DNA of 64,000 nt, taken from NCBI GenBank assembly GCA_029266945.1, contig JARIED010000007.1:1-64000 (forward strand), read 5' to 3'. The notes beneath the pieces were generated by a model. It ran no database searches and was not told the origin of the DNA. It was given only the letters and a program-made list of their open reading frames with translations. A program made the position numbers and the translations under genes. Source of the DNA: Slackia sp. GTDB taxonomy: Bacteria > Actinomycetota > Coriobacteriia > Coriobacteriales > Eggerthellaceae. Of the stretch, positions 1 to 64,000 are shown piece by piece (within the stretch, counting starts at the first letter, position 1; every line of letters begins with the position of its first letter).

Positions 1-9
1 ATATCACGA

Positions 10-66
10 AAAAAAAGCCGGGCGGCCGCACCGTTTTTCACGTTAAACAGAAGGCGGCCGCCCGGC
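10..66 (-). terminator. terminator of the rsmG-side operon
   Basis: Perfect 13-bp GC-rich stem (17-29 with 54-66) followed, on the minus strand, by a run of T (complement of the A tract at 10-16). It lies about 70 bp past the rsmG stop. The loop is unusually long (24 nt) and carries a parS-like sequence. Confidence 0.75.
34..49. promoter_or_regulatory. degenerate parS-like site
   Basis: Matches the ParB-binding palindrome TGTTTCACGTGAAACA at 14 of 16 positions. It lies in the loop of the terminator at 10-66. parA and parB commonly follow rsmG in Gram-positive bacteria and would lie just outside the left edge; that placement is inference. Confidence 0.4.
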
Positions 67-133
67 ATGGTCGATAGCAGACAGCGATGCCTCGCCAAAA
101 CTTCCCGCCACGGGAACTTTTGGCAAACCTCCC

Positions 134-850
134 TTAGCGCGGACGCAGCGGATCCTTCTGGGCCAGGCCGACCCTGCGCGGAAGCTTGACACGCGGCTTG
201 CCCGTTTTCTCGAATACGAAGATGCAGCGCGTGGAGCCGTCGCTCAATGAGAAATCGTGGCGCTCGACAAGCGCGAGCCCCACCATGTCCTGAATATCTA
301 GTGCGCAAGACAGCTCCTCTTCCGACGGCTGCGCTTTGTAGCACACAAGACGGCCGCCGCGTTTCAGCAGCGGCGAGGCAAGCTCCATCAACGAGCCCAG
401 GGCGCTCAACGCGCGCGCCGTGAGAACCGAGAATTCGCCGGCGCGTTCGCGGCCGAGGTCTTCGATTCTGCCCGCATACACGTCGACCCTGTCGCCCAGA
501 CCAAGCTGCGCGGCGACGCCCTCGAGCGCGCGCACCTTCTTCTGGACCGAATCGACGAGCAGGGTCTGCCTGCCCGTCATGATGCACATCGGCATGCCGG
601 GAAAGCCGCCGCCCGTGCCGAGGTCGGCATACAGACCCTCAGGCGCATCCGCAACGAACGGAAGGCCGGTCAGGCTGTCTTCCAAGTGAAGCACGATGCC
701 GCCCTCTTCGGAAAGAATCCTGGTGAGGTTCATCGTCTCGTTCACCTTCATAATCGCGTGCAGGTCGTCCATGAGCAAGCGCTCCTGACCCTCGTCGATA
801 TCGATGCCATGGCATTGCGCCATGATGTCCGCCAAGCGGCCCATATCCAC
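134..850 (-). CDS. rsmG: 16S rRNA (guanine-527-N7) methyltransferase RsmG
   Basis: 238-residue class I SAM methyltransferase that makes m7G527 in 16S rRNA. The SAM-binding loop is visible as YADLGTGGGFPGMP near residues 74-87, preceded by the family LHLEDSLTG segment. Length is normal. The first codon is GTG at 850; an in-frame ATG at 844 is the alternative. It is the last gene of the rpmH-rnpA-yidD-yidC-khpB-rsmG run and is followed by a strong terminator. Loss of this enzyme elsewhere gives low-level streptomycin resistance; nothing here looks damaged. Confidence 0.95.
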   Translation of the reverse strand: MDMGRLADIMAQCHGIDIDEGQERLLMDDLHAIMKVNETMNLTRILSEEGGIVLHLEDSLTGLPFVADAPEGLYADLGTGGGFPGMPMCIMTGRQTLLVDSVQKKVRALEGVAAQLGLGDRVDVYAGRIEDLGRERAGEFSVLTARALSALGSLMELASPLLKRGGRLVCYKAQPSEEELSCALDIQDMVGLALVERHDFSLSDGSTRCIFVFEKTGKPRVKLPRRVGLAQKDPLRPR

Positions 851-1009
851 CTCTTTCGCATATTCGGTACGGCATTGCCATTGTATCCGAGCCCGCGCAT
901 CGCGATCCGCGCGGCACGGCGCCCATAAAAAAACGCCGCCCCAGAAAGGGCGGCGTTGCGGCGGCTTCCCGCGAGCGGAAAGCCGCTCGATCCGGTCGAA
1001 TCGTATCCG

Positions 1010-1576
1010 CTAGCGGGGAATGACCACCACATGGCGGGCACTGCCCTCGCCCTCGGAAGCGGTCTCAACATCGTCACGGTCGCGCAGGGCGAGATGGACG
1101 ATGCGACGCTCGTACGGAGTCATCGGGCGCAACTTGACATTGCGGTCCTGGGAAACGGCGCGACGAGCGGCCGATTCGGCGATGGACTCGAGCTTCTGAC
1201 GCTGGCGGTTCTTGTAGCCTTCGACGTCAACCACCACGGGATAGCGGAAGCCGAGCGTGCGCGTGGTGATGGCGGAAATGATGAACTGCAGCGCATCGAG
1301 GGTCTTGCCATGGCGGCCGATCAGAATAGCCAGGTTGTCGCCGGTGATATCCAAGATCAGTTCGCCTTCGTCGCCCTCGTACTCGTCGATGGTCACTTCG
1401 CCGACATCGAAGTGCTTCAGGATGCCCTGAAGCGCGTCGATGGCGGTGTCGGCCACGCGGTCGAGTTCCTCTTCGGTCAGCTCGGTCATCTCGGTATGGG
1501 CGGTGTCGCCCTTCAGCTCACGAGGAGCATCCTCCTCGACGATGCCCTCTTCGACCATGATATCTTCCTCGGCCAT
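1010..1576 (-). CDS. khpB: KH/R3H RNA-binding protein KhpB (Jag, SpoIIIJ-associated)
   Basis: 188-residue cytoplasmic RNA-binding protein normally encoded next to yidC. An acidic N-terminal segment is followed by a KH domain (NLAILIGRHGKTLDALQFI, about residues 78-96) and a C-terminal R3H domain (RPMTPYERRIVHLAL). The Jag_N domain seen in some homologues is absent or reduced here, giving a short form. A clean Shine-Dalgarno (AAAGGA) precedes the ATG at 1576. The gene ends about 160 bp before rsmG. In other Gram-positive bacteria KhpB works with KhpA in cell elongation and division. Confidence 0.92.
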   Translation of the reverse strand: MAEEDIMVEEGIVEEDAPRELKGDTAHTEMTELTEEELDRVADTAIDALQGILKHFDVGEVTIDEYEGDEGELILDITGDNLAILIGRHGKTLDALQFIISAITTRTLGFRYPVVVDVEGYKNRQRQKLESIAESAARRAVSQDRNVKLRPMTPYERRIVHLALRDRDDVETASEGEGSARHVVVIPR

Positions 1577-1628
1577 GACGGGTCCTTTCTTTCACAACGC
1601 CGGAACGGCATCCGGCGAACGAACTCTT

Positions 1629-2399
1629 TTAGCGCTTCTTGGTCGGGCGCTTCTTCTTCACCTTGCGCTCGACGCTGACCTTCACCGGCTGGACCTCGAT
1701 CCGCTCGGCCTCTTTCGCGGCCTCTTCCTTCTTCAGGATGCGCATGGTCAGCTGGCTCTGCAGGATGCCGATGATGGAGGACGTACCCCAGAACAGCAGA
1801 ACACCTGCGGGCGAACCCCAGGAAATCCAGAGCATCATGAGGGTCATGATGCCGCCCATGATCAGCATCTGGTTACGCTGCGCGCTGTCGTTGTGGATGT
1901 TCTGCAGCACCATGGGCAGGAAGGTCGCGCCGGCGAACACCAGCATCAGGACCAGATACGGGAAGAACGCCATGAAGCCGTCGCCGAAGACGCCCGAAGG
2001 GGTCTGGGTGAGGTCGGGAACCATGCTGTAGAACGTGTACGCGGTCTCTCCCTGGCGTCCTCCCAGTTCACGAAGGGTCTGGAACATGGCAAGGAAGATA
2101 GGCATCTGCAAAAGCATGGGCAGGCAGCCCGCCAGAGGATTGAACTTGGTCTCGGCGTAAAGCTTCTGCATCTCCTCGTTCATGCGAACAGGGTCGTTGG
2201 AGAACTTGGTCTGGACTTCCTTGATCAGGGGCTGAATCTTCTGCATCTGAAAGTTCGATTTGATCTGCTTGTGCATGATCGGGGCGACGATCGCGCGGAA
2301 GATGATCGTGATGACGATGATCGCGAGACCCCAGTCGCCAACGAAATTAAAGAAGAATTGGATACAGCTGAATATCCAATCTTTGAACGCGTCCCACAT
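1629..2399 (-). CDS. yidC: membrane protein insertase YidC/Oxa1/SpoIIIJ
   Basis: 256-residue insertase of the short Gram-positive type, without the large periplasmic domain of proteobacterial YidC. About five membrane segments can be read. The conserved hydrophilic-groove Arg lies in IIFRAIVAP, and a cytoplasmic coiled segment (QKIQPLIKEVQTKF) follows. The C-terminus is strongly basic (ERKVKKKRPTKKR), as in forms that touch the ribosome. It inserts membrane proteins alone or with SecYEG. It sits between yidD and khpB in the classic origin-proximal operon. Confidence 0.96.
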   Translation of the reverse strand: MWDAFKDWIFSCIQFFFNFVGDWGLAIIVITIIFRAIVAPIMHKQIKSNFQMQKIQPLIKEVQTKFSNDPVRMNEEMQKLYAETKFNPLAGCLPMLLQMPIFLAMFQTLRELGGRQGETAYTFYSMVPDLTQTPSGVFGDGFMAFFPYLVLMLVFAGATFLPMVLQNIHNDSAQRNQMLIMGGIMTLMMLWISWGSPAGVLLFWGTSSIIGILQSQLTMRILKKEEAAKEAERIEVQPVKVSVERKVKKKRPTKKR

Positions 2400-2413
2400 A
2401 GACTTACACCTTT

Positions 2414-2677
2414 CTACAGTTCGTCGGGCACAGGGTCATAGCCTCCGGGATGGAAGGGATGACACCTGCATATCCTCTTGACAGTCAGCCATCCCCCGCG
2501 AATGAACCCGAACCGCTGAATGGCGATAAGTCCGTATTCGGAACACGTGGGAATATAGCGACAACACGCGGGGAAAAGGGGCGATATGGCGACGCGATAC
2601 ACTTTTATCAATGCGAGCGCAGCATTTTTGGGCAGCGCTCGAATAAACGACAAAGCCGCCTTGATCTTCATATGCAC
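2414..2677 (-). CDS. yidD: membrane protein insertion efficiency factor YidD
   Basis: 87-residue YidD/DUF37 protein with the family signature [19 protein letters not shown] and the C-terminal [15 protein letters not shown]. It is a small membrane-associated helper of YidC. The reading frame opens with GTG at 2677; ATG at 2671 is two codons further in and has the better-spaced AAGGTG. It ends 14 bp before yidC starts and follows rnpA by 22 bp, so the three are surely co-transcribed. Confidence 0.94.
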
Positions 2678-2699
2678 CTTCTCGTATCCGCCCGGAGCA

Positions 2700-3056
2700 T
2701 TATCGCGAAGCAGACTTCACAAGCCCCGCCTTCGACAGGGCCTTAGAACACGCAGTGCTCACTTTACTATAAGACGCCTTGAGAATAGGGGCGCGGGCCA
2801 GAAACACAACGTCGTAGCCGTCCCAAGGAGCGCCGCATGCGCGGGCGATTTCCCTCATGCGTCGTTTTGCGCCGTTGCGCCAAACGGCATTTCCCGACTT
2901 TTTTCCCGCAATAAAAGCAACACGACCATGATCGAGCTCATGGTCGTGTTGATTGCAATGCTTCAGCACCATGACCGTCAGAAACGGCGTGCTGAATCTT
3001 TTTCCTTGCGAGAAAAGAAGGGATATATCGGCGCTCGACTTAATGGTCGATTTCAA
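2700..3056 (-). CDS. rnpA: ribonuclease P protein component
   Basis: 118-residue basic protein subunit of RNase P, which removes tRNA 5' leaders. The RNR-like signature is [16 protein letters not shown], close to the family's RNR motif. The start is TTG at 3056, only 15 bp after the rpmH stop. Downstream yidD follows by 22 bp. The position immediately after rpmH is nearly universal in bacteria. Confidence 0.93.
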
Positions 3057-3071
3057 ACCGATGACCTTTCG

Positions 3072-3206
3072 TTACACGCAAAGACGCTTGCGGCCCTTGG
3101 CGCGACGTGCGGCCAAGACGGCACGACCACCCTTGGTAGCCATGCGGGCACGGAAACCGTGGCACTTGGCGCGCTTGCGCTTATTCGGCTGATAAGTGCG
3201 CTTCAT
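3072..3206 (-). CDS. rpmH: 50S ribosomal protein L34
   Basis: 44-residue protein read from the ATG at 3206: it begins [18 protein letters not shown] and ends [11 protein letters not shown]. This is the complete L34 family length and pattern. An AAAGGGAG Shine-Dalgarno precedes the start. It is the first gene of the leftward operon. The TTG start of rnpA lies 15 bp downstream. Confidence 0.97.
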
Positions 3207-3261
3207 ATCGACTCCCTTTCAAACGGACAGAAACCATAATCCTTTGATGAATAGCCGTACG

Positions 3262-3289
3262 AGTATACCTCGCACAGATCAAAAGTAAA
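3262..3289 (-). promoter_or_regulatory. promoter of the rpmH operon
   Basis: On the minus strand TTTACT (complement of 3284-3289) is separated by 16 bp from TATACT (complement of 3262-3267). It points toward rpmH with about 50 nt of leader. It also marks the left border of the origin DNA. Confidence 0.55.
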
Positions 3290-4308
3290 GCATTTTTTCC
3301 TTATTCAACAGGGACAAGACGGAAAACACCGCATGAAAGGCAGTCGGACGCATAGCCCTGGCTCGCCTTTCCGCAACCGCCTACCACTATATATATGTAT
3401 AGAAGCGCCATCTTGTCGCACATGGAGTGCCAGAAGACCAGGCATGAAGAGACATCGTCCCGATCGGCGTGCCCCGAGAAAAAACTCGACGGCGGCCAGG
3501 GCTGCCGCGCGAAAAGTCTGTCGGATCGGCTGGCGGCGACCTTGCACGCATGCGCGCGCATGCGACAGGAAAAGACGAGGCTCTTTTCCGGGCAAAACGA
3601 ACGAATCGCGAAAACGTTTTCCGCACGATGCACGCCGGCAGACGCGGCAAAGGGCGGAATTTTCCTCTTCCACCGCAACGCTATGGAAAACCCCTCTCGG
3701 TTTCAGAAAAGGTATCCACTTGATCTCCAGGATTTCGTGAAAAGAATTTTTTTCACGAAGACCATCGTGGAAAAATGGAAAACTATCCTTCTTTCCACAT
3801 TACGTTTTCTTTCGCCCTTCCCTCTTATTGTGAGCATTGTTGAAATTGTTGAAAATAAAAAAGGTTTTTTCTTCACTATGTTGAAAACAATCTGTTAATT
3901 TCCTCAATGTCTAAAGTCAAACTCGTGAATTTTGTTGAAACAGTCGGAATAAAACCCTTCTTTTTAATATTTGAACTGGTGATTCTTTTTCTAACAATTT
4001 TGACGATAACAAGGTTGAAAATCCGGGGTATTTTGAAGTAAACCGTGGATAACCTTGTCAGATTCAGTCATTTTTCTTCCCTTCATTTTTCTTTTCCTCA
4101 CTTTTCAAGTCATTTTTCCTCAATGCAATTTCTCTTTTCTATAGTTTTCAATACTTTCAACACTTCCTGAATAAAAAGTTGAAATCGTGGAAAACCTCAG
4201 TCGGATTCAATGAAGAATTCCACACGGGGTGCAAAACGCCCTTGGAAAACTTTTCCACAAACCATAGAATGAGAAATCCACTCGGGAAAACGACGCGTCA
4301 TTTTTCCG
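3290..4308. other. upstream part of oriC (rpmH to GHKL-gene gap)
   Basis: About 1 kb without a convincing gene; the short overlapping frames at 3300-3900 match no protein pattern. DnaA-box-like 9-mers are TTATCCACG at 4044-4052 (minus), TTTTCCACG at 3766-3774 and 4186-4194 (minus), CTTTCCACA at 3791-3799 and TTTTCCACA at 4251-4259 (plus). The stretch 3830-4180 is strongly AT-rich against a 60% GC background. A perfect 10-bp inverted repeat TTCGTGAAAA / TTTTCACGAA lies at 3734-3759. Placement between rpmH and dnaA is the usual bacterial origin position. Confidence 0.8.
3839..4184. repeat. iterated GTTGAAA motif in the origin
   Basis: GTTGAAA occurs in direct orientation at 3839, 3848, 3880, 3934, 4014 and 4178 and inverted (TTTCAAC) at 4155-4161. 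Three copies extend to GTTGAAAA. They lie among the DnaA-box-like sites in the AT-rich tract. Another inverted copy lies at 7033-7039 beside the DnaA-trio-like tract. The motif does not resemble the DnaA box. Confidence 0.7.
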
Positions 4309-5154
4309 ATGGAAGCGCGTGTCGGCGAAAACATCGGAATCGGAAAAGCGTTGGAACACACTTCAAGCACACCGGAAAACGCACCTGACGTCGCCGCCTC
4401 CTTGAGCGGCGATTTTTCGCGTGCGCTCACGTCCGCGCGCATCGCGTGCTACGACGATTTCCGCAGCGCTCCCCGCATCACCGAAGTCAAGCCGAATTCG
4501 ACCGCGGAGTTCATCGAGGAGCTCGCCTCGACCACCTACGCCCAAGCCCAGCAGGCTGGAGGCGCCATCCCCTACACCGTTGTCAGGGAGGTCAGCGAGA
4601 ATTTCATCCACGCCCAATTCCGCGAAATCATCGTATCTATATATGACAATGGCAATACGATACGGTTCTCGGACCAGGGCCCCGGCATAGCCCAGAAGGA
4701 AAAGGCCCAGATGCCCGGATTCTCTTCGGCGGTCGAACCGATGAAGAAATACATCCGCGGCGTCGGAAGCGGGCTTCCCCTGGTCAAAGAGTACCTTTCG
4801 TTTTCGCACGGCCGCATAACCATCGAGGACAACCTCACCACGGGCGCCGTCGTCACCATCAGCATCAACCCTGACGACGGCCGCGAACCGCCGCGCAAGC
4901 AAGAGCCGCCGCAGCCCAAGCCCAAACGAAGCGCCTTGGTGCCGCCGCTCACCGATAGAGAGAAAGACATCCTCTATCTTTTGATGAAAGACGGGTCGCT
5001 CAGGCTCACCGACATCAAAAACGAGCTCGAGCTCAGCCCCAGCACCGTTCACCGAGCACTGACGAATCTCGAAGAAGCGGGACTGGTCGAAAGCGTCGGG
5101 AAAATCAGAACGCTGACGGAACTCGGACGCCGGATTGCAGGAAAGCTGTTCTGA
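4309..5154 (+). CDS. GHKL-type ATPase fused to a winged helix-turn-helix, beside dnaA
   Basis: 281 residues. The middle part looks like a histidine-kinase-type (GHKL) ATP-binding fold: N-box REVSENFIHA (93-102, Asn98), SDQGPGI (121-127) and a glycine-rich lid GVGSGL (151-156). No phosphoacceptor-His dimerisation domain or membrane segment is present, so this is not an ordinary sensor kinase. A proline-rich linker (190-212) leads to a C-terminal winged helix (214-281; LTDIKNELELSPSTVHRAL as recognition region). No good Shine-Dalgarno precedes ATG 4309, so the true start may be internal. It reads toward dnaA, 76 bp away. It is probably an ATP-dependent DNA-binding regulator; the target is unknown. 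Confidence 0.8.
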   Translation: MEARVGENIGIGKALEHTSSTPENAPDVAASLSGDFSRALTSARIACYDDFRSAPRITEVKPNSTAEFIEELASTTYAQAQQAGGAIPYTVVREVSENFIHAQFREIIVSIYDNGNTIRFSDQGPGIAQKEKAQMPGFSSAVEPMKKYIRGVGSGLPLVKEYLSFSHGRITIEDNLTTGAVVTISINPDDGREPPRKQEPPQPKPKRSALVPPLTDREKDILYLLMKDGSLRLTDIKNELELSPSTVHRALTNLEEAGLVESVGKIRTLTELGRRIAGKLF

Positions 5155-5230
5155 ACCCGACGCGAAAAAGCGTCACGAAACACGATATTCATCCTCTGAC
5201 GAGGGTTTTTAAGGAAAAGGTCGGATAACG

Positions 5231-6901
5231 ATGGTAGATTCCAGCAATCTTTACGAAACATGGCAGCTCGTCTGCAACCAGGTCAAGGGCTACGATTCCG
5301 TCAACCCCGTGCAGGTCGACGCCTTCTTCAGCCGCCTGCAGCCGCAGGCCATCTCGGACGGCTTCCTCATCGTGACCGCCGATACCGCCTTCATCAAAAG
5401 CCAGGTCGAACGCCGATTCATGACCACCATCCAGCAGGCCCTCAAAGACCTGTTCGGAATCGACTACCTGGTCGAAATCGAAGTCGACCCCATGGGCGAT
5501 GCTGCGGCGGGCGCCCCCGTTCAGATGACGGCCCCCGCCGCAGCTCCCGCTCCCATGGCTCCCGCTCCCGTGCCGGTACATCCTTTCGCAGGGAGCGTCG
5601 CCGCGCCGCAGCAGACAGTCGCCGAAACGCAGCCGGCGCCGGTCCAGGCGCATCACACGGGCACGACCCAGCCCATCCCGCCTGTTCAGGCGCAGCCCAT
5701 GCCAGCAGAGGAAGCACCCGACGCAACCGATGCCGCAGCGTTTCCGATGACCGCCGGCGAAGAAACCGAATTCGTCGAGCAGGTCCTTCCTTCGCCGCGC
5801 GGCGCCAACGCACGCCATCCGCGCAATGCGGTCAACGACACCGCCCTTCTTGCTTCGGCGCTCACGTTCGAGACCTTCGTCGTCGGCAACTCCAACCGTC
5901 TGGCGTATTCCATGGCCGTCGCGGTAGCCGAAGAACCGGGCAAGAAGAACCTCAACCCGCTGTTCATCTACGGCCGCAGCGGCCTGGGCAAAACCCACTT
6001 GCTGCGCGCTATCCAGAACTACATCATCGCGACGAATCCCCAGATGAGGGTCGTTTATATCGACTCTTCCGAATTCCTGTCCGACTACACGGCGGCCGTC
6101 GTGGCGCACGACAAAAACAAGGACAGCTACCTGAACTTCCAGAACCGCTACCTCGACGCCGACGTCCTGCTAATCGACGACGTGCAGAAGTTCCAGGGCA
6201 AATCCGCTACCGTCGATATCGTGTTCCAGCTGTTCAACAAGTTGACCGACATGGGCAAACAGGTCGTTCTGGCCGCCGACCGCGCGCCGAAGACGATCGA
6301 CATCGACGAACGCTACACGAGCCGCTTCAACTCCGGCGGAACCTGCGATATCCAGCCGCCGGAGGTCGAAACCAAGCTGGGCATCATCAAGGGATTCATC
6401 GAGGAATACCGTTCTTCGGAAAACGCCTACGACCTCTACGTGCCCGAAGATATACAAATGTATATAGCCGAGATCTCGAGCTCCAACGTCCGCGAGCTGA
6501 AAAGCGCGGTGACCAAGGTCATTTCGCAGATCACGTACTTCAACAACCCGGACATCTCGCTGCCCGACGTGCGCGTATTGCTTGAAAACCACTTCCTTTC
6601 CGGCGGCTCCAAGCGCCTCGACGTGGCCAGCATCCAGAAGGAAGTCGAACGCTACTACAAGATCAGCCACGCCGACCTGGTAGGCAAGAAACGCTCACGC
6701 AACATCGCCTACGCGCGACAGGTCGCTATGTATCTTTGCCGCCAGATGCTCGATATTCCCTACAACGACATCGGCAAACGCTTCGACCGCGACCACTCCT
6801 CCGTCATGTACTCCGTCGGCCAGGTCGAAGAGAAGCTCACGAAGAGCCGGGAGCTTCAGGAAGAGATCGAATTGATCATTAAGAACATTAGGGAAAACTA
6901 G
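5231..6901 (+). CDS. dnaA: chromosomal replication initiator protein DnaA
   Basis: 556-residue AAA+ initiator that binds DnaA boxes and melts the origin. Domain I occupies about residues 1-85. A long Ala/Pro/Gln-rich linker follows (90-190). The AAA+ core has Walker A YGRSGLGKTH (247-256) and Walker B VLLIDDVQ. Domain IV ends with IGKRFDRDHSSVMYS, a variant of the DnaA signature (DHSSV instead of the commoner DHTTV). The linker makes it longer than E. coli DnaA (467), as in other high-GC Gram-positives. AAGGAAAAGG precedes the ATG. Confidence 0.98.
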   Translation: MVDSSNLYETWQLVCNQVKGYDSVNPVQVDAFFSRLQPQAISDGFLIVTADTAFIKSQVERRFMTTIQQALKDLFGIDYLVEIEVDPMGDAAAGAPVQMTAPAAAPAPMAPAPVPVHPFAGSVAAPQQTVAETQPAPVQAHHTGTTQPIPPVQAQPMPAEEAPDATDAAAFPMTAGEETEFVEQVLPSPRGANARHPRNAVNDTALLASALTFETFVVGNSNRLAYSMAVAVAEEPGKKNLNPLFIYGRSGLGKTHLLRAIQNYIIATNPQMRVVYIDSSEFLSDYTAAVVAHDKNKDSYLNFQNRYLDADVLLIDDVQKFQGKSATVDIVFQLFNKLTDMGKQVVLAADRAPKTIDIDERYTSRFNSGGTCDIQPPEVETKLGIIKGFIEEYRSSENAYDLYVPEDIQMYIAEISSSNVRELKSAVTKVISQITYFNNPDISLPDVRVLLENHFLSGGSKRLDVASIQKEVERYYKISHADLVGKKRSRNIAYARQVAMYLCRQMLDIPYNDIGKRFDRDHSSVMYSVGQVEEKLTKSRELQEEIELIIKNIREN

Positions 6902-7099
6902 GGCAAAACCCGGGAAAGAGCGTGGAAAGAAAATTCGGCTCCGGAATCCGGTGGAAATCGGTGGGATCCCGGAAACAAGTATTCAGCCGTCATTTTTTAA
7001 TGATGACCAGCTGAAACGCCGAATTTTCTTCATTTCAACCGTCCTTATTATTACTACTATTCTAATTACTCTACCTTTCTAGGAAGAAGGGATACCGGC
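6902..7099. other. downstream part of oriC (dnaA-dnaN gap, DnaA-trio-like tract)
   Basis: 198 bp gap. DnaA-box-like CTTTCCACG (6921-6929, minus) and ATTTCCACC (6950-6958, minus) are followed by an inverted GTTGAAA copy (7033-7039), a short CGTCC spacer and TTATTATTACTACTA at 7045-7059. Its complement reads as five 5'-TAG/TAA triplets, the pattern of the DnaA-trio element described in Bacillus subtilis, whose unwinding site also lies between dnaA and dnaN. The stretch 7040-7080 is very AT-rich. dnaN's ribosome site (AGGAAGAAGG) ends the gap. Confidence 0.65.
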
Positions 7100-8197
7100 A
7101 TGAAATTCAACATCAACAAGAGCGAGCTGCTTAACGCGCTCACGATCGTCTCCAAGGGAGCCTCCTCCCGATCCACCCTGCCGGTGCTTTCCGGCGTCTA
7201 CGTTAAAGCACAAGGCGGCGGTCTCATCATGCAAACCACCGACCTCGAACGTTCTGTGCGCTACGACGTCCCTGCCTTGGTCGAAGAAGAAGGCGCTATC
7301 GTCATCCCAGAAAAACTGCTCCTCGACATCGTCAAGCAACTTCCCGAAGCCGCAGTCTCTTTCGAGACCTTCGAGGGAACCGTTTCTGTTTCCTGCGACC
7401 AGTCTTCCTTCGTCCTGAAAACCCTTGAAGCCGAAGACTTCCCGGAGTTTCCGGAAGTTGACGTCATGAGCCGCATCACCGTTCCGTTCGATGACTTCTG
7501 CACGATGGTCAAGCGCGTCGCGAAAGTCGCTTCCAAAGACCAAAGCCACGCCGTGCTCACCGGCGTTCTCATTTCCACGAGCGACACCGGCCTCAAGATG
7601 GTCGCGACCGACTCGTATCGCCTTGCCGTGTCCGAGATCGATTTCGCCGGTTGCCAGCAGGGTTTCGAAGCCATCGTTTCCGGTGCCTTCCTTCAAGAGG
7701 TCGCTTCCCTGCCGAAAATCGACGAGACGATCGAAATCGGCTTGTCCCAGAACCAAATCGTGTTCACCCATCAGAACATGGTGTTCATCAATCGTCGTAT
7801 CGAGGGTAACTTCCCCAATTACAAGCAACTCATTCCGAATTCCTATGTGACGCAGACCTGTTTCTCCACGCAGGAGCTCATTACCGCAGTCAAACGCGTC
7901 AGTTTGATCAGCAGCCTGTCCTCTCCGGTGAAATTCGATATCAACGACGCCGCTGGCAACGCGGTGATCAATACCGTTTCGCAGGACGTCGGATCGGCCG
8001 AGGTGGTTTTGGATTGCGACGTCATCGGAGAAAGCACGCAGATCGCGTTCAACCACCAGTACGTTTTGGACGGCCTGGCCTCCATTCCGACGCAGCAGGT
8101 CTACCTGGAGACGCAGTCGCCGCTCAAGCCCGGCATCTTCAAATCCGTGGGCGAGGAGAAGTTCCTCTATCTCGTCATGCCGGTGCGCATCGCATAG
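7100..8197 (+). CDS. dnaN: DNA polymerase III sliding clamp (beta subunit)
   Basis: 365 residues, normal length for the beta clamp, a dimeric ring that tethers polymerase III to DNA. N-terminal MKFNINKSELLNALTIVSKG and SSRSTLPVLSGV are family hallmarks, as is the C-terminal YLVMPVRI. It follows dnaA by 198 bp and precedes recF by 10 bp. Start ATG 7100 has a good Shine-Dalgarno. Confidence 0.98.
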   Translation: MKFNINKSELLNALTIVSKGASSRSTLPVLSGVYVKAQGGGLIMQTTDLERSVRYDVPALVEEEGAIVIPEKLLLDIVKQLPEAAVSFETFEGTVSVSCDQSSFVLKTLEAEDFPEFPEVDVMSRITVPFDDFCTMVKRVAKVASKDQSHAVLTGVLISTSDTGLKMVATDSYRLAVSEIDFAGCQQGFEAIVSGAFLQEVASLPKIDETIEIGLSQNQIVFTHQNMVFINRRIEGNFPNYKQLIPNSYVTQTCFSTQELITAVKRVSLISSLSSPVKFDINDAAGNAVINTVSQDVGSAEVVLDCDVIGESTQIAFNHQYVLDGLASIPTQQVYLETQSPLKPGIFKSVGEEKFLYLVMPVRIA

Positions 8198-8207
8198 GGC
8201 GGAGCCG

Positions 8208-9347
8208 GTGACGCTGCGTCTCGAGGGCATACAATTTCAAGATTTCCGCAGCTACGAGTCGTTTTCGCTTGAAAACCTCGGAGGCTTGACCGTCTTGCTG
8301 GGGCCGAACGCCACGGGTAAGACCAACGCCATCGAGGGAATCCAGCTCATGACCGCGTTCGGGTCGTTTCGCAATCCTGCCGGCAAAGAGCTGATTCGCT
8401 GGAGCGCCCCCTGCGCCCGGCTGACCGCGCATGTGGTCTCGTCGTCGCGCGACTTGACCGTGCAGGCGGAAATCAAGCCGGGGTCGAGAACGTATCGGCT
8501 GAACGGCAAGAAAAAGGCCGTCCACGATCTGCAGGGATTGCTGCCTTCGGTGGTGTTTTCGCCGGATGACCTGGTGTTGGCGAAAGGGGCCCAGGCCGAG
8601 CGCCGCGCGGCGCTCGATTTGCTGGGATGCCAGCTTTCCCGCAACCACCGGGTGATCAAGCGTGATTTCGAGCGCCTGGTGAAACATAAGAACGCCCTGT
8701 TGAAAGACGAATCTCCCGCGTTGCTTATCGAAAGCGTCAACGATATGCTCGCTCCCGCCGCCGCGCAGCTGTACCTGTATCGCGCCGCGCTCGTTTCGAA
8801 GCTGTTCTCCCATATGGCCGCCGCGTACGCTGTGATGGCGGGTGGCGCCGAGCGCATCGAGGCGTCGTATGTGCCGTCGTGGGAATCGGATGACGTGCGC
8901 GCCGCGGCGCAGGCGGCTCCGATGACGTTTTCGTACACGAAGGAAGAAGCCCGAGCGGCGCTCGATGCCGCGTTGCGCTCCCGTGCCGCCGAAGAGCGCG
9001 TGCGAAAAAGGTCGGTGGTGGGCCCCCATCACGACAGGCTCGAGTTCTTCATCGACGGTCGCAACGCGTCGACGTTCGCTTCCCAGGGCCAGCAGCGTTC
9101 CCTCGTGCTTGCGTGGAAGATGGCCGAAGTGGCGCTGATGCGCGAGATGACCGGGACGTCGCCCGTCCTGTTGCTCGACGACGTGATGAGCGAGCTCGAC
9201 GTGCGTCGTCGCCGCGCGCTGGTCGGCCTTCTGGCCGACGACACCCAGACTTTCATCACCGCGACCGACCCGTCGTGCTTCGACGGCGATTTGTTGGACG
9301 CGGCATCCGTGATCGACCTTGGAGGGCAGAACTTATGGCTTCGATGA
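8208..9347 (+). CDS. recF: DNA replication and repair protein RecF
   Basis: 379-residue SMC-like ATPase that helps load RecA at gaps. Walker A is LLGPNATGKTNAIEG (about residues 31-45). The signature FASQGQQRSLVLAWKMAE and Walker B PVLLLDDVMSELD lie near the C-terminus. The start is GTG at 8208, 10 bp after dnaN, consistent with one transcript. Its 3' end overlaps the next gene by 13 bp. Confidence 0.97.
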   Translation: MTLRLEGIQFQDFRSYESFSLENLGGLTVLLGPNATGKTNAIEGIQLMTAFGSFRNPAGKELIRWSAPCARLTAHVVSSSRDLTVQAEIKPGSRTYRLNGKKKAVHDLQGLLPSVVFSPDDLVLAKGAQAERRAALDLLGCQLSRNHRVIKRDFERLVKHKNALLKDESPALLIESVNDMLAPAAAQLYLYRAALVSKLFSHMAAAYAVMAGGAERIEASYVPSWESDDVRAAAQAAPMTFSYTKEEARAALDAALRSRAAEERVRKRSVVGPHHDRLEFFIDGRNASTFASQGQQRSLVLAWKMAEVALMREMTGTSPVLLLDDVMSELDVRRRRALVGLLADDTQTFITATDPSCFDGDLLDAASVIDLGGQNLWLR

Positions 9348-9877
9348 CGTCGTTTTCGTCGGCTCTGCAGAAGACGCTGCGCTCGACCGCGGCGACGAGC
9401 GAGCTTGCCGCCAAAGCCGCGCGGGCGAACAAGGTGAAGCAGATGTGGCGCGACGTCATGGAGCCGATGTTTCTCGACCACACCAACGCGGTCTACATCA
9501 TCAACGAACACGGCGCGAAGGTGCTCATCGTCTACGTGGACGACAGCCTGTTCGCCGCCGAGCTCGATGCTCGCCGCGAGCTGATCAAGCTCAAGCTGCT
9601 CGAGCGCTACAACGAGGAAATCGCCGAGTTCCGCATTCTCGTTTCGCGCGGCAAGTACAAGAAGAACTACCCGTTTCGCGCGCAAGAGGGCGAGCCGTTC
9701 TATATCGCGCGCGCCCAACGCGTTCCCCTGCCCGCTGAGAAGCGCGCGGAACTCGAGGCCCAATGTTCCGCCATCGAGGACGAGCGCCTGCGAGAAGCGC
9801 TACTAAGGGCCATGATTTCCGATATGGAATGGAAATCGGGGATAGAAAAGGAAAAACGCGATAACCCCCTCTTGTAG
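9335..9877 (+). CDS. DUF721 / DciA-like protein
   Basis: 180-residue protein read from ATG 9335 (GGAGGG Shine-Dalgarno at 9321). The DUF721 core is recognisable: a helical start, then WRDVMEPMFLDHTNAVYI, LIVYVDDSLFAAELDARR and LIKLKLLERYNEE. In bacteria without DnaC or DnaI, DUF721 proteins (DciA) help load the DnaB helicase, and the recF-DUF721-gyrB order is typical of Actinobacteria. A C-terminal extension of about 70 residues beyond the core is unassigned. It overlaps recF by 13 bp, suggesting coupling. Confidence 0.85.
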   Translation: MASMTSFSSALQKTLRSTAATSELAAKAARANKVKQMWRDVMEPMFLDHTNAVYIINEHGAKVLIVYVDDSLFAAELDARRELIKLKLLERYNEEIAEFRILVSRGKYKKNYPFRAQEGEPFYIARAQRVPLPAEKRAELEAQCSAIEDERLREALLRAMISDMEWKSGIEKEKRDNPLL

Positions 9878-12088
<2,211 letters not shown>

Positions 12089-12171
12089 TCCCGCCGGGCG
12101 GGGCGCCGCGTCGGCGTTTCGAGCGCCGACCGTGCCTGCCCCGCCCTTTCCGCGGCGTTTCGGCAAGCGCT

Positions 12172-12187
12172 TGTTTCACGTGAAACA
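12172..12187. promoter_or_regulatory. parS, ParB-binding centromere site
   Basis: TGTTTCACGTGAAACA, a perfect 16-bp palindrome identical to the Bacillus parS consensus. It lies between gyrB and gyrA, about 5-8 kb from the origin. ParB loads here for origin segregation and SMC recruitment. Confidence 0.92.
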
Positions 12188-12245
12188 TCGCATGTTTCGC
12201 GCTTTTGATTAACGAACCTACGACTTCTACTTTGGAGGAAGAATC

Positions 12246-14822
12246 GTGGCTGAACAGAACTTCGACGATATCGATTCCGGAGCCTCCGGAATCCAATCCG
12301 CCGAGCTTGGCAAGGAGATGCGCACGTCGTTTCTCGAGTATTCGATGAGCGTCATCATGTCGCGCGCCCTTCCTGACGTGCGCGACGGCCTCAAGCCCGT
12401 GCACCGCCGCATCCTGTACGCAATGCACGACAGCGGTATCACGCCTTCTCGTCCGCACAGCAAGTCTGCGCGTACGGTCGGCGACGTTATCGGCAAATAT
12501 CATCCGCATGGCGACTCCGCCGTGTACGACACCATGGTCCGCTTGGCCCAGGACTTCTCCATGCGCGTTCCCCTGGTCGACGGCCACGGCAACTTCGGCA
12601 GCATCGACGGCGACTCCGCCGCCGCAATGCGCTACACCGAGGCCCGTCTGGCGAAGCCCGCAATGGAGCTCCTGCGCGACCTCGAGAAGGAAACGGTCGA
12701 TTGGCGCCCGAACTACGACGAAAGCCTGCAGGAGCCCGAAGTGCTTCCTGCGCGCTTCCCGAACCTGCTCGTCAACGGCAGCAACGGCATCGCCGTCGGC
12801 ATGGCGACGAACATCCCGCCCCATAACCTGGGCGAGACGATCGACGCCACGTGCATGATGCTCGACAACCCGGACGTCACCACCGAGGAGCTCATGAAGG
12901 TGCTCCCCGGCCCCGACTTCCCCACCGGCGGCATCATCATGGGCCGCAAGGGCATCATCGACGCATACGAAACCGGCCGCGGCAGCCTGACGATCCGCGC
13001 TAAGCACAAGATCGTCGAGGGCAAGAACGGCAAGAGCTCCATCGTCATCACCGAAATCCCCTATCAGGTGAACCGCACCAACCTGATGACCAAGCTGGGC
13101 GAGCTCATCCGCGAGAAGAAGCTCCCCGAGATCTCGAACGTGCATGACGGCGCCGACCGCAACAGCCCGGTCGACATCATCATCGAGCTGAAGCAGAACG
13201 CCATTCCCCAGGTGGTGCTCAACAAGTTGTACAAGCACACCCAACTGCAGGTCGGCTGGGGTGTGAACATGCTCGCTCTGGTCGACGGCGTGCCCCACAC
13301 GCTTTCGCTCAAGGAGATGCTGTTCCACTACATCAAGCATCAAGAAGACGTCATCGTTCGCCGTACGCGCTTCGATCTGCGCAAGGCGGAGGAGCGCGCC
13401 CATATCCTGGAGGGCCTGCTGGTCGCGCTTGACAACATCGACGAGGTCATCTCCATCATCCGCGGCTCTCAGACCGACAAAGAGGCGTCCGCGAAGTTGA
13501 TGGAGCGCTTCTCGCTGTCCGAGGCTCAGACCGCTGCGATTCTCGAGATGCGCCTGCGCCGTCTGACCGGTCTGGAGCGCCACAAGCTCGAGGACGAGTT
13601 GAACGAGCTGCGTGAGAAAATCGCCTATTACAAGCAGATTCTGTCCGACGAGACGCTCGTGCGTCAGGTCATCAAGGAGGAGCTGCAGGAGGTCAAGAGC
13701 AAGTTCGACACCCCGCGCCGCACCCGTCTGGCCGCCGAAGCGAAAGAGCTCGACGTCGAGGACCTGATCGCGGAAGAGGACATGGTCGTCACAGTCACTA
13801 AAGCCGGCTATGTGAAGCGCCTTCCCGTCGCCACGTATCGCCAGCAGAAGCGCGGCGGCAAGGGCATGCAGGGCGTCAACCTCAAGGACAACGACTTCGT
13901 CGAGCATCTGTTCGTGGCGTCGACGCATAGCTACATGCTGTTCTTCTCCACGGCCGGCAAGGTGTATCGCCTGAAGGTCTACGAGCTCCCCGAGGCGAGC
14001 CGTCATGCGCGCGGCACGGCTATCGTGAACCTGCTGCCGCTTTCCAAGGGCGAGACCATTTCGGCCATTATCGCCACGAAGGATTTCCCCGAGGACGAGT
14101 TCCTCATGTTCGGCACCGAGCAGGGCATGGTGAAGAAGACCTCCATGAGCCTGTACGACCGCACGCGTCGCGACGGCCTGATCGCCATCAATTTGAAGGA
14201 CGGCGACAGCCTGATCGCCGTGCGCCGCGTGAAGCAGGGCGAAAAGGTCATGATGGTGTCGAGCGCCGGCAAGGCCATCATGTGGGACGAGTCCGAGGCC
14301 CGCGCCATGGGTCGCGACACCATGGGCGTGCGCGGCATGACGGTGCCTGCGGGCGTGAAGGTTTTGGGTATGGAAGTGGCCAAGCCCGACACGGAGCTGT
14401 TCGTCATCACCGAGAAAGGCTACGGCAAGAGGACGCCGGTCGGCGAGTACCCTGAGCACCATCGCGGCGGCCAGGGCGTCTTCACCATCACGATGACCGC
14501 CAAGAAGGGCTTGCTGACCGCCATGAAGGTTGTGAAGCCTTCGAGCGAGCTCATGATCATCTCCGAGGAAGGCGTCGTGATCCGCACCCCCGTCGAGGAT
14601 GTGAGCCAGCTCGGCCGCTCGACCCAGGGCGTGCGCGTCATGAACGTCGCCGACGAGGACAAGGTGACGGCCGTCGCTATCGCCACCGATTCGACGAAGC
14701 GTCGCCAGAAGAAGGCCGCCGAGCTCGTCGAGGCCGACCCGAACCAGGCGTCGTTGATCGACGTGGCGGCGAACGCCGCCGACGACGATGACGACGAACT
14801 GTCGGGCGCCGAAAGGGCTTAG
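12246..14822 (+). CDS. gyrA: DNA gyrase subunit A
   Basis: 858 residues from GTG 12246 (TTGGAGGAAG upstream). The breakage-rejoining tyrosine is Tyr130 in [10 protein letters not shown]. The quinolone-determining region reads [17 protein letters not shown] with Ser91 and Asp95, matching the susceptible residues of E. coli Ser83/Asp87. The C-terminal beta-pinwheel contains the gyrase-specific box as QKRGGKG (QRRGGKG in E. coli), which supports gyrase rather than topoisomerase IV. The tail is acidic ([11 protein letters not shown]). Confidence 0.98.
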
Positions 14823-15106
14823 CGTCGTCCCATCGCCATCGCCATCGCCATCGCCGCGGCGTCGGGCCGCGAAGAGGGTTATTTCGAAGGCCGGTTCTGG
14901 GGTTTCCGGGGCCGGCCTTTTTCGTGGCGCAGGTGCTTCGGACGGGGTTCTTCGACGGGGGATAGGCGGCGCAAACGAGATGCTTGATTCAGTATTTTGA
15001 GCTTTCCCAGTTCAGAAGCTAGTTCTGAAGAAGTCGGAAAAAATTTCAAAATTGTTCTTGCCAAACTACGTAAGTCTGTTTTATTATAGCGGAGCACTTT
15101 CGTTGC
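14823..15106 (+). terminator. gyrA terminator and tRNA-Ile upstream region
   Basis: Hairpin AAGGCCGG (14887-14894) / CCGGCCTT (14912-14919) followed by TTTTTCG ends the gyr operon. Four tandem CATCGC units lie just after the gyrA stop (14831-14854). A perfect inverted repeat TTCAGAA-gctag-TTCTGAA lies at 15011-15029 in an AT-rich segment before the tRNA promoter. No gene was seen. Confidence 0.7.
15058..15087 (+). promoter_or_regulatory. promoter of the tRNA-Ile/tRNA-Ala unit
   Basis: TTGCCA (15058-15063), 18-bp spacer, TATTAT (15082-15087). The predicted start is about 10 nt before the mature tRNA-Ile. Confidence 0.6.
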
Positions 15107-15183
<77 letters not shown>

Positions 15184-15250
15184 TCCGTAATGAATAGACG
15201 CTCCACCGTGAGCCACGAGCCGGTGGAGCGTTTATTGTAAGTGCCATTTC

Positions 15251-15326
15251 GGGGCTTTAGCTCAGCTGGGAGAGCGCGGGCTTTGCAAGCCTGAGGTCAG
15301 GGGTTCGATCCCCCTAAGCTCCACCA
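15251..15326 (+). tRNA. tRNA-Ala (TGC)
   Basis: Acceptor GGGGCTT pairs with AAGCTCC (one G-U). The anticodon loop is TTTGCAA with TGC, the T arm GGTTCGATCCC, and CCA is encoded. It probably shares the tRNA-Ile transcript. A GCAGGTTC / GAACCTGC hairpin followed by a T run just after it (about 15335-15363) looks like its terminator. Confidence 0.96.
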
Positions 15327-15467
15327 TGAATGTCATGCAGGTTCATTCGAACCTGCATTTTTTTATTCTCGCTCCTCCCCTTCCCGGCGATTGCCGATTT
15401 TCTTTGTTCCGTCTATTTGTCGCCTCTCCGGGCTTTTCCCGCAGAACCATCGCGTTACCTTGGGCGA

Positions 15468-15476
15468 TGCTATAAT
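15468..15476 (+). promoter_or_regulatory. extended -10 promoter of the J-domain/typA operon
   Basis: TGCTATAAT, an extended -10 element without a recognisable -35. It predicts transcription from about 15483. That excludes the ATG at 15475, which lies inside the -10, as a start codon. Confidence 0.6.
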
Positions 15477-15522
15477 GGCCCGTCGCAAAAAAATGGCAGG
15501 CGAAAGAAACGAAGGGAGCGGC

Positions 15523-16056
15523 GTGAATCGCATCGAAGCGCTTAATATTCTCGGCCTCGACGACGATGCTACGGCCCAAGACATCAAAACCGCCTACAAA
15601 GAATGCGTGCAGATCTTCCACCCCGACCGCTTCGCGGGCAATAAAAAGCTTCAGGAACGCGCGACCGAGCAATTCAAGCGCCTTCAGGATGCTTACGAAT
15701 TCCTCAGATCGGGTCGCGGGTCGAAGGAGGCGTCGGGTTCCACCCGGTCGTCTCGGTCGGTTTCCTACGCGGAGGCCCAGCTCGCCGGTCTGGCTGCCGC
15801 CAGGACGCAACTTGTCGCCCAGCGCGACGCCCTGTATGACGAACGCCGCAACGCCGTCATCATGATGGCCGTCGGCGCGGTGGGGGCCATCCTCGGAAGG
15901 CGCGTCATCTGGATCGCAGGCATCGCGGGCGCGCTTATCGTCTGGGGAATCGTTTCGGTGATCGCGGCGTGTCAGAACATATCCACCATCAACGATCACC
16001 TCAAAGAGATAGACATGCAGAAACGTCAGCTTGAACAAGATTGGGAAGAAGACTGA
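15523..16056 (+). CDS. J-domain (DnaJ-like) membrane protein
   Basis: 177 residues from GTG 15523, chosen because GAAGGGAG lies 6 bp upstream and because the promoter at 15468 rules out the earlier ATG. The N-terminal J domain reads [24 protein letters not shown]; the catalytic motif is HPDR rather than HPD-K and is intact. It is followed by [25 protein letters not shown]. One or two membrane segments ([20 protein letters not shown]) and a short coiled tail follow. It probably recruits DnaK at the membrane. Its TGA overlaps the ATG of typA by one base. Confidence 0.85.
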
Positions 16057-17867
16057 TGAAGCAAGAAAACATCCGTAACGTAGCCATCATCGCGCACGTC
16101 GACCACGGCAAGACCACGATGGTCGACCGTCTGCTGTTCGCCGCGAACGTGTTCCGCAGCAACCAGCAGGTCGAGGAGCGCGTGCTCGACAGCAACGACC
16201 AGGAGCGCGAGCGCGGCATCACCATTCTGTCGAAGAACATTTCGGTCCAGTACAAGGATACGAAGATCAACGTCATCGACACCCCTGGCCATGCCGACTT
16301 CGGCGGCGAGGTCGAGCGCGTCCTCAACATGGCCGACGGCGCTCTGCTGATCGTCGACGCCTACGAGGGCCCCAAGCCTCAGACCCGTTTCGTGCTTTCG
16401 CACGCCCTTGAACTCGGTCTGCGCATCGTCGTGGTCGTCAACAAGATCGACCGCCCCAACGCCGATCCGCATGTCGCCGTCGACAAGGTGTTCGACCTCA
16501 TGGTCGAGCTCGGCGCCAGCGACGAGCAGCTCGACTTCCCCGTGGTGTACGCCTCGGCCGTCAACGGCTATGCCCGCTTCGATCCCGAAGACGGCAACAT
16601 GGACATGATTCCGCTGCTCGACACCATCATCAAGGAAATCCCCGCCCCCGAGGTCGAAATCGACGCTCCCGTGGCGCTGCAGGTCTGCACGATCGACCAC
16701 AGCAGCTACGAGGGACGCATCGGCATCGGCCGCCTGCATAGCGGCGTCATGCACGAGAAAGAGCTCGTGCTGGTGAAAAAGGCCGATGGTTCCGAGTACA
16801 ACGCTCAGGTCCGCAAGGTCTACACCTTCGAGAACCTCGGCAAGAACGAGGTCGCCGAGGCCCAGGCCGGCGATATCATCGCCGTCATCGGCATCGAGGA
16901 CACCGACATCGGAGACATCATCACCGACCGCGAGAATCCGGTAGAGCTCGACCCCATCGCCGTCGAAGAGCCCACCATGGCCGTCGTGTTCGAGGCTTCT
17001 ACGAGCCCGATCGTCGGCCGCGAGGGCGACATCGTCGGCGCCCGCCAGCTGAAGGAGCGTCTCATGCGCGAGAAGGAGAGCAATATCTCCATGCGCATCG
17101 AGGAGACCGAGGACCATTCCGGTGTCCGCGTCGCGGGCCGCGGCGTCCTGCATCTGTCCGTTCTCATGGAGACCATGCGTCGCGAGGGCTTTGAGTTCCA
17201 GGTCGGCCGTCCCCAGGTCGTTTACAAGGTCGACGAGAACGGCAACAAGCTCGAGCCGATCGAGGAGGCCACCGTCGACGTTCCCAACGACTACGCCGGC
17301 AAGGTCATCGAGGTTCTGGGCACCGCGGGCGGCATCATGGAGGACATGGTCACCGACGAGGTCGCCACGCACCTCACCTTCCGCATCCCCTCTCGCGGCA
17401 CCATGGGACTGAAGACCCGCGTGCTCAACGTGAGCCACGGCGAGGCTATCCTGTTCCATCACTTCCGCGAGTATGGCCCCTACTCCGGCGAGATGACCGG
17501 TCGCAAGAACGGCGGCATGATCGCCATGAGCACCGGCAAGGCCGTCGCGTACGCGCTCGACACGCTGCAGGAGCGCGGCCGTCTGTTCGTCGGCCCTGGC
17601 GACGAGTGCTATGAAGGCATGATCGTCGGCGAGAGCGCCAAGGAAGGCGACATGGTGGTCAACGTCGAGAAGGCGAAGTCCCTGGGCAACCAGCGCTCGT
17701 CTTCGGCCGATAAGGCGATCCAGCTCACGCCGCCGATCACCTTCACGCTGGAAGAGGCGCTGGAGTACATCGAGGACGACGAGCTCGTCGAGGTGACGCC
17801 TCAGAGCATCCGCCTGCGCAAGCGCCTGCTGTCCGCGGTCGACCGCCGCAAGGCGAACAAGAAATAA
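16056..17867 (+). CDS. typA: ribosome-associated GTPase TypA/BipA
   Basis: 603-residue translational GTPase of the EF-G family, of normal length. G1 is [10 protein letters not shown], followed by RERGITI and G3 [15 protein letters not shown]4 is NKID. The BipA-specific C-terminal domain includes [13 protein letters not shown]. It acts in ribosome assembly at low temperature and under stress. The ATG at 16056 overlaps the previous stop (TGATG), so translation is likely coupled. Confidence 0.97.
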
Positions 17868-18176
17868 CGCGCGAACGCCGCGCACGTCGGCTGCTGCATG
17901 CGGCCGACGGGGCCGGGCCGGGAAGTCTGACTTCCCGGCCCGGCCTTTCGTTTCGGGGGCGAAGAAGCGAAAGGGCGCTTGGGCTCGCCCTTCAGGGGTG
18001 AAAAAGCCGCCGGCTCGGGTGAAATAGCATGTCGCATACTCTTTTTCGGGTAAAAAGAGCCGTCGTTGTGGGTGTATTGTGGACGCTATTTCGGCTTTCA
18101 GGGCGTATGGCACAATACCCATCGCTGTAGCGAAGGGGCGTTTCCCTTGGCATTATTGTTTCGAGAGGTGTGACTC
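17868..18176 (+). terminator. typA terminator and prsA upstream region
   Basis: Perfect 16-bp GC-rich hairpin (17911-17926 with 17930-17945, loop CTG) followed by TTTCG. A second inverted repeat CTCTTTTT-cgggt-AAAAAGAG lies at 18039-18059. CACAAT near 18111 is a possible -10 for the next gene. No gene was seen in this 309-bp gap. Confidence 0.7.
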
Positions 18177-19424
18177 ATGAAAACTTCTGGCTTGTTGAAG
18201 GCTGCGTGCGTTGCGGCCTTGACGGTTATGTGCGGGCTCGGCCTTATGGCGTGCTCGGGCGAATCGAACGCCGATTCTTCGGGCGCCGATATCAATGACG
18301 TTTCCGGCGGCGTGGCCGCCACGGTGAATGGCACCGAGCTCGGCGAGAAGGCGATTACCGCCTACGTCGACAACTTCCGCGCTTCCAACGGTTTGACGGA
18401 AGATTCCGACTGGGCCCAGTGGATGGTCGATAACGGCCGCGACGCGACCACTGTCCGCGAAGAAGTCATCGACTACTATGTGAGCCAGGAGCTCATTCGC
18501 CAGGCTGCCGAAGAGAACGGCGTCGAGGTCGACGATGCTCAGGTCGATGAGCAGATTTCCACCATGCGCGGCTATTACTCTTCCGATGAAGAGTGGAAGA
18601 ACGCCCTTCAAGCCGTCGGCGTGACCGAGGACCGCTATCGCGATATGATCAAGCTGAACCTCATCGAGGCCGGCCTGATGGACAAGGTTGCAGCGCCTAC
18701 CGAGCCCACCGAAGAGGAAATGCTGCAGTACGCGCAGATGTATGCTTCCGCATACGACGGAGCAAAGAAGTCCAGTCACATCCTGTTCGCTTCCGAGGAC
18801 CAGGCCACGGCTCAGGAGGTTCTCGATAAGATCAACGCCGGCGAGCTTGATTTCGCTGAGGCTGCGAAGCAGTACTCTACCGACGAGGGCTCTAAGGAAG
18901 ACGGCGGCAATGTGGGCTGGGATAAGCTGACCACGTTTGTCGAGGAGTACCAGACCGCCCTTGACGGCCTCGAGAAGGACCAGGTGAGCGGTCTCGTCAC
19001 CACGAACTACGGCATCCATATCATCAAGTGCACCGATGTGTTTACCGCCCCTGAAGAAGTGACTTCCGTCGACCAGATCCCCGTTGAGTTCAGCGACGGC
19101 ATCAAGAAATCGATCGAGTCCTCCAGCAGGAGCCAGGCGTACTCCGACTGGTATGCCGGCTATAAGGAAAGCGCCGAAATCGTCATCAATGACATGCCGG
19201 CTGATGTTTCCTATAACGTCGACACCACGGGCGTGACCCCGAGCACCCCTGAAGACATGGCCGCTCCCGGCGTTCCCGGCGGTGCGCCGGCCGATGACGC
19301 CGCCGAATCCGCCGAGCAGACCGAGGGCGAGCAGACTGCCGCCGAGCAGACCGAGGGCGTCGAAGAGGCCGCTGCGGATTCCGCTCAGGTCCCTGAGACC
19401 GACGGCACCACGACCGCTCGATAG
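18177..19424 (+). CDS. PrsA/SurA-like peptidyl-prolyl isomerase lipoprotein
   Basis: 415 residues. A lipoprotein signal peptide ends in lipobox LMAC near residue 25, placing the protein on the outer face of the membrane. A SurA_N-like helical region (VNGTELGEKAITAYVDNFR onward) is followed by a parvulin domain (KKSSHILFASEDQATAQEVL, then YSTDEGSKEDGGNVGWDK and GIHIIKCTD). The acidic C-terminus is low complexity with AEQTEGEQTAAEQTEG repeats. It probably folds exported proteins. A terminator follows within 25 bp. Confidence 0.93.
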   Translation: MKTSGLLKAACVAALTVMCGLGLMACSGESNADSSGADINDVSGGVAATVNGTELGEKAITAYVDNFRASNGLTEDSDWAQWMVDNGRDATTVREEVIDYYVSQELIRQAAEENGVEVDDAQVDEQISTMRGYYSSDEEWKNALQAVGVTEDRYRDMIKLNLIEAGLMDKVAAPTEPTEEEMLQYAQMYASAYDGAKKSSHILFASEDQATAQEVLDKINAGELDFAEAAKQYSTDEGSKEDGGNVGWDKLTTFVEEYQTALDGLEKDQVSGLVTTNYGIHIIKCTDVFTAPEEVTSVDQIPVEFSDGIKKSIESSSRSQAYSDWYAGYKESAEIVINDMPADVSYNVDTTGVTPSTPEDMAAPGVPGGAPADDAAESAEQTEGEQTAAEQTEGVEEAAADSAQVPETDGTTTAR

Positions 19425-19446
19425 TCTCGTTTCATAACGATCGAAT

Positions 19447-19480
19447 AAGACCGCTTTCGGGCGGTCTTATTTATTTTCAA
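19447..19480 (+). terminator. terminator of the PrsA-like gene
   Basis: AAGACCGC (19447-19454) / GCGGTCTT (19461-19468) hairpin followed by ATTTATTTT, directly after the stop codon. Confidence 0.8.
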
Positions 19481-19506
19481 ATAAGGATGGTAATTTCTCC
19501 CGTTTT

Positions 19507-19515
19507 TGCTATACT
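19507..19515 (+). promoter_or_regulatory. extended -10 promoter of tRNA-Ser(GGA)
   Basis: TGCTATACT, the same extended -10 type seen before the J-domain gene. It lies 38 bp before the mature tRNA. Confidence 0.5.
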
Positions 19516-19553
19516 TTATTGCTGCTGCATGAGATATGCAGACAATCGAATAC

Positions 19554-19645
19554 GGAGAGATGTCCGAGCTGGCCGAAGGAGCACGATTGGAAATCGTGTA
19601 TGCGCCAAAAGCGTATCTGGGGTTCGAATCCCCATCTCTCCGCCA
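19554..19645 (+). tRNA. tRNA-Ser (GGA)
   Basis: Class II tRNA with a long variable arm. Acceptor GGAGAGA pairs with TCTCTCC. The anticodon loop ATTGGAAAT carries GGA, and the T arm is GGTTCGAATCC. Discriminator G and an encoded CCA fit serine. A CGCTCTTG/CAAGAGCG-type hairpin with a T run follows at about 19656-19681. Confidence 0.95.
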
Positions 19646-19725
19646 GAATTCATCACGCCGCTCGCAAGAGCGGCGTTTTTTGCGTTCAGGTAGGCTGGAT
19701 TGAATTATGAAATCGGACCCCATGG

Positions 19726-19741
19726 CGTTTCACGTGAAACA
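19726..19741. promoter_or_regulatory. parS, ParB-binding site
   Basis: CGTTTCACGTGAAACA: 15 of 16 positions of the parS consensus with an intact 14-bp core palindrome. It lies between two tRNA-Ser genes. Confidence 0.8.
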
Positions 19742-19807
19742 CTTGTCCGATCCTGTCGAACCTGTTACTATGCACTACTGCGCATGGCAGATGCCATGTC
19801 ACCCTGC

Positions 19808-19900
19808 GGAGGGGTGGCAGAGTGGTTGAATGCGGCGGTCTCGAAAACCGTTTCACCCGTAACCCGGGTGACGAGGGTTCGAATCCCTCCTCCTCCGCCA
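19808..19900 (+). tRNA. tRNA-Ser (CGA)
   Basis: Class II tRNA. Acceptor GGAGGGG pairs with CTCCTCC (one G-U). The anticodon loop is TCTCGAAAA with CGA. The long variable arm (TTCACCCGTAACCCGGGTGA) is self-complementary. The T arm is GGTTCGAATCC, discriminator G, CCA encoded. Confidence 0.95.
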
Positions 19901-19909
19901 GAACGAATG

Positions 19910-19946
19910 AAACAGGTCCGGGAGAGCTCGGGCCTGTTTTTTTATT
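19910..19946 (+). terminator. terminator of tRNA-Ser(CGA)
   Basis: AAACAGGTCC (19910-19919) pairs with GGGCCTGTTT (19930-19939, one G-T), followed by a run of T. Confidence 0.8.
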
Positions 19947-19984
19947 TCCGGTCAACGGGATTCGAACCGATAAGGTGGAATTTC

Positions 19985-20070
19985 GTCAGGAAAACCGTCC
20001 AGTGGACGGTTTTTAGGAATTCCCCGAGGGGAAGAGCGTTCGCGCAGCGAACGCGGGAATCCCTCCGAAT
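19985..20070 (+). other. possible decayed tRNA-Ser(CGA) copy with palindromes
   Basis: Short blocks recall the adjacent tRNA-Ser(CGA) in order: GTCAGGAAAACCG against GTCTCGAAAACCG, then GGGAATCCCTCC against GTTCGAATCCCTCC, then GAATGAA against the same heptamer just after the tRNA. Between the blocks lie two perfect hairpins, AAAACCGTCC / GGACGGTTTT (19991-20013) and GCGTTCGC / GCGAACGC (20036-20054). No intact cloverleaf forms. A copied terminator-like hairpin follows. The resemblance is short and may be chance. Confidence 0.25.
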
Positions 20071-20074
20071 GAAT

Positions 20075-20108
20075 AAACGGGCTTGGAGATTTCCAGGCCC
20101 GTTTTGCG
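20075..20108. terminator. terminator between tRNA-Ser region and sigma remnant
   Basis: AAACGGGCTTGG (20075-20086) pairs with CCAGGCCCGTTT (20093-20104, one G-T) with T residues after it on the plus strand. Confidence 0.65.
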
Positions 20109-20109
20109 T

Positions 20110-20301
20110 TTAGACGATTTCGGCGATGGTGTAGAGCTCGGGGTCGTCGGGATAGGAGCCAGGAGCTTCCCCACTCATCTCCTTCAGCCTGGCTTCGTCG
20201 CATTCGTCTTGGAAAGCGAGGTAGCGCTCTTCGAAATCGCCGACGGGAGCTACTTTGTACGTTTTCGTCTCGCAAGACCCGCCTTCGTATTTCGCGGTCA
20301 C
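20110..20301 (-). pseudogene. C-terminal remnant, possibly of an anti-sigma factor
   Basis: 63-residue frame that begins at a GTG overlapping the TGA of the sigma remnant (ATGTGAC) and ends at a TAA at 20110. It reads TAKYEGGSCETKTYKVAP, then DFEERYLAFQDE, and ends PDDPELYTIAEIV. It has no signal peptide, membrane segment or start-like N-terminus and looks like the soluble tail of a larger protein. Its place directly after an ECF sigma gene is where the anti-sigma factor usually lies, so it is perhaps that gene's extracytoplasmic end. No family is recognised with certainty. Confidence 0.45.
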
Positions 20302-20726
20302 ATGTCGGCGATTTCTTCCGCCGAATAGCCTTCGACGTAGCGCAGATGCAGTGCCGATCGCGTGCTCGGCGGCAGAACGACGAGCGCCTTCCAGACCGAG
20401 CTCGCACGCGAGAGGATTCCTTCGTCGGCCGCGGGGGCCGTGCGCGTATCCGGAACCTTTTCCGTCGGAGCGGTTCTGCGTCGCTCCGCGGTGCGTTGTA
20501 CCTCGCGGCATCGGTTGAGCGTCACGGATACGAGCCACGCCTTGAGGTGGTTTTCGTCTTCGAAAACCGTCGTGCTTTTCAGAAGCTTCACGAAGACGTC
20601 CTGCGTGATGTCTTCGGCGTCGGGCACCGAGCACATATGAGAAAGGGCGATGCGGTATACGGTGTTGGCCCAGGCATCCATCGCTCGCGCCATGAAGGCC
20701 TGGCTGCGCAAGCGATGCGGTTTCAT
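20298..20726 (-). pseudogene. truncated ECF-type RNA polymerase sigma factor
   Basis: 142 residues with an intact start (AGGAGGGCC before ATG 20726). Sigma region 2 is readable as DAEDITQDVFVKLL and LKAWLVSVTLNRCRE. Region 4 begins normally (LPPSTRSALHLRYVEGYSAEEIADM) and then stops at a TGA, exactly where the second helix of the helix-turn-helix, which reads the -35 element, should follow. None of the other frames downstream encodes the missing helix. This therefore looks like a deletion rather than a simple frameshift, and the product should not recognise a promoter normally. Confidence 0.75.
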
Positions 20727-20838
20727 GGCCCTCCTTTCTTTCGTCCTTCTCCCCTAACATGTGCGAGGCGCGCGAAGCGTTGCGCGCGCCGATGTTTTTC
20801 GAAACTTCCTGGCCGGCTGCTTTCGCCCTGAAGAAAAA

Positions 20839-20862
20839 AAGCCCGCCGAAAACGGCGGGCTT
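20839..20862 (-). terminator. terminator of the acidic-protein gene
   Basis: AAGCCCGCCG (20839-20848) / CGGCGGGCTT (20853-20862), loop AAAA. The minus strand continues into a T run (complement of 20833-20840). Confidence 0.85.
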
Positions 20863-20881
20863 GGCGAAGACGGGCGCGAAA

Positions 20882-21355
20882 TTATTCCTCGTCGTCTTCG
20901 ATGATGTCGGAGACGGGCTCCTTGCTGGCGAGAAAGTTTGGGGCCTCGGCGATGTAGCAGACCTCTTCTTCGAATTCGATGCCGTTCTCGCCCTCGGTGT
21001 AGAGCAGGCCCACAGCGACGCCTGCGGCGTCTCCCGCCATGCCGCCCTCGGCGATGATGGCGTCCTTGTCGCCGTCATCGGTCTCGACGTAGCCGTCGTA
21101 GCAGAACGCGTATGCGCGCGCACCCTCGGCGCCTTCGATGGTGCTTTGAGCCGACTCGAAGCATTCGTCGGTCGTGCCGGTGTGGGTTTCCTCGAAGACC
21201 GACTCGCCCACGAGCAGAGCGGTGAAGGGAACGACGTCCTCGCCGTCGTCCATGCGCTGCTGGGCCTCTTCGATCGTCTGCAGCAGCAGGACTTCGAGGG
21301 TCTCGTCGAGCTGGGGAACTCCGATAGCGTCGCTTTCGACATTCCTATCCGCCAT
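20882..21355 (-). CDS. acidic conserved hypothetical protein
   Basis: 157 residues from ATG 21355, chosen for the AAAAGGAG upstream; the frame is open further but without a site. It is soluble, very acidic (ending IIEDDEE), with no signal peptide or membrane segment. Readable blocks are DETLEVLLLQTIEEAQQRMD, VVPFTALLVGESVFEE and RAYAFCYDGYVETDDGDKDA, an alternating beta/alpha pattern. I do not recognise the family. It stands alone between the sigma remnant and rpsF, which is divergent, and has its own terminator. Confidence 0.75.
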   Translation of the reverse strand: MADRNVESDAIGVPQLDETLEVLLLQTIEEAQQRMDDGEDVVPFTALLVGESVFEETHTGTTDECFESAQSTIEGAEGARAYAFCYDGYVETDDGDKDAIIAEGGMAGDAAGVAVGLLYTEGENGIEFEEEVCYIAEAPNFLASKEPVSDIIEDDEE

Positions 21356-21692
21356 GGCATCTCCTTTTTCCATGCGACGCCTGTGCGTCGCGACTTTCGT
21401 TCGTTTCGCAGTATAAGAGACGTCCGATGTGTTTTCCCTTCGCGCGCGCTCGTGCATAGGGAAACCCGAAATCGGCCGTGTGCCGGACGTTTTGCCGTCA
21501 GGTCTCGGGCAAGAATCCGCGAAATGCGCGCCGGCTTGCAGGGTTATGCTCATGGACAAGTTGTGATGCGCGTGCCGACGTGGGATTTTGTATTTGCATC
21601 GGGCTCGTCTTGCTGGTACTATAGCCAGGTTTCCTGTCCCGGGCAGATGCCTTCATGCGTCCCGGGGCCGTAAGTCCAGAGGAGGTGACATA

Positions 21693-21986
21693 ATGAAGGC
21701 TTATGAATTGTTGTTCTTTGTCGCGCCTACGATCGACGACGAAACCCGTTTGGCAGTCATGAAGCGTATCGAGACCACCATCGCCGAGGGCGAGGGTAAG
21801 GTCGACAACGTCGAGGACTGGGGCAAGCGCAAGCTTGCTTTCGAGGTCGAGGGCCTGACCGAGGGTGAGTACACCCTGATCGATTTCCACGCAAATCCCG
21901 CTAACATCGCGGAGCTGGATCGAGTGCTGCGCATCACCGACGCGGTGGTCCGCCACAAGATCGTCCATCGCGAGGATCGCGACTAA
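21693..21986 (+). CDS. rpsF: 30S ribosomal protein S6
   Basis: 97 residues starting MKAYELLFFVAPTIDDETR at ATG 21693, preceded by AGAGGAGGTGAC. It is the S6 family length and fold, with KVDNVEDWGKRKLAFEVEG. It forms the platform of the small subunit with S18. It is first in rpsF-ssb-rpsR-rplI, the conserved bacterial order. Confidence 0.97.
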   Translation: MKAYELLFFVAPTIDDETRLAVMKRIETTIAEGEGKVDNVEDWGKRKLAFEVEGLTEGEYTLIDFHANPANIAELDRVLRITDAVVRHKIVHREDRD

Positions 21987-22049
21987 TTGCGATCGAGCTA
22001 TCGGATTGAGGGCGAACGCTCTCGTTGCTGTAAGGAATGAGGAAGAGCA

Positions 22050-22493
22050 ATGAGCATCAACAAAGTGGTCATATCGGGCAACCTCACGCGCGACCCCGAG
22101 CTGCGTCAGACCGCGAACGGTTTTCCGGTTCTCGGCTTCGGCGTGGCGGTCAACGACCGTCGCAAGAACCAGCAGACGGGCGAATGGGAGGATTACCCGA
22201 ACTTCATCGACTGCACGATGTTCGGAGCTCGCGCCGAAAGCGTCTCTCGTTTCCTGAGCAAGGGTTCGAAGGTTGCCATCGAAGGAAAGCTTCGCTGGTC
22301 CCAGTGGGAGCGCGACGGACAGAAGCGTAGCAAGATCGAAGTCATCGTCGACGAGATCGAGCTTATGACTTCGCGTGACAACGGCGGCAACGCCGGCATG
22401 CCGCGCATGTCCGCCCCGGCATATGCCCCCGCGGCGATGCCTGCAGCTCCTGTGGTGGATACCTCCGTCTACGACGAGGACATCCCCTTCTAA
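22050..22493 (+). CDS. ssb: single-stranded DNA-binding protein
   Basis: 147 residues. An N-terminal OB fold (INKVVISGNLTRDPELR, then FPVLGFGVAVNDRR) is followed by an Ala/Pro-rich linker. The acidic tip DEDIPF docks replication and repair partners. It lies between rpsF and rpsR, as is usual. Confidence 0.97.
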   Translation: MSINKVVISGNLTRDPELRQTANGFPVLGFGVAVNDRRKNQQTGEWEDYPNFIDCTMFGARAESVSRFLSKGSKVAIEGKLRWSQWERDGQKRSKIEVIVDEIELMTSRDNGGNAGMPRMSAPAYAPAAMPAAPVVDTSVYDEDIPF

Positions 22494-22544
22494 ACCTGCG
22501 AGCCACCGACACCAGTATCTTAAAAGGATTTGAAAGAGGAAATC

Positions 22545-22805
22545 ATGGCTGAATACACCAAGCAGCCGCGCCGCAAGTACTGCCAGTTCTGCAAAGAGGA
22601 CACGCAGTACGTCGATTACAAAGACACGGCTATGCTGCGCAAATACATGACCGATCGTGGCAAGATCAAGCCCCGTCGCGTGACGGGCGCTTGCGTCCAG
22701 CACCAGCGCGATATCGCCACCGCTATCAAGAATGCTCGTGAAATGGCTCTCATGCCCTACACGGTGCCTGCTGTCAGCGGCCGCGGCGATCGTCGCAACC
22801 GCTAG
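22545..22805 (+). CDS. rpsR: 30S ribosomal protein S18
   Basis: 86 residues from ATG 22545 (AAAGAGGAAATC upstream). [19 protein letters not shown] shows the CxxC of the zinc-binding (C+) form of S18, and [12 protein letters not shown] is family typical. It lies 51 bp after ssb and 9 bp before rplI. Confidence 0.96.
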
Positions 22806-22814
22806 GAGGTTTCC

Positions 22815-23336
22815 ATGAAGGTTATCCTGCTTACCGAGTTGAAGGGCAAGGGTGGCGAAGGCGATGTCGTCGAGGTCGCCCGCGGCTTCTTCAACAACTA
22901 CCTGGGCCCCCAGAAGATGGCTGTCCTTGCTACCAAGGGCAACCTGAAGCAGCTGGAGCAGCGCAAGGACAACATCGCCAAGCGCGAAGAGCAGCGCATC
23001 GCCGATGCCAACGCTCTCAAGGCTGCTCTCGAGGGCAAGAAGGTCCTGGTTGAGGTCAAGGTCGGCGAAGAGGGCGTTCTCTTCGGCTCCGTGACCGCTG
23101 CCATGATCGCCGATGCGGTCAAGGCTGAGCTGGGCATCGACATCGACCGCAAGCGTCTTGAGGTCAAGAAAGCCATCAAGACCGCTGGCGAGCATGTCGT
23201 GGCTCTGTCCATCTACCGCGACATCAAGGTCGACCTCAACCTCGTCGTTGGCGAGGCCATGGCCGAAGAGGCCGCTGAGGAGGTCGTCGAGGAAGTCGAG
23301 ACCGCCGAAGAGGCTGCCGAGGAAGCTGCCGAGTAG
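22815..23336 (+). CDS. rplI: 50S ribosomal protein L9
   Basis: 173 residues. The N-terminal signature is MKVILLTELKGKGGEGDVVEV and ARGFFNNYLGPQKMA, followed by the long connecting helix. The C-terminus is extended by about 25 mostly Glu/Ala residues (EEAAEEVVEEVETAEEAAEE) compared with the usual 148-150 residue protein. A strong terminator follows. Confidence 0.96.
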   Translation: MKVILLTELKGKGGEGDVVEVARGFFNNYLGPQKMAVLATKGNLKQLEQRKDNIAKREEQRIADANALKAALEGKKVLVEVKVGEEGVLFGSVTAAMIADAVKAELGIDIDRKRLEVKKAIKTAGEHVVALSIYRDIKVDLNLVVGEAMAEEAAEEVVEEVETAEEAAEEAAE

Positions 23337-23354
23337 CACTTCTCATGCTTACGA

Positions 23355-23384
23355 AACGCCCCGCATCCGCGGGGCGTTTTTTCG
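23355..23384 (+). terminator. terminator of the rpsF-rplI operon
   Basis: AACGCCCCGC (23355-23364) / GCGGGGCGTT (23369-23378), loop ATCC, followed by TTTTTT. Confidence 0.9.
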
Positions 23385-23494
23385 TTTCAACGCTCCTTTT
23401 TTTGTCCGATTTGCGCAACGACGCCGAACGTCGGATCTATGGATTAAGATGGGTGTCCGAACCATTTCTGACGAGTACGACGGAGCATGTGACT

Positions 23495-24880
23495 ATGGTC
23501 GACACCACCAGCGCTAATCCCCCGGTCCTTCAGTCCACCACGGGGCGAACCCTTCCCCATAACATCGAGGCCGAAAAATCGGTGCTTGCAGCTTGCATGC
23601 TCAACCCCGAGGCCGTCGACGACATCGCTACCAAGCTCAGGCCGGAAAACTTTTTCCGCCCTGCCCATCAGCGCATCTTCGAGGGCATGCTCGAGCTGAA
23701 CACGAGGCATATTCCCATCGATCAGATCTCTCTGGCTGAGCGCCTGGCCGCCGAAGGCCAGCTCGAAGCGGTGGGCGGAAAACCCTACCTGGTCGAGCTT
23801 GCGAACAACACGTTGTCCTTGACGAACTGGAAGAGCCATACGGAAATCGTCAAGCGCACGAGCGTCCTGCGCGATCTGGTGTACGCCTCCACGAACATCA
23901 ACGCCCTCGCCTACGACGCCCCCGACGATACGAACGAGGTTATCGAAGAGGCCGAGAAGATGCTTTTCAACGTCACGCAGAAGCGCGTGTCGTCTTCGTT
24001 CCAGAACATCACCGACCTTCTGACGCAGGCTTTCGACGAAATCGATGACCTGGTGAACAATCAGAACCATATGGCGGGCGTGCCGACCGGCTTCACCGAC
24101 GTGGATAAGCTGTTCTGGGGCCTGCGCGGCGGCGACCTGCTTATTCTTGCCGCCCGCCCCGGCGTCGGCAAGACGTCGTTCGCGCTGAACCTGGCAACCA
24201 ACGCGGCCAAGGCAGGAGCCGCCGTGGCCCTGTTCAGCCTCGAGATGGGCGCCAATCAGCTCGTTCAGCGTATCCTGTGCGCCGAAGCCCGCGTGAATCT
24301 GGGCCAGCTGCGCCAGGGCAAGCTGAGCGAAGGAGACTGGAACGCCATCATGAACGCCGCGGCCACGCTTTCGGGCCTCGAGCTGTACATCGACGACACT
24401 CCGGGCTTGTCGCTGCTCGAGATGCGCGCCAAGGCCCGTCGCCAGCTGCGCGATAAGGAAAAGGGACTGATCATCGTCGACTACCTGCAGTTGATGCAGC
24501 CGCCTTCGAACCGTCGCGACGGCAACCGCGCCGTCGAGGTCGCCGAGATTTCGCGAGGCCTGAAGGTGCTTGCGAAAGAGCTCAACATGCCCCTGCTGGC
24601 GCTCTCTCAGCTTTCCCGAGCCGTCGAGATGCGCGGCACGAAGCGCCCGATGCTGTCCGACCTGCGCGAATCGGGCTCGATCGAGCAGGATGCCGACATC
24701 GTTATGTTCATCGACCGAAGCATGGACGAAATGGAAGGCGAGCAGGAGGGCCGTCCTGAGTGGGGCACGGCCGAACTGATCGTGGCGAAGCATCGTAACG
24801 GCGCCACGAGAGACATCACGCTCTCGTTCAATCCCGAATACACCAAGTTCGGCAATTACATCGACGCGTCCCAGATTTAA
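23495..24880 (+). CDS. dnaB: replicative DNA helicase DnaB
   Basis: 461 residues from ATG 23495. The N-terminal DnaB domain starts TLPHNIEAEKSVLAACML. The RecA-like C-terminal domain has Walker A AARPGVGKTSFALN, Walker B LIIVDYLQLM and the hexamer motif LSQLSRAVEMR. It is full length with no intein. The Shine-Dalgarno is distant (ACGGAG, about 10 nt); a GTG two codons earlier is the alternative. Confidence 0.97.
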   Translation: MVDTTSANPPVLQSTTGRTLPHNIEAEKSVLAACMLNPEAVDDIATKLRPENFFRPAHQRIFEGMLELNTRHIPIDQISLAERLAAEGQLEAVGGKPYLVELANNTLSLTNWKSHTEIVKRTSVLRDLVYASTNINALAYDAPDDTNEVIEEAEKMLFNVTQKRVSSSFQNITDLLTQAFDEIDDLVNNQNHMAGVPTGFTDVDKLFWGLRGGDLLILAARPGVGKTSFALNLATNAAKAGAAVALFSLEMGANQLVQRILCAEARVNLGQLRQGKLSEGDWNAIMNAAATLSGLELYIDDTPGLSLLEMRAKARRQLRDKEKGLIIVDYLQLMQPPSNRRDGNRAVEVAEISRGLKVLAKELNMPLLALSQLSRAVEMRGTKRPMLSDLRESGSIEQDADIVMFIDRSMDEMEGEQEGRPEWGTAELIVAKHRNGATRDITLSFNPEYTKFGNYIDASQI

Positions 24881-24981
24881 GCGCTTTCGCATCGGGTAAA
24901 GAGCCCGCGCCCGATTCGGGGGTTTTCGCCATCAATCGACGCGCACGGCCCCACGCGGGCTCTATGCGTTAGACTCGAAGC

Positions 24982-26238
24982 ATGCAAGAGCGTGTGACAT
25001 TCATCCATTCGGGCGATATCCATCTTGGTGCGCCCTTCAGGGGCCTGCGGGCCCTTTCCTCCGCTTGGGCCGACCGCCTCGCCACGGCGATTCCCGATGC
25101 CTATGACGAAGTGATTCAGGCGTGTATCGACGAGCAGGTCGATTTTCTGCTGCTGGCAGGCGACGTGTTCGACACCGACAAGCCGAGCTACGCGCATTAC
25201 CGCCGCTTCCTCGCGGGGCTTAAACGCCTCGAGTCGAGGGGCGTCCCCGTCTATATCATTGCGGGTAATCACGACCCGTTCGCGACCTGGCACGATATCG
25301 TGGACGACCTCCCTTCCAACGCCCGTCTGCTTCCTTCCGACGCTCCGTCGTTTTCGGTGTTCGAAAAAGACGGGCGTCCCTGCGCGCTCATCGCCGCGCG
25401 CGGGTTCTCGAACATGGAGAAGGGAACCGACATCGCCGAGGGCATGACGCGCGCGGCTGCCGAGCGCGTCTGCGGCGTCGAAGCGCCGTTTTGCATCGGC
25501 ATGCTGCATTCGGGTCTATGGATGGATCCCTATAAGGCCCCGACCTCTGAAAAGGAGCTGCTCGCGGCCGATATGGATTATTGGGCCCTTGGCCATATCC
25601 ACAAGAGCTATCTGACGCCTTCCCATGACCCTCGCATCGCGTTTTGCGGCTGTGTCCAGGGGCGTGACATCAAAGAGACCGGCCCGCGCGGCTGCCTGAA
25701 GGTGATGCTTGCTAAGGGCGAGCCGAACAAAGTCGAATTCATCGCGACATCTCAGGTGGAATGGGGCCGCGTGCGCGTCGACGTGTCGGAATGCGCCGGA
25801 TCGGACGCGATTATCGCAGCCTGCGTACGCGCGGCATTCGCCGAAAACGCTGGTGGATCGTGCGAGGAAATGGTCGTGCGTATCGTGCTGGAGGGCGCCA
25901 CGCCCCTGCATAAGATGCTTTCCAACTCCGCAGCGCTCGAGGCGCTGCGCGCGGAGCTCAACGAGAGCTACCCGTCGTTTTACTGCGATGCGCTGGTCTG
26001 CGAGACCACGCCGCTGCGCGACAAGGAGAAGATCGCCGCATCGAATACCTTCGAAGGAACGTTGTTGCGCTGTTTCGCTGCCGACGATGACGCCGCCGCC
26101 CTTCTCGCCTATCTGCAGGACGAATTCGCCGTCCGCGGCCTGACGGTGCCGCGCTGCGTGGCCTCTCATCTTGATTCGATCGTCGGTCGCGCCGAGGACA
26201 CGGCGCTTTCGCTGCTTGAGGAAGGACGTTCGCGATGA
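24982..26238 (+). CDS. DNA repair exonuclease, YhaO/SbcD-like metallophosphoesterase
   Basis: 418 residues. Calcineurin-like motifs are in order: GDIHLGAP (D and H ligands), AGDVFD, AGNHDP, GMLHSG and LGHIHKS. This is the Mre11/SbcD catalytic set, with the YhaO-type start. The C-terminal third is variable. The stop overlaps the start of the next gene (ATGA), so the two are translationally coupled, as with SbcD/SbcC or YhaO/YhaN. It probably cuts DNA ends with its ATPase partner. Confidence 0.88.
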   Translation: MQERVTFIHSGDIHLGAPFRGLRALSSAWADRLATAIPDAYDEVIQACIDEQVDFLLLAGDVFDTDKPSYAHYRRFLAGLKRLESRGVPVYIIAGNHDPFATWHDIVDDLPSNARLLPSDAPSFSVFEKDGRPCALIAARGFSNMEKGTDIAEGMTRAAAERVCGVEAPFCIGMLHSGLWMDPYKAPTSEKELLAADMDYWALGHIHKSYLTPSHDPRIAFCGCVQGRDIKETGPRGCLKVMLAKGEPNKVEFIATSQVEWGRVRVDVSECAGSDAIIAACVRAAFAENAGGSCEEMVVRIVLEGATPLHKMLSNSAALEALRAELNESYPSFYCDALVCETTPLRDKEKIAASNTFEGTLLRCFAADDDAAALLAYLQDEFAVRGLTVPRCVASHLDSIVGRAEDTALSLLEEGRSR

Positions 26239-28355
26239 ATGCGCCGAAGACGTATCTCCAGCGCCTGCACATTGCGGCGTTCGGGCGATTTTTCGACACG
26301 ACGGTCGGACCGTTTTCGCCGGGTCTCAACGTGGTGTACGGACCGAATGAGGCCGGCAAGACCACGCTGAATGCGTTCATCGGCGGCGTGCTGTTCGGCT
26401 GGGACGAAGCCCGCGGGCGCAAAAATGTCTACAAACCCAGCATCGCCCGCCGTTCGGGAACCTTGTTTTTCGCCGACGCCGAAGACGGCTCCGTCTATGA
26501 GATGTCGCGCGTGAGAAACGTCGACGGTCTGGCGTTCGAGCCCGCCGAGGCGGCCGAGCTGCTGGCGACGGTCGACAAGGACACCTTCGGCACGATGTTC
26601 GCGCTGACCAGCGATGAATTGCTCAGCTTGGAAGGCGCTACCGATATGGCGGCGAAGCTTCTGACCGCAGGGTCGGGAACGGCCGTCTCGCCTGCGACGG
26701 CGTTGGTCGACGTGGAGAAAAGGATCGCGGCATATACGAGCCGTGCCGCTTCGGCGACCGAGTCTTTCGTGCATCTGGGCGCCGAGGAGGACGAATGCAA
26801 GCGGGGCCTTGCGGCGGCGCGCGAACGCTCCGACGCCCTGAAGGCCGAATACCGCGAATACACGGCTCTTATGGCCGATAAAGAGCGCCGTGCCGATGAG
26901 GTGACGGCCCTCAATGAATCGATCGAAAGCGTCGCGTCTTCGAGGGCCGAAGCGGTCCGTCTCGAGCGCGCAGCCGACCAAGAACGCCTTCGTGTGCGGG
27001 AATGCGACGACAGGCTCGCGTCGCTCGAAGGGGGCGACGAGGCGGCGCTGTTCGCCGACGAACAGGCAGAGGCTGCCGCAGCGGCGACGGTGGAGCGTCT
27101 GGCCGACGAGTCGGCCCGTTTGGCGCGCCGTATCGATGCCGCCCGCGACGCCTTCGCCGTCACGCGCGCCGAAGCGCAGGAGGCGTCGGAAGGCGCGGCG
27201 GCTCCCGCATCGCGGGCCGTGCCGACGATATTCGGGGGATTGGCCGTTGCGGCAGCGGCGGCACTGTTCTATTTCGCCTGGTCGGGCGGCATGGCGGGGG
27301 TGATCGCCTCGGCCGCCGTCGCTGCGATGGCGGCCGTTTGCGCGGCCTGGACGCTTCGCCTGTCGCGCAGGGCGGCCGCCCCGGCCCGCGGCGACGCCGC
27401 GCATCAGGCTATGAATCGGGCCCGAGCGGTCCTCGAGGCGTGCGAAGAGGAGGAGCTCATGCTGCGCCTTCGCATAGAGGAGGATCTGGCATCGGCGGGG
27501 CTTCGGGCGGCGCAAGGGTCGCTTTCCCAGGCACAGAAGATGGTCGCGGCGTCGTGCGAATGCCGTCGCCGTTCGCAGGCCCGCCGTTCTGCGCGCGACG
27601 AGGTGGTGCGCATCCGCGCCCATTCTCTCGAATCGCTGCGCTGCGCGCTCGACTCGAGAGACGAGCTGTTCGCGCGATGCGGCCTCGAAGCCTCTCAGGG
27701 CGCGGACGCCTTCGACCAGAAGGAGGCGTTGCTGAAGGAGCGCCGCCGCGAGGCCGTCGAAGAGATGCGCCGATCGGACGCCCGTCTCGGCGAGCTCAAG
27801 AACATGCTGCGCGAAGGGTCGCTTTCCAATGAGTTCGACGTCTTGAAAACCCGTCAGGCGCAGATCGTGACGCGCAAAGGTGAATCGGCCGAGGCCTTGG
27901 CCGAGCTTCTGCTGGCCCGCCGCGCGCTGCAGAAGGCGTTGGATGCGTGGAAAAGCGAAAGCGTTCCCGAGGTGTATCGCCGTGCGTCCGAGCTGTTGTC
28001 GCTGATGACGAACGGCGCCTGGACGCAGGTCCGAACGGATGAAAACGGCGCGATCGTCGCGGTCGACGCCGTGCATAAGCGCTTCGAGCCGCGGTTTCTG
28101 TCGACCGGCACCTGCCAGCAGCTCTACCTTGCGCTGCGTATCGCCTTGCTCGAGCGCGCGGGCGACGTGGGCGCGGGGCTGCCGGTGCTTGCCGACGACA
28201 TCCTGGTCAATTTCGACGACGAACGCCGCGTCGGCGCCGTGAAGGCCCTCGCCCAGCTCGCGAAGACGCGACAGGTGGTGTTTTTTACCTGTCATAAGGA
28301 GATTCTCGAGACCGTCAGGCGATACGCCGGCGAGTGCACGACGGTAGCGCTATAA
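26235..28355 (+). CDS. YhaN/SbcC-like AAA ATPase with internal membrane segments
   Basis: 706 residues. The N-terminal ATPase half has Walker A VYGPNEAGKTTLNAFIGG (about 36-53). Long Glu/Ala/Arg-rich coiled coils are interrupted near residues 332-378 by two hydrophobic stretches (IFGGLAVAAAAALFYFAW; VIASAAVAAMAAVCAAWTL). The C-terminal half has the signature FLSTGTCQQLYLALRIALLE and Walker B LPVLADDILVNFDD. Membrane segments in the coiled coil recall Bacillus YhaN, but the protein is shorter (YhaN is about 960). No zinc-hook CxxC is visible. It pairs with the upstream nuclease. Confidence 0.85.
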   Translation: MNAPKTYLQRLHIAAFGRFFDTTVGPFSPGLNVVYGPNEAGKTTLNAFIGGVLFGWDEARGRKNVYKPSIARRSGTLFFADAEDGSVYEMSRVRNVDGLAFEPAEAAELLATVDKDTFGTMFALTSDELLSLEGATDMAAKLLTAGSGTAVSPATALVDVEKRIAAYTSRAASATESFVHLGAEEDECKRGLAAARERSDALKAEYREYTALMADKERRADEVTALNESIESVASSRAEAVRLERAADQERLRVRECDDRLASLEGGDEAALFADEQAEAAAAATVERLADESARLARRIDAARDAFAVTRAEAQEASEGAAAPASRAVPTIFGGLAVAAAAALFYFAWSGGMAGVIASAAVAAMAAVCAAWTLRLSRRAAAPARGDAAHQAMNRARAVLEACEEEELMLRLRIEEDLASAGLRAAQGSLSQAQKMVAASCECRRRSQARRSARDEVVRIRAHSLESLRCALDSRDELFARCGLEASQGADAFDQKEALLKERRREAVEEMRRSDARLGELKNMLREGSLSNEFDVLKTRQAQIVTRKGESAEALAELLLARRALQKALDAWKSESVPEVYRRASELLSLMTNGAWTQVRTDENGAIVAVDAVHKRFEPRFLSTGTCQQLYLALRIALLERAGDVGAGLPVLADDILVNFDDERRVGAVKALAQLAKTRQVVFFTCHKEILETVRRYAGECTTVAL

Positions 28356-28395
28356 TCTAAAGGTTGTCTAATGTATTAAGGCTGTCTAACGCATT
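28351..28395 (+). promoter_or_regulatory. purA promoter and tandem 18-bp repeat
   Basis: TATAAT (28351-28356) overlaps the stop of the upstream ATPase gene and is a candidate -10. It is followed by two adjacent 18-bp copies, AAGGTTGTCTAATGTATT (28360-28377) and AAGGCTGTCTAACGCATT (28378-28395), which differ by three C/T changes. Such a repeat in a leader suggests a protein-binding site. Confidence 0.5.
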
Positions 28396-28430
28396 TTTCC
28401 TATTCAGGGATGTCAATCGAAAGGACGAAC

Positions 28431-29741
28431 ATGCCGAACGTGGTTTTGGTCGGCGCCCAGTGGGGCGACGAAGGCAAGGGCAAGGTAACCGACCTCATTG
28501 CCCGTGATTTCGACTACGTGGTGCGCTATCAGGGCGGCAACAATGCCGGCCATACCGTTATCCACGGCGACAAGAAGCTCGCCCTTCACCTGATTCCCTC
28601 GGGCATCATGTATGAAGACGCGGTGCCTGTGATCGGCAACGGCGTCGTGGTGAATCCTCAGGTGCTTGTCGAGGAAATGAGGATGCTCGAAGGCGAGGGT
28701 CTGAGCTGCGAGCGCTTGAAGATTTCTTGCGATGCCCATGTCATCATGCCGTATCACATCGAACTGGACAAAGCATCCGAGTTCCGTTTGGGCAAAAACG
28801 AAATCGGCACCACGAACCGAGGAATCGGTCCGTGCTACCAGGACAAGGCCGCCCGTAGCGGCATCCGCATCCAGGACCTGCTCGACGAGCACGTGTTCCG
28901 CATGAAGGTCGAGGCCGCCCTCGAGGTCAAAAACGCCATCCTCGAGAAGGTCTACGGCAAGCGCACGTTCACGGTCGACGAGATCTGCGACGCGTACCTG
29001 CCGTACGCCGAGGTCATCCGTCCTCATATGGCCGAAACCGCCCAGCTGCTCAACGACGCGCTGCGCGACGGCAAGCAGATTCTTTTCGAGGGCGCGCAGG
29101 GCACCCTGCTTGATATCGACCACGGCACCTATCCGTTCGTGACCAGCTCTTCGTGCTGCGCCGGCGGCGCAGCTACCGGTTCGGGCGTCGGCCCTACGGC
29201 CATCGACCGCGTGCTCGGCATTCAGAAGGCTTATGTCACGCGCGTCGGCGCCGGTCCCTTCCCCACCGAGCTGCTGTACCCCGAAAACGGCGGCGAGGGC
29301 CAGGATGCCATCGACGGCGACATTCTGTGCGCCGAGGGCCACGAATACGGCGTGACCACCGGACGCAAGCGTCGCTGCGGCTGGTTCGACGCGGTGATCG
29401 CGCGCTATGCGGCCGAGGTCAACGGTCTCACCGACATCGCGCTGACCAAACTCGACGTGCTTTCCGCATTCGACGAGCTGAAGATCTGCGTCGCTTACGA
29501 GTGCGACGGAAAGCGCTACGACTACTTCCCCATGCAGCAGAGCGTTCTGTTCCATGCCAAGCCGGTCTATAAGACCATGCCCGGCTGGAAGGGTCAGGAC
29601 ATTACCAGCGCGAAGAGCTTCGACGAGCTTCCGCAGACCGCCAAGGATTACGTGGCGGAAATCGAGCGTCTGAGCGGCGTGAGGGCTTCGATCATTTCGG
29701 TCGGCCCCGATCGCAACCAGACCTTCATGCGCGGTTGGTAG
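28431..29741 (+). CDS. purA: adenylosuccinate synthetase
   Basis: 436 residues from ATG 28431 (GAAAGGAC upstream). N-terminal [19 protein letters not shown] is the GTP-binding start, [11 protein letters not shown] follows, and [21 protein letters not shown] appears here as [17 protein letters not shown]. It converts IMP, aspartate and GTP to adenylosuccinate. purD follows after a structured 178-bp gap, so a single purine transcript is possible but not certain. Confidence 0.97.
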
Positions 29742-29919
29742 CGCCATTCCGACAACGTAATCGCGGCGAGCGTGCATGGCTACGCCGCGGCAGAACGGGT
29801 ATGAAGAACCCGGGGGCATAGCCTCCGGGTTCTCGACGATAGAAAGAAGTTCCGCGCTCGACGCGGATCGAAGGTTCGCAAGGAGGGCCTTGCGATCGTA
29901 TTGAAAGGATGAGCTCGAC
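29742..29919 (+). promoter_or_regulatory. structured purA-purD intergenic region
   Basis: Two clear hairpins: AGAACCCGG / CCGGGTTCT around 29804-29835 without a T run, and CGCAAGG-aggg-CCTTGCG at 29877-29894. No known riboswitch pattern was recognised. Confidence 0.35.
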
Positions 29920-31191
29920 GTGAACGTACTAGTGTTGGGCGGCGGCGGCCGCGAACATGCTTTGACGTGGGCTATTGCGAAATCCCCTCGCGTCGGCGAG
30001 CTGTATGTCGCCCCGGGCAACGGCGGCACGGCGGCCATTGCGAAAAACGTCCCGCTCGATGCGGAAGACGCCGAGGCCGTTATCGGCTTCTCGCGCGACC
30101 ATGCCATCGACCTGGTGGTCGTCGGCCCCGAGGCTCCGCTGGTGAAGGGCGTCGCCGAAGAGGTCCGCAAGGCCGGCATCGCCGTGTTCGGCCCCGACGC
30201 GCAGGGCGCGCAGCTCGAGGGCAGCAAGAGCTTCTCGAAGGAATTCATGATCGCCCATGGCCTTCCCACGGCTCGCTATAAGAAGTGCACCTCCGAGCAG
30301 GAGGCCATGGAGTACCTGCACGAAGTGGGTGCTCCCATCGTGGTAAAGGCCGACGGCCTGGCCGCAGGCAAGGGCGTCATCGTGGCCGATTGCATGGAAG
30401 ACGCCGAAGAGGCCGTGCGCGACTGCTTCGCGGGCGACTTCGGCGAAGCGGGCAGCATCGTGGTCATCGAGGAGATGCTCGAAGGTCCCGAGTGCAGCAT
30501 GCTGGCGTTTTTGGCGGGCGGCAAGGCCCTGTGCATGCCGTGCGCTCAGGATCACAAGCGCGCCTATGACGGCGACCGCGGCCCCAACACGGGCGGCATG
30601 GGCGTGTACTCTCCCGTTCCGTGCGTTACTCCCGAGCTCGAAGAGCGCATGCAGCAGATCATGCAGCAGGCGGCAGCCGCGACGGCCGAAGACTTCGAGA
30701 CGCCGTATCAGGGCGTTCTCTACGGCGGCTTCATGCTGACCGCCGAGGGCCCCAAGCTTCTCGAGTTCAACGCCCGTTTCGGCGATCCCGAGACGCAGGT
30801 CATCATGCCGCGCATGGAAAGCGACGCCCTCGAGGTGTTCTCCGCCGTGGCCGAGGACCGTCTGGGCGATATCGACCTGCGCTGGAGCAGCAAGCGCGCC
30901 GTATGCGTCGTGCTTGCTAGCGAGGGCTATCCCGGCTCCTACGAGAAGGGCAAGGTCATCCTGGGCATCGAAGAGGCCGAAAGCCTCGAAGACGTCACCG
31001 TGTTCCATGCAGGCACCGCATTCAACGCCGATGAAGAGCTCGTCACCAACGGCGGCCGCGTGTTGAACGTCGTGGCTCTGGCCGACACGTTCGAAGAGGC
31101 GCGCGAGCGCGCCTACGAGGCTTGCGACAAGATCAATTTCGAAGGCAAGCAGATGCGTTTCGACATCGCTTTGCGCGCTCTCGAGGGTTAG
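29920..31191 (+). CDS. purD: phosphoribosylamine-glycine ligase
   Basis: 423 residues from GTG 29920. The GARS N-domain starts MNVLVLGGGGREHALTWAI. The ATP-grasp core has PIVVKADGLAAGKGV, GPECSMLAFLAGG and LLEFNARFGDPETQ. It joins phosphoribosylamine and glycine in de novo purine synthesis. AAAGGATGAG precedes the start. The next gene starts 6 bp after its stop. Confidence 0.97.
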   Translation: MNVLVLGGGGREHALTWAIAKSPRVGELYVAPGNGGTAAIAKNVPLDAEDAEAVIGFSRDHAIDLVVVGPEAPLVKGVAEEVRKAGIAVFGPDAQGAQLEGSKSFSKEFMIAHGLPTARYKKCTSEQEAMEYLHEVGAPIVVKADGLAAGKGVIVADCMEDAEEAVRDCFAGDFGEAGSIVVIEEMLEGPECSMLAFLAGGKALCMPCAQDHKRAYDGDRGPNTGGMGVYSPVPCVTPELEERMQQIMQQAAAATAEDFETPYQGVLYGGFMLTAEGPKLLEFNARFGDPETQVIMPRMESDALEVFSAVAEDRLGDIDLRWSSKRAVCVVLASEGYPGSYEKGKVILGIEEAESLEDVTVFHAGTAFNADEELVTNGGRVLNVVALADTFEEARERAYEACDKINFEGKQMRFDIALRALEG

Positions 31192-31197
31192 GACGGT

Positions 31198-32532
31198 ATG
31201 CTTAGCGAACGAATGCTTACGCGCGCGGTGCGCACCTGCGCATCGCGCTTCATGAATATCGAACCGTGCGATGACGCCCGTATTCCCGGGCCCACGCCGG
31301 GGCAGCCTTACATGCTCTACATCCACATTCCGTTCTGCGAGCGCCTGTGCCCGTATTGTTCGTTCAACAGGTTCCCGTTCTCGGAAGAACGCGCGGTTCC
31401 TTATTTCGAGAACCTGCGTCGCGAAATGATGATGGTCAAAGAACTCGGCTACGATTTCGATTCGCTCTACATCGGCGGCGGCACGCCCACGATTATGCTC
31501 GATGAGCTGTGCGCGACGATCGATCTTGCGAAAAGCGAATTCTCCATCAAGGAGGTTTCGTGCGAGACCAACCCGAACCACTTAATCCCGTCGTATCTGG
31601 AGAAGCTGCAGGGCCGCGTCGACCGCATGAGCGTCGGCGTACAGAGCTTTGATGACGGCCTGCTCAAGCAGATGGACAGATACGACAAGTACGGCAGCGG
31701 CAAGACGATTCTCGAATCCATCAAGGTGGCCGCCCCGTATTTCAAGTCGCTTAACGTGGACATGATCTTCAACTTCCCCGCGCAGACGGAGGAGATTCTC
31801 AGGCGAGACCTAGAGATGGTTCTGGAGAGCGGCACCAGCCAGACCACGTTCTATCCGCTTATGGCGTCTCCGTCGGTCGAGAAATCGCTGGCGGCCACGG
31901 TGGGTAAGGTCGATTACGACCGCGAGCAGCGTTTCTACGAGATTATCTGCGAGACGTTCGCGGGTGGCGATAGCCCTGCCTTCACGCACGGTTCGGCGTG
32001 GACGTTCAACAAGGTCGATTCCGATGAACCGGGCCGCGGTGGCTCCGACCAGATGATCGACGAGTACATCGTCGACTACGAGGAGTATCCCGCCATCGGC
32101 TCGGGCGGCATGACGTATCTGGGCGCCACCCAGTATGTGAACACCTTCAGCGTTCGCGAATACAACGAGGCGATCGAGAGCGGACGCATGTCCTTGATGG
32201 GCAAGGCGACGTTCTCGAAGCGCAATCGCATGCGCTATCGTTTCATGATGCAGCTGTTCGGTCTTCGCCTCGACAAAAAGCAGTGGAAGCGCGATTTCGG
32301 CTGCAGCGTCGCGGCGGGCTTGCCCGTCGAATACGGCTTCATGAAGTCGGTCGGTGCATTCGACATCGATGATGCGGAACAGATCACCTTGACCCCCAAG
32401 GGTCGTTACCTGATGGTGGTGATGATGCGCCAGTTCTTCATCGGCGTGAACAACCTACGCGACCAGGCGCGTTCGGCGCTTCCTGCCGATGAGCGCGATC
32501 TGCTTTTCGGCGCTGGTTGCGCTATGAAATAG
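31198..32532 (+). CDS. HemN/coproporphyrinogen oxidase-like radical SAM protein
   Basis: 444 residues. The radical SAM cluster motif is FCERLCPYCSF (CxxxCxxC) within HIPFCERLCPYCSFNRF, followed by LYIGGGTPTIM and MSVGVQSFDDGLL. This is the HemN/HemW/HutW superfamily layout. Substrate is uncertain: coproporphyrinogen oxidation, heme-chaperone work and anaerobic heme cleavage all occur in this fold. No other heme gene is nearby, though cytochrome bd (46.8 kb) needs heme. It starts 6 bp after purD and may be co-transcribed with it. Confidence 0.85.
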   Translation: MLSERMLTRAVRTCASRFMNIEPCDDARIPGPTPGQPYMLYIHIPFCERLCPYCSFNRFPFSEERAVPYFENLRREMMMVKELGYDFDSLYIGGGTPTIMLDELCATIDLAKSEFSIKEVSCETNPNHLIPSYLEKLQGRVDRMSVGVQSFDDGLLKQMDRYDKYGSGKTILESIKVAAPYFKSLNVDMIFNFPAQTEEILRRDLEMVLESGTSQTTFYPLMASPSVEKSLAATVGKVDYDREQRFYEIICETFAGGDSPAFTHGSAWTFNKVDSDEPGRGGSDQMIDEYIVDYEEYPAIGSGGMTYLGATQYVNTFSVREYNEAIESGRMSLMGKATFSKRNRMRYRFMMQLFGLRLDKKQWKRDFGCSVAAGLPVEYGFMKSVGAFDIDDAEQITLTPKGRYLMVVMMRQFFIGVNNLRDQARSALPADERDLLFGAGCAMK

Positions 32533-32640
32533 GGTCGAAAAGCTCGTATAGTAAATATGCGTCCAGAGACGCTTGAAAGCGCCTGCGTATGCCCGATCGA
32601 GGGTTCGGGATATGGGGCAGAAAAAAATAGGAAAATCTTC

Positions 32641-32669
32641 TTGCAAAATGAGAAGGTTATCGGTAGTAT
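32641..32669 (+). promoter_or_regulatory. promoter of tRNA-Phe
   Basis: TTGCAA (32641-32646), 17-bp spacer, TAGTAT (32664-32669). Confidence 0.6.
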
Positions 32670-32691
32670 ATGTATCTGCGCTAGCGCAACT

Positions 32692-32767
32692 GGTCAGGTA
32701 GCTCAGTTGGTAGAGCAGGGGATTGAAAATCCCCGTGCCGGGGGTTCAAGTCCCTCTCTGACCACCA
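32692..32767 (+). tRNA. tRNA-Phe (GAA)
   Basis: Acceptor GGTCAGG pairs with TCTGACC (one G-T). The anticodon loop is TTGAAAA with GAA, the T arm GGTTCAAGTCC, discriminator A, CCA encoded. Confidence 0.96.
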
Positions 32768-32777
32768 TTGAATTTTG

Positions 32778-32806
32778 AAGCCGCTCTTCGAGCGGCTTTT
32801 TTATTT
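32778..32806 (+). terminator. terminator of tRNA-Phe
   Basis: AAGCCGCTC (32778-32786) / GAGCGGCTT (32790-32798) followed by TTTTATTT. Confidence 0.9.
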
Positions 32807-32860
32807 CCTCTTCCCGTTCGATTGCTTACAGAGAAACTTACGGATCGCCTCAGGCGCGCG

Positions 32861-32895
32861 AAAAAACTTATGCCGGGCGCTTGCGCGCCCGGCAT
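32861..32895 (-). terminator. terminator of the DUF3006 gene
   Basis: ATGCCGGGCGC (32870-32880) / GCGCCCGGCAT (32885-32895). On the minus strand a run of T (complement of 32861-32866) follows. Confidence 0.85.
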
Positions 32896-32919
32896 ATTCT
32901 TAGGGGTCGTCGCTTTCGA

Positions 32920-33141
32920 TCACGAACGTCCGAACAGATTATCGAGCCTATCGCGCAACTGCTCTTTGCGCTCACCCGTTCGCTTCGTGTCGATCGTCCA
33001 GCATCCTTTTCTGCATTCCAGGCAGTCATGCTGCTTGGAGCCGACCGGCAAGTCGTCGATCGGCATGGTGATGAACTCGTCGTCTTCGCGTTCGAGCGCG
33101 GCGAGGCCACCTTCGATGCGGTCGATGATATAGCGGGTCAT
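32920..33141 (-). CDS. DUF3006-type small protein
   Basis: 73 residues, start ATG 33141 with AGGAGG upstream that overlaps the end of the preceding hydrolase gene. The pattern fits DUF3006: RYIIDRIEGGLAALERED, then MPIDDLP and a charged helical tail. In place of a plain middle there is a CLECRKGC motif with three cysteines. DUF3006 proteins are usually encoded beside ComEC-like metallo-beta-lactamase hydrolases, as here. Function is unknown. Confidence 0.75.
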   Translation of the reverse strand: MTRYIIDRIEGGLAALEREDDEFITMPIDDLPVGSKQHDCLECRKGCWTIDTKRTGERKEQLRDRLDNLFGRS

Positions 33142-33154
33142 GGGCTGTCGCCTC

Positions 33155-34370
33155 CTACCACGTCGGCGGCTTGCAGACCTTGCAGGCGCCGTAGCCCCTG
33201 TTGCAGGCGTCGCTTGCGCTCATGGGCGTGAGGTTCTTCGAGTTCTTCAAGGTGGAGCACCAATCATAGTGATATTTCGTACCCGTCTTGGTGACGTAGA
33301 CCGTTGTGCTCATGTCTGGTCCTGGCTGAGGCTGAGGTTGCGGCGCCGGATCGACAGGTGCGGTCGGAGCGGTTGTGAACCAGACTCTCGTCGTATCGGA
33401 GTAGGCGGTGATGCTGCCCTGGTGGTCGGTACGATAGACGTTGGAGCCGCCGAGAAGCTGCAGAACGCCCTGGGTTGGGTGCCCGTAACTGTTATCGAGC
33501 CCGCACGAAATCACGGCGTGAAAAGGCGTCTCTTGGCCACGAGAGCCGCCGAGGTTCCCGTGTTCGACCCGTGGTGGCTTACCTTCAGCACGTCGACTCG
33601 ACATGGCCGGGCGCGACCCTTGCCAGGTTGGCCGCATCGGCGTCGCCCGTGTAAGAGAACGTCTTGCCGCCGTAATCCATCCAAACGACTGCGCTGTTCT
33701 CGTTCGTTTTGTCTGAAACGATATGCGTAGGCGAGACGAAGCGCGCGCTTAGCTTTCCGTCGGTGAACAGCGTTGTGTTCGCGGCGGCGGGAACCACGGC
33801 GCAGCCGTTGCGCTCGAGAGACGCGATGGTGCGCTCGAAGGTTTGCGTGGTGGAAACCACGTCGGGCATGAACGTCGTACCCACCGCGAACGCGTCGAGC
33901 ACGGCCGCCGCGCCGCCGATGTGATCGGCGTCGGGGTGCGTCAGCACCAGGTAGTCGATGCGGTCGTAGCCTTGCCTCTGGAGGTACGAGACGATCTTCT
34001 GGGCCGATTTCGCGGTCCCCGCATCGATCAGCATCGACTTGCCATGGCCCAACTCGACGAAGCAGCTATCGCCCTGCCCCACGTCGATGAAGTGGGATTT
34101 CAGGAGCGGGTTGCCCGTTTCGACGCCGTTGAACATGTCGAGCGAAACGAGCATCATCTTGGTGCTTTCGGCGCGCGTCGTGTTGCCTTGCGGGTTGATG
34201 TTCCAAGACGCGCCCATAATGCCCTCTTCGACGGATCGGTCGATGACCCCTTCGTTTTCGGCCCAGTGCCCCGCCGTGTCGCTGAACTGGCTGGCGAAAG
34301 CGCTCGGCGCGGCGCATGCGGTCGCGGCCGTTGTCAGAAGGAATCGCCGGATTTTCGAGGATGCGAGCAT
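33155..34370 (-). pseudogene. secreted SLH/metallo-beta-lactamase (ComEC-like) hydrolase, frameshifted
   Basis: Reading from ATG 34370 (AAAGGAG upstream): signal peptide (FLLTTAATACAAPSAFAS), a partial S-layer-homology segment (DTAGHWAENEGVIDRSVEEG) and a ComEC-type metallo-beta-lactamase domain (HFIDVGQGDSC, LTHPDADHIGG). The frame breaks after ARVAPGHVES. The expected VDVLKVSHHGSNTGTS continues in a second frame, and AVISCGLDNSYGHPTQG plus a Cys-rich tail in a third. The breaks coincide with a TCGAC duplication (33593-33602) and a CT duplication (33530-33533). Removing both restores one frame of about 400 codons. The tail (TKYHYDWC, GYGACKVCKP) looks metal-binding. Confidence 0.8.
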
Positions 34371-34634
34371 AATCGCTCCTTTCCGCGAGATTGGTGCATT
34401 AAAAGGATAGCACCGCAGACCCCTCATATCTGAGCAGGCATTTTGCGAAAGGATGCAAGGTGTGCGCTTTCGGCGGGAAAAAAGAACGGGGCCGGACGCT
34501 TTCGGACGTCCGACCCCGTTCGGGCAATGGCTTGGGTGACAAGTGGGGCGCAGCTGCAATATGGGATCGAGGAGGGGGTTGTTTCGATTGGTGAAGGGAG
34601 GGGATGCGGCCGCGCACCTTTGTCTGCGAATATG
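34371..34634 (-). terminator. terminator of the flavin reductase gene and gap
   Basis: Stem 34484-34498 / 34507-34521 (15 bp, one C-A mismatch) reads on the minus strand into TTCTTTTTT. The remainder of the 264-bp gap holds no gene. Confidence 0.8.
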
Positions 34635-36239
34635 TCAGGAAAGTCGAGCCATGGCGTTACGTGTGGCGATGCGCCCGAATGCGCCGCATTCGCCGACGTT
34701 GCCGCCGCCCTGGTACAGATGGCCCCAAATCGAGCCGAACTCGCCTGCGGAATACAAGCCGGCGATGGCGTTGCCGTCGGGGTCGCACACTTCGCCCTTT
34801 TCGTTGCGGATGGGGCCGCCGTCGGTGTTGAGTAGCGCAGGCACGCACAGCATTGCATAATACGGAGCCTGGGCGACAGGGGTCAGCGTATCGGCGGGGC
34901 GGTAGAATGCCAGGTCTTCGCCGCGCTCGACGAATTCGTTCCACTGGTTTACCGTTTTCACCAGCTCATCGGCCGGAACCTCGATGAGGGCGGCAAGCTC
35001 TTCAAGCGAATCGGCGCGCACGGCCCAGCCGTCGGCGACGGGGTCTTCCGACTTGTCTTTCGGGCATGCGCCTGCGTCAAGCCCTGCCTGGTCGAAGATA
35101 AACCAGCCCTTTTCGGGAAGCGGCAGATGGGCCATGCCGCCGCCGAACTGCGTGATGCCGTGGCGGTAGCCCACATTGCGCGTGATGTCGGTGCCGGGAA
35201 GCGCGTACTTCTTGAAGTTGCTGCAGCCGTCGAAGTCCTGATAGAACCTGCGTCCATTCACGCCCACGGTAATGCCGTGCTGTTTGGTGGAGAAGGAATA
35301 TAGGGTGGAAAGGAAGCGCGTGTTTTCAAGGTTGCGCAGCGAGAGCCAATACGTGGCGCCGCCGTGCATGTGCCAAAAGCCCGCGCCGATTTTCTGGCAG
35401 ATGCGGTGTCCGTCGCCGGTGTTGGCCTGGCCGGCATAAGGGTAGCCCTTGACGCCCGTGTAATCCTGAAGCATCTTCTGGTCGTTCTCGAAGCCGCCGG
35501 TGCACATAATCACGCCGCCCTTGGCACGATAACGCTTGCCGTCGGCAACGACGCCGATGACGGCACCTTCGCCGTCGCGGACGAGCGCCTCGATCGGGGT
35601 CGACGTTTTGTAATCGATGGTGTCGCTGTTTTCCTCGACCAGGCCCATCAGGAATTCGTGGATGTGATGCGGATGATCGCCTTCGGTTTTGAACAGGAGA
35701 TAGCCTACCGTATGACTGTCGGGATATTCGGCGTACTCATTGGTCTCTTCGGGTTCGGGGCGGTAGATGTCAAGCCATTCCTCTTTTGCGCCCAGGCCCA
35801 AAACCCACTCGAGGTTGTGCATGGTTTCTTCGACGTAGGCGCGGATGGTCTCCTGCGGCGTACAGTCGCCGATAAGGTGCTCGAGATAGTTAAGGGGGCC
35901 TTCAGTCTCCTCGAAATACATCTGCCATCCTGCGCAGAACGGGCTGTTGCCGTTGGGACGTGCTTCCTTCTCCAGAAGAAGGCACGATGCGCCGTTGCCC
36001 TCTTTGGCGACGGTAACGGCTGCGGTCAGGCCCGCAATGCCGGCGCCCGCGACGATGACATCGTATTCGCCGTCCCAGGAACCCTCTGCCCCGGCATTAT
36101 CCGAGCTTTTGCCGCTCGGGGCGCAGCCGACGATTCCAAACGCTGCGGTGCTTGCGAGCGTGATGCCTGCTCCTTTGAGGAAGGAACGACGCGAGGTCTG
36201 GATATCGGCGCTGCGCACGCCCGTGGTGGTTTGAGCCAT
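34635..36239 (-). CDS. Tat-exported FAD-dependent oxidoreductase, fumarate/urocanate-reductase-like
   Basis: 534 residues. A Tat signal SRRSFLKG runs into a lipobox-like VGC (about residue 39), so the protein is probably exported and membrane-anchored. The FAD-binding start is DVIVAGAGIAGLTAAV, and the C-terminal FAD contact is AGLYSAGEFGSIWGHLYQGGG. Where flavocytochrome-c fumarate reductases carry a catalytic HTMGG, this one reads LNTDGGP, so the substrate is probably not fumarate. No heme-binding CxxCH domain is fused. Such flavin reductases, each with a LuxR regulator alongside, are a hallmark of Eggerthellaceae; the regulator at 36510 is divergent. Confidence 0.88.
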   Translation of the reverse strand: MAQTTTGVRSADIQTSRRSFLKGAGITLASTAAFGIVGCAPSGKSSDNAGAEGSWDGEYDVIVAGAGIAGLTAAVTVAKEGNGASCLLLEKEARPNGNSPFCAGWQMYFEETEGPLNYLEHLIGDCTPQETIRAYVEETMHNLEWVLGLGAKEEWLDIYRPEPEETNEYAEYPDSHTVGYLLFKTEGDHPHHIHEFLMGLVEENSDTIDYKTSTPIEALVRDGEGAVIGVVADGKRYRAKGGVIMCTGGFENDQKMLQDYTGVKGYPYAGQANTGDGHRICQKIGAGFWHMHGGATYWLSLRNLENTRFLSTLYSFSTKQHGITVGVNGRRFYQDFDGCSNFKKYALPGTDITRNVGYRHGITQFGGGMAHLPLPEKGWFIFDQAGLDAGACPKDKSEDPVADGWAVRADSLEELAALIEVPADELVKTVNQWNEFVERGEDLAFYRPADTLTPVAQAPYYAMLCVPALLNTDGGPIRNEKGEVCDPDGNAIAGLYSAGEFGSIWGHLYQGGGNVGECGAFGRIATRNAMARLS

Positions 36240-36470
36240 GTCTCCTCCTGTATGGTTTCATTCGATTTGCGGCTCGCTTCCTTTTTCGAATTCCCCGTCG
36301 AGCCGTTGGCAACGGTGATACCGAACGGCAAGGGGGCGTTCCTCTCCCAGAATGTCCTAATCTGCGCGAAAGCGTGTTTTTCATATCCCCGAAGTGGATG
36401 ATTTTCAAGAAAACGCCTGGTTGTATGCTGGTTAAGGAAGAGGCGGTCGGCTTGTGTCTGCGCGGTGATT

Positions 36471-36476
36471 TATAAT
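36471..36476 (+). promoter_or_regulatory. candidate -10 of the LuxR regulator gene
   Basis: TATAAT with no clear -35. It predicts transcription from about 36483, which rules out the earlier in-frame codon at 36465 as the start and leaves GTG 36510 or ATG 36492. Confidence 0.4.
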
Positions 36477-36509
36477 TTACCGAAGGGAGATATGCAGAGG
36501 AGGTGCAAC

Positions 36510-38195
36510 GTGGCGAATCGTCTTCGCGGGTTTTGGGACAAGTGTGTGCAACGGGGGGACGGCGTTCTTGCCTTGCTTGCCATGCTGTCTCTTGTCGCCG
36601 TCATCCTTTGGGCAGACATTCTCGGCCACGGGCTCGGGTTTGAATCTTCTGCCACGGCGGTTCAGGAATTGGGAAACTCGCGCCTCTTCTTTCTTGCCGG
36701 CTTTACCTTTGCAGCTTTGGCATCAATCCTTTTGGCTCCCTATGCCGAAAGGATGAAGGGGCTTCCTTTGCGCTTTACGTTAGCGGCGTCTGAGGCAGGA
36801 ACGCTTCTTTACGCCGTCTCTCATACTCAGCCGTTTTTGCCGTCTGACGTCGTGGCCATTGCCGGCCTGTTCTGCTGCGGGGTAGGTTATTACGCCACGA
36901 CGCTTCTTTCCTATTGCGAGCTTGCGAAGGTGAGACTCCTTCTCGTCGCTATCGGCGTCTTGGCGGCGGCTCTTTTCCTTAAGACGGTGCTCGGATCGTG
37001 GCTGAGCGTTTCAGCCCCTCTCGGGGTTCAAGTGGCTCTTGCGTGCGTGCTTCCGATTGTGTCGTTCGTTTGTCTTGCGGGCATGTCCCGCTTCGGTCCC
37101 GCCAGCCTTGATGACTATCGTTCTCGCAAGCCTCTCAGCAGCGCTGGTGTGTCCGACCTGCTTTTCCTGCTTGTCGCTGTCTCTCTGGTGCTTGCGGCCT
37201 TGCGTGGCACGAGTCATCTTGGATTATGGGGCGAAGGATACAGCGGGTCGCCCGTCTCCACCATTGCGGGATACGCCACGGTGGGGTTCGCCCTTTCCGT
37301 GTTCGCGTATTTCACCTTGGTGCGCAACAGCAATAATCAGATGCTTGTCCGATTCCAGCCGGCTTTTCTGGTTCTTGCGGCGGGTTTCGTCCTTTACGTT
37401 CTGCAGGACAGCTTTCTCACCGAATCGGGGCCCTCTCCGCTTTTCGACTGGCTGTATTTGACCATTGAGCTGTTTGGACATTTGCTTTCGGGAACGCTCA
37501 TCATCACCGCCATTCGCACAACGAAGCTTGCCGCATGGACATTCCAGGGCGTGAGCGATTCTGCGTTCGGCCTGGTGGCCATCCCTTGGATTTTTCTGGC
37601 CCAGGACGCATCGATTGATATCAGGCCCTTTATGGTGATAGCCATCTTCCTGGTGATGGTGGCAGCGATTAGGCCCATGAGCACGCGTCCCTTCGAGATA
37701 GAGCATTCTCTCGATACGGAAGGGAGCGTGGATTGGGGCCGCGCAGACGAGGGGCTTGCCGAGCCATCTGTTGCTAGCGAAGCTTCGGAGCGTGATGGTG
37801 CGTCGTTTTGCGGCAGGAAGAGCGTGAGCGTGCATCATGCTGTTCTGCCATTGAGTGATAAAACGCGCGGCCATGTTTGCGGTCAGGAAAAAGGAAGCTG
37901 GGACGGCCTTTCGTTGGAGGGTGATTTTCGTGTCGAGCGCCGCCTTGCGCAATACCGTCGGGAAATCGCGCAGACCCACTGTCTGTCGGCGCGTGAGACC
38001 GACGTGTTCATGCTGCTCGCCCAGGGGCGAAGCCGCCCGTACATTTGCGAGGTGTTGTACTTGTCGGATGGTACGGTGAAAACGCACGTGTCGCATATTT
38101 ATCGGAAATTCGATGTGCATTCGCGCCAAGAGCTGCTTGACGCCGTGCAGGGGGAGGTCGTTCGCATGGACGAGCGCGTGATCGGCCGGTCGTGA
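36510..38195 (+). CDS. membrane-anchored LuxR-family transcriptional regulator
   Basis: 561 residues from GTG 36510, chosen for the AGAGGAGG 6 bp upstream. Up to about residue 390 it is highly hydrophobic, with roughly ten to twelve membrane segments. A variable hydrophilic linker leads to a C-terminal LuxR helix-turn-helix (LSARETDVFMLLAQGRSRPY; LSDGTVKTHVSHIYRKFDVH). No response-regulator receiver is present, so the membrane part presumably senses a ligand. Divergence from the flavin reductase (271 bp apart) suggests it controls that gene. Confidence 0.9.
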   Translation: MANRLRGFWDKCVQRGDGVLALLAMLSLVAVILWADILGHGLGFESSATAVQELGNSRLFFLAGFTFAALASILLAPYAERMKGLPLRFTLAASEAGTLLYAVSHTQPFLPSDVVAIAGLFCCGVGYYATTLLSYCELAKVRLLLVAIGVLAAALFLKTVLGSWLSVSAPLGVQVALACVLPIVSFVCLAGMSRFGPASLDDYRSRKPLSSAGVSDLLFLLVAVSLVLAALRGTSHLGLWGEGYSGSPVSTIAGYATVGFALSVFAYFTLVRNSNNQMLVRFQPAFLVLAAGFVLYVLQDSFLTESGPSPLFDWLYLTIELFGHLLSGTLIITAIRTTKLAAWTFQGVSDSAFGLVAIPWIFLAQDASIDIRPFMVIAIFLVMVAAIRPMSTRPFEIEHSLDTEGSVDWGRADEGLAEPSVASEASERDGASFCGRKSVSVHHAVLPLSDKTRGHVCGQEKGSWDGLSLEGDFRVERRLAQYRREIAQTHCLSARETDVFMLLAQGRSRPYICEVLYLSDGTVKTHVSHIYRKFDVHSRQELLDAVQGEVVRMDERVIGRS

Positions 38196-38239
38196 CATGC
38201 GCTTTGCCCGTTCCGAAGCTGCGAAGTAACACGTAAGAA

Positions 38240-38275
38240 AAAGGAGCCGAACTCTCGAAGACGTTCGGCTCCTTT
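38240..38275. terminator. bidirectional terminator between LuxR gene and telA
   Basis: AAAGGAGCCGAAC (38240-38252) / GTTCGGCTCCTTT (38263-38275), 13 bp perfect, A run before and T run after. It serves the converging genes on both sides. Confidence 0.85.
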
Positions 38276-38296
38276 GCAAAGACGCTGTTGCGGCGC

Positions 38297-39478
38297 TTAC
38301 GGCAGGCGCGGAATCTCGAGCATCTTCTGCTTGAGTTCGGTTTCCATGCGGCGCATTTCCGCTTCGGCTTCGGCGCGCTTCTGGCGGCCTTCTTGCTGAA
38401 TCTGCATGACCTCGTCGAAGGTCTTGATCAGCGTTTCGTTGGTGTTCTTGAGAGTCTCGATATCAACGATGCCACGTTCGGATTCGCGGGCTACTTCGAC
38501 GGTGGACGTATGCAGCATCTCGGCGTTTTTCTTCAGCAGGTTGTTTGTCATGTTGGTGACGGCATTCTGGGCGCGCACCGCTTCGGCGGAGTTCGCGATG
38601 CCCAGCGCCAGCACCATCTGGCTCTTCCACAGAGGAATGGTGTTCACGACCGTGGTCTGGATCTTTTCGACCATGGTGACCTCGTTGTTTTGCACCAGAC
38701 GGATCTGCGGCGCGGTCTGCATGGCGATCGTGCGCGTGAGGTCCAGGTCGGAAATCTTCTTTTCGAAGCGCGTGCACATGGCCTCGAGGTCCTGAGCTGC
38801 CTGGGCGTCTTCGGCGCGGCCGCTGGCGTAGGCCTTCGCGATGAGCTCCTTCAGCTCGACTTCGCGCACCTGGGCGATCTTCTTCTTGCCTGCCAGGATG
38901 TACATGGTCAGCTCTTTGAAATACGTCAGGTTGAGCTCGTACATCTTGTCGAGCATCGCCGCGTCCTTCATCAGTTTCATCTGATGGCCCTGCAGCGCCT
39001 TCACGATCTTGTCGACGTTGCCTTCGGCCTTGTCGTAGCGGGCACGCAGCGCCTCGACTTTGTTCGCGCCCTTTTTGAAGAAGCCGAACAGCCCCTTTTC
39101 CTCGGTGGCGTCGAAGCTGCGCAGCTCGGTGACCACGCCGCTGATCAAATCTCCCACTTCCCCGAGGTCTTGGGTGCGCACGTTCGCCAGCGCCGTTTCG
39201 CTGAAGTCGGCCATCTTTTTCTGGGCGCCCGCGCCGTATTGCAGCACGAGGCCGGAATCGCGCACGTCTATCTGCTGCGCGAAGCTGTCGACCATCTGCT
39301 TTTCTTCGGCGGTGAGCATGCTATCGTCGAGCTGGTTTGCTGCGGCGGGCTGCTCCTCGATCGCCGCCACGGGCTGTGCGGCCACGGCGGGAGCGGGCGC
39401 GTCATCGAGGACGGGCGTCAGCGTGAGCGTGGGGGCGGGCACGTCGTTTGCAAGCGGGTTGTTCACGGTGTCGGTCAT
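38297..39478 (-). CDS. TelA-family protein (toxic anion resistance)
   Basis: 393 residues from ATG 39478 (AAGGAGGACCCC upstream). A Pro/Ala-rich N-terminus is followed by a long, mostly helical TelA/KlaA domain (KALQGHQMKLMKDAAMLDKM; RLVQNNEVTMVEKIQTTVV; LPLWKSQM-like IPLWKSQMVLAL). TelA proteins were named for tellurite resistance but most are of unsettled function. It lies 41 bp after the XpaC-like gene; TelA/XpaC pairs are common in Gram-positive bacteria, so the two probably act together. Confidence 0.88.
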   Translation of the reverse strand: MTDTVNNPLANDVPAPTLTLTPVLDDAPAPAVAAQPVAAIEEQPAAANQLDDSMLTAEEKQMVDSFAQQIDVRDSGLVLQYGAGAQKKMADFSETALANVRTQDLGEVGDLISGVVTELRSFDATEEKGLFGFFKKGANKVEALRARYDKAEGNVDKIVKALQGHQMKLMKDAAMLDKMYELNLTYFKELTMYILAGKKKIAQVREVELKELIAKAYASGRAEDAQAAQDLEAMCTRFEKKISDLDLTRTIAMQTAPQIRLVQNNEVTMVEKIQTTVVNTIPLWKSQMVLALGIANSAEAVRAQNAVTNMTNNLLKKNAEMLHTSTVEVARESERGIVDIETLKNTNETLIKTFDEVMQIQQEGRQKRAEAEAEMRRMETELKQKMLEIPRLP

Positions 39479-39519
39479 GGGGTCCTCCTTGGACGTTCGA
39501 ACGGCGGTTCGGGCCGTCG

Positions 39520-40710
39520 TTAGGAAAGCGGCTGTCGGGGCTTCTGCTGGCCGCTTGTCTGGCTTTTGAGCGGGCTGTCGACCAGGCCTTCCTGGGCGAG
39601 CACGGTACGCAGCACCGAGATGTCGGACGAAACGTCCCATGCCATGTCGCGGAAAATCGAGTCGAGCAGTTTTTCGAAGGCCACGCTCAGCGTGTCGAGC
39701 GTTGCTTCGATTTCGTGCTTCGAGGCGGCGATGTTGGGGCCCTGCACGGGCTGCGCGTCAAGGTCGCGGTAGGCGTCGAGCAGCTTCACCGTGGTGGGCA
39801 GGTAGTAGTCCATCAGTTTGCTCAAATCGTCGATAATCTGGGGTTGTTCGGCCGCGCGGTCGAAGATGGTGCGCACCACGTGTTCGATCTGGTCGATTTT
39901 CTTCGAGATTTCTTCGCCTTCGATCGCGTCGTTGTTCGCGCGGATGCGCGCGATGTAGGCCTCACCGCGCGCCAGCAGCGCCTGGGCTTCTGGCGTCAGG
40001 GGCTGCTTCTCGGCGATCGCGGGGGCCACGCTTTGCGCGAGGTCCTGCTGATGCCTGCGGTGCTGGGCTTCCATCTGCGCTTCGCGGTACTGTTTGTAGG
40101 CTTCGCGCGTCATGATGATCATGGTTTCGGAGTCGTCGAGCGCGGCTTGCTTGAACATGCCTTTCCCGAGCATCTTCTTCACGTTTTTCAGCACCGACTT
40201 CGGCGAGCTCGCGGTGCCTGCGGCCAGCTCGTCGATGGTGCAATGCTCGCGCACGCCGATGGTGTCGCGGTAGTTTTCGAAGTTTTTGACCAGGCGAAGC
40301 CTCTTCATGCCCGCGAATATCAGCGCGCCGCCGCCCGCCGCCGCTATGAGGGGCGCGACCAGAAACAGCGCCTCGCCCGCGAACGACAGGATGCCTGCCA
40401 CGAGCAGGGATGGCACGGCGATTGCGGCGCCCCATCCCGCCATGGCGATGCCCGCCGCCCGCGACCCGCCCGTTTTAGCGTAGAGCGTCTGCATGGTGGC
40501 TTGCTGCTGCCTGCGCTGCACTTCTTTCGCATATTCTTCCTGCGCGCGCCGGATGCCGTTGGAGGCTTGCGCCAGGCCTTTGCCGATGTTTTCGGCGGCC
40601 GTGCCGATAGAGCGCTCAACGGTTGCCTGGAGCTCGCGGTAATCCTGCGAAGAGACGGCTTGCTGCACCGCGTCGCGGATCTGGTCGCCGATGTTGTTGG
40701 ATGCTGCCAT
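39520..40710 (-). CDS. XpaC-like (5-bromo-4-chloroindolyl phosphate hydrolysis) protein
   Basis: 396 residues. A helical, Gln-rich N-terminus is followed by two hydrophobic segments (GIAMAGWGAAIAVPSLLVAG; LFLVAPLIAAAGGGALIFAG, about residues 86-130). A long cytoplasmic helical domain matches the XpaC pattern (VRTIFDRAAEQPQIIDDLSK; LMDYYLPTTVKLLDAYRDLD). Despite the family name no phosphatase motif is visible. It is upstream of and probably co-transcribed with telA. Confidence 0.85.
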   Translation of the reverse strand: MAASNNIGDQIRDAVQQAVSSQDYRELQATVERSIGTAAENIGKGLAQASNGIRRAQEEYAKEVQRRQQQATMQTLYAKTGGSRAAGIAMAGWGAAIAVPSLLVAGILSFAGEALFLVAPLIAAAGGGALIFAGMKRLRLVKNFENYRDTIGVREHCTIDELAAGTASSPKSVLKNVKKMLGKGMFKQAALDDSETMIIMTREAYKQYREAQMEAQHRRHQQDLAQSVAPAIAEKQPLTPEAQALLARGEAYIARIRANNDAIEGEEISKKIDQIEHVVRTIFDRAAEQPQIIDDLSKLMDYYLPTTVKLLDAYRDLDAQPVQGPNIAASKHEIEATLDTLSVAFEKLLDSIFRDMAWDVSSDISVLRTVLAQEGLVDSPLKSQTSGQQKPRQPLS

Positions 40711-40833
40711 GGCTGCCTTTCCGAGGCGCCTTTTCGAGGGAAAGCGCCAGAGTAGGAACCTTGTGTTTCGGCGTCATTCTACCGCAGCGACGTTACGAAA
40801 CCGCAACGCGCACGCGACGGCACGGTGTCTGCA

Positions 40834-41910
40834 CTATGGGCTGCAACGGCCGCACGGTTCGTAGCCTTTTTCGATCAGCTCGCTTCGCGTTCCTTCGAAG
40901 TCTTCCCTGTTGCTGCTTGCAATGTCGGCGGCCGACGGGCACGACGGGTCGTGGAATTTTCGGCTGTTGGTGTTGAGCACGTAGGAGGCCTGCACGTCGC
41001 CGTTTTGCATCTTGGACGATTCGGCTTTCGCGGAATTGCCGCCCGAGCTGCGCTTGCCGCCTTCGGAACCTTGATTGATGGCCTTGTTCGAGGTCACTTC
41101 GGGCGTTTCGTCGGACATCCAACTGTCGCCGGTGGCGTAGTCGATTTGGATGCCGGGCTCGACGTTGTAGACGAACACGTTGAAACGCACGGCGCGGCCG
41201 CTGTCTTCGACCGAGAGGCCTTCCATCTGTACGCCGCGGGCCACCAACTCGTCGCCTTCGTAGACGGGCGTGACGCGGTAGAGCACGTGGTTGCCGGTCT
41301 TGCGTACGTAGTCGCCGACCAGCTCCTCGTAAGGCAGCATGCCTTCGGCGTTCATGGTGCGCGTGCCCGTGATGAGGTTGCGCTCGTTGGCGTCTTCGCC
41401 GGCAAGCTGATGGGCGATCAGGTGGCTGCGGTTATAGAGGGCTTTCTGGTCGATGGTCTCGTAGCGCGCCTGCTTCCAGCCGCTGGGGCGGACGTTGGAG
41501 ATGTCGCCGCGCGGTTTGTCGGGTAGTGTCTCGGGGCCCACCAGAGCGAATGCGGTTTCGCATCGTCCCAGGTCGTCCAGGGGACTGTAGTTTTCGAACG
41601 GGTCGTCGGCGGCCTCGGGCGCCGACTCTTGTTCGGTGAAGCCCGGCTGTCCCCCGTTCACTTCGACCGAAAGCTCGCCGTCGTATGCGGGGAGTTCTTC
41701 GATTGTCGCGGCCGCCTGGCCCGACGGGGCTTCGACGGGCGCGTTCGAGGCGCTGTCGCATGCGGCCAGCGGCAGCGCGAGCGAGCATGCGAGGGCGAGT
41801 GCGGCGAATAGGCGCGCGAAACGGAGCTTCATGTCGGCGAAGCGGCCGTGCGTGGCGGTTTCGCCGTTTTCGTCATGCGGTCGTGGGGAAAGAAGGGGCG
41901 AACGGTGCAC
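40834..41910 (-). CDS. secreted DNA/RNA non-specific endonuclease lipoprotein
   Basis: 358 residues from GTG 41910, which alone has a Shine-Dalgarno (AGGAGGACCAC). The signal peptide begins only at residue 27 (MKLRFARLFAALALACSLAL), so an ATG at 41832 is possible; it ends in lipobox LAAC. The nuclease core has YNRSHLIAHQLAGEDANERN and LITGTRTMNAEGMLPYEE, as in streptococcal DNA-entry nucleases. A C-terminal Cys/His tail (SRKFHDPSC, GYEPCGRCSP) resembles the tail of the broken hydrolase at 33155. It probably degrades extracellular DNA. Confidence 0.88.
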   Translation of the reverse strand: MHRSPLLSPRPHDENGETATHGRFADMKLRFARLFAALALACSLALPLAACDSASNAPVEAPSGQAAATIEELPAYDGELSVEVNGGQPGFTEQESAPEAADDPFENYSPLDDLGRCETAFALVGPETLPDKPRGDISNVRPSGWKQARYETIDQKALYNRSHLIAHQLAGEDANERNLITGTRTMNAEGMLPYEELVGDYVRKTGNHVLYRVTPVYEGDELVARGVQMEGLSVEDSGRAVRFNVFVYNVEPGIQIDYATGDSWMSDETPEVTSNKAINQGSEGGKRSSGGNSAKAESSKMQNGDVQASYVLNTNSRKFHDPSCPSAADIASSNREDFEGTRSELIEKGYEPCGRCSP

Positions 41911-42134
41911 GTGGTCCTCCTGGTTCGATCGGCGGCCGACGGTGAGCGGTCGCTCGGGTTGTACGCAGATGATTTTCGCCAGCGGGCGAACGGTAGGTCG
42001 CTATAGCAAGGGCGTCGCGGCGAGCGGCGGGCTTTGTCGCGAACGGTCGGCCGCGCCGCAGGCCATATTGCCGTTCGCCGGCTGTAGGCCGCATGAAGCG
42101 CCGGCGCGCTTTCGACTGTTGCCGGCGAACGGCG

Positions 42135-42788
42135 TTATGCGAAATCGAGCAGTTCGCGCGGTGTGTCGATCAGCGCGTCGGCGGTTGCGGCAAGGCGTTC
42201 GACAGGCTGATAACCCCAGGTCACACCAATACCGAACGCTCCTGCGTTATGAGCGGCCAGCATATCGGTGTCGGCGGAGTCGCCTACGTAGGCCACGCGC
42301 TCCGGCGCGACGCCGAGGGTCTTCGCCACGAGCACCAGCCCCTCGGGATCGGGCTTGCGGGGCACGGGCCCTTCGCCCAACTCGAAGTCCATGAACCCGG
42401 GCATGAAGTGCGCCATGACGTCTTTCACGCCGCCGTCGAACTTGTTGGACAGCACGGCGAGCTTCTTGCCGCGGGCTTTCAGCTCCTCGAGCGTTTCCAT
42501 CATTCCGGGATAGAGGGCCGTGCGCGCGTGCCCGCAGGAATCGTAGGCGTTTTTCCAGTAGGCGAGCTCCTCATCGAGCGTTTCTTCGGAAACGTCTTCG
42601 GGCACCGCCTGGGAAATGAGCGAGCGCAGGCCGTTTCCTACCATGGCGAGGATTTCGTCGCGCGTGTGCTCGGGCTGCCCGAAGCGACGCAGGGTCTGGT
42701 TGGTGACGCTGACCAGGTCGGGAAGCGTGTCGAGCAGCGTTCCGTCAAGGTCGAATACGAAGGCGTCGAAGGTTTTGTCGGCGATCAT
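42135..42788 (-). CDS. HAD-family hydrolase, phosphoglycolate-phosphatase-like
   Basis: 217 residues from ATG 42788 (CAGGAGGACGTC upstream). HAD motif I is FDLDGTLLDT, motif II LAVLSNK, motif III GPVPRKPDPEG and motif IV VGDSADTDM. The cap is helical, as in Gph-type phosphatases. The natural substrate is uncertain; phosphoglycolate or another small phosphomonoester is likely. It is a single gene between the nuclease and the divergent nagB. Confidence 0.88.
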   Translation of the reverse strand: MIADKTFDAFVFDLDGTLLDTLPDLVSVTNQTLRRFGQPEHTRDEILAMVGNGLRSLISQAVPEDVSEETLDEELAYWKNAYDSCGHARTALYPGMMETLEELKARGKKLAVLSNKFDGGVKDVMAHFMPGFMDFELGEGPVPRKPDPEGLVLVAKTLGVAPERVAYVGDSADTDMLAAHNAGAFGIGVTWGYQPVERLAATADALIDTPRELLDFA

Positions 42789-43042
42789 GACGTCCTCCTG
42801 ACCGAGGTTTCTCAGTGGTTTCTGCAGCAAGTATAGGGCGGTTCGCGCCGCCTCTATCCATTTCGCATAGAGGTTTCGCAATGCCGGTCCGCGCCGCCCG
42901 CGCCGCGCCCTGCTGATTCCGTGCTATTTCGTTATTCTGGAGCAATCATACGCGTGCTTTGTCATTATGGAACGGTATGCGAAAGCAGCGTTTCGCCCGC
43001 GGCCGGGAAGGCCTGGGCGTGCATGATATGAGAGGGGTTTCA

Positions 43043-43840
43043 ATGGAAATCATCGTAGCCAAAGATTATCAGGACATGAGCGAGGCGGCGGCCGACATCA
43101 TCGCCGAGCTCGTGGCTGAAAAGCCCGGTTGCGTTCTCGGCCTTGCTACGGGCTCCACGCCCGAGGGCCTGTATGCCGAACTGGTGAAGCGTTACGAAGA
43201 GGAGGGCCTCGATTTCTCCCGCGTGGCCACGTTCAACCTCGACGAGTACCGCGGCCTGCCTGCCGATCACGAGCAGAGCTACCGCTACTTCATGCAGAAG
43301 CACCTGTTCAACCACGTGAACGTGCGTCCCGAGAACACGCATGTCCCCAACGGAGCCAACCCCGACGCCGAGGCTGCATGCGAGGCCTACGAGGCATCCA
43401 TCGCGCTGGCAGGCGGCGTTGACCTGCAGCTTCTCGGCCTGGGCCACAACGGTCACATCGGCTTCAACGAGCCGGCTGACGAGTTCACCAAAGAGACCAA
43501 CTGCGTCGACCTGACCGAAAGCACCATTCAGGCGAACAGCCGTCTGTTCAACTCCATCGACGAAGTTCCCCGTCAGGCCTACACCATGGGCATCGGCACC
43601 ATCATGGCCGCCAAGCAGATCCTACTCGTGGTGAGCGGCGAAGACAAGGCGCAGATCGTGCGCGACGTGTTCTTCGGTCCCGTTACTCCGCAGGTTCCCG
43701 CGTCCATTCTGCAGTTCCACCCCAACGCGATCGCCGTCGTCGACGAGGCCGCGTTCTCCGCGTGCGAGGAAATCGCCGAAGAGGCGTGCGGCTGCGGCCA
43801 CGACCACGAGCATGGCGAAGAGGGATGCAGCTGCCACTAG
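43043..43840 (+). CDS. nagB: glucosamine-6-phosphate deaminase with a Cys/His-rich tail
   Basis: 265 residues from ATG 43043 (GAGAGGGG upstream). NagB motifs are complete: LGLATGSTPEGLY, FNLDEYRGL, LLGLGHNGHIGFNEPAD and the C-terminal GPVTPQVPASIL. It converts glucosamine-6-phosphate to fructose-6-phosphate and ammonia. The last 17 residues, CGCGHDHEHGEEGCSCH, are not part of the usual enzyme and look able to bind zinc or nickel. nagA lies 138 bp downstream, together forming an amino-sugar catabolic unit. Confidence 0.95.
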   Translation: MEIIVAKDYQDMSEAAADIIAELVAEKPGCVLGLATGSTPEGLYAELVKRYEEEGLDFSRVATFNLDEYRGLPADHEQSYRYFMQKHLFNHVNVRPENTHVPNGANPDAEAACEAYEASIALAGGVDLQLLGLGHNGHIGFNEPADEFTKETNCVDLTESTIQANSRLFNSIDEVPRQAYTMGIGTIMAAKQILLVVSGEDKAQIVRDVFFGPVTPQVPASILQFHPNAIAVVDEAAFSACEEIAEEACGCGHDHEHGEEGCSCH

Positions 43841-43978
43841 GCGGCGGCCCGCTCTCGTCCGCAGCGCGCCGGTTCGGCCGACCGCCGTCCGACGAGCCTT
43901 CGTCGGGCGGATGAAATAAAGAACGAAACGGCCTGCCGCGTTTGCGACGGGCCGTTCTTGTAAAGAAAGGAAAAGGGC

Positions 43979-45103
43979 ATGAACGCTCTTGAAATCAAAG
44001 GGGCGAAGGTGTTCGTTGGCGACACTTTCGAAGAGAAAAGCCTGTTCATGCAGGACGGGCGCATTATCGGAGGCCCCATCGAGGGCCCGTGCGACGTGAT
44101 CGACGCCGCCGGCTGCTACGCCGTGCCAGGATTCGTCGATGTGCATTCCCACGGCGCCATGGGCTACGACTTCTGTGACGGCACGCATGAGGCGATCGAT
44201 GCCATCTGCCGCTACCAGGCGTCGCGCGGCGTGACGGCATACTGCCCCGCCACGATGACCTATCCCGAAGAAAAGCTCGCGGGCATCGCCCGTTGCGCCG
44301 CCGAGCACGAGGATGCTTCCGACGCCGCCGCGCTCGTGGGCATCAATATGGAGGGCCCCTATATCAGCCCGAACAAGGTGGGCGCGCAAAACCCCGCATA
44401 CGTGCAGACGCCCGACGCGGCCATGTTCGAGCGCCTGCAGGAAGCCGCGGGCGGGCTGTTCAAGATCGTGGACATCGCCCCCGAAGAGCCTGGTGCGATC
44501 GAGTTCATCCGTGCCATGTCCGATAGCGTGCGCATTTCGATCGCCCACACCTGCGCGACGTACGACCAGGCGCGCGAGGCGTTCGAAGCCGGTGCGGCCC
44601 ATGTGACCCACCTGTTCAACGCCATGCCGCCTTTGGCTCATCGTGAGCCGGGCGTGATCGGCGCCGCGGCCGATGCGGGCGCGACCCCCGAAATCATCAC
44701 CGACGGCGTGCACATCCACCCTTCGGCGGTGCGTGCGGCATTCCGCCTGTTCGGCGAGGACAACATGATCCTGGTCAGCGACTCCATGATGGCCACCGGC
44801 CTCGATGACGGCGAATACAGCTTGGGCGGCCAGGCCGTCACCGTGCGCGGCAATCGCGCCACGCTGCACGACGGCACGCTCGCAGGCAGCGCGACCGACC
44901 TCATGGAGTGCTTCCGCGTTGCGGTGTGCGACATGGACATTCCCCTGGTCGCGGCGATCAAGGCGGTTTCGGTCAATCCCGCTCGTGCACTGGGCATCCT
45001 TGGCGAGCGCGGCACGCTCGAGCCGGGTGCCATCGCCGACATCGCCCTTCTCGGCGAAGATTTGACGCTTCGTCAGGTCGTTTTGAGGGGCGCGGCGCTC
45101 TAG
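43979..45103 (+). CDS. nagA: N-acetylglucosamine-6-phosphate deacetylase
   Basis: 374 residues. Amidohydrolase motifs: VPGFVDVHSHGAMGYDF, the metal ligand region NMEGPYISP, SIAHTCATYDQA, THLFNAMPPL and LVSDSMMATGL. It removes acetate from GlcNAc-6-phosphate, feeding NagB. AAAGAAAGGAAAAGGGC precedes the ATG. A hairpin with arms CGGCC / GGCCG at 43929-43953 lies between nagB and nagA and could trim the transcript. Confidence 0.94.
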   Translation: MNALEIKGAKVFVGDTFEEKSLFMQDGRIIGGPIEGPCDVIDAAGCYAVPGFVDVHSHGAMGYDFCDGTHEAIDAICRYQASRGVTAYCPATMTYPEEKLAGIARCAAEHEDASDAAALVGINMEGPYISPNKVGAQNPAYVQTPDAAMFERLQEAAGGLFKIVDIAPEEPGAIEFIRAMSDSVRISIAHTCATYDQAREAFEAGAAHVTHLFNAMPPLAHREPGVIGAAADAGATPEIITDGVHIHPSAVRAAFRLFGEDNMILVSDSMMATGLDDGEYSLGGQAVTVRGNRATLHDGTLAGSATDLMECFRVAVCDMDIPLVAAIKAVSVNPARALGILGERGTLEPGAIADIALLGEDLTLRQVVLRGAAL

Positions 45104-45213
45104 ACTCCGCCGCGTTGCGGATGCTGTGACATTGCATATATAAGGAGAATACAACGGGTCGCGGCGTGCATGCCGCGGCCCGTTGCGTTGGAGGCGTTCG
45201 TGCGCGATTGCGC

Positions 45214-45780
45214 TTAGTCGTACAGCGCCTCGTGGATAAGGGCGAATAGCGCCCTGTACGACTCGTCGCCGTGCTCGAGAGACGTTACGATCGTGCTCCA
45301 GACCAGGGTTGCAAGCCTGTCGATTCCCTCTTCGCCGCCGATGACATCGAGCTTGATGTCTTTGTCGTTGCGGATGACCACGGTCAGGCCGCGGCGAATA
45401 TGGACGAAAGCGGCCTCTTCACGGCGCCGGATTTCTCCGACGCTTTCGGTATCGAGCGCCATCAGCTTCGACAGCCATTCGCGGTGGAATATTTCGAGTG
45501 TGGCGCGCAGGTCTTCCAGAAGGCGTTCGCAGAATGTGACGAAGTTCTCGTCCGACGTGGCGATGAACATCTCTTTATGAAGCGATTCGCGCCAGAACAT
45601 TTCGACGATTTCTGCCACAAGGGCCGATTTCGTGGGGAAATAGTTGTAGATCGATCCCACACTGACGCCGCACGCGGCAGCGACGCCGCGGATGCTGAGA
45701 GAAGACGTTTCTTCGGCTCTGAACAGGTCATATGCCGTTTCAAGAATGTGCTGCTTCGATATGACGGCCTTGTTTCCCAT
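45214..45780 (-). CDS. TetR-family transcriptional repressor
   Basis: 188 residues. The N-terminal helix-turn-helix is SIRGVAAACGVSVGSIYNYF followed by PTKSALVAEIV, classic TetR. The C-terminal ligand and dimer domain is not assigned. It is divergent from the HsmA-like gene, with two perfect palindromes between them, which it very likely binds. The inducer is unknown. Confidence 0.92.
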   Translation of the reverse strand: MGNKAVISKQHILETAYDLFRAEETSSLSIRGVAAACGVSVGSIYNYFPTKSALVAEIVEMFWRESLHKEMFIATSDENFVTFCERLLEDLRATLEIFHREWLSKLMALDTESVGEIRRREEAAFVHIRRGLTVVIRNDKDIKLDVIGGEEGIDRLATLVWSTIVTSLEHGDESYRALFALIHEALYD

Positions 45781-45841
45781 GTCGTACCTGCTTCCGGCCC
45801 CTTAAAAATCTTGATGAAATGATGAAGCAAGGCGAATGCCA

Positions 45842-45900
45842 TTGCGTTCAGGTTCGAATATTACTATTATGAACAACGTTCATTTATGAACATCGTTCAT
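45842..45900 (+). promoter_or_regulatory. promoter with twin TetR-type operators
   Basis: -35 TTGCGT (45842-45847), 17-bp spacer, -10 TATTAT (45865-45870). Two perfect 15-bp palindromes follow: ATGAACaacGTTCAT (45869-45883) and ATGAACatcGTTCAT (45886-45900), centres 17 bp apart. The first overlaps the -10 and start site and the second lies just downstream, a layout for direct repression of the gene at 45950. Confidence 0.85.
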
Positions 45901-45949
45901 AAATACAAAAAAGAACTCGTGAACGTATGGCATAAGGAAAGGGACTGCT

Positions 45950-46435
45950 ATGAGTTTTGAACTGATCGCCGCTTCTGTCGCCATTACCCTGGCACTTGTT
46001 TTCTACACCGTGGGTGTGTTCTCCGAGCGCCGTTCCAGCTCGCTGAAGCTGAGCCACGTCATTATGTTCTGGTGCGGCCTGGTGTTCGACACCACGGGCA
46101 CGACGATCATGACCAACATCGCGCAGACCTCCGGCGCTACCGGCTTCGGCATTCATGCGGCCTCCGGTCTTCTGGCTATCATCCTCATGCTCGTGCATGC
46201 GATCTGGGCTACTGCCACCTACATCCGTCGCAACGAGCGCGCTGAGAAGACCTTCCACAAGTTCAGCACCCTCGTGTGGCTGCTCTGGCTGATCCCCTAC
46301 ATCATCGGCATGCTGGTCGGTATCCCCATGATCCATCTGCAGACCGTGTGCGCCGTGGGCACCGCTACGATCATCGTCGCCGCCTTCGCTTTCTTCCTGC
46401 TGCGTCGCGGCGCTTCCAAGCACTCCGACAAGTAA
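45950..46435 (+). CDS. small four-to-five-segment membrane protein, HsmA/TIGR03987-like
   Basis: 161 residues, nearly all membrane. Segments run about 5-24, 38-58, 66-90, 106-126 and 131-150, with the conserved-looking SLKLSHVIMFWCGLVFDTTGT and GFGIHAASGLLAIILMLVHA. The pattern recalls the TIGR03987/HsmA family of unknown biochemical role. A histidine and Trp-rich helix could hold a cofactor, which is speculation. It is expressed from the TetR-controlled promoter at 45842 and followed by its own terminator. Confidence 0.7.
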   Translation: MSFELIAASVAITLALVFYTVGVFSERRSSSLKLSHVIMFWCGLVFDTTGTTIMTNIAQTSGATGFGIHAASGLLAIILMLVHAIWATATYIRRNERAEKTFHKFSTLVWLLWLIPYIIGMLVGIPMIHLQTVCAVGTATIIVAAFAFFLLRRGASKHSDK

Positions 46436-46467
46436 CGTATGCAAGTACGATAGGTGCTGTTCTGAAG

Positions 46468-46495
46468 GCGCGGAACTACGGTTCCGCGCTTTTTT
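46468..46495 (+). terminator. terminator of the HsmA-like gene
   Basis: GCGCGGAAC (46468-46476) / GTTCCGCGC (46481-46489) followed by TTTTTT. Confidence 0.9.
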
Positions 46496-46803
46496 CGTAT
46501 GCGCAGGTTCGTTTGCTATGCCCCTTCTGACCAGGGCGCGTTTTCGTCCTGTAAAAATATATAAATTGATACTAAAATAATAACATATAAAAAGAAGAAC
46601 GTGGTATGATGGCAGCGTGTTTTTCTGGGCCAACGGTGTTTGCGTATGGCCGTGGGCGATCCCATTCGCGGTTCGCATGCGGCGTAGGTCAAGGAAAGCA
46701 CCTAAGAAGAAGGCCTTCGGGGCACATGCGGATGATTCATGCGCCGCGAAGGAGGTAAAAGGGGATGCGCCTGTGGGCGCAAGAAAAGAAAAGGGGGTGT
46801 GCT
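46496..46803 (+). promoter_or_regulatory. cydAB upstream region
   Basis: A very AT-rich patch (46548-46597) precedes TGGTATGAT (46602-46610), an extended -10. This gives a leader of about 190 nt. The frame that opens at 46617 lacks a ribosome site and resembles no protein. No recognised riboswitch or clear Rex or FNR palindrome was seen. Confidence 0.45.
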
Positions 46804-48279
46804 ATGGAGCTCTTTACCGATGTTGCGCTGCTTTCGCGTATTCAGTTTGCATTGGTGGTCATCTTCCACTTCTGCTTCGTTCCGCTGTCCATCGGTCTCG
46901 GCTTGATCATGGCCATCAACGAAACGCGGTACTACAAAACCCGCGATCCGAAAGACGAAGCCGCTACTCGCTTTTGGGTGAAGATCTTCACCACGACGTT
47001 CGCCATCGGCGTTGCCACCGGCATCACGATGGAGTTCTCCTTCGGTACCAACTGGGCTGACTACAGCCGCTTCGTCGGCGACATCTTCGGCGCTCCTCTG
47101 GCCGCCGAGGCTCTGCTCGCATTCTTCCTCGAGTCGGTCTTCCTGGGCATCGTGCTCTTCGGCCGCGCCAAGGTGAGCTCGAAGTTCTACATGATTTCTT
47201 CCTGGCTGGTCTGGTTCGGCAGCTGCCTTTCCGCGCTGTGGATCCTCATCGCCAACTCCTGGATGCAGACTCCCGCCGGCGCCGAGCTCGCCGCCGACGG
47301 CAGCAAGGCCGTGATCACCGACTTCTTCGCTGCGGCATTCAACCCCACTACGCTCCCGCGTTACAGCCACACCGTTTTGGCGCTGCTGGTCCTGGGTGCG
47401 TTCGTGGCCATCGCTTTGTCTGCTTGGTACATGCATAAGAACAAGCATCAGCACTTCGCCGAGAAGACCATGAAGACCGGCGTCGTGGTTGCCATCGTCG
47501 CCACCGGCTGCCTGTTCATCTCTGCGCATTCTTCCGCTGTCGTGGTTGCCGAAGAGCAGCCCTCCAAGATCGCCATGATGGAAGGCCACTACGAGACCGG
47601 CACGCTGCCCCTGTACGCCGTGGGCATCGTCGACGAAGAGAACCAGGAAACCATCGCTCCCTTCGCTCTGCCCGGCTTCACCAGCTGGCTCGCTTCCGGC
47701 GACTTCAACAAGGAATACCCGGGCCTCAAGGATCTGGCCGCCGAGAACCCCGAGCTCAAGCTCGATGAGATGCCCGTGAACCTCGTGTTCCAGAGCTATC
47801 ACCTGATGGTCGCGCTGTTCGGCATGATCGCGCTCGCCATCATCCTGGCCGCTTTTGTCGCCTTCAAGAAGAACGGCAAGCTCGGCTCTAAGAAGTGGGT
47901 CCAGTGGATCTTGATTCTGTCCCCGCTGTTCCCGTTCCTGGCCATCCAGTCCGGCTGGGTGACCGCTGAAGTCGGCCGTCAGCCCTACGTCGTGTATCCG
48001 TCCGTGAGCGGTCCCGACGGCGTTTCGCTGCTGACGAACGAGGCTATCTCCCAGTCCGTTTCGGCTCCCGAGCTGATCATCACCATCCTGCTGTTCCTGG
48101 TGGTGTACTTGTTCCTGGCCGTGGCATGGGTCCGTCTGATCGGCCGCTTCATCAAGGAGGGCCCGGTGCTTGCCGAGGCCCACGCCGCCAAGAAGGCCGA
48201 GAAGGCCGCCGCGAAGGCTTCCGACAAGGCCGTCGCCGAGGCTGCTGCCGACGACGCCGATAAGAAGAAGGAGGCATAA
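46804..48279 (+). CDS. cydA: cytochrome bd quinol oxidase subunit I
   Basis: 491 residues from ATG 46804. About nine membrane segments. The N-terminal heme b595 histidine is in RIQFALVVIFHFCFVPLSIG, and GVATGITMEFSFGTNWADYS and AAEALLAFFLESVFLG carry the conserved acidic residues. The C-terminus has GWVTAEVGRQPYVVYP, then an Ala/Lys-rich cytoplasmic tail (AAKKAEKAAAKASDKA). It oxidises quinol and reduces oxygen at low oxygen. No cydC or cydD is in the window. Confidence 0.96.
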   Translation: MELFTDVALLSRIQFALVVIFHFCFVPLSIGLGLIMAINETRYYKTRDPKDEAATRFWVKIFTTTFAIGVATGITMEFSFGTNWADYSRFVGDIFGAPLAAEALLAFFLESVFLGIVLFGRAKVSSKFYMISSWLVWFGSCLSALWILIANSWMQTPAGAELAADGSKAVITDFFAAAFNPTTLPRYSHTVLALLVLGAFVAIALSAWYMHKNKHQHFAEKTMKTGVVVAIVATGCLFISAHSSAVVVAEEQPSKIAMMEGHYETGTLPLYAVGIVDEENQETIAPFALPGFTSWLASGDFNKEYPGLKDLAAENPELKLDEMPVNLVFQSYHLMVALFGMIALAIILAAFVAFKKNGKLGSKKWVQWILILSPLFPFLAIQSGWVTAEVGRQPYVVYPSVSGPDGVSLLTNEAISQSVSAPELIITILLFLVVYLFLAVAWVRLIGRFIKEGPVLAEAHAAKKAEKAAAKASDKAVAEAAADDADKKKEA

Positions 48280-48282
48280 GTC

Positions 48283-49338
48283 ATGACGACTCTCGGAATT
48301 ATCTGGTTCTGCCTCATCTTCGTCCTGATCGCCGGCTACTTCATTCTGGACGGCTTCGACCTGGGTGCAGGCGTTCTGAGCCCCTTCGTCGCGAAAAACG
48401 ATGAAGAGAAGGCCATCGTCCGCCAGAGCATCGGCCCTGTGTGGGACGGCAACGAGGTTTGGCTGCTTACCGCGGGCGGCGCGCTGTTCGCCGCATTCGC
48501 GCCGGCGTACGCCACCACGTTCTCCGGTTTCTACCTGGCCATCATCCTGGTTCTCATGGGCCTGATCGTGCGTGCCGTGTCCGTTGAATTCGCCGGCCAC
48601 GACAAAGAGTGGTCCAAGATTTGGAACGCGCTGTTCTTCGTCGGTTCGCTTCTGCCCGCGCTGCTGCTGGGCGTCGCCGCCGGCAACGTGTTCGCCGGCA
48701 TCCCGATGGACGCCAACGGCGACTACGTGGGCGTTCCGCTGCTGGGCCTGGTCACTCCGTTCACGCTGCTCACCGGTCTTCTGGGCATGAGCCTGTTCAT
48801 CTGCCAGGGTTCCAGCTGGCTGTCGCTCAAGGCGCCGCTGAACTCCGATGTGCGTGCGCGCGCCAAGAAGATCCGCAGCATCGCCCTGGTCGTCGCGGGC
48901 GCCCTGTTCCTGGTGACCGCCGCTTACGCGCTGTTCATCCTGAAGCCCGAGATGGCTCCCGAGACCTCTCTCCTGCGCATTCTCTTCTTCGCCTTGGTCG
49001 TCGTGGCTCTGGCCGCCGCCATCGTGAAGAGCAGGGACGAGTCCGGCGACCTGCTCACCTTCATCGCTTCCTCGGCCGCATGCGCCATGCTGGTGGCCTT
49101 GTGGGCGTCGCTCATGTTCCCCAACCTGGTCGTCGCGGGCGCGGGCGATCCGCTGAGCATCTTCGCCACCGCTGCGTCCGGTGAGAGCATCACCATCGCC
49201 ACCGCCGCATCGACCGACCTTGCTCTGGCCTGGATGCTGGGTATCACCTGTGTCGGCTTGCCGCTGGTGCTCGTGTATCACTTCATGATTTATCGCACCT
49301 TCCGCGGTCGCGTGGACACGAAGGACCTGCACTACTAA
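48283..49338 (+). CDS. cydB: cytochrome bd quinol oxidase subunit II
   Basis: 351 residues starting 3 bp after cydA. WFCLIFVLIAGYFILDGFDL is the signature first membrane segment (GYFILDGFDLG), and GPVWDGNEVWLL follows. About eight membrane segments. It is structurally related to CydA but binds no heme. A strong terminator closes the pair. Confidence 0.96.
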   Translation: MTTLGIIWFCLIFVLIAGYFILDGFDLGAGVLSPFVAKNDEEKAIVRQSIGPVWDGNEVWLLTAGGALFAAFAPAYATTFSGFYLAIILVLMGLIVRAVSVEFAGHDKEWSKIWNALFFVGSLLPALLLGVAAGNVFAGIPMDANGDYVGVPLLGLVTPFTLLTGLLGMSLFICQGSSWLSLKAPLNSDVRARAKKIRSIALVVAGALFLVTAAYALFILKPEMAPETSLLRILFFALVVVALAAAIVKSRDESGDLLTFIASSAACAMLVALWASLMFPNLVVAGAGDPLSIFATAASGESITIATAASTDLALAWMLGITCVGLPLVLVYHFMIYRTFRGRVDTKDLHY

Positions 49339-49405
49339 GGCGTTCGGACGTCGCTTTTCAAGCGTGCGACAGCGTTTGGACCAAATGTCCTAGCATACGG
49401 TTTCA

Positions 49406-49441
49406 AAGCCGGACCCGAATCGATCGGGTCCGGCTTTTTGT
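49406..49441 (+). terminator. terminator of cydAB
   Basis: AAGCCGGACCCGA (49406-49418) / TCGGGTCCGGCTT (49424-49436), followed by TTTTG. 13-bp perfect stem. Confidence 0.92.
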
Positions 49442-49550
49442 TTTGCGGAAGAGCGCGTTGCGCGCCGCGCTTTTTCGCGCGCGTTATACTTGGATGCACG
49501 ACAAAATCAGCGCGCCGCCGGGTGCGCGATACGAGATACGGGGAGGCATC

Positions 49551-49994
49551 ATGGAATACGCCGCACTGCAGGAAGAAATCAAGAACGCCATGCGCGCTCG
49601 CGATAAAAACCGCCTGTCCATTCTTCGCCAGGTTCTGGGCGAGGTGAAAAACATCGAGGTCAACGAGCGCCGCGAAATCGTGGAAGCCGACGTCGATGCC
49701 ATGTTGAAGCGCCTGGTCAAGCAGACGAGCGAAACGCTTGAGGGCTCTATCAAGGCGGGCAACAACGAAGAGCGTACGGCCATGCTGAAGGAGCAGGTCG
49801 AAATTCTCGAGGGCTATCTGCCCAAGCAGATCGAAGGCGCCGAGCTGGTCGCCCTGGTCGAGAAGACGATCGCCGAAGTGGGCGCAGAGACCAAGCGCGA
49901 CATGGGCAAGGTCATGGGCGCGCTCAACGCCGCCACCGGCGGAAACTTCGACAAGGCCGCCGCGGCGAAGGAAGTGGGCAGCCGCCTGGCGTAA
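49551..49994 (+). CDS. GatB/YqeY-domain protein
   Basis: 147 residues from ATG 49551 (GGGGAGGC upstream). YqeY pattern: QEEIKNAMRARDKNRLSILRQVLGEVKN, here visible as AMRARDKNRLSILRQ, then EGYLPKQI and DMGKVMGALNAATGGNFDK. The domain is the tail of the GatB amidotransferase subunit, but the free-standing protein has no settled function. It lies 129 bp before the ATP-grasp ligase in the same direction. Confidence 0.92.
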   Translation: MEYAALQEEIKNAMRARDKNRLSILRQVLGEVKNIEVNERREIVEADVDAMLKRLVKQTSETLEGSIKAGNNEERTAMLKEQVEILEGYLPKQIEGAELVALVEKTIAEVGAETKRDMGKVMGALNAATGGNFDKAAAAKEVGSRLA

Positions 49995-50123
49995 GGGCCT
50001 CCATGCGACGCGCCGCCGCTTCCATGTTTTACGCGCGCGCCAGCGTTCTCGCCTATAATCGCAGGCGCTTGCGGCAAACGGGCAAACCCGTTGGCCTGTA
50101 CCGATACTGAACGAGGAGAGACC

Positions 50124-51374
50124 TTGTCTGAGGAAATCGACTTCATTCCCGTACTGATCGGCGGGGATATGAACTGTTACTCGGTGGCTCGCGCCATCCA
50201 TGAGCAGTACGGCAAGAAAAGCTATGCGTTCGGCCGCTTCGCCGCGGGCGACACCATGCACAGCCGCATCGTGGAATGCAGCTACAACGAGAACCTCGAT
50301 AAACCCGAGGTGCTTCTTGCCACCATCAAGGAGTTCGCGGCCAAGCATCCCGACACGATGCACCTGGTGTGGGGCTGCGCCGACGTTTACGCGGCTTTGC
50401 TTTCCGAAATCCAGGACGACCTGCCCGAGAACTGCGTGACGCTTTACATCGACGCCGAGCTGCGCGACCGCCTCGAGTCGAAATCGAGCTTCTACCGCAT
50501 GTGCGAAGAGCATGGCATTCCGTACCCGAAAACCTTCGCCGTGACGCCCGAGCGCTTCAACCAGGGGCTTACCGAGGCCGACCTGTCCGAAGAGGCGGTC
50601 GGGTTCGTGTATCCCATCATCGTGAAGCCCGCCATGAGCGTGACGTATTGGGAGCACCCCTTCGACGGCATGAGGAAGGTCTACACCGCCGAGAATCCTG
50701 CCGATGCCCTGCGCATCCTGGGTCTGATCTTCGGCGCGGGCTATCCAGACGAGGTGCTGCTGCAGGACATGGTGGTCGGCGAGGACTGCAACATGAACGT
50801 CCTGACCGCTTACTGTGACCGCAACCGCAAGGTGAAGCTGATCTGCTTCGGCCGCGAGGGCCTCGAAGAGCACACGCCCACGGCGCTCGGTAACCCTTGT
50901 GCCATCATCACGCAGCCGAATCCCGAGCTGCAGGAACTCATCAAGAACTTCCTCGAGAACATCGGGTTCACCGGCTTTGCGAACTTCGACATCAAGCGCG
51001 ACGATCGCGACGGCTCCTACAAGGTGTTCGAGGTCAATCTGCGTCAGGGCCGCACCAATTACCACGTCACGGCCGCGGGCCACAATATCGCGCGCTACGT
51101 GGTGGAGGACCGCGTGTTCAAGCGCGACCTGGGCGAATGCGTGCAGAACACCAACGAGGTGTTCTGGCATTCCGTGCCGCGCAAAGTGGTGTACCAGTAC
51201 GTCAAAGACCCCGAGTTCGTGGAGCGCGCCAAGCAGCTGGTCGCCCAGGGCAAAGAGTCCATGAGCTTCGACTATGCTCCCGACCTGCGCCTCAACCCGA
51301 TGCGTTGGGCCTGGATGAAGATCCACTTGCACCGCTATATCGACAAGTTCGCCAACCCGGACAACTACAAATAG
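50124..51374 (+). CDS. ATP-grasp ligase resembling D-aspartate ligase (AslA/Aslfm type)
   Basis: 416 residues from TTG 50124 (GAGGAGAGACC upstream). ATP-grasp features: FYRMCEEHGIPYPKTFAV, PIIVKPAMSVTYWEHPFDG, LLQDMVVGEDCNMNVL and the metal-binding end KVFEVNLRQGRTNYHVTAAG. By memory these blocks, and the start FIPVLIGGDMNCYSVARA, follow the Enterococcus faecium D-aspartate ligase, which adds D-Asp to the lysine side chain of UDP-MurNAc-pentapeptide. The neighbouring asparagine synthase fits later amidation of the bridge. A different carboxylate-amine ligation remains possible. Confidence 0.75.
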   Translation: MSEEIDFIPVLIGGDMNCYSVARAIHEQYGKKSYAFGRFAAGDTMHSRIVECSYNENLDKPEVLLATIKEFAAKHPDTMHLVWGCADVYAALLSEIQDDLPENCVTLYIDAELRDRLESKSSFYRMCEEHGIPYPKTFAVTPERFNQGLTEADLSEEAVGFVYPIIVKPAMSVTYWEHPFDGMRKVYTAENPADALRILGLIFGAGYPDEVLLQDMVVGEDCNMNVLTAYCDRNRKVKLICFGREGLEEHTPTALGNPCAIITQPNPELQELIKNFLENIGFTGFANFDIKRDDRDGSYKVFEVNLRQGRTNYHVTAAGHNIARYVVEDRVFKRDLGECVQNTNEVFWHSVPRKVVYQYVKDPEFVERAKQLVAQGKESMSFDYAPDLRLNPMRWAWMKIHLHRYIDKFANPDNYK

Positions 51375-51381
51375 CGCGTTC

Positions 51382-51410
51382 GGCCCCGTTTTCAGCGGGG
51401 CCTTTTTATT
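51382..51410 (+). terminator. terminator of the ATP-grasp gene
   Basis: GGCCCCG (51382-51388) / CGGGGCC (51396-51402) followed by TTTTTATT. The following gene therefore needs its own promoter; a hairpin CCCCT-gaag-AGGGG lies at 51425-51438. Confidence 0.8.
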
Positions 51411-51512
51411 GAAATGGCGAAATTCCCCTGAAGAGGGGTTTCGGGCGGTAAAATCATCGTTTCGGAATAACAGGCCTCGCGAAGGGGCCTTGCCAACTAC
51501 GAAAGGTGCCTT

Positions 51513-53375
51513 ATGTGCGGATTCGTCGGATTCACCGGTGATATCGAAAACAGGCAGCAGGTCCTGCAGGCCATGATGGATCGCATCGTGCATCGCGGTC
51601 CCGACATGGGCGATGCGTTTCTGGCCGATAACGTGGCCATGGGCTTCCGTCGCCTGTCCATCCTCGATCTGACCGAGGCGGGCTCGCAGCCCATGAGCAA
51701 CGCCGACGGTAGCGTGGTGATCACGTTCAACGGCGAAATCTACAATTTCCAGGAGCTGCGCCGCGAACTCGAGGCCAAAGGCTACGAGTTCCATTGCGAC
51801 GCCGACACCGAGTCGCTCCTTCACGGCTACGAAGAGTGGGGCGAGGGCATCGTCGACCGCCTGCGCGGCATGTATGCGTTCGTCATCTGGGATAAGAAGA
51901 AGAACCGCCTGTTCGGTGCGCGCGATATCTTCGGCATCAAGCCGTTTTATTACTGCACCACTGCCCAGGGCGACCTGCTTTACGGCAGCGAAATCAAGAG
52001 TTTCCTCGAGCATCCCGGCTTCGTGAAGGCCGTGAACAAGCAGGCTCTGCGCCCGTATCTGACCATGCAGTTCCCCGCGACGGACGAGACGTTCTTCGAG
52101 GGCGTCTTCAAGCTGCCGGCGGCGCATTGCTTCACGTACGACCTGGCCACGCGCACGATGGACGTGCGCCGTTACTGGGATGCCGATTTCTCCGACGATG
52201 ATTCCAAGACCTTCGACCAGTACGTCGAGGAATGCGACCAGGTGGTTCACGAGAGCGTGGCGGCCCATCGCATCGCCGACGTGAAGGTGGGTTCGTTCCT
52301 TTCGGGCGGCGTCGATTCCAGCTATATCGCCGCATGCCTGATGCCCGACAATACGTTCTCGGTGGGCTTCGACTACAAGGACTTCAACGAGACCAATTAC
52401 GCGGCCGAGCTTTCCGACAAGCTGGGCATCAAGAATTTCCGCAAGATGGTAACGGCCGACGAGTTCTTCGAGATGCTGCCCCAGATCCAGTACCATATGG
52501 ACGAGCCTCAGTCGAATTTGTCCAGCGTGCCGCTGTGGTTCTTGGCCCAGCTGGCATCCGAGCAGGTCACGGTCGTGCTTTCGGGCGAAGGCGCCGACGA
52601 GTTGTTCGCGGGCTACGCCTACTACGAAGACGTGCCCTCGCTGGCCAGGTTCAAGCGCATCGTGCCGCGCTGCATCCGCCGCGGCCTGGGCAAGTTCGTT
52701 GCGGACAAGTCGTATTTCAAGGGCCGCAACTTCCTGTTGAAGGCCGCCGAAATGCCCGAGAAGTGGTTCACGGGCCAGGCGTTCATCTACCGTCCCGACG
52801 AAATCGACGACGTGGTGAAGCCCGATTACGCCAAGGGTCCCGACGCGTTCGAGCTGTGCGCTCCGGTGTATGACCGCGTGCAGAACTTCTGCGACCTGTC
52901 CAAGCGCCAGTATCTCGACATGAACATGTGGCTGCCGGGCGACATCCTGCTTAAGGCCGACAAGATGTGCATGGCTCATTCGCTCGAGCTTCGCGTGCCC
53001 TTCCTGGACAAGAAGGTCATGGAGTTCGCCCAGCACATTCCTGCGCGCTATCGCGTTAACGAGAACGGCAACAAGCAGGTGCTGCGCCATGCGGCCAACC
53101 GCGTGCTGCCCGACGAGTGGGCCACGCGTCCCAAGAAGGGCTTCCCGGTGCCGATCAAGTTCTGGCTGCGCGAGCAGAAGTACTACGACTACGTGAAAGA
53201 GTACTTCACTGCACCGTGGGCCGAGGAGTTCTTCGACACGAAGAAGCTCATGGCCATGCTGGACGACCACTTCGAGGGCCGCGCGCTCAACCATCGCAAG
53301 ATTTACACCACGTTGACCTTCCTGATCTGGTACAAGCGTTACTTCGTGGACGAGAAGGGCCCTGTAGCCGCATAA
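51513..53375 (+). CDS. glutamine-dependent asparagine synthase (AsnB/AsnH type)
   Basis: 620 residues. N-terminal nucleophile glutaminase with Cys2 (MCGFVGF), RGPDMGD and FNGEIYNFQELR. The synthetase domain has the pyrophosphate loop SFLSGGVDSSYIA and VVLSGEGADELFAGY. It is either free asparagine synthesis (AsnB) or amidation of D-Asp in peptidoglycan, as AsnH does in lactic acid bacteria. The latter is suggested by the D-Asp-ligase-like neighbour. The sequence cannot separate the two. Confidence 0.9.
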   Translation: MCGFVGFTGDIENRQQVLQAMMDRIVHRGPDMGDAFLADNVAMGFRRLSILDLTEAGSQPMSNADGSVVITFNGEIYNFQELRRELEAKGYEFHCDADTESLLHGYEEWGEGIVDRLRGMYAFVIWDKKKNRLFGARDIFGIKPFYYCTTAQGDLLYGSEIKSFLEHPGFVKAVNKQALRPYLTMQFPATDETFFEGVFKLPAAHCFTYDLATRTMDVRRYWDADFSDDDSKTFDQYVEECDQVVHESVAAHRIADVKVGSFLSGGVDSSYIAACLMPDNTFSVGFDYKDFNETNYAAELSDKLGIKNFRKMVTADEFFEMLPQIQYHMDEPQSNLSSVPLWFLAQLASEQVTVVLSGEGADELFAGYAYYEDVPSLARFKRIVPRCIRRGLGKFVADKSYFKGRNFLLKAAEMPEKWFTGQAFIYRPDEIDDVVKPDYAKGPDAFELCAPVYDRVQNFCDLSKRQYLDMNMWLPGDILLKADKMCMAHSLELRVPFLDKKVMEFAQHIPARYRVNENGNKQVLRHAANRVLPDEWATRPKKGFPVPIKFWLREQKYYDYVKEYFTAPWAEEFFDTKKLMAMLDDHFEGRALNHRKIYTTLTFLIWYKRYFVDEKGPVAA

Positions 53376-53426
53376 GGCGTTTCGGCGCCGCGCCCGTCGC
53401 GATATTTCGGCAAAGCCCAGGAAATG

Positions 53427-53466
53427 AAAAGACCGAACCGCGCATTCGTGCGGTTCGGTCTTTTTT
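53427..53466 (+). terminator. terminator of the asparagine synthase gene
   Basis: 15-bp perfect stem 53427-53441 / 53450-53464, A run before and T run after. It may also serve the converging small gene on the minus strand. Confidence 0.92.
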
Positions 53467-53529
53467 GCGTTATGCCTGCTCGGCAGCTTGTTTGAATGAA
53501 GGCGTATCGGAAGGCGGGCGCCGTTGCTC

Positions 53530-53811
53530 CTACTTGAACCCGCGGACGATGCGCTTTTTGGGCTTGTGCTCGGCCGGCTCGCGGAAGTCGAGCTGCATCT
53601 GATGGTCCGAGCGCGCCTCGTCGGCCTTTTTCGCCTCGATTGCATCGATCTGCCAGGCTACGGCTTCGTTTCCGTAGGACTGCAGCATGCACATGCGCGC
53701 GTCGTGCATGTTCTGCTTGGAGCCTGCGCGATGGGTGCTTTCGAATTCGAACACGCCCGAGACCTGCGTGGATCCGTTGGGCGATTTGTAGTGGGCGATA
53801 TAGGTGGGCAT
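53530..53811 (-). CDS. small hypothetical protein
   Basis: 93 residues from ATG 53811, preceded by AAGGAGACCG. It reads PTYIAHYKSPNGSTQVSGVF, then NMHDARMCMLQSYGNEAVAW, and ends in a basic KPKKRIVRGFK. It is soluble, with one short beta-rich half and one helical half. No family was recognised. It is the next gene after murE on the same strand, with 57 bp between them, so co-transcription is likely. Confidence 0.65.
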   Translation of the reverse strand: MPTYIAHYKSPNGSTQVSGVFEFESTHRAGSKQNMHDARMCMLQSYGNEAVAWQIDAIEAKKADEARSDHQMQLDFREPAEHKPKKRIVRGFK

Positions 53812-53868
53812 CGGTCTCCTTCCGGTGGTGCGTGGGCGGGCGGCGCCGCGGTTGCGGCTCGCGGGCGC

Positions 53869-55377
53869 TTAGGCGTTCAGGATTTCGCGGGCGAGCGCCA
53901 GGTCGCTTTTGATTTCGGGGTAGTCGTCGCCTCGATGCTGGGTGGTTTCGTCGCCTTTCGCCAGCAGCAGCACGACGGCCTCTTCGTCGCCGGCGGCCTC
54001 GAACGCGCGGGCCACGGCCGCTTCCCGGTCATAGATTTCCTCGTGCGCCACGCCCGTGGGGGTATTGGCCGCAAGCTCGGCGCAGATATCTTCGACACGT
54101 TCGTGAGCAGGGTCTTCTTCGGTGTAGATGATCAGGTCGGCATAACGGCCTGCAACGCGGGGCAGGCATTCGCGGCGCTCGACCGCCTTGCCGCCCGGCG
54201 CGCCGAAGACGGCGATCACCTTGCGTCCTGGGTATTCCTTGGCCACGGACGAGAACAGGGTTTCGAACGAAAGCTCGTTGTGGGCGTAGTCGACGATGCA
54301 GACCGTGCGGCCGTCGGCGGAGGCTACGAGCTCCATGCGGCCGGGCACGCGCACGTGCGCAAGGCCCGTAGCGATCGCGTCGAAGCTTACGCCCGCAAGG
54401 CGCGCCATAGCGATGGCCGCCAGGGCGTTGGACACGTTGAAGGCGCCCGCCATGCCGAGCGTCATGGCATGGGCTTCGCCCTCGGCTTCGACCGTGAAGG
54501 AAATGCCGCGCTCGGAGGCGACGATGTCGCGCGCCAGATAGTCGGCCTGCATGTCGTCGTTTCGGTCGAGCGCGAATGTGACCAGGTATTTCGCGGATTT
54601 CGCGGCCTCAAGAACGCAATCGGCGTGGTCGGAGTCGAGGTTCACTACGGCGGTCTCGCACTGCTCGAAGATGCGCAGTTTCGAAGAGAAGTAGTCTTCG
54701 AAATCGGCGTGCTCGACAGGAGAGATGTGGTCGCGGCCGATGTTGAGGAAGCACGCGGTGTTCAGATGCAGTCCGAGTACGCGGTCGTATTTCAGGCCGT
54801 GGCTCGATACTTCCATCACCATGATTTCGCGCCCCGCGTCTTCGGTGTTGCGCAGGTGGCGCCACAGTTCAGGAGCTTCGGGCGTGGTGTTGCGGCTTTC
54901 GTAGCGCTCGACGCCGTCGTCGGTTTCGATCGAACCAAGGATGGATGTCTCGACGGCCGCGGCGGTGAAGATGGAACGCAGCATGTAGGCCGTGGTGGAT
55001 TTGCCCTTCGTGCCCGTGATGCCGATGATGTTCAGGCGCTTGTCGGGCTTGCCGTAGGCCTCGGCGGCCACGAGCGCCATGGTTCGGCGCACGTCGTCCG
55101 CGACGATGCGAGGCGTGCCGTCGCCCTCTTGCGCGACGGCACCGGCGAGCGTTTCGTCGCACAGGTACGCCGCAGCGCCCGCATCGATTGCCGATGCGAG
55201 GAACTCGGGCTTGAACGAGACGCCCTTGCAGACGAACAGGCATCCCGGCGCGGCTTCGCGCGAATCGACCGTCATGCCGCTGACCTGCGCGTCGTCGCCT
55301 TCGAGGCGTGCCGCGCATCCTGCTGCATTCAGCAGTTCGACGAGGTATTTCAGCGAAAGAGAGGGCAGGGTGCTCAT
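53869..55377 (-). CDS. murE: UDP-N-acetylmuramoyl-tripeptide synthetase MurE, not meso-DAP type
   Basis: 502 residues, start ATG 55377 (AAAGGATTCCC upstream). Mur ligase motifs: GMTVDSREAAPGCLFVC, the ATP loop GITGTKGKSTT, MEVSSHGLKYDRVLG and the C-domain LLLAKGDETTQ. At the position of the DNPR motif that selects meso-diaminopimelate, this protein reads EDPA (residues 421-424 in TEEDPAHE), which argues for lysine or another diamino acid. It adds the third residue of the stem peptide. It is not in a dcw cluster here. Confidence 0.9.
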   Translation of the reverse strand: MSTLPSLSLKYLVELLNAAGCAARLEGDDAQVSGMTVDSREAAPGCLFVCKGVSFKPEFLASAIDAGAAAYLCDETLAGAVAQEGDGTPRIVADDVRRTMALVAAEAYGKPDKRLNIIGITGTKGKSTTAYMLRSIFTAAAVETSILGSIETDDGVERYESRNTTPEAPELWRHLRNTEDAGREIMVMEVSSHGLKYDRVLGLHLNTACFLNIGRDHISPVEHADFEDYFSSKLRIFEQCETAVVNLDSDHADCVLEAAKSAKYLVTFALDRNDDMQADYLARDIVASERGISFTVEAEGEAHAMTLGMAGAFNVSNALAAIAMARLAGVSFDAIATGLAHVRVPGRMELVASADGRTVCIVDYAHNELSFETLFSSVAKEYPGRKVIAVFGAPGGKAVERRECLPRVAGRYADLIIYTEEDPAHERVEDICAELAANTPTGVAHEEIYDREAAVARAFEAAGDEEAVVLLLAKGDETTQHRGDDYPEIKSDLALAREILNA

Positions 55378-55668
55378 GGGAATCCTTTGATTGCTGGTCG
55401 TGCTTAAAAGGCCGCCTTCGCGACCGATCGGTTGCTATAGCTTAGCCGAAGCGGTCTAACGGGAGCGTTCGAGGCGAAAGATTCCATGTGTTCGCCCATG
55501 TCCGAGACATTGCCGAAAGCTCGGTCCGCGGTTTGACGATATTCTTACGGCCGTCAGGGGCGCGCACGTTCGGTTGTATACTTATGCGTGATTTTCCTTG
55601 CGGCGATTGCGCCGCGCGGCGCCTGCTGCGGCGGGCGGCTCTGTTCCGATTTTCGATGGGAGCGCCTT
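55378..55668. promoter_or_regulatory. divergent murE / PH-protein intergenic region
   Basis: 291 bp with no gene. TATACT at 55575-55580 is a possible -10 for the rightward genes. GGGAG at 55658-55663 is the ribosome site of the next gene. Confidence 0.35.
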
Positions 55669-56160
55669 ATGCGGCCTTTGCCTCAAAACCAGTTGAATCC
55701 CAAGGTGAAAAGCGTTTGGCGCATCGGCGACACGCTGTGGGTCACTGCGACGTACCTGGTGTGCGCGTTCACGTTTTTCATCGTGGCCACGAGCGATTCG
55801 ACGGCGGGTTGGGCCTGGATGGTCGTCGCGGCCATGACGGCGGCCTGGGCGGTCGCGTTGGTCGTGGCGGTGGTCGTCATGCCGCCCCTGCGCTATATGC
55901 GCTGGCGCTACGAAGTTGGCGAAAACGAGCTCGACATCGCAAAAGGCATCATCTGGCGCACGCGGTCGGTGATTCCGTTCGTGCGCGTTCAGAACACCGA
56001 CACTAGGCAAGGGCCCGTGCTGCGCGCGTTCGGCCTGGCTAGCGTGACCGTGTCCACGGCTGCGGGCGAACACGTGATCCCGGGTCTCGCGTTCGAGGAG
56101 GCCGACGTGCTGCGCGACCGCATTGCTACGCAGGCGCGCCTTGCGCAGGAGGACGTGTAG
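55669..56160 (+). CDS. PH-domain membrane protein (YdbS-like)
   Basis: 163 residues from ATG 55669. Two membrane segments (about 25-43 and 48-70) are followed by a bacterial PH domain: RWRYEVGENELDIAKGIIWR, RTRSVIPFVRVQNTDTRQGP and a C-terminal helix. It ends 3 bp before the larger PH protein. YdbS/YdbT pairs in Bacillus are membrane proteins linked to peptide and envelope tolerance; the role here is inferred from that. Confidence 0.88.
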   Translation: MRPLPQNQLNPKVKSVWRIGDTLWVTATYLVCAFTFFIVATSDSTAGWAWMVVAAMTAAWAVALVVAVVVMPPLRYMRWRYEVGENELDIAKGIIWRTRSVIPFVRVQNTDTRQGPVLRAFGLASVTVSTAAGEHVIPGLAFEEADVLRDRIATQARLAQEDV

Positions 56161-56163
56161 GCC

Positions 56164-58281
56164 ATGGACGATTCTCGCATCACGCAATCCGATCGGGCCT
56201 GGCCCGACGACGCGTTCCGGGCCGTCGAAGGGGAACAGGCCCCCATGCCCTCCCGGACGCCCCTGAGCGCCGAATGGCAGGCGTATCGCGACGCGCTGGT
56301 TTCGTATGCGCGCGCAGGGGCGGTTGCGCTTCCGCCGAACGACGCCCGCAACGCCGTTCCCGTGTCGCTGCGCCCTGGCAGGCATTCCGTGCATCATTCA
56401 TATATATGGCTCGGCGGGCTCTCTGTCGTGGGCACTATCGTGCTCATCATGCTCGTCTCTTCGGTCGGCTCCATCATGTCGATGATCGAAGGCGGCCTTC
56501 CTGCGGTCATCGCGCTGGCAATGTCTGCGGGCGTCGGGCTGCTTACGGCCGCGGTCGTGGGCGCCGTGGTATTCGTTGCGCAGTGGCTTGCCTGGAAAAA
56601 CCTCAGCTACGAGCTCAGCGCGACGGGGTTTTCCCTGTTCTCGGGCATTATCAATAAAAAGCGCCGACACGTGCCGTATCGGCGCATCCAATCGGTCAAT
56701 CAGCAGGCGGGCGTGCTGCAGCGCGTGCTGGGCATCTGCGACGTGAAGATCGACACGGCGGGCGGCGCCGCCAACAAAGCCGTCACGCTTCGCTATGTGC
56801 GCACCGCAGAAGCCGAGGCGCTGCGTTCCGAGCTGTTCCGTCGCAAGAAAGTGCTGCTGGCGGGTGGCACGCTCGATGAATTCGGAACGGCGTACGTGAA
56901 CGGCGCGGTGGTTCCCTCGGCGTGGATGCTCGCCTGCGCCGGCGGCGATGCGCGTGCTGTGAAGATCGCATTCGGCGCCGACCCCGCTACGGTTGACGTG
57001 CCTCTTGATCGGGCATGCGTCGCGACGGGCGTCAGGGCGTCCTCTCAGGGCAACGTGCTCGACGGCGCGGACGAGATCCTCAACGACATGCGCGGCGTGT
57101 TCGGCGGCCAAGAGGTGGCCACGGGCGCCGTTGCCTACGAGGCGGGTTTGAGCAATAAAGAGCTGCTTTTCGCGGGCCTTTCGGGCGCCGCGGGGCGCTT
57201 CGGCGTGATCATCGCGGGCATCATCGGCCTGGCGGGCACGGTGGCGCAGTTTTTCGAGTCGAATATCGAGGAATGGGTCGAAGGCGCGGTTGCGGGCGTT
57301 TCGGCCGACGCCCCGCTGACCGACCAGGGCGTCGCGGCGCTGAGCGGCCTGTTCGGTTCGTTCGCGTGGCAGGTGGCGCTGTGGGCCGTCGTGTCGGTTC
57401 TGGCCCTCTGGGCGTTTTCCGTCGTCGGAACCGTCGTTCAGTACGGCGGATTCAAGGTGCGCCGCCGCGAGAGCCGCATCGAGGTCGAGCACGGCCTGCT
57501 GCAGCGCACGTTCCACGGCATCGACGTCGATCGCGTGCAGACGGTCGTCGTGAAGGAGTCGTTCGTGCGGCGTCTGCTCGGCTATTGCGAGCTTTCGGTG
57601 GGCAAAATCGATTCGGTCGCGCAGGATTCCCAGGATGGGAGCGCATCGGCGCGCGGCATGGTGATTCATCCCTTCGTGAAGACCGCCCGCGTTCCCGAGC
57701 TGCTTGAGGGCCTGCTTCCCGAGTTCTCCGACATGCCCGTTCAGACGGTGCGGCCTGCACCTGTCGCCTTGCGCCGCGCCATCGTGCGCAAGGCGGTCAT
57801 TCGCAGCACCGTGTTTTGGCTGACGGCGTGCGTGGTCGTCGGCAGGGTGGCGCTCGAGGCGGCGCTGCGCGCGGGCGTTCTTGCGATGGAGCCCGGCATG
57901 CTCGCTGCTTTGGAGGTCGGCTTCGCCTCGGTCGTGGCGCTGTGCATCATCGCGATGGCGCTCAACGTGGTCGATGCGATCCTGTGGTACAAGGCGTCGG
58001 CTATGGGCTACGACCGTTCGTTCATGAGCGTCACCAACGGCGGCCTGTCGAGGCGCACGGCGGTGTTTCCGCGTAAGAAGATCCAGTTCGGATTCGTGAA
58101 AACCAATCCGTTCCAGCGAGCGGCGCATGTTGCCATCGTGAACGCCCGTACGGCCGCAGGCGTCGGCGGCACTACCGAGCAGCTGTGGGACGTGGCCGAA
58201 GAAGACGCCGACCGCTGGATGGAATGGGTGCGCCCGCGAGGAACGTCCCGCGCGCCCGAAACCGCCGAAGACGTTTCGTAG
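56164..58281 (+). CDS. multi-PH-domain membrane protein (YdbT-like)
   Basis: 705 residues. A hydrophilic start (1-80) is followed by three cycles of paired membrane segments plus a PH domain: first PH with SGIINKKRRHVPYRRIQSVN, second with EVEHGLLQRTFHGIDVDRVQ, third with MSVTNGGLSRRTAVFPRKKI. A loop of about 60 residues (DARAVKIAFGADPATVD onward) is inserted before the middle pair. It is larger than Bacillus YdbT (about 490). It probably forms a complex with the adjacent YdbS-like protein. Confidence 0.85.
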   Translation: MDDSRITQSDRAWPDDAFRAVEGEQAPMPSRTPLSAEWQAYRDALVSYARAGAVALPPNDARNAVPVSLRPGRHSVHHSYIWLGGLSVVGTIVLIMLVSSVGSIMSMIEGGLPAVIALAMSAGVGLLTAAVVGAVVFVAQWLAWKNLSYELSATGFSLFSGIINKKRRHVPYRRIQSVNQQAGVLQRVLGICDVKIDTAGGAANKAVTLRYVRTAEAEALRSELFRRKKVLLAGGTLDEFGTAYVNGAVVPSAWMLACAGGDARAVKIAFGADPATVDVPLDRACVATGVRASSQGNVLDGADEILNDMRGVFGGQEVATGAVAYEAGLSNKELLFAGLSGAAGRFGVIIAGIIGLAGTVAQFFESNIEEWVEGAVAGVSADAPLTDQGVAALSGLFGSFAWQVALWAVVSVLALWAFSVVGTVVQYGGFKVRRRESRIEVEHGLLQRTFHGIDVDRVQTVVVKESFVRRLLGYCELSVGKIDSVAQDSQDGSASARGMVIHPFVKTARVPELLEGLLPEFSDMPVQTVRPAPVALRRAIVRKAVIRSTVFWLTACVVVGRVALEAALRAGVLAMEPGMLAALEVGFASVVALCIIAMALNVVDAILWYKASAMGYDRSFMSVTNGGLSRRTAVFPRKKIQFGFVKTNPFQRAAHVAIVNARTAAGVGGTTEQLWDVAEEDADRWMEWVRPRGTSRAPETAEDVS

Positions 58282-58426
58282 AAAGCGCTTCGTCGAGGCG
58301 GATCGAACGCCGTCGCGCCGTTTTTGCATTCCGAGGCTCGTTTTCGGGGAGAAAAACCCCACATCGGGGCCTTGCGTGATGGATTGGTAACGCACGCCGA
58401 GCCAATGCTGCGGCTGCGGTGCCCCA

Positions 58427-58435
58427 TGCTAGAAT
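58427..58435 (+). promoter_or_regulatory. extended -10 upstream of the hemolysin III gene
   Basis: TGCTAGAAT ends 7 bp before ATG 58443. If used, transcription would start at or one base before the A of the start codon, giving a leaderless message. Confidence 0.4.
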
Positions 58436-58442
58436 GTCGGCC

Positions 58443-59282
58443 ATGGATACTACGACAAAGAACACCACCACCGCCGACGGCGCGTCTTGTGCGACCGCCG
58501 CGGCGTCGGGCGAGGCCGCGGCCTGCGCCTCTTCCGCATCCCACGCGTGGGAAATTTCCAATTTCAAGAAGTCGCGCGCGGAAGAAAAGGCCGAAAAACG
58601 GGCCTCCAAGTGCCCCGACCCGACGGCCGGCGCGCCGCGTTCGAAGAAGAACGTGCGCGACTACACGGTGGGCGAGGAAATCGCCAATTCCATCTCGCAC
58701 GGCATCGGCGCCGCGCTCGCCGTGGCGGCCATCCCCATCTGCGTCGTGGCGGCCGTTTCCCACGGCGGCGGCGTGGCCTTGGCGGCGGCGTTGATCTACA
58801 CCATTTCGATGCTGCTCGAATACGTCGCCTCCACGCTCTATCACGCGCTGGTTCCCATTCCCGCCAAAAAGGTGTTCAAGGTCATCGATCATTCGGCGAT
58901 CTACCTGTTCATCGCGGGCAGCTACACGCCCTTCTGCCTGATTACGCTGGCCGATTCCAACGGCATGCTGCTATGCCTGGCTGTGTGGGCGCTGGCCATC
59001 GTGGGCGTGGCGCTCGAAGCGTTCTGGGTGTTCCGCCCGCGCTGGATTTCCGCGGTCATCTATCTGCTTTTGGGCTGGTGCGTGGTCGGCTTCCTGCCGC
59101 CGCTGATCGCCAGCTTGCCGTTCCCCGGCCTCATGCTGCTGCTGGCGGGCGGCATTTGCTACAGCATCGGCTGCATCTTCTACGTGTTGAAGAAGATTCC
59201 CTACATGCACACCGTGTTCCACGTGTGGGTGTTTGCGGGCAGCGTGCTGCAGTTCCTTTCTATCGTGTTGTACGTGCTGTAA
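58443..59282 (+). CDS. hemolysin III / PAQR-family membrane protein
   Basis: 279 residues from ATG 58443. An in-frame ATG at 58419 is possible, but neither start has a Shine-Dalgarno. An Ala/Ser/Lys-rich cytoplasmic N-terminus of about 70 residues precedes YTVGEEIANSISHGIGAALA and seven membrane segments. YVASTLYHAL, FKVIDHSAIYLFIAGSYTP and a C-terminal HTVFHVWVFAGSVLQF supply the conserved Ser/His/Asp/His metal-site residues of the PAQR fold. A lipid hydrolase or receptor-like role is likely rather than a toxin. Confidence 0.9.
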   Translation: MDTTTKNTTTADGASCATAAASGEAAACASSASHAWEISNFKKSRAEEKAEKRASKCPDPTAGAPRSKKNVRDYTVGEEIANSISHGIGAALAVAAIPICVVAAVSHGGGVALAAALIYTISMLLEYVASTLYHALVPIPAKKVFKVIDHSAIYLFIAGSYTPFCLITLADSNGMLLCLAVWALAIVGVALEAFWVFRPRWISAVIYLLLGWCVVGFLPPLIASLPFPGLMLLLAGGICYSIGCIFYVLKKIPYMHTVFHVWVFAGSVLQFLSIVLYVL

Positions 59283-59340
59283 GCGCGTGTGTTTATCCGC
59301 CTGGTAGGCGGCGAGCTTGAAAAGGTTGTGACATATCCCC

Positions 59341-60669
59341 ATGGACGTCGGCATAAGCATTCTGGTCACGTTCGTTCTCATCCTGGTGAACGGGTATTTT
59401 TCCGCATCGGAGATGGCCCTGGTCAACGCACGCAGGGTCGTTCTTCAGAAGGAGGCGGAGGAGGGCTCCAAGAAGGCGGCTACCGCCCTTGAGCTGGCCT
59501 CCGATTCCGACCGCTTCCTGGCAACCATCCAGGTCGCGATCACGTTGGTAGGATTTTTCGCCTCGGCCGCCGCGGCGACGAATCTTTCCGATCCGCTGGC
59601 CCAGTGGATGTCGTCGTTCGGCATCGATTGGCTGGCCTTCGCGGCGCCTGCTCTGGCTCCCGTCCTGATCACGTTGATCGTGTCGTATTTCAGCATCGTC
59701 ATCGGCGAGCTCGTGCCTAAGCGCATCGCGCTTGCGTCGGCCGAATCGGTCTCCAAGACCGTCGCCGGTCCCTTGAAGGTGTTCCAGAAGGTCGCGAGCC
59801 CCATCGTGCGCTTCACGGCCGCTTCTGCGAACCTGATCGCCCGCCTGATGGGCGTGAAGAGCGCCGACGAGCGCCAGGAGGTCTCCGAGGAAGAGATTCG
59901 CTACATCGTGGCCGATAACGAAGAGCTCGACGACGACGAGAAGCGCATGATCCACGAGGTGCTCGACCTGGGCGACGCCACGGCCGAAGACGCCATGACC
60001 CCGCGCGTCGACGTGATCGCCGCCGAAGACACCGAAACGGTGCGCCAGGTACTCGACCGCATGCGCGGCACCGGCTACTCGCGCCTCCCCGTCTATAATG
60101 ACGACCTCGATAACGTCGTGGGCGTCGTTCGCTACAAGGACCTGATCAATCCGCTGCTCGATGGCAAAGGGACCGACACGGTCGACCAGTACATGGCGGA
60201 GGCGGGCTTCGTGCCTGAAAGCAAGGCGCTGCTGCCCTTGCTCAACGAGATGCAAACGAATCGTCAACAGATGGCGATCATTGTCGACGAGTACGGCGGA
60301 ACAGCCGGTTTAATTACCATCGAAGACATCGTGGAAGAGATCGTCGGCGAAATCGTCGACGAGACCGACTTCGGCGAAAACGAGCACGTCACGCGCCTGT
60401 CCGACAACGAATGGCTCGCCGCGGGCTCGATTCCGTGCGACGAGGCCGTCGAGCTGGGATGGCCCGTGAAGGAAGACGAAAGCTACGAGACCGTCGTGGG
60501 CTGGCTGATGGACAGGTTCGACCGCGTGCCTCAGCTGGGCGACGAGTTCGCCGTCGACGGATACGTGTTCAAGGTCCAGCAGATGCGCCGCCGCCGCGTT
60601 TCTCAGCTGCGCGTCACGCGCACGTCCGACGCCGCGAAGCAGGAGGAGCAGCCGCTGGAGACGGAATAA
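59341..60669 (+). CDS. CNNM/CorC-type hemolysin-family transporter with CBS domains
   Basis: 442 residues. An N-terminal DUF21 membrane domain (FVLILVNGYFSASEMALVNA; three or four segments) is followed by a CBS pair (EDAMTPRVDVIAAE; VVGVVRYKDLINPL) and a C-terminal CorC/HlyC transporter-associated domain (MAIIVDEYGGTAGLITIED). Family members act in magnesium or sodium-coupled divalent cation export. It follows the hemolysin III gene by 58 bp and may share its transcript. Confidence 0.93.
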   Translation: MDVGISILVTFVLILVNGYFSASEMALVNARRVVLQKEAEEGSKKAATALELASDSDRFLATIQVAITLVGFFASAAAATNLSDPLAQWMSSFGIDWLAFAAPALAPVLITLIVSYFSIVIGELVPKRIALASAESVSKTVAGPLKVFQKVASPIVRFTAASANLIARLMGVKSADERQEVSEEEIRYIVADNEELDDDEKRMIHEVLDLGDATAEDAMTPRVDVIAAEDTETVRQVLDRMRGTGYSRLPVYNDDLDNVVGVVRYKDLINPLLDGKGTDTVDQYMAEAGFVPESKALLPLLNEMQTNRQQMAIIVDEYGGTAGLITIEDIVEEIVGEIVDETDFGENEHVTRLSDNEWLAAGSIPCDEAVELGWPVKEDESYETVVGWLMDRFDRVPQLGDEFAVDGYVFKVQQMRRRRVSQLRVTRTSDAAKQEEQPLETE

Positions 60670-60708
60670 TTCGGCAGCACTGACCGCGGAAGAGAGAGGA
60701 GGCCGGGT

Positions 60709-61578
60709 ATGCTCGAGGCGAATCGCCTCCATCGTTCCGATGACGAGATCATAGCCGGCGTCTGCGCAGGCGCTGCCGAATGCTTCGACCTCGACCCGAT
60801 CGCGGTGCGGATCCTGGCCGTGTTGCTGGCAATCTGCACCGGCGGTCTGGCCGTCGCGGTCTACGTGGTCATGTGGCTCGTTCTGCCGAAAAGAATGGAA
60901 GTCCCCGCGCCGATCGCGTGCGCGGCATACGTTTCTGCGGCCGAGCCCATGCCTGCGGGCTTTCCCCGCAAGCATCGCGGCGCGGCGCCCGTGCCGCCTG
61001 CGGGGTTCGTGGTAGACGACGGCTGCTGCAAGCTTGCGCCTACCGTGGCGTCCATGAACCAGGCCGAAGAGCCGTGCGAGTGCTGCGGCATGTCGGGCTG
61101 GTCGCGCCTGTGCGTGTGGCTCGGCTCGAGCCTTTTGGCCGTCGATGCGGCGCTTCTGTTCGGCCACCTGGTCGAAGGCATCGTCTGGTGGCAGCTGTGG
61201 CCCGTTCTGTGCGTGGTATCGGGCCTCGTGCTGATGGTGGTGCCCTCGAAGAAGGGTTCATTCGCCCACCGCTTCTCGTGCGGTCTGGTGGTCGTCGCGG
61301 CGAGCGTCGTCATGCTATTCATGTCGATCGGCATCCTGGCCCCCTCGTCGGCGTTCTATGCCATGGCCAAGCTGTGGCCCATCGCCCTTATCATGGCGGG
61401 CCTCGTGGTCATGAACGTGTCGATCCATGACCAGATGTTCGATTTCGGGCTTGCGCTGTGCGTAATCGTGGTCTGCGTGGCCATGTGCACGGTGTTCGCC
61501 CTTCCCGGCACGTTGGAACAGGTCACCGTGAACCTGCCGTTCGGGCCGAGAACCTACCATATCAATCCGTGGCTGTAG
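60709..61578 (+). CDS. PspC-domain membrane protein, long form
   Basis: 289 residues, AGAGAGGAGGCC upstream. An N-terminal PspC domain (RSDDEIIAGVCAGAAECFDL; VRILAVLLAICTGGLAVAVY) is followed by a cysteine-rich cytoplasmic loop (DDGCCKLAP; PCECCGMSGW) and five or so further membrane segments. The Cys clusters could bind metal or respond to redox. PspC proteins sense envelope stress; the second PspC gene follows by 13 bp. Confidence 0.88.
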   Translation: MLEANRLHRSDDEIIAGVCAGAAECFDLDPIAVRILAVLLAICTGGLAVAVYVVMWLVLPKRMEVPAPIACAAYVSAAEPMPAGFPRKHRGAAPVPPAGFVVDDGCCKLAPTVASMNQAEEPCECCGMSGWSRLCVWLGSSLLAVDAALLFGHLVEGIVWWQLWPVLCVVSGLVLMVVPSKKGSFAHRFSCGLVVVAASVVMLFMSIGILAPSSAFYAMAKLWPIALIMAGLVVMNVSIHDQMFDFGLALCVIVVCVAMCTVFALPGTLEQVTVNLPFGPRTYHINPWL

Positions 61579-61591
61579 GAAGGGGTGCGTG

Positions 61592-62020
61592 ATGGCCGAT
61601 TATCGAAATGCCCCGCGTCGCCCCCGTGCCGCAGTCGTGCTCGGCGTGGCCCTGATCGCGTTCGGCTTGCTCAGCCTGGCGGGAAATATCGTTCCGCACG
61701 GCATCTGGGTGCAGGTGGGCGCCGTCATCGGCGTGATCTGGCGCATCCTGTGGCCTTGCGCGCTGGTCGCTGCGGGCGGATACCTGCTGTGGGCCTCGAA
61801 GCGCGGCAAGCTTGCGGGTTTCGTTTCGTCGCGCCCGCGCGGGCCGTTCCGCCGCAGCATCGCCGACAAGCGATTCCTGGGCGTATGCGGCGGTATCGCG
61901 TACTACTTCGGCGTCGATTCGACGGTCGTGCGCGTGATCGCGGTGATCCTGCTGGTCATGTCGCCGCCTACGGTGCTGTTCGCCTATATTCTCGTGGCGC
62001 TGCTGGTGCCGCGCGCCTAG
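61592..62020 (+). CDS. PspC-domain membrane protein, short form
   Basis: 142 residues from ATG 61592 (AGGAAGGGG upstream; GTG one codon earlier is possible). Two membrane segments come first (about 13-32 and 43-65). A basic loop leads into a C-terminal PspC domain (SIADKRFLGVCGGIAYYFGV; VRVIAVILLVMSPPTVLFAY). The domain order is reversed relative to the neighbour, where PspC is N-terminal. It is the last gene of the pair. Confidence 0.88.
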   Translation: MADYRNAPRRPRAAVVLGVALIAFGLLSLAGNIVPHGIWVQVGAVIGVIWRILWPCALVAAGGYLLWASKRGKLAGFVSSRPRGPFRRSIADKRFLGVCGGIAYYFGVDSTVVRVIAVILLVMSPPTVLFAYILVALLVPRA

Positions 62021-62162
62021 CGGGCGGCGTTTTCGCGCCGGCGAGTGGCGTCGAAAGCGTCGTTTTTAACCCAGGCGGCTGTCCTCTTCTTCTCTGTCGA
62101 AATACATAATGCCTGATGGATAGCGCATAATTCTGTGCTTTGCTCCCAGGGCCTTCGCACTG

Positions 62163-62291
62163 TTGGCCAACGCCTGCGCTATCGAGTACAATAACTGAGT
62201 TTCGTGACCGTATGCGCAGGACGGCGTGTTGCTTTCGACCGCCGCGCGCCGACGTTTCCGTCGGGGCCCTGCGCCGTATAGGGGAGTATGT
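62163..62291 (+). promoter_or_regulatory. promoter and three-way-junction leader of the beta-barrel protein gene
   Basis: Candidate promoter TTGGCC (62163-62168), 18 bp, TACAAT (62187-62192). The transcript then folds as P1 GCGCAGG (62214-62220) with CCTGCGC (62268-62274), enclosing P2 CGGCG (62222-62226) / CGCCG (62240-62244) and P3 CCGACG (62249-62254) / CGTCGG (62259-62264, loop TTTC). The ribosome site GGGGAG begins 7 nt after P1. It matches no riboswitch class I can name. Confidence 0.45.
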
Positions 62292-63011
62292 TTGGCTCGA
62301 CAGGCATCACATAGCTCGCTTAGCCTGGCGCCTCTGGCATTGGGCGCGTGTATTCTCGCCGTGGTAGCGGCGGTTTCCGCGTTCATGATGCAGCCGGCCG
62401 TCGCGTCGCATGATGTCGATGTCGACACGATCGGTATCGGCGATGCCCGCAATACCGCCGAAGGAGCCCCCGCCTCTTCCGCCGACCGCATGCGTGCGGC
62501 AAGCGCGGACACGGCGTCGGTTTCTTCGTCTGCCACGCGCTCCATCACCGTGAGCGACCCCGATCCGGTCATCGTCATTTCGGCATACGACGCCACCAAC
62601 GCATCCACCGCTGCGGCTGCCATGGAGCTCGGCACCACCGACCCGCTTCCTACGGCCCCGCATATCGTGCCCGACGAAAGCGATGGCTGGACCTTGGGCA
62701 ACGCCTCGGCCTACAGCCATGCCGACAACGATGACGGCAAGGGCAACTTCGGCACCGACGTCACCGCATCGGGCGTGCCGCTGTCCAGCGAAGGCTTGAC
62801 GGTCGCCGTTCCCGAATCTCAGGCGCATCTTCTGGGCCATGCTGTGGCCCTTCGTTACGGCGAAACCGTCATCGTGGCCACGGTCACCGACACCGGCGGC
62901 TTCGGGTCGTACGGTCGCGCACTCGATCTTGCTCCCGGATGCTGGAAGGCCTTCGGAGTGACCGACGTGCACGACTGGGGCGTTCGCTCGGTATACTACA
63001 AATTCCTATAA
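62292..63011 (+). CDS. secreted double-psi beta-barrel (RlpA/3D-like) protein
   Basis: 239 residues from TTG 62292, chosen for GGGGAG 5 bp upstream. An uncleaved or cleaved export signal (LAPLALGACILAVVAAVSAF) is followed by a Thr/Ser/Ala-rich region of about 100 residues without a fold. The C-terminal domain has VTASGVPLSSEGLTVAVPE, then VATVTDTGGFGSYGRALDLA and a final YYKFL. This pattern resembles RlpA or 3D domains of cell-wall lytic enzymes; the conserved Asp-containing TDTGG and ALDLAP blocks are present. It probably acts on peptidoglycan outside the cell. Confidence 0.8.
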   Translation: MARQASHSSLSLAPLALGACILAVVAAVSAFMMQPAVASHDVDVDTIGIGDARNTAEGAPASSADRMRAASADTASVSSSATRSITVSDPDPVIVISAYDATNASTAAAAMELGTTDPLPTAPHIVPDESDGWTLGNASAYSHADNDDGKGNFGTDVTASGVPLSSEGLTVAVPESQAHLLGHAVALRYGETVIVATVTDTGGFGSYGRALDLAPGCWKAFGVTDVHDWGVRSVYYKFL

Positions 63012-63065
63012 AGGAAACGGCGAGGATGCGCTTGGGGGCGCATCTTCTTTTTCAGGGGGCGTGCA

Positions 63066-63725
63066 ATGGCGAATGTCATCATCGTGGGTTGCGGTCGCGT
63101 CGGCTCTCAGCTGGCAACGTTGCTCTCGCAAAACGACGGCAACGTGTGCGTGGTCGACCGCAATGCCGAAGCGTTTTCCAACTTGAACAGAAATTTCAAC
63201 GGCACGACGCTGCAAGGCCTCGGCTTCGACGAGGACGTGCTGATCCGCGCGGGCGTCGAAGACGCCGACGTCGTGGCGGCGGTCACCCAGTCGGATAACT
63301 CCAACCTGATGGTGGTCGAGGTGGCGCGCCGCATCTTCCACGTGCCTCACGTCATCGCGCGCCTGTATAACCCCGCGCGCGAAAGGGCGTACATGCAGCT
63401 CGGTCTGGACTACGTGTGCGGCACTTCGCTCGTGGCAGAAGAGGTGTTCTCCAAGATCATGTCGGGCCACGGTAGCCATCTGGACACCTTCGGCGATTTC
63501 GAGATCCTGCGCTTCTCGCTCGATCTGTCCAGCACCATGCGCAAGCAGGTGAAGGTGTCCGAGCTCGAGCGCAATCACGGCATCCGCATCGTGGTGTTCG
63601 AGCGTCGCGACGGCAGCGCCAGCTCCATTCCTACGCGCGATAGCGTGCTGTATCACGGCGACAGCGTTTTGGCGTGCGTGCGTCACGACCTGCTCGCCGC
63701 CTTTTCCAAGTACATGCAGATGTAG
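63066..63725 (+). CDS. TrkA-family potassium uptake regulator, NAD-binding subunit
   Basis: 219 residues. A Rossmann RCK_N domain (ANVIIVGCGRVGSQLATLLS; VVDRNAEAFSNL) is followed by a C-terminal RCK_C domain (LERNHGIRIVVFERRDG; PTRDSVLYHGDSVLACVR). It is the cytoplasmic gating partner of a Trk/Ktr potassium channel, which is not in the window. A second TrkA-type gene follows by 21 bp; such pairs are known from Actinobacteria (CeoB/CeoC). Confidence 0.92.
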   Translation: MANVIIVGCGRVGSQLATLLSQNDGNVCVVDRNAEAFSNLNRNFNGTTLQGLGFDEDVLIRAGVEDADVVAAVTQSDNSNLMVVEVARRIFHVPHVIARLYNPARERAYMQLGLDYVCGTSLVAEEVFSKIMSGHGSHLDTFGDFEILRFSLDLSSTMRKQVKVSELERNHGIRIVVFERRDGSASSIPTRDSVLYHGDSVLACVRHDLLAAFSKYMQM

Positions 63726-63746
63726 TCTGCGGAACAGGGAGGACCG

Positions 63747-64000
63747 ATGTACATCGTCATCATGGGCGGCGGCAAGGTGGGCAACTATTTGGCCGACGTT
63801 CTTCTGAGGCAGCATCACGAAGTGGCCGTGCTCGAGGCGAACCGCGCCCAGGCCGACCGCCTGTCCATGGAGCTGCAGGGGCAGTACCTGATCATCAACG
63901 GCGACGGATGCGACTCCGACTTCCAGGAGGATGCGGGCATCCGCAACGCCGACGTGTTCGTAGCCGTTACCGGCCGCGACGACGATAACCTGGTGGCGTG
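63747..64000 (+). CDS. second TrkA-family potassium regulator (partial)
   Basis: The first 84 codons only, running off the right edge. MYIVIMGGGKVGNYLADVLL is the Rossmann start; LEANRAQADRL and GDGCDSDFQEDAGIRNADV follow. AGGGAGGACCG precedes ATG 63747. It probably forms a heteromer or parallel regulator with the gene at 63066. Confidence 0.9.
   Translation, partial: MYIVIMGGGKVGNYLADVLLRQHHEVAVLEANRAQADRLSMELQGQYLIINGDGCDSDFQEDAGIRNADVFVAVTGRDDDNLVA

Follow-up and report, generated by a model that had tools for sequence, protein, structure and literature searches.

A GHKL-ATPase/winged-helix family encoded directly before dnaA in three phyla: a candidate modulator of the dnaA operon or of the origin

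Introduction

Outside E. coli, Bacillus and Caulobacter, the control of dnaA and of the initiation of replication is largely an open subject. A stretch of 64,000 nucleotides from a Slackia sp. (Actinomycetota, Coriobacteriales, Eggerthellaceae; contig JARIED010000007.1), referred to here as the window, raises the question of why a protein that combines an ATPase fold with a DNA-binding fold should be encoded within the origin region, as the gene immediately preceding dnaA. The gene has been given the working name NDA, for 'neighbour of dnaA', and belongs to a genuine family that had no name before. The protein is not covered by any Pfam or NCBIfam model, and the open-access papers searched contained neither a description of the gene nor experimental work on any of its members. 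Present in single copy and fixed right before dnaA in three phyla, NDA is a strong and unexamined candidate regulator.

The NDA gene and its product

NDA occupies positions 4309 to 5154 of the forward strand and is an intact open reading frame of 281 codons with an ATG start. The exact start is uncertain by about 15 codons, as a clear Shine-Dalgarno site is absent and an in-frame TTG is the apparent start in some relatives. Comparison of the window with one congener gives a dN of 0.104 and a dS of 1.256 (dN/dS of about 0.08), which indicates purifying selection and thus a real gene. The original prediction, made from the letters of the window alone, described a GHKL-type ATPase joined to a winged helix before dnaA, placed its N-box and glycine lid, and saw no phosphoacceptor domain; all of this is borne out by Pfam matches, by intact motifs at the positions named (E94-A102 and G151-L156) and by an AlphaFold2 model built with 113 orthologues (mean pLDDT 87.8). 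The model presents two confident domains, with a disordered N-terminus (residues 1-35) and linker, and contains no phosphoacceptor or phosphotransfer helices.

The first of these domains is a GHKL (Bergerat-fold) ATPase domain comprising residues ~38-190 (positions 4420 to 4878, forward strand), with a pLDDT above 90 over most of its length. Residues 89-187 match HATPase_c (PF02518) with an E value of 3.3e-9, above the Pfam gathering cut-off, and the same family is matched by all 35 of the 35 members scanned. The motifs of the ATP site are all intact, including the N-box (E94..N98..H101 A102), the G1 box (D122-x-G124-x-G126) and the G2 box (G151-x-G153-x-G155 L156). Across the phyla represented by 113 homologues, N98, H101, D122, G124, G126, G151 and G155 are invariant; at least 90% of these homologues also have E94.

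The ATPase domain is followed by a disordered, proline-rich linker (residues ~191-212, positions 4879 to 4944, forward strand; pLDDT of about 50), which in some orthologues (L087, L088, L092, L094 and L017) grows to ~150-220 residues. These longer stretches are Q/P/G/A-rich disorder, and the presence of an extra domain within them was rejected on these grounds. They resemble the low-complexity domain II of the DnaA encoded in the window. The C-terminal domain (residues 213-281, positions 4945 to 5151, forward strand) is a MarR-like winged helix. Several Pfam winged-helix families match residues 214-263, among them HTH_IclR (E 7.4e-9) and HTH_5 (E 1.3e-8), and VIA-align superposes the domain on MarR-family chains with a Z of ~14 and an rmsd of 0.7-1.0 A over 69 residues. 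This alignment is restricted to the winged helix alone, the helical dimerisation arms of MarR repressors being absent from the NDA model, so that NDA, if it pairs, would need to do so through its ATPase domain. The residues of the recognition helix (STAYRDL) and of the wing (GKRxLT) are conserved, which only suggests that NDA binds DNA.

Comparison with known ATPase families

The best structural match to the whole model is 3LMM (DIP2311 of Corynebacterium diphtheriae), a protein with AlbA_2, HATPase_c_4 and winged-helix domains. In both proteins a GHKL domain precedes a C-terminal winged helix, and the match spans both domains (Foldseek E 1e-7 over 275 columns; VIA Z of 14.3 on the ATPase part). 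The likeness is nevertheless distant, with an identity of 15-17% and a different placement of the domains (Foldseek rmsd of 11). In addition, 3LMM has ~550 residues and an extra N-terminal region that NDA does not possess: in NDA the ATPase domain is preceded by ~38 mostly disordered residues instead of an AlbA_2 domain. To our knowledge, proteins of the 3LMM type are not linked to dnaA.

The ATPase domain is also reminiscent of two groups of signalling proteins. With the anti-σ kinases SpoIIAB and RsbW it shares a soluble GHKL domain and a glutamate four residues before the N-box asparagine (N-4), a catalytic-type residue that is a feature of anti-σ kinases and of GHL ATPases. With sensor histidine kinases, such as sporulation kinase B (3d36) and HK853, it shares the ATP-binding fold with its N, G1 and G2 boxes. 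The Pfam match to HATPase_c, low-scoring hits against many histidine kinases and, in 23 of the 35 members, a weak hit of the SpoIIAB profile would fit a protein of a known signalling family (a sensor kinase or an anti-σ factor) in which the winged helix is incidental. Such an assignment is nevertheless very improbable. The scores lie far under the cut-offs, both for SpoIIAB (TIGR01925), with 25.1 bits for the first member scanned where 135 are required and no place in the list of the 25 top-scoring families for the protein of the window, and for the histidine-kinase families (~15-30 bits against cut-offs of several hundred). Unlike sensor histidine kinases, NDA lacks a dimerisation/histidine phosphotransfer domain, a sensor and a membrane segment, and the AlphaFold2 model shows no phosphoacceptor helices. 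Unlike SpoIIAB and RsbW, it possesses a DNA-binding domain and adjoins no sigma or anti-anti-sigma gene; its neighbours are dnaA and rpmH. The profile searches did not place NDA in any named anti-σ or sensor family; such a placement would have spoken against the original prediction.

Linkage of NDA to dnaA

In the window, NDA is preceded by rpmH, which is divergent, and followed by dnaA (positions 5231 to 6901, forward strand; 556 residues), from which it is separated by 76 bp (positions 5155 to 5230). The downstream gene has the sequence of a DnaA and is orthologous to the dnaA found 3' of NDA in 208 loci. A pattern scan covering 84,980 species led to 441 confirmed relatives of NDA, and loci were fetched for the best 80. 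Altogether, 224 loci were fetched, some genomes being included twice (169 upstream regions are non-redundant). In 208 of them NDA is followed directly by a co-directional dnaA, in 14 the contig ends first, and in 2 dnaA is adjacent but divergent. The original prediction had asked whether the gene is always beside dnaA in Coriobacteriia; the linkage holds, and does so far outside that class. The two divergent loci (L015 and L113) come from one genome, G035, in which recF-dnaN-dnaA is flipped (L113:2761-5658); NDA and dnaA are several hundred bp apart there, and NDA still lies between dnaA and rpmH. Several finished genomes (e.g., L008, L030 and L066) have a record that ends with NDA, directly before an origin numbered from dnaA.

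Spacing is short as well as regular. In the 156 non-redundant loci where it could be measured, the gap between NDA and dnaA has a median of 17.5 bp, and is of 30 bp or less in 91 loci and of 100 bp or less in 137, from which it follows that the two genes are very probably co-transcribed. At the head of this predicted dnaA transcription unit, NDA lies 3' of the DnaA-box region.

From the perspective of their distribution, NDA homologues linked to dnaA are found in deep Actinomycetota, in Sysuimicrobiota and in part of a Bacillota phylum. Homologues were detected in 51 of the 61 genomes from the order and, at the level of the phylum, in 119 of the 296 sampled. Among Sysuimicrobiota, the phylum of the CSP1-3/ANGP1 genomes, 38 of 43 genomes have one, as do roughly 31 of 299 in the phylum that contains the Clostridia. 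A profile of 113 members found no hidden NDA beside dnaA in genomes of the Actinomycetes type. Each genome with NDA has one strong copy, the remaining matches being weak GHKL or HTH proteins.

NDA could also be an ordinary regulator with targets elsewhere, which sits beside dnaA only because the region rarely rearranges. The rpmH-dnaA-dnaN region is indeed conservative in general, but two observations render this reading unlikely. On the one hand, no full-length orthologue unlinked to dnaA, of the scattered kind that would have contradicted the original prediction, was found in the genomes searched. On the other hand, the NDA-dnaA pair persists where dnaA has been split from dnaN. In 11 loci from ~10 Eggerthellaceae genomes (L095 and L114, which show the full layout, and L012, L013, L017, L019, L020, L021, L023, L028 and L033) the order is dnaN(-) NDA(+) dnaA(+), and in the contigs that reach as far as rpmH (L095 and L114) this gene lies 3' of dnaA. 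Relative to dnaN, NDA and dnaA have been inverted together as one block, which breaks the dnaA-dnaN order and keeps that of NDA and dnaA. In these ~10 genomes the linkage of NDA to dnaA has outlived that of dnaA to dnaN. The linkage of the family to dnaA is exceptional, and its members are probably nucleotide-binding, DNA-binding regulators in kind.

DnaA boxes and the search for an operator

The gap between rpmH and NDA (positions 3208 to 4308) holds a putative half of the origin together with the promoter region. Its DnaA-box-like sites in the window are TTTTCCACA at 4251 on the forward strand, TTWTCAACA at 3847 and 3879 on the reverse strand, and seven copies of GTTGAAA, against 0.6 expected. 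The gap between dnaA and dnaN (positions 6902 to 7099) would be the second half by analogy, as boxes are enriched in the same gap of relatives. Across relatives, the consensus TTWTCCACA reaches a density of 3.7/kb between rpmH and NDA and of 4.2/kb between dnaA and dnaN, compared with only 0.07-0.09/kb within the NDA and dnaA genes. The NDA-dnaA gap has almost no DnaA boxes in relatives and lacks a consensus box in the window. This distribution agrees with the suggestion that NDA is placed between the two halves of the origin, with the qualification that just 38 of 113 dnaA-dnaN gaps contain a consensus box.

The seven GTTGAAA repeats had been proposed as the binding site of NDA, an idea that had to be abandoned, since the copies peak where NDA has been lost: they are most numerous (7, 9 and 9) in three congeners without NDA, and number just 0-5 in the other congeners that keep it, with none in G002, which has NDA. 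Both origin gaps, unlike the two genes, are enriched in TTWTCAACA, whose opposite strand contains GTTGAA; this distribution is like that of TTWTCCACA. TGTTGAAAA and TGTTGATAA rank among the most enriched words in origins. The GTTGAAA repeats are therefore best read, on their sequence and distribution, as variant DnaA boxes.

An operator was also searched for clade by clade, by word enrichment with DnaA boxes masked and by inverted dyads. The search yielded promoter-like words and clade-specific elements only, and no operator common to all clades was found in the rpmH-NDA gap beyond DnaA boxes and sigma-70-like promoter elements. That none was found near dnaA is a point in favour of a regulator with targets elsewhere. 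A Rubrobacter-like family (f22, L055-L068) displays a rigid array, in which three DnaA boxes are spaced 12 bp apart (+,-,-). In the same loci, a TGCAAA lies 47 bp after the start of the first box, and a second TGCAAA usually lies ~130-210 bp before NDA. This Rubrobacteraceae element is a candidate NDA site, and could equally be a promoter or an unwinding element.

Losses of NDA in the window's genus

Two genomes of the window's genus (G001 and G004) have rpmH and dnaA and no NDA, and in a third (G007), whose DnaA is 92% identical, NDA is reduced to ~69 decaying N-terminal codons. The dN/dS values of this remnant are 0.35/0.72, against 0.05/0.49 for dnaA. Nucleotide alignment of the congeners with a loss indicates that the body of NDA was deleted while the origin region and dnaA were retained, and on the DnaA tree the absences require three separate changes. 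In the three congeners without NDA, DnaA is 78-92% identical and displays no obvious damage. At least three separate losses in which dnaA and the origin were kept imply that NDA is accessory, and not essential, in this genus, and its role as an essential replication factor is rejected there. Loss without concomitant loss of dnaA is also what would be expected of a regulator acting elsewhere. Natural losses among close relatives additionally provide ready-made comparison species, which makes the question directly testable.

Not every absence represents a loss. Eight further genomes of the order that gave no NDA hit (G017, G037, G038, G043, G044, G047, G058 and G059) are rejected as losses and are ascribed to missing contigs, because dnaA is also absent from their assemblies. 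In a different family (f25), one genome (G074, locus L241) has dnaA and rpmH and no detectable NDA, while G102, of the same genus, has it; this is probably a further loss.

Proposed role of NDA

The reading that we favour, with a probability of roughly one half, is that NDA is an ATP-gated, DNA-binding modulator of the dnaA operon or of the origin. According to this model, the GHKL domain would bind ATP and probably dimerise upon doing so, which would bring two molecules together, and the ATP state would set how the winged helices on their flexible tethers pair and how strongly they bind DNA. Their target would lie in the rpmH-NDA gap, close to the promoter of the operon and to the array of DnaA boxes, and binding would tune the expression of NDA-dnaA and/or the activity of the origin to the nucleotide state of the cell. 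NDA would modulate initiation and would not form part of the essential machinery. This modulator role is favoured by the adjacency to dnaA in every locus that could be judged, by the short median gap and the single strong copy per genome, by the concentration of DnaA boxes just upstream of NDA, by the joint movement of the pair in the 11 inverted loci, by the invariant residues of the ATP site together with a confident MarR-like winged helix, and by largely coherent lineage groups in the protein tree. It is disfavoured by the absence of an operator common to all clades, by the three or more losses with dnaA and the origin kept, and by the divergent arrangement in one genome (L113).

Alternatively, NDA may act directly on DnaA or on the orisome, as a SpoIIAB-like or PDK-like kinase or as an ATP-driven clamp, the winged helix merely holding it at the origin. 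The predicted co-expression with dnaA at a near-constant spacing, the conserved catalytic-type glutamate E94 at N-4 and a linker of up to ~220 disordered residues, which suggests tethering over rigid coupling, are all compatible with this possibility. It is rather doubtful, however, as the winged helix is well kept, fitting a real DNA target, and as the DnaA of the three congeners that lost NDA appears undamaged.

There is a precedent for a gene of the origin region that proved to encode a replication factor: DciA, a replication protein encoded in the mycobacterial dnaN-recF operon, where it is essential (PMC5109545, PMC5720831). DciA differs from NDA in its fold and in lying on the other side of dnaA, and its essentiality in mycobacteria contrasts with the dispensability of NDA in some species.

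A broader and more tentative reading of the modulator role is that NDA represents an ancient, unrecognised class of initiation regulator. In early-branching Actinomycetota, Sysuimicrobiota and part of Bacillota, the protein would then be an origin-encoded, ATP-gated DNA clamp or switch that couples the nucleotide state to DnaA supply or to the assembly of the orisome; the model Actinomycetes would have lost or replaced it. In the NDA protein tree, most lineage groups hold together, a topology consistent with long vertical inheritance alongside dnaA. The titles of two metagenome-assembled genomes conflict with their placement in this tree, namely those of an Aeromicrobium sp. (L163) and of Slackia heliotrinireducens isolate FI88_64_8 (L121), and both are probably mislabelled.
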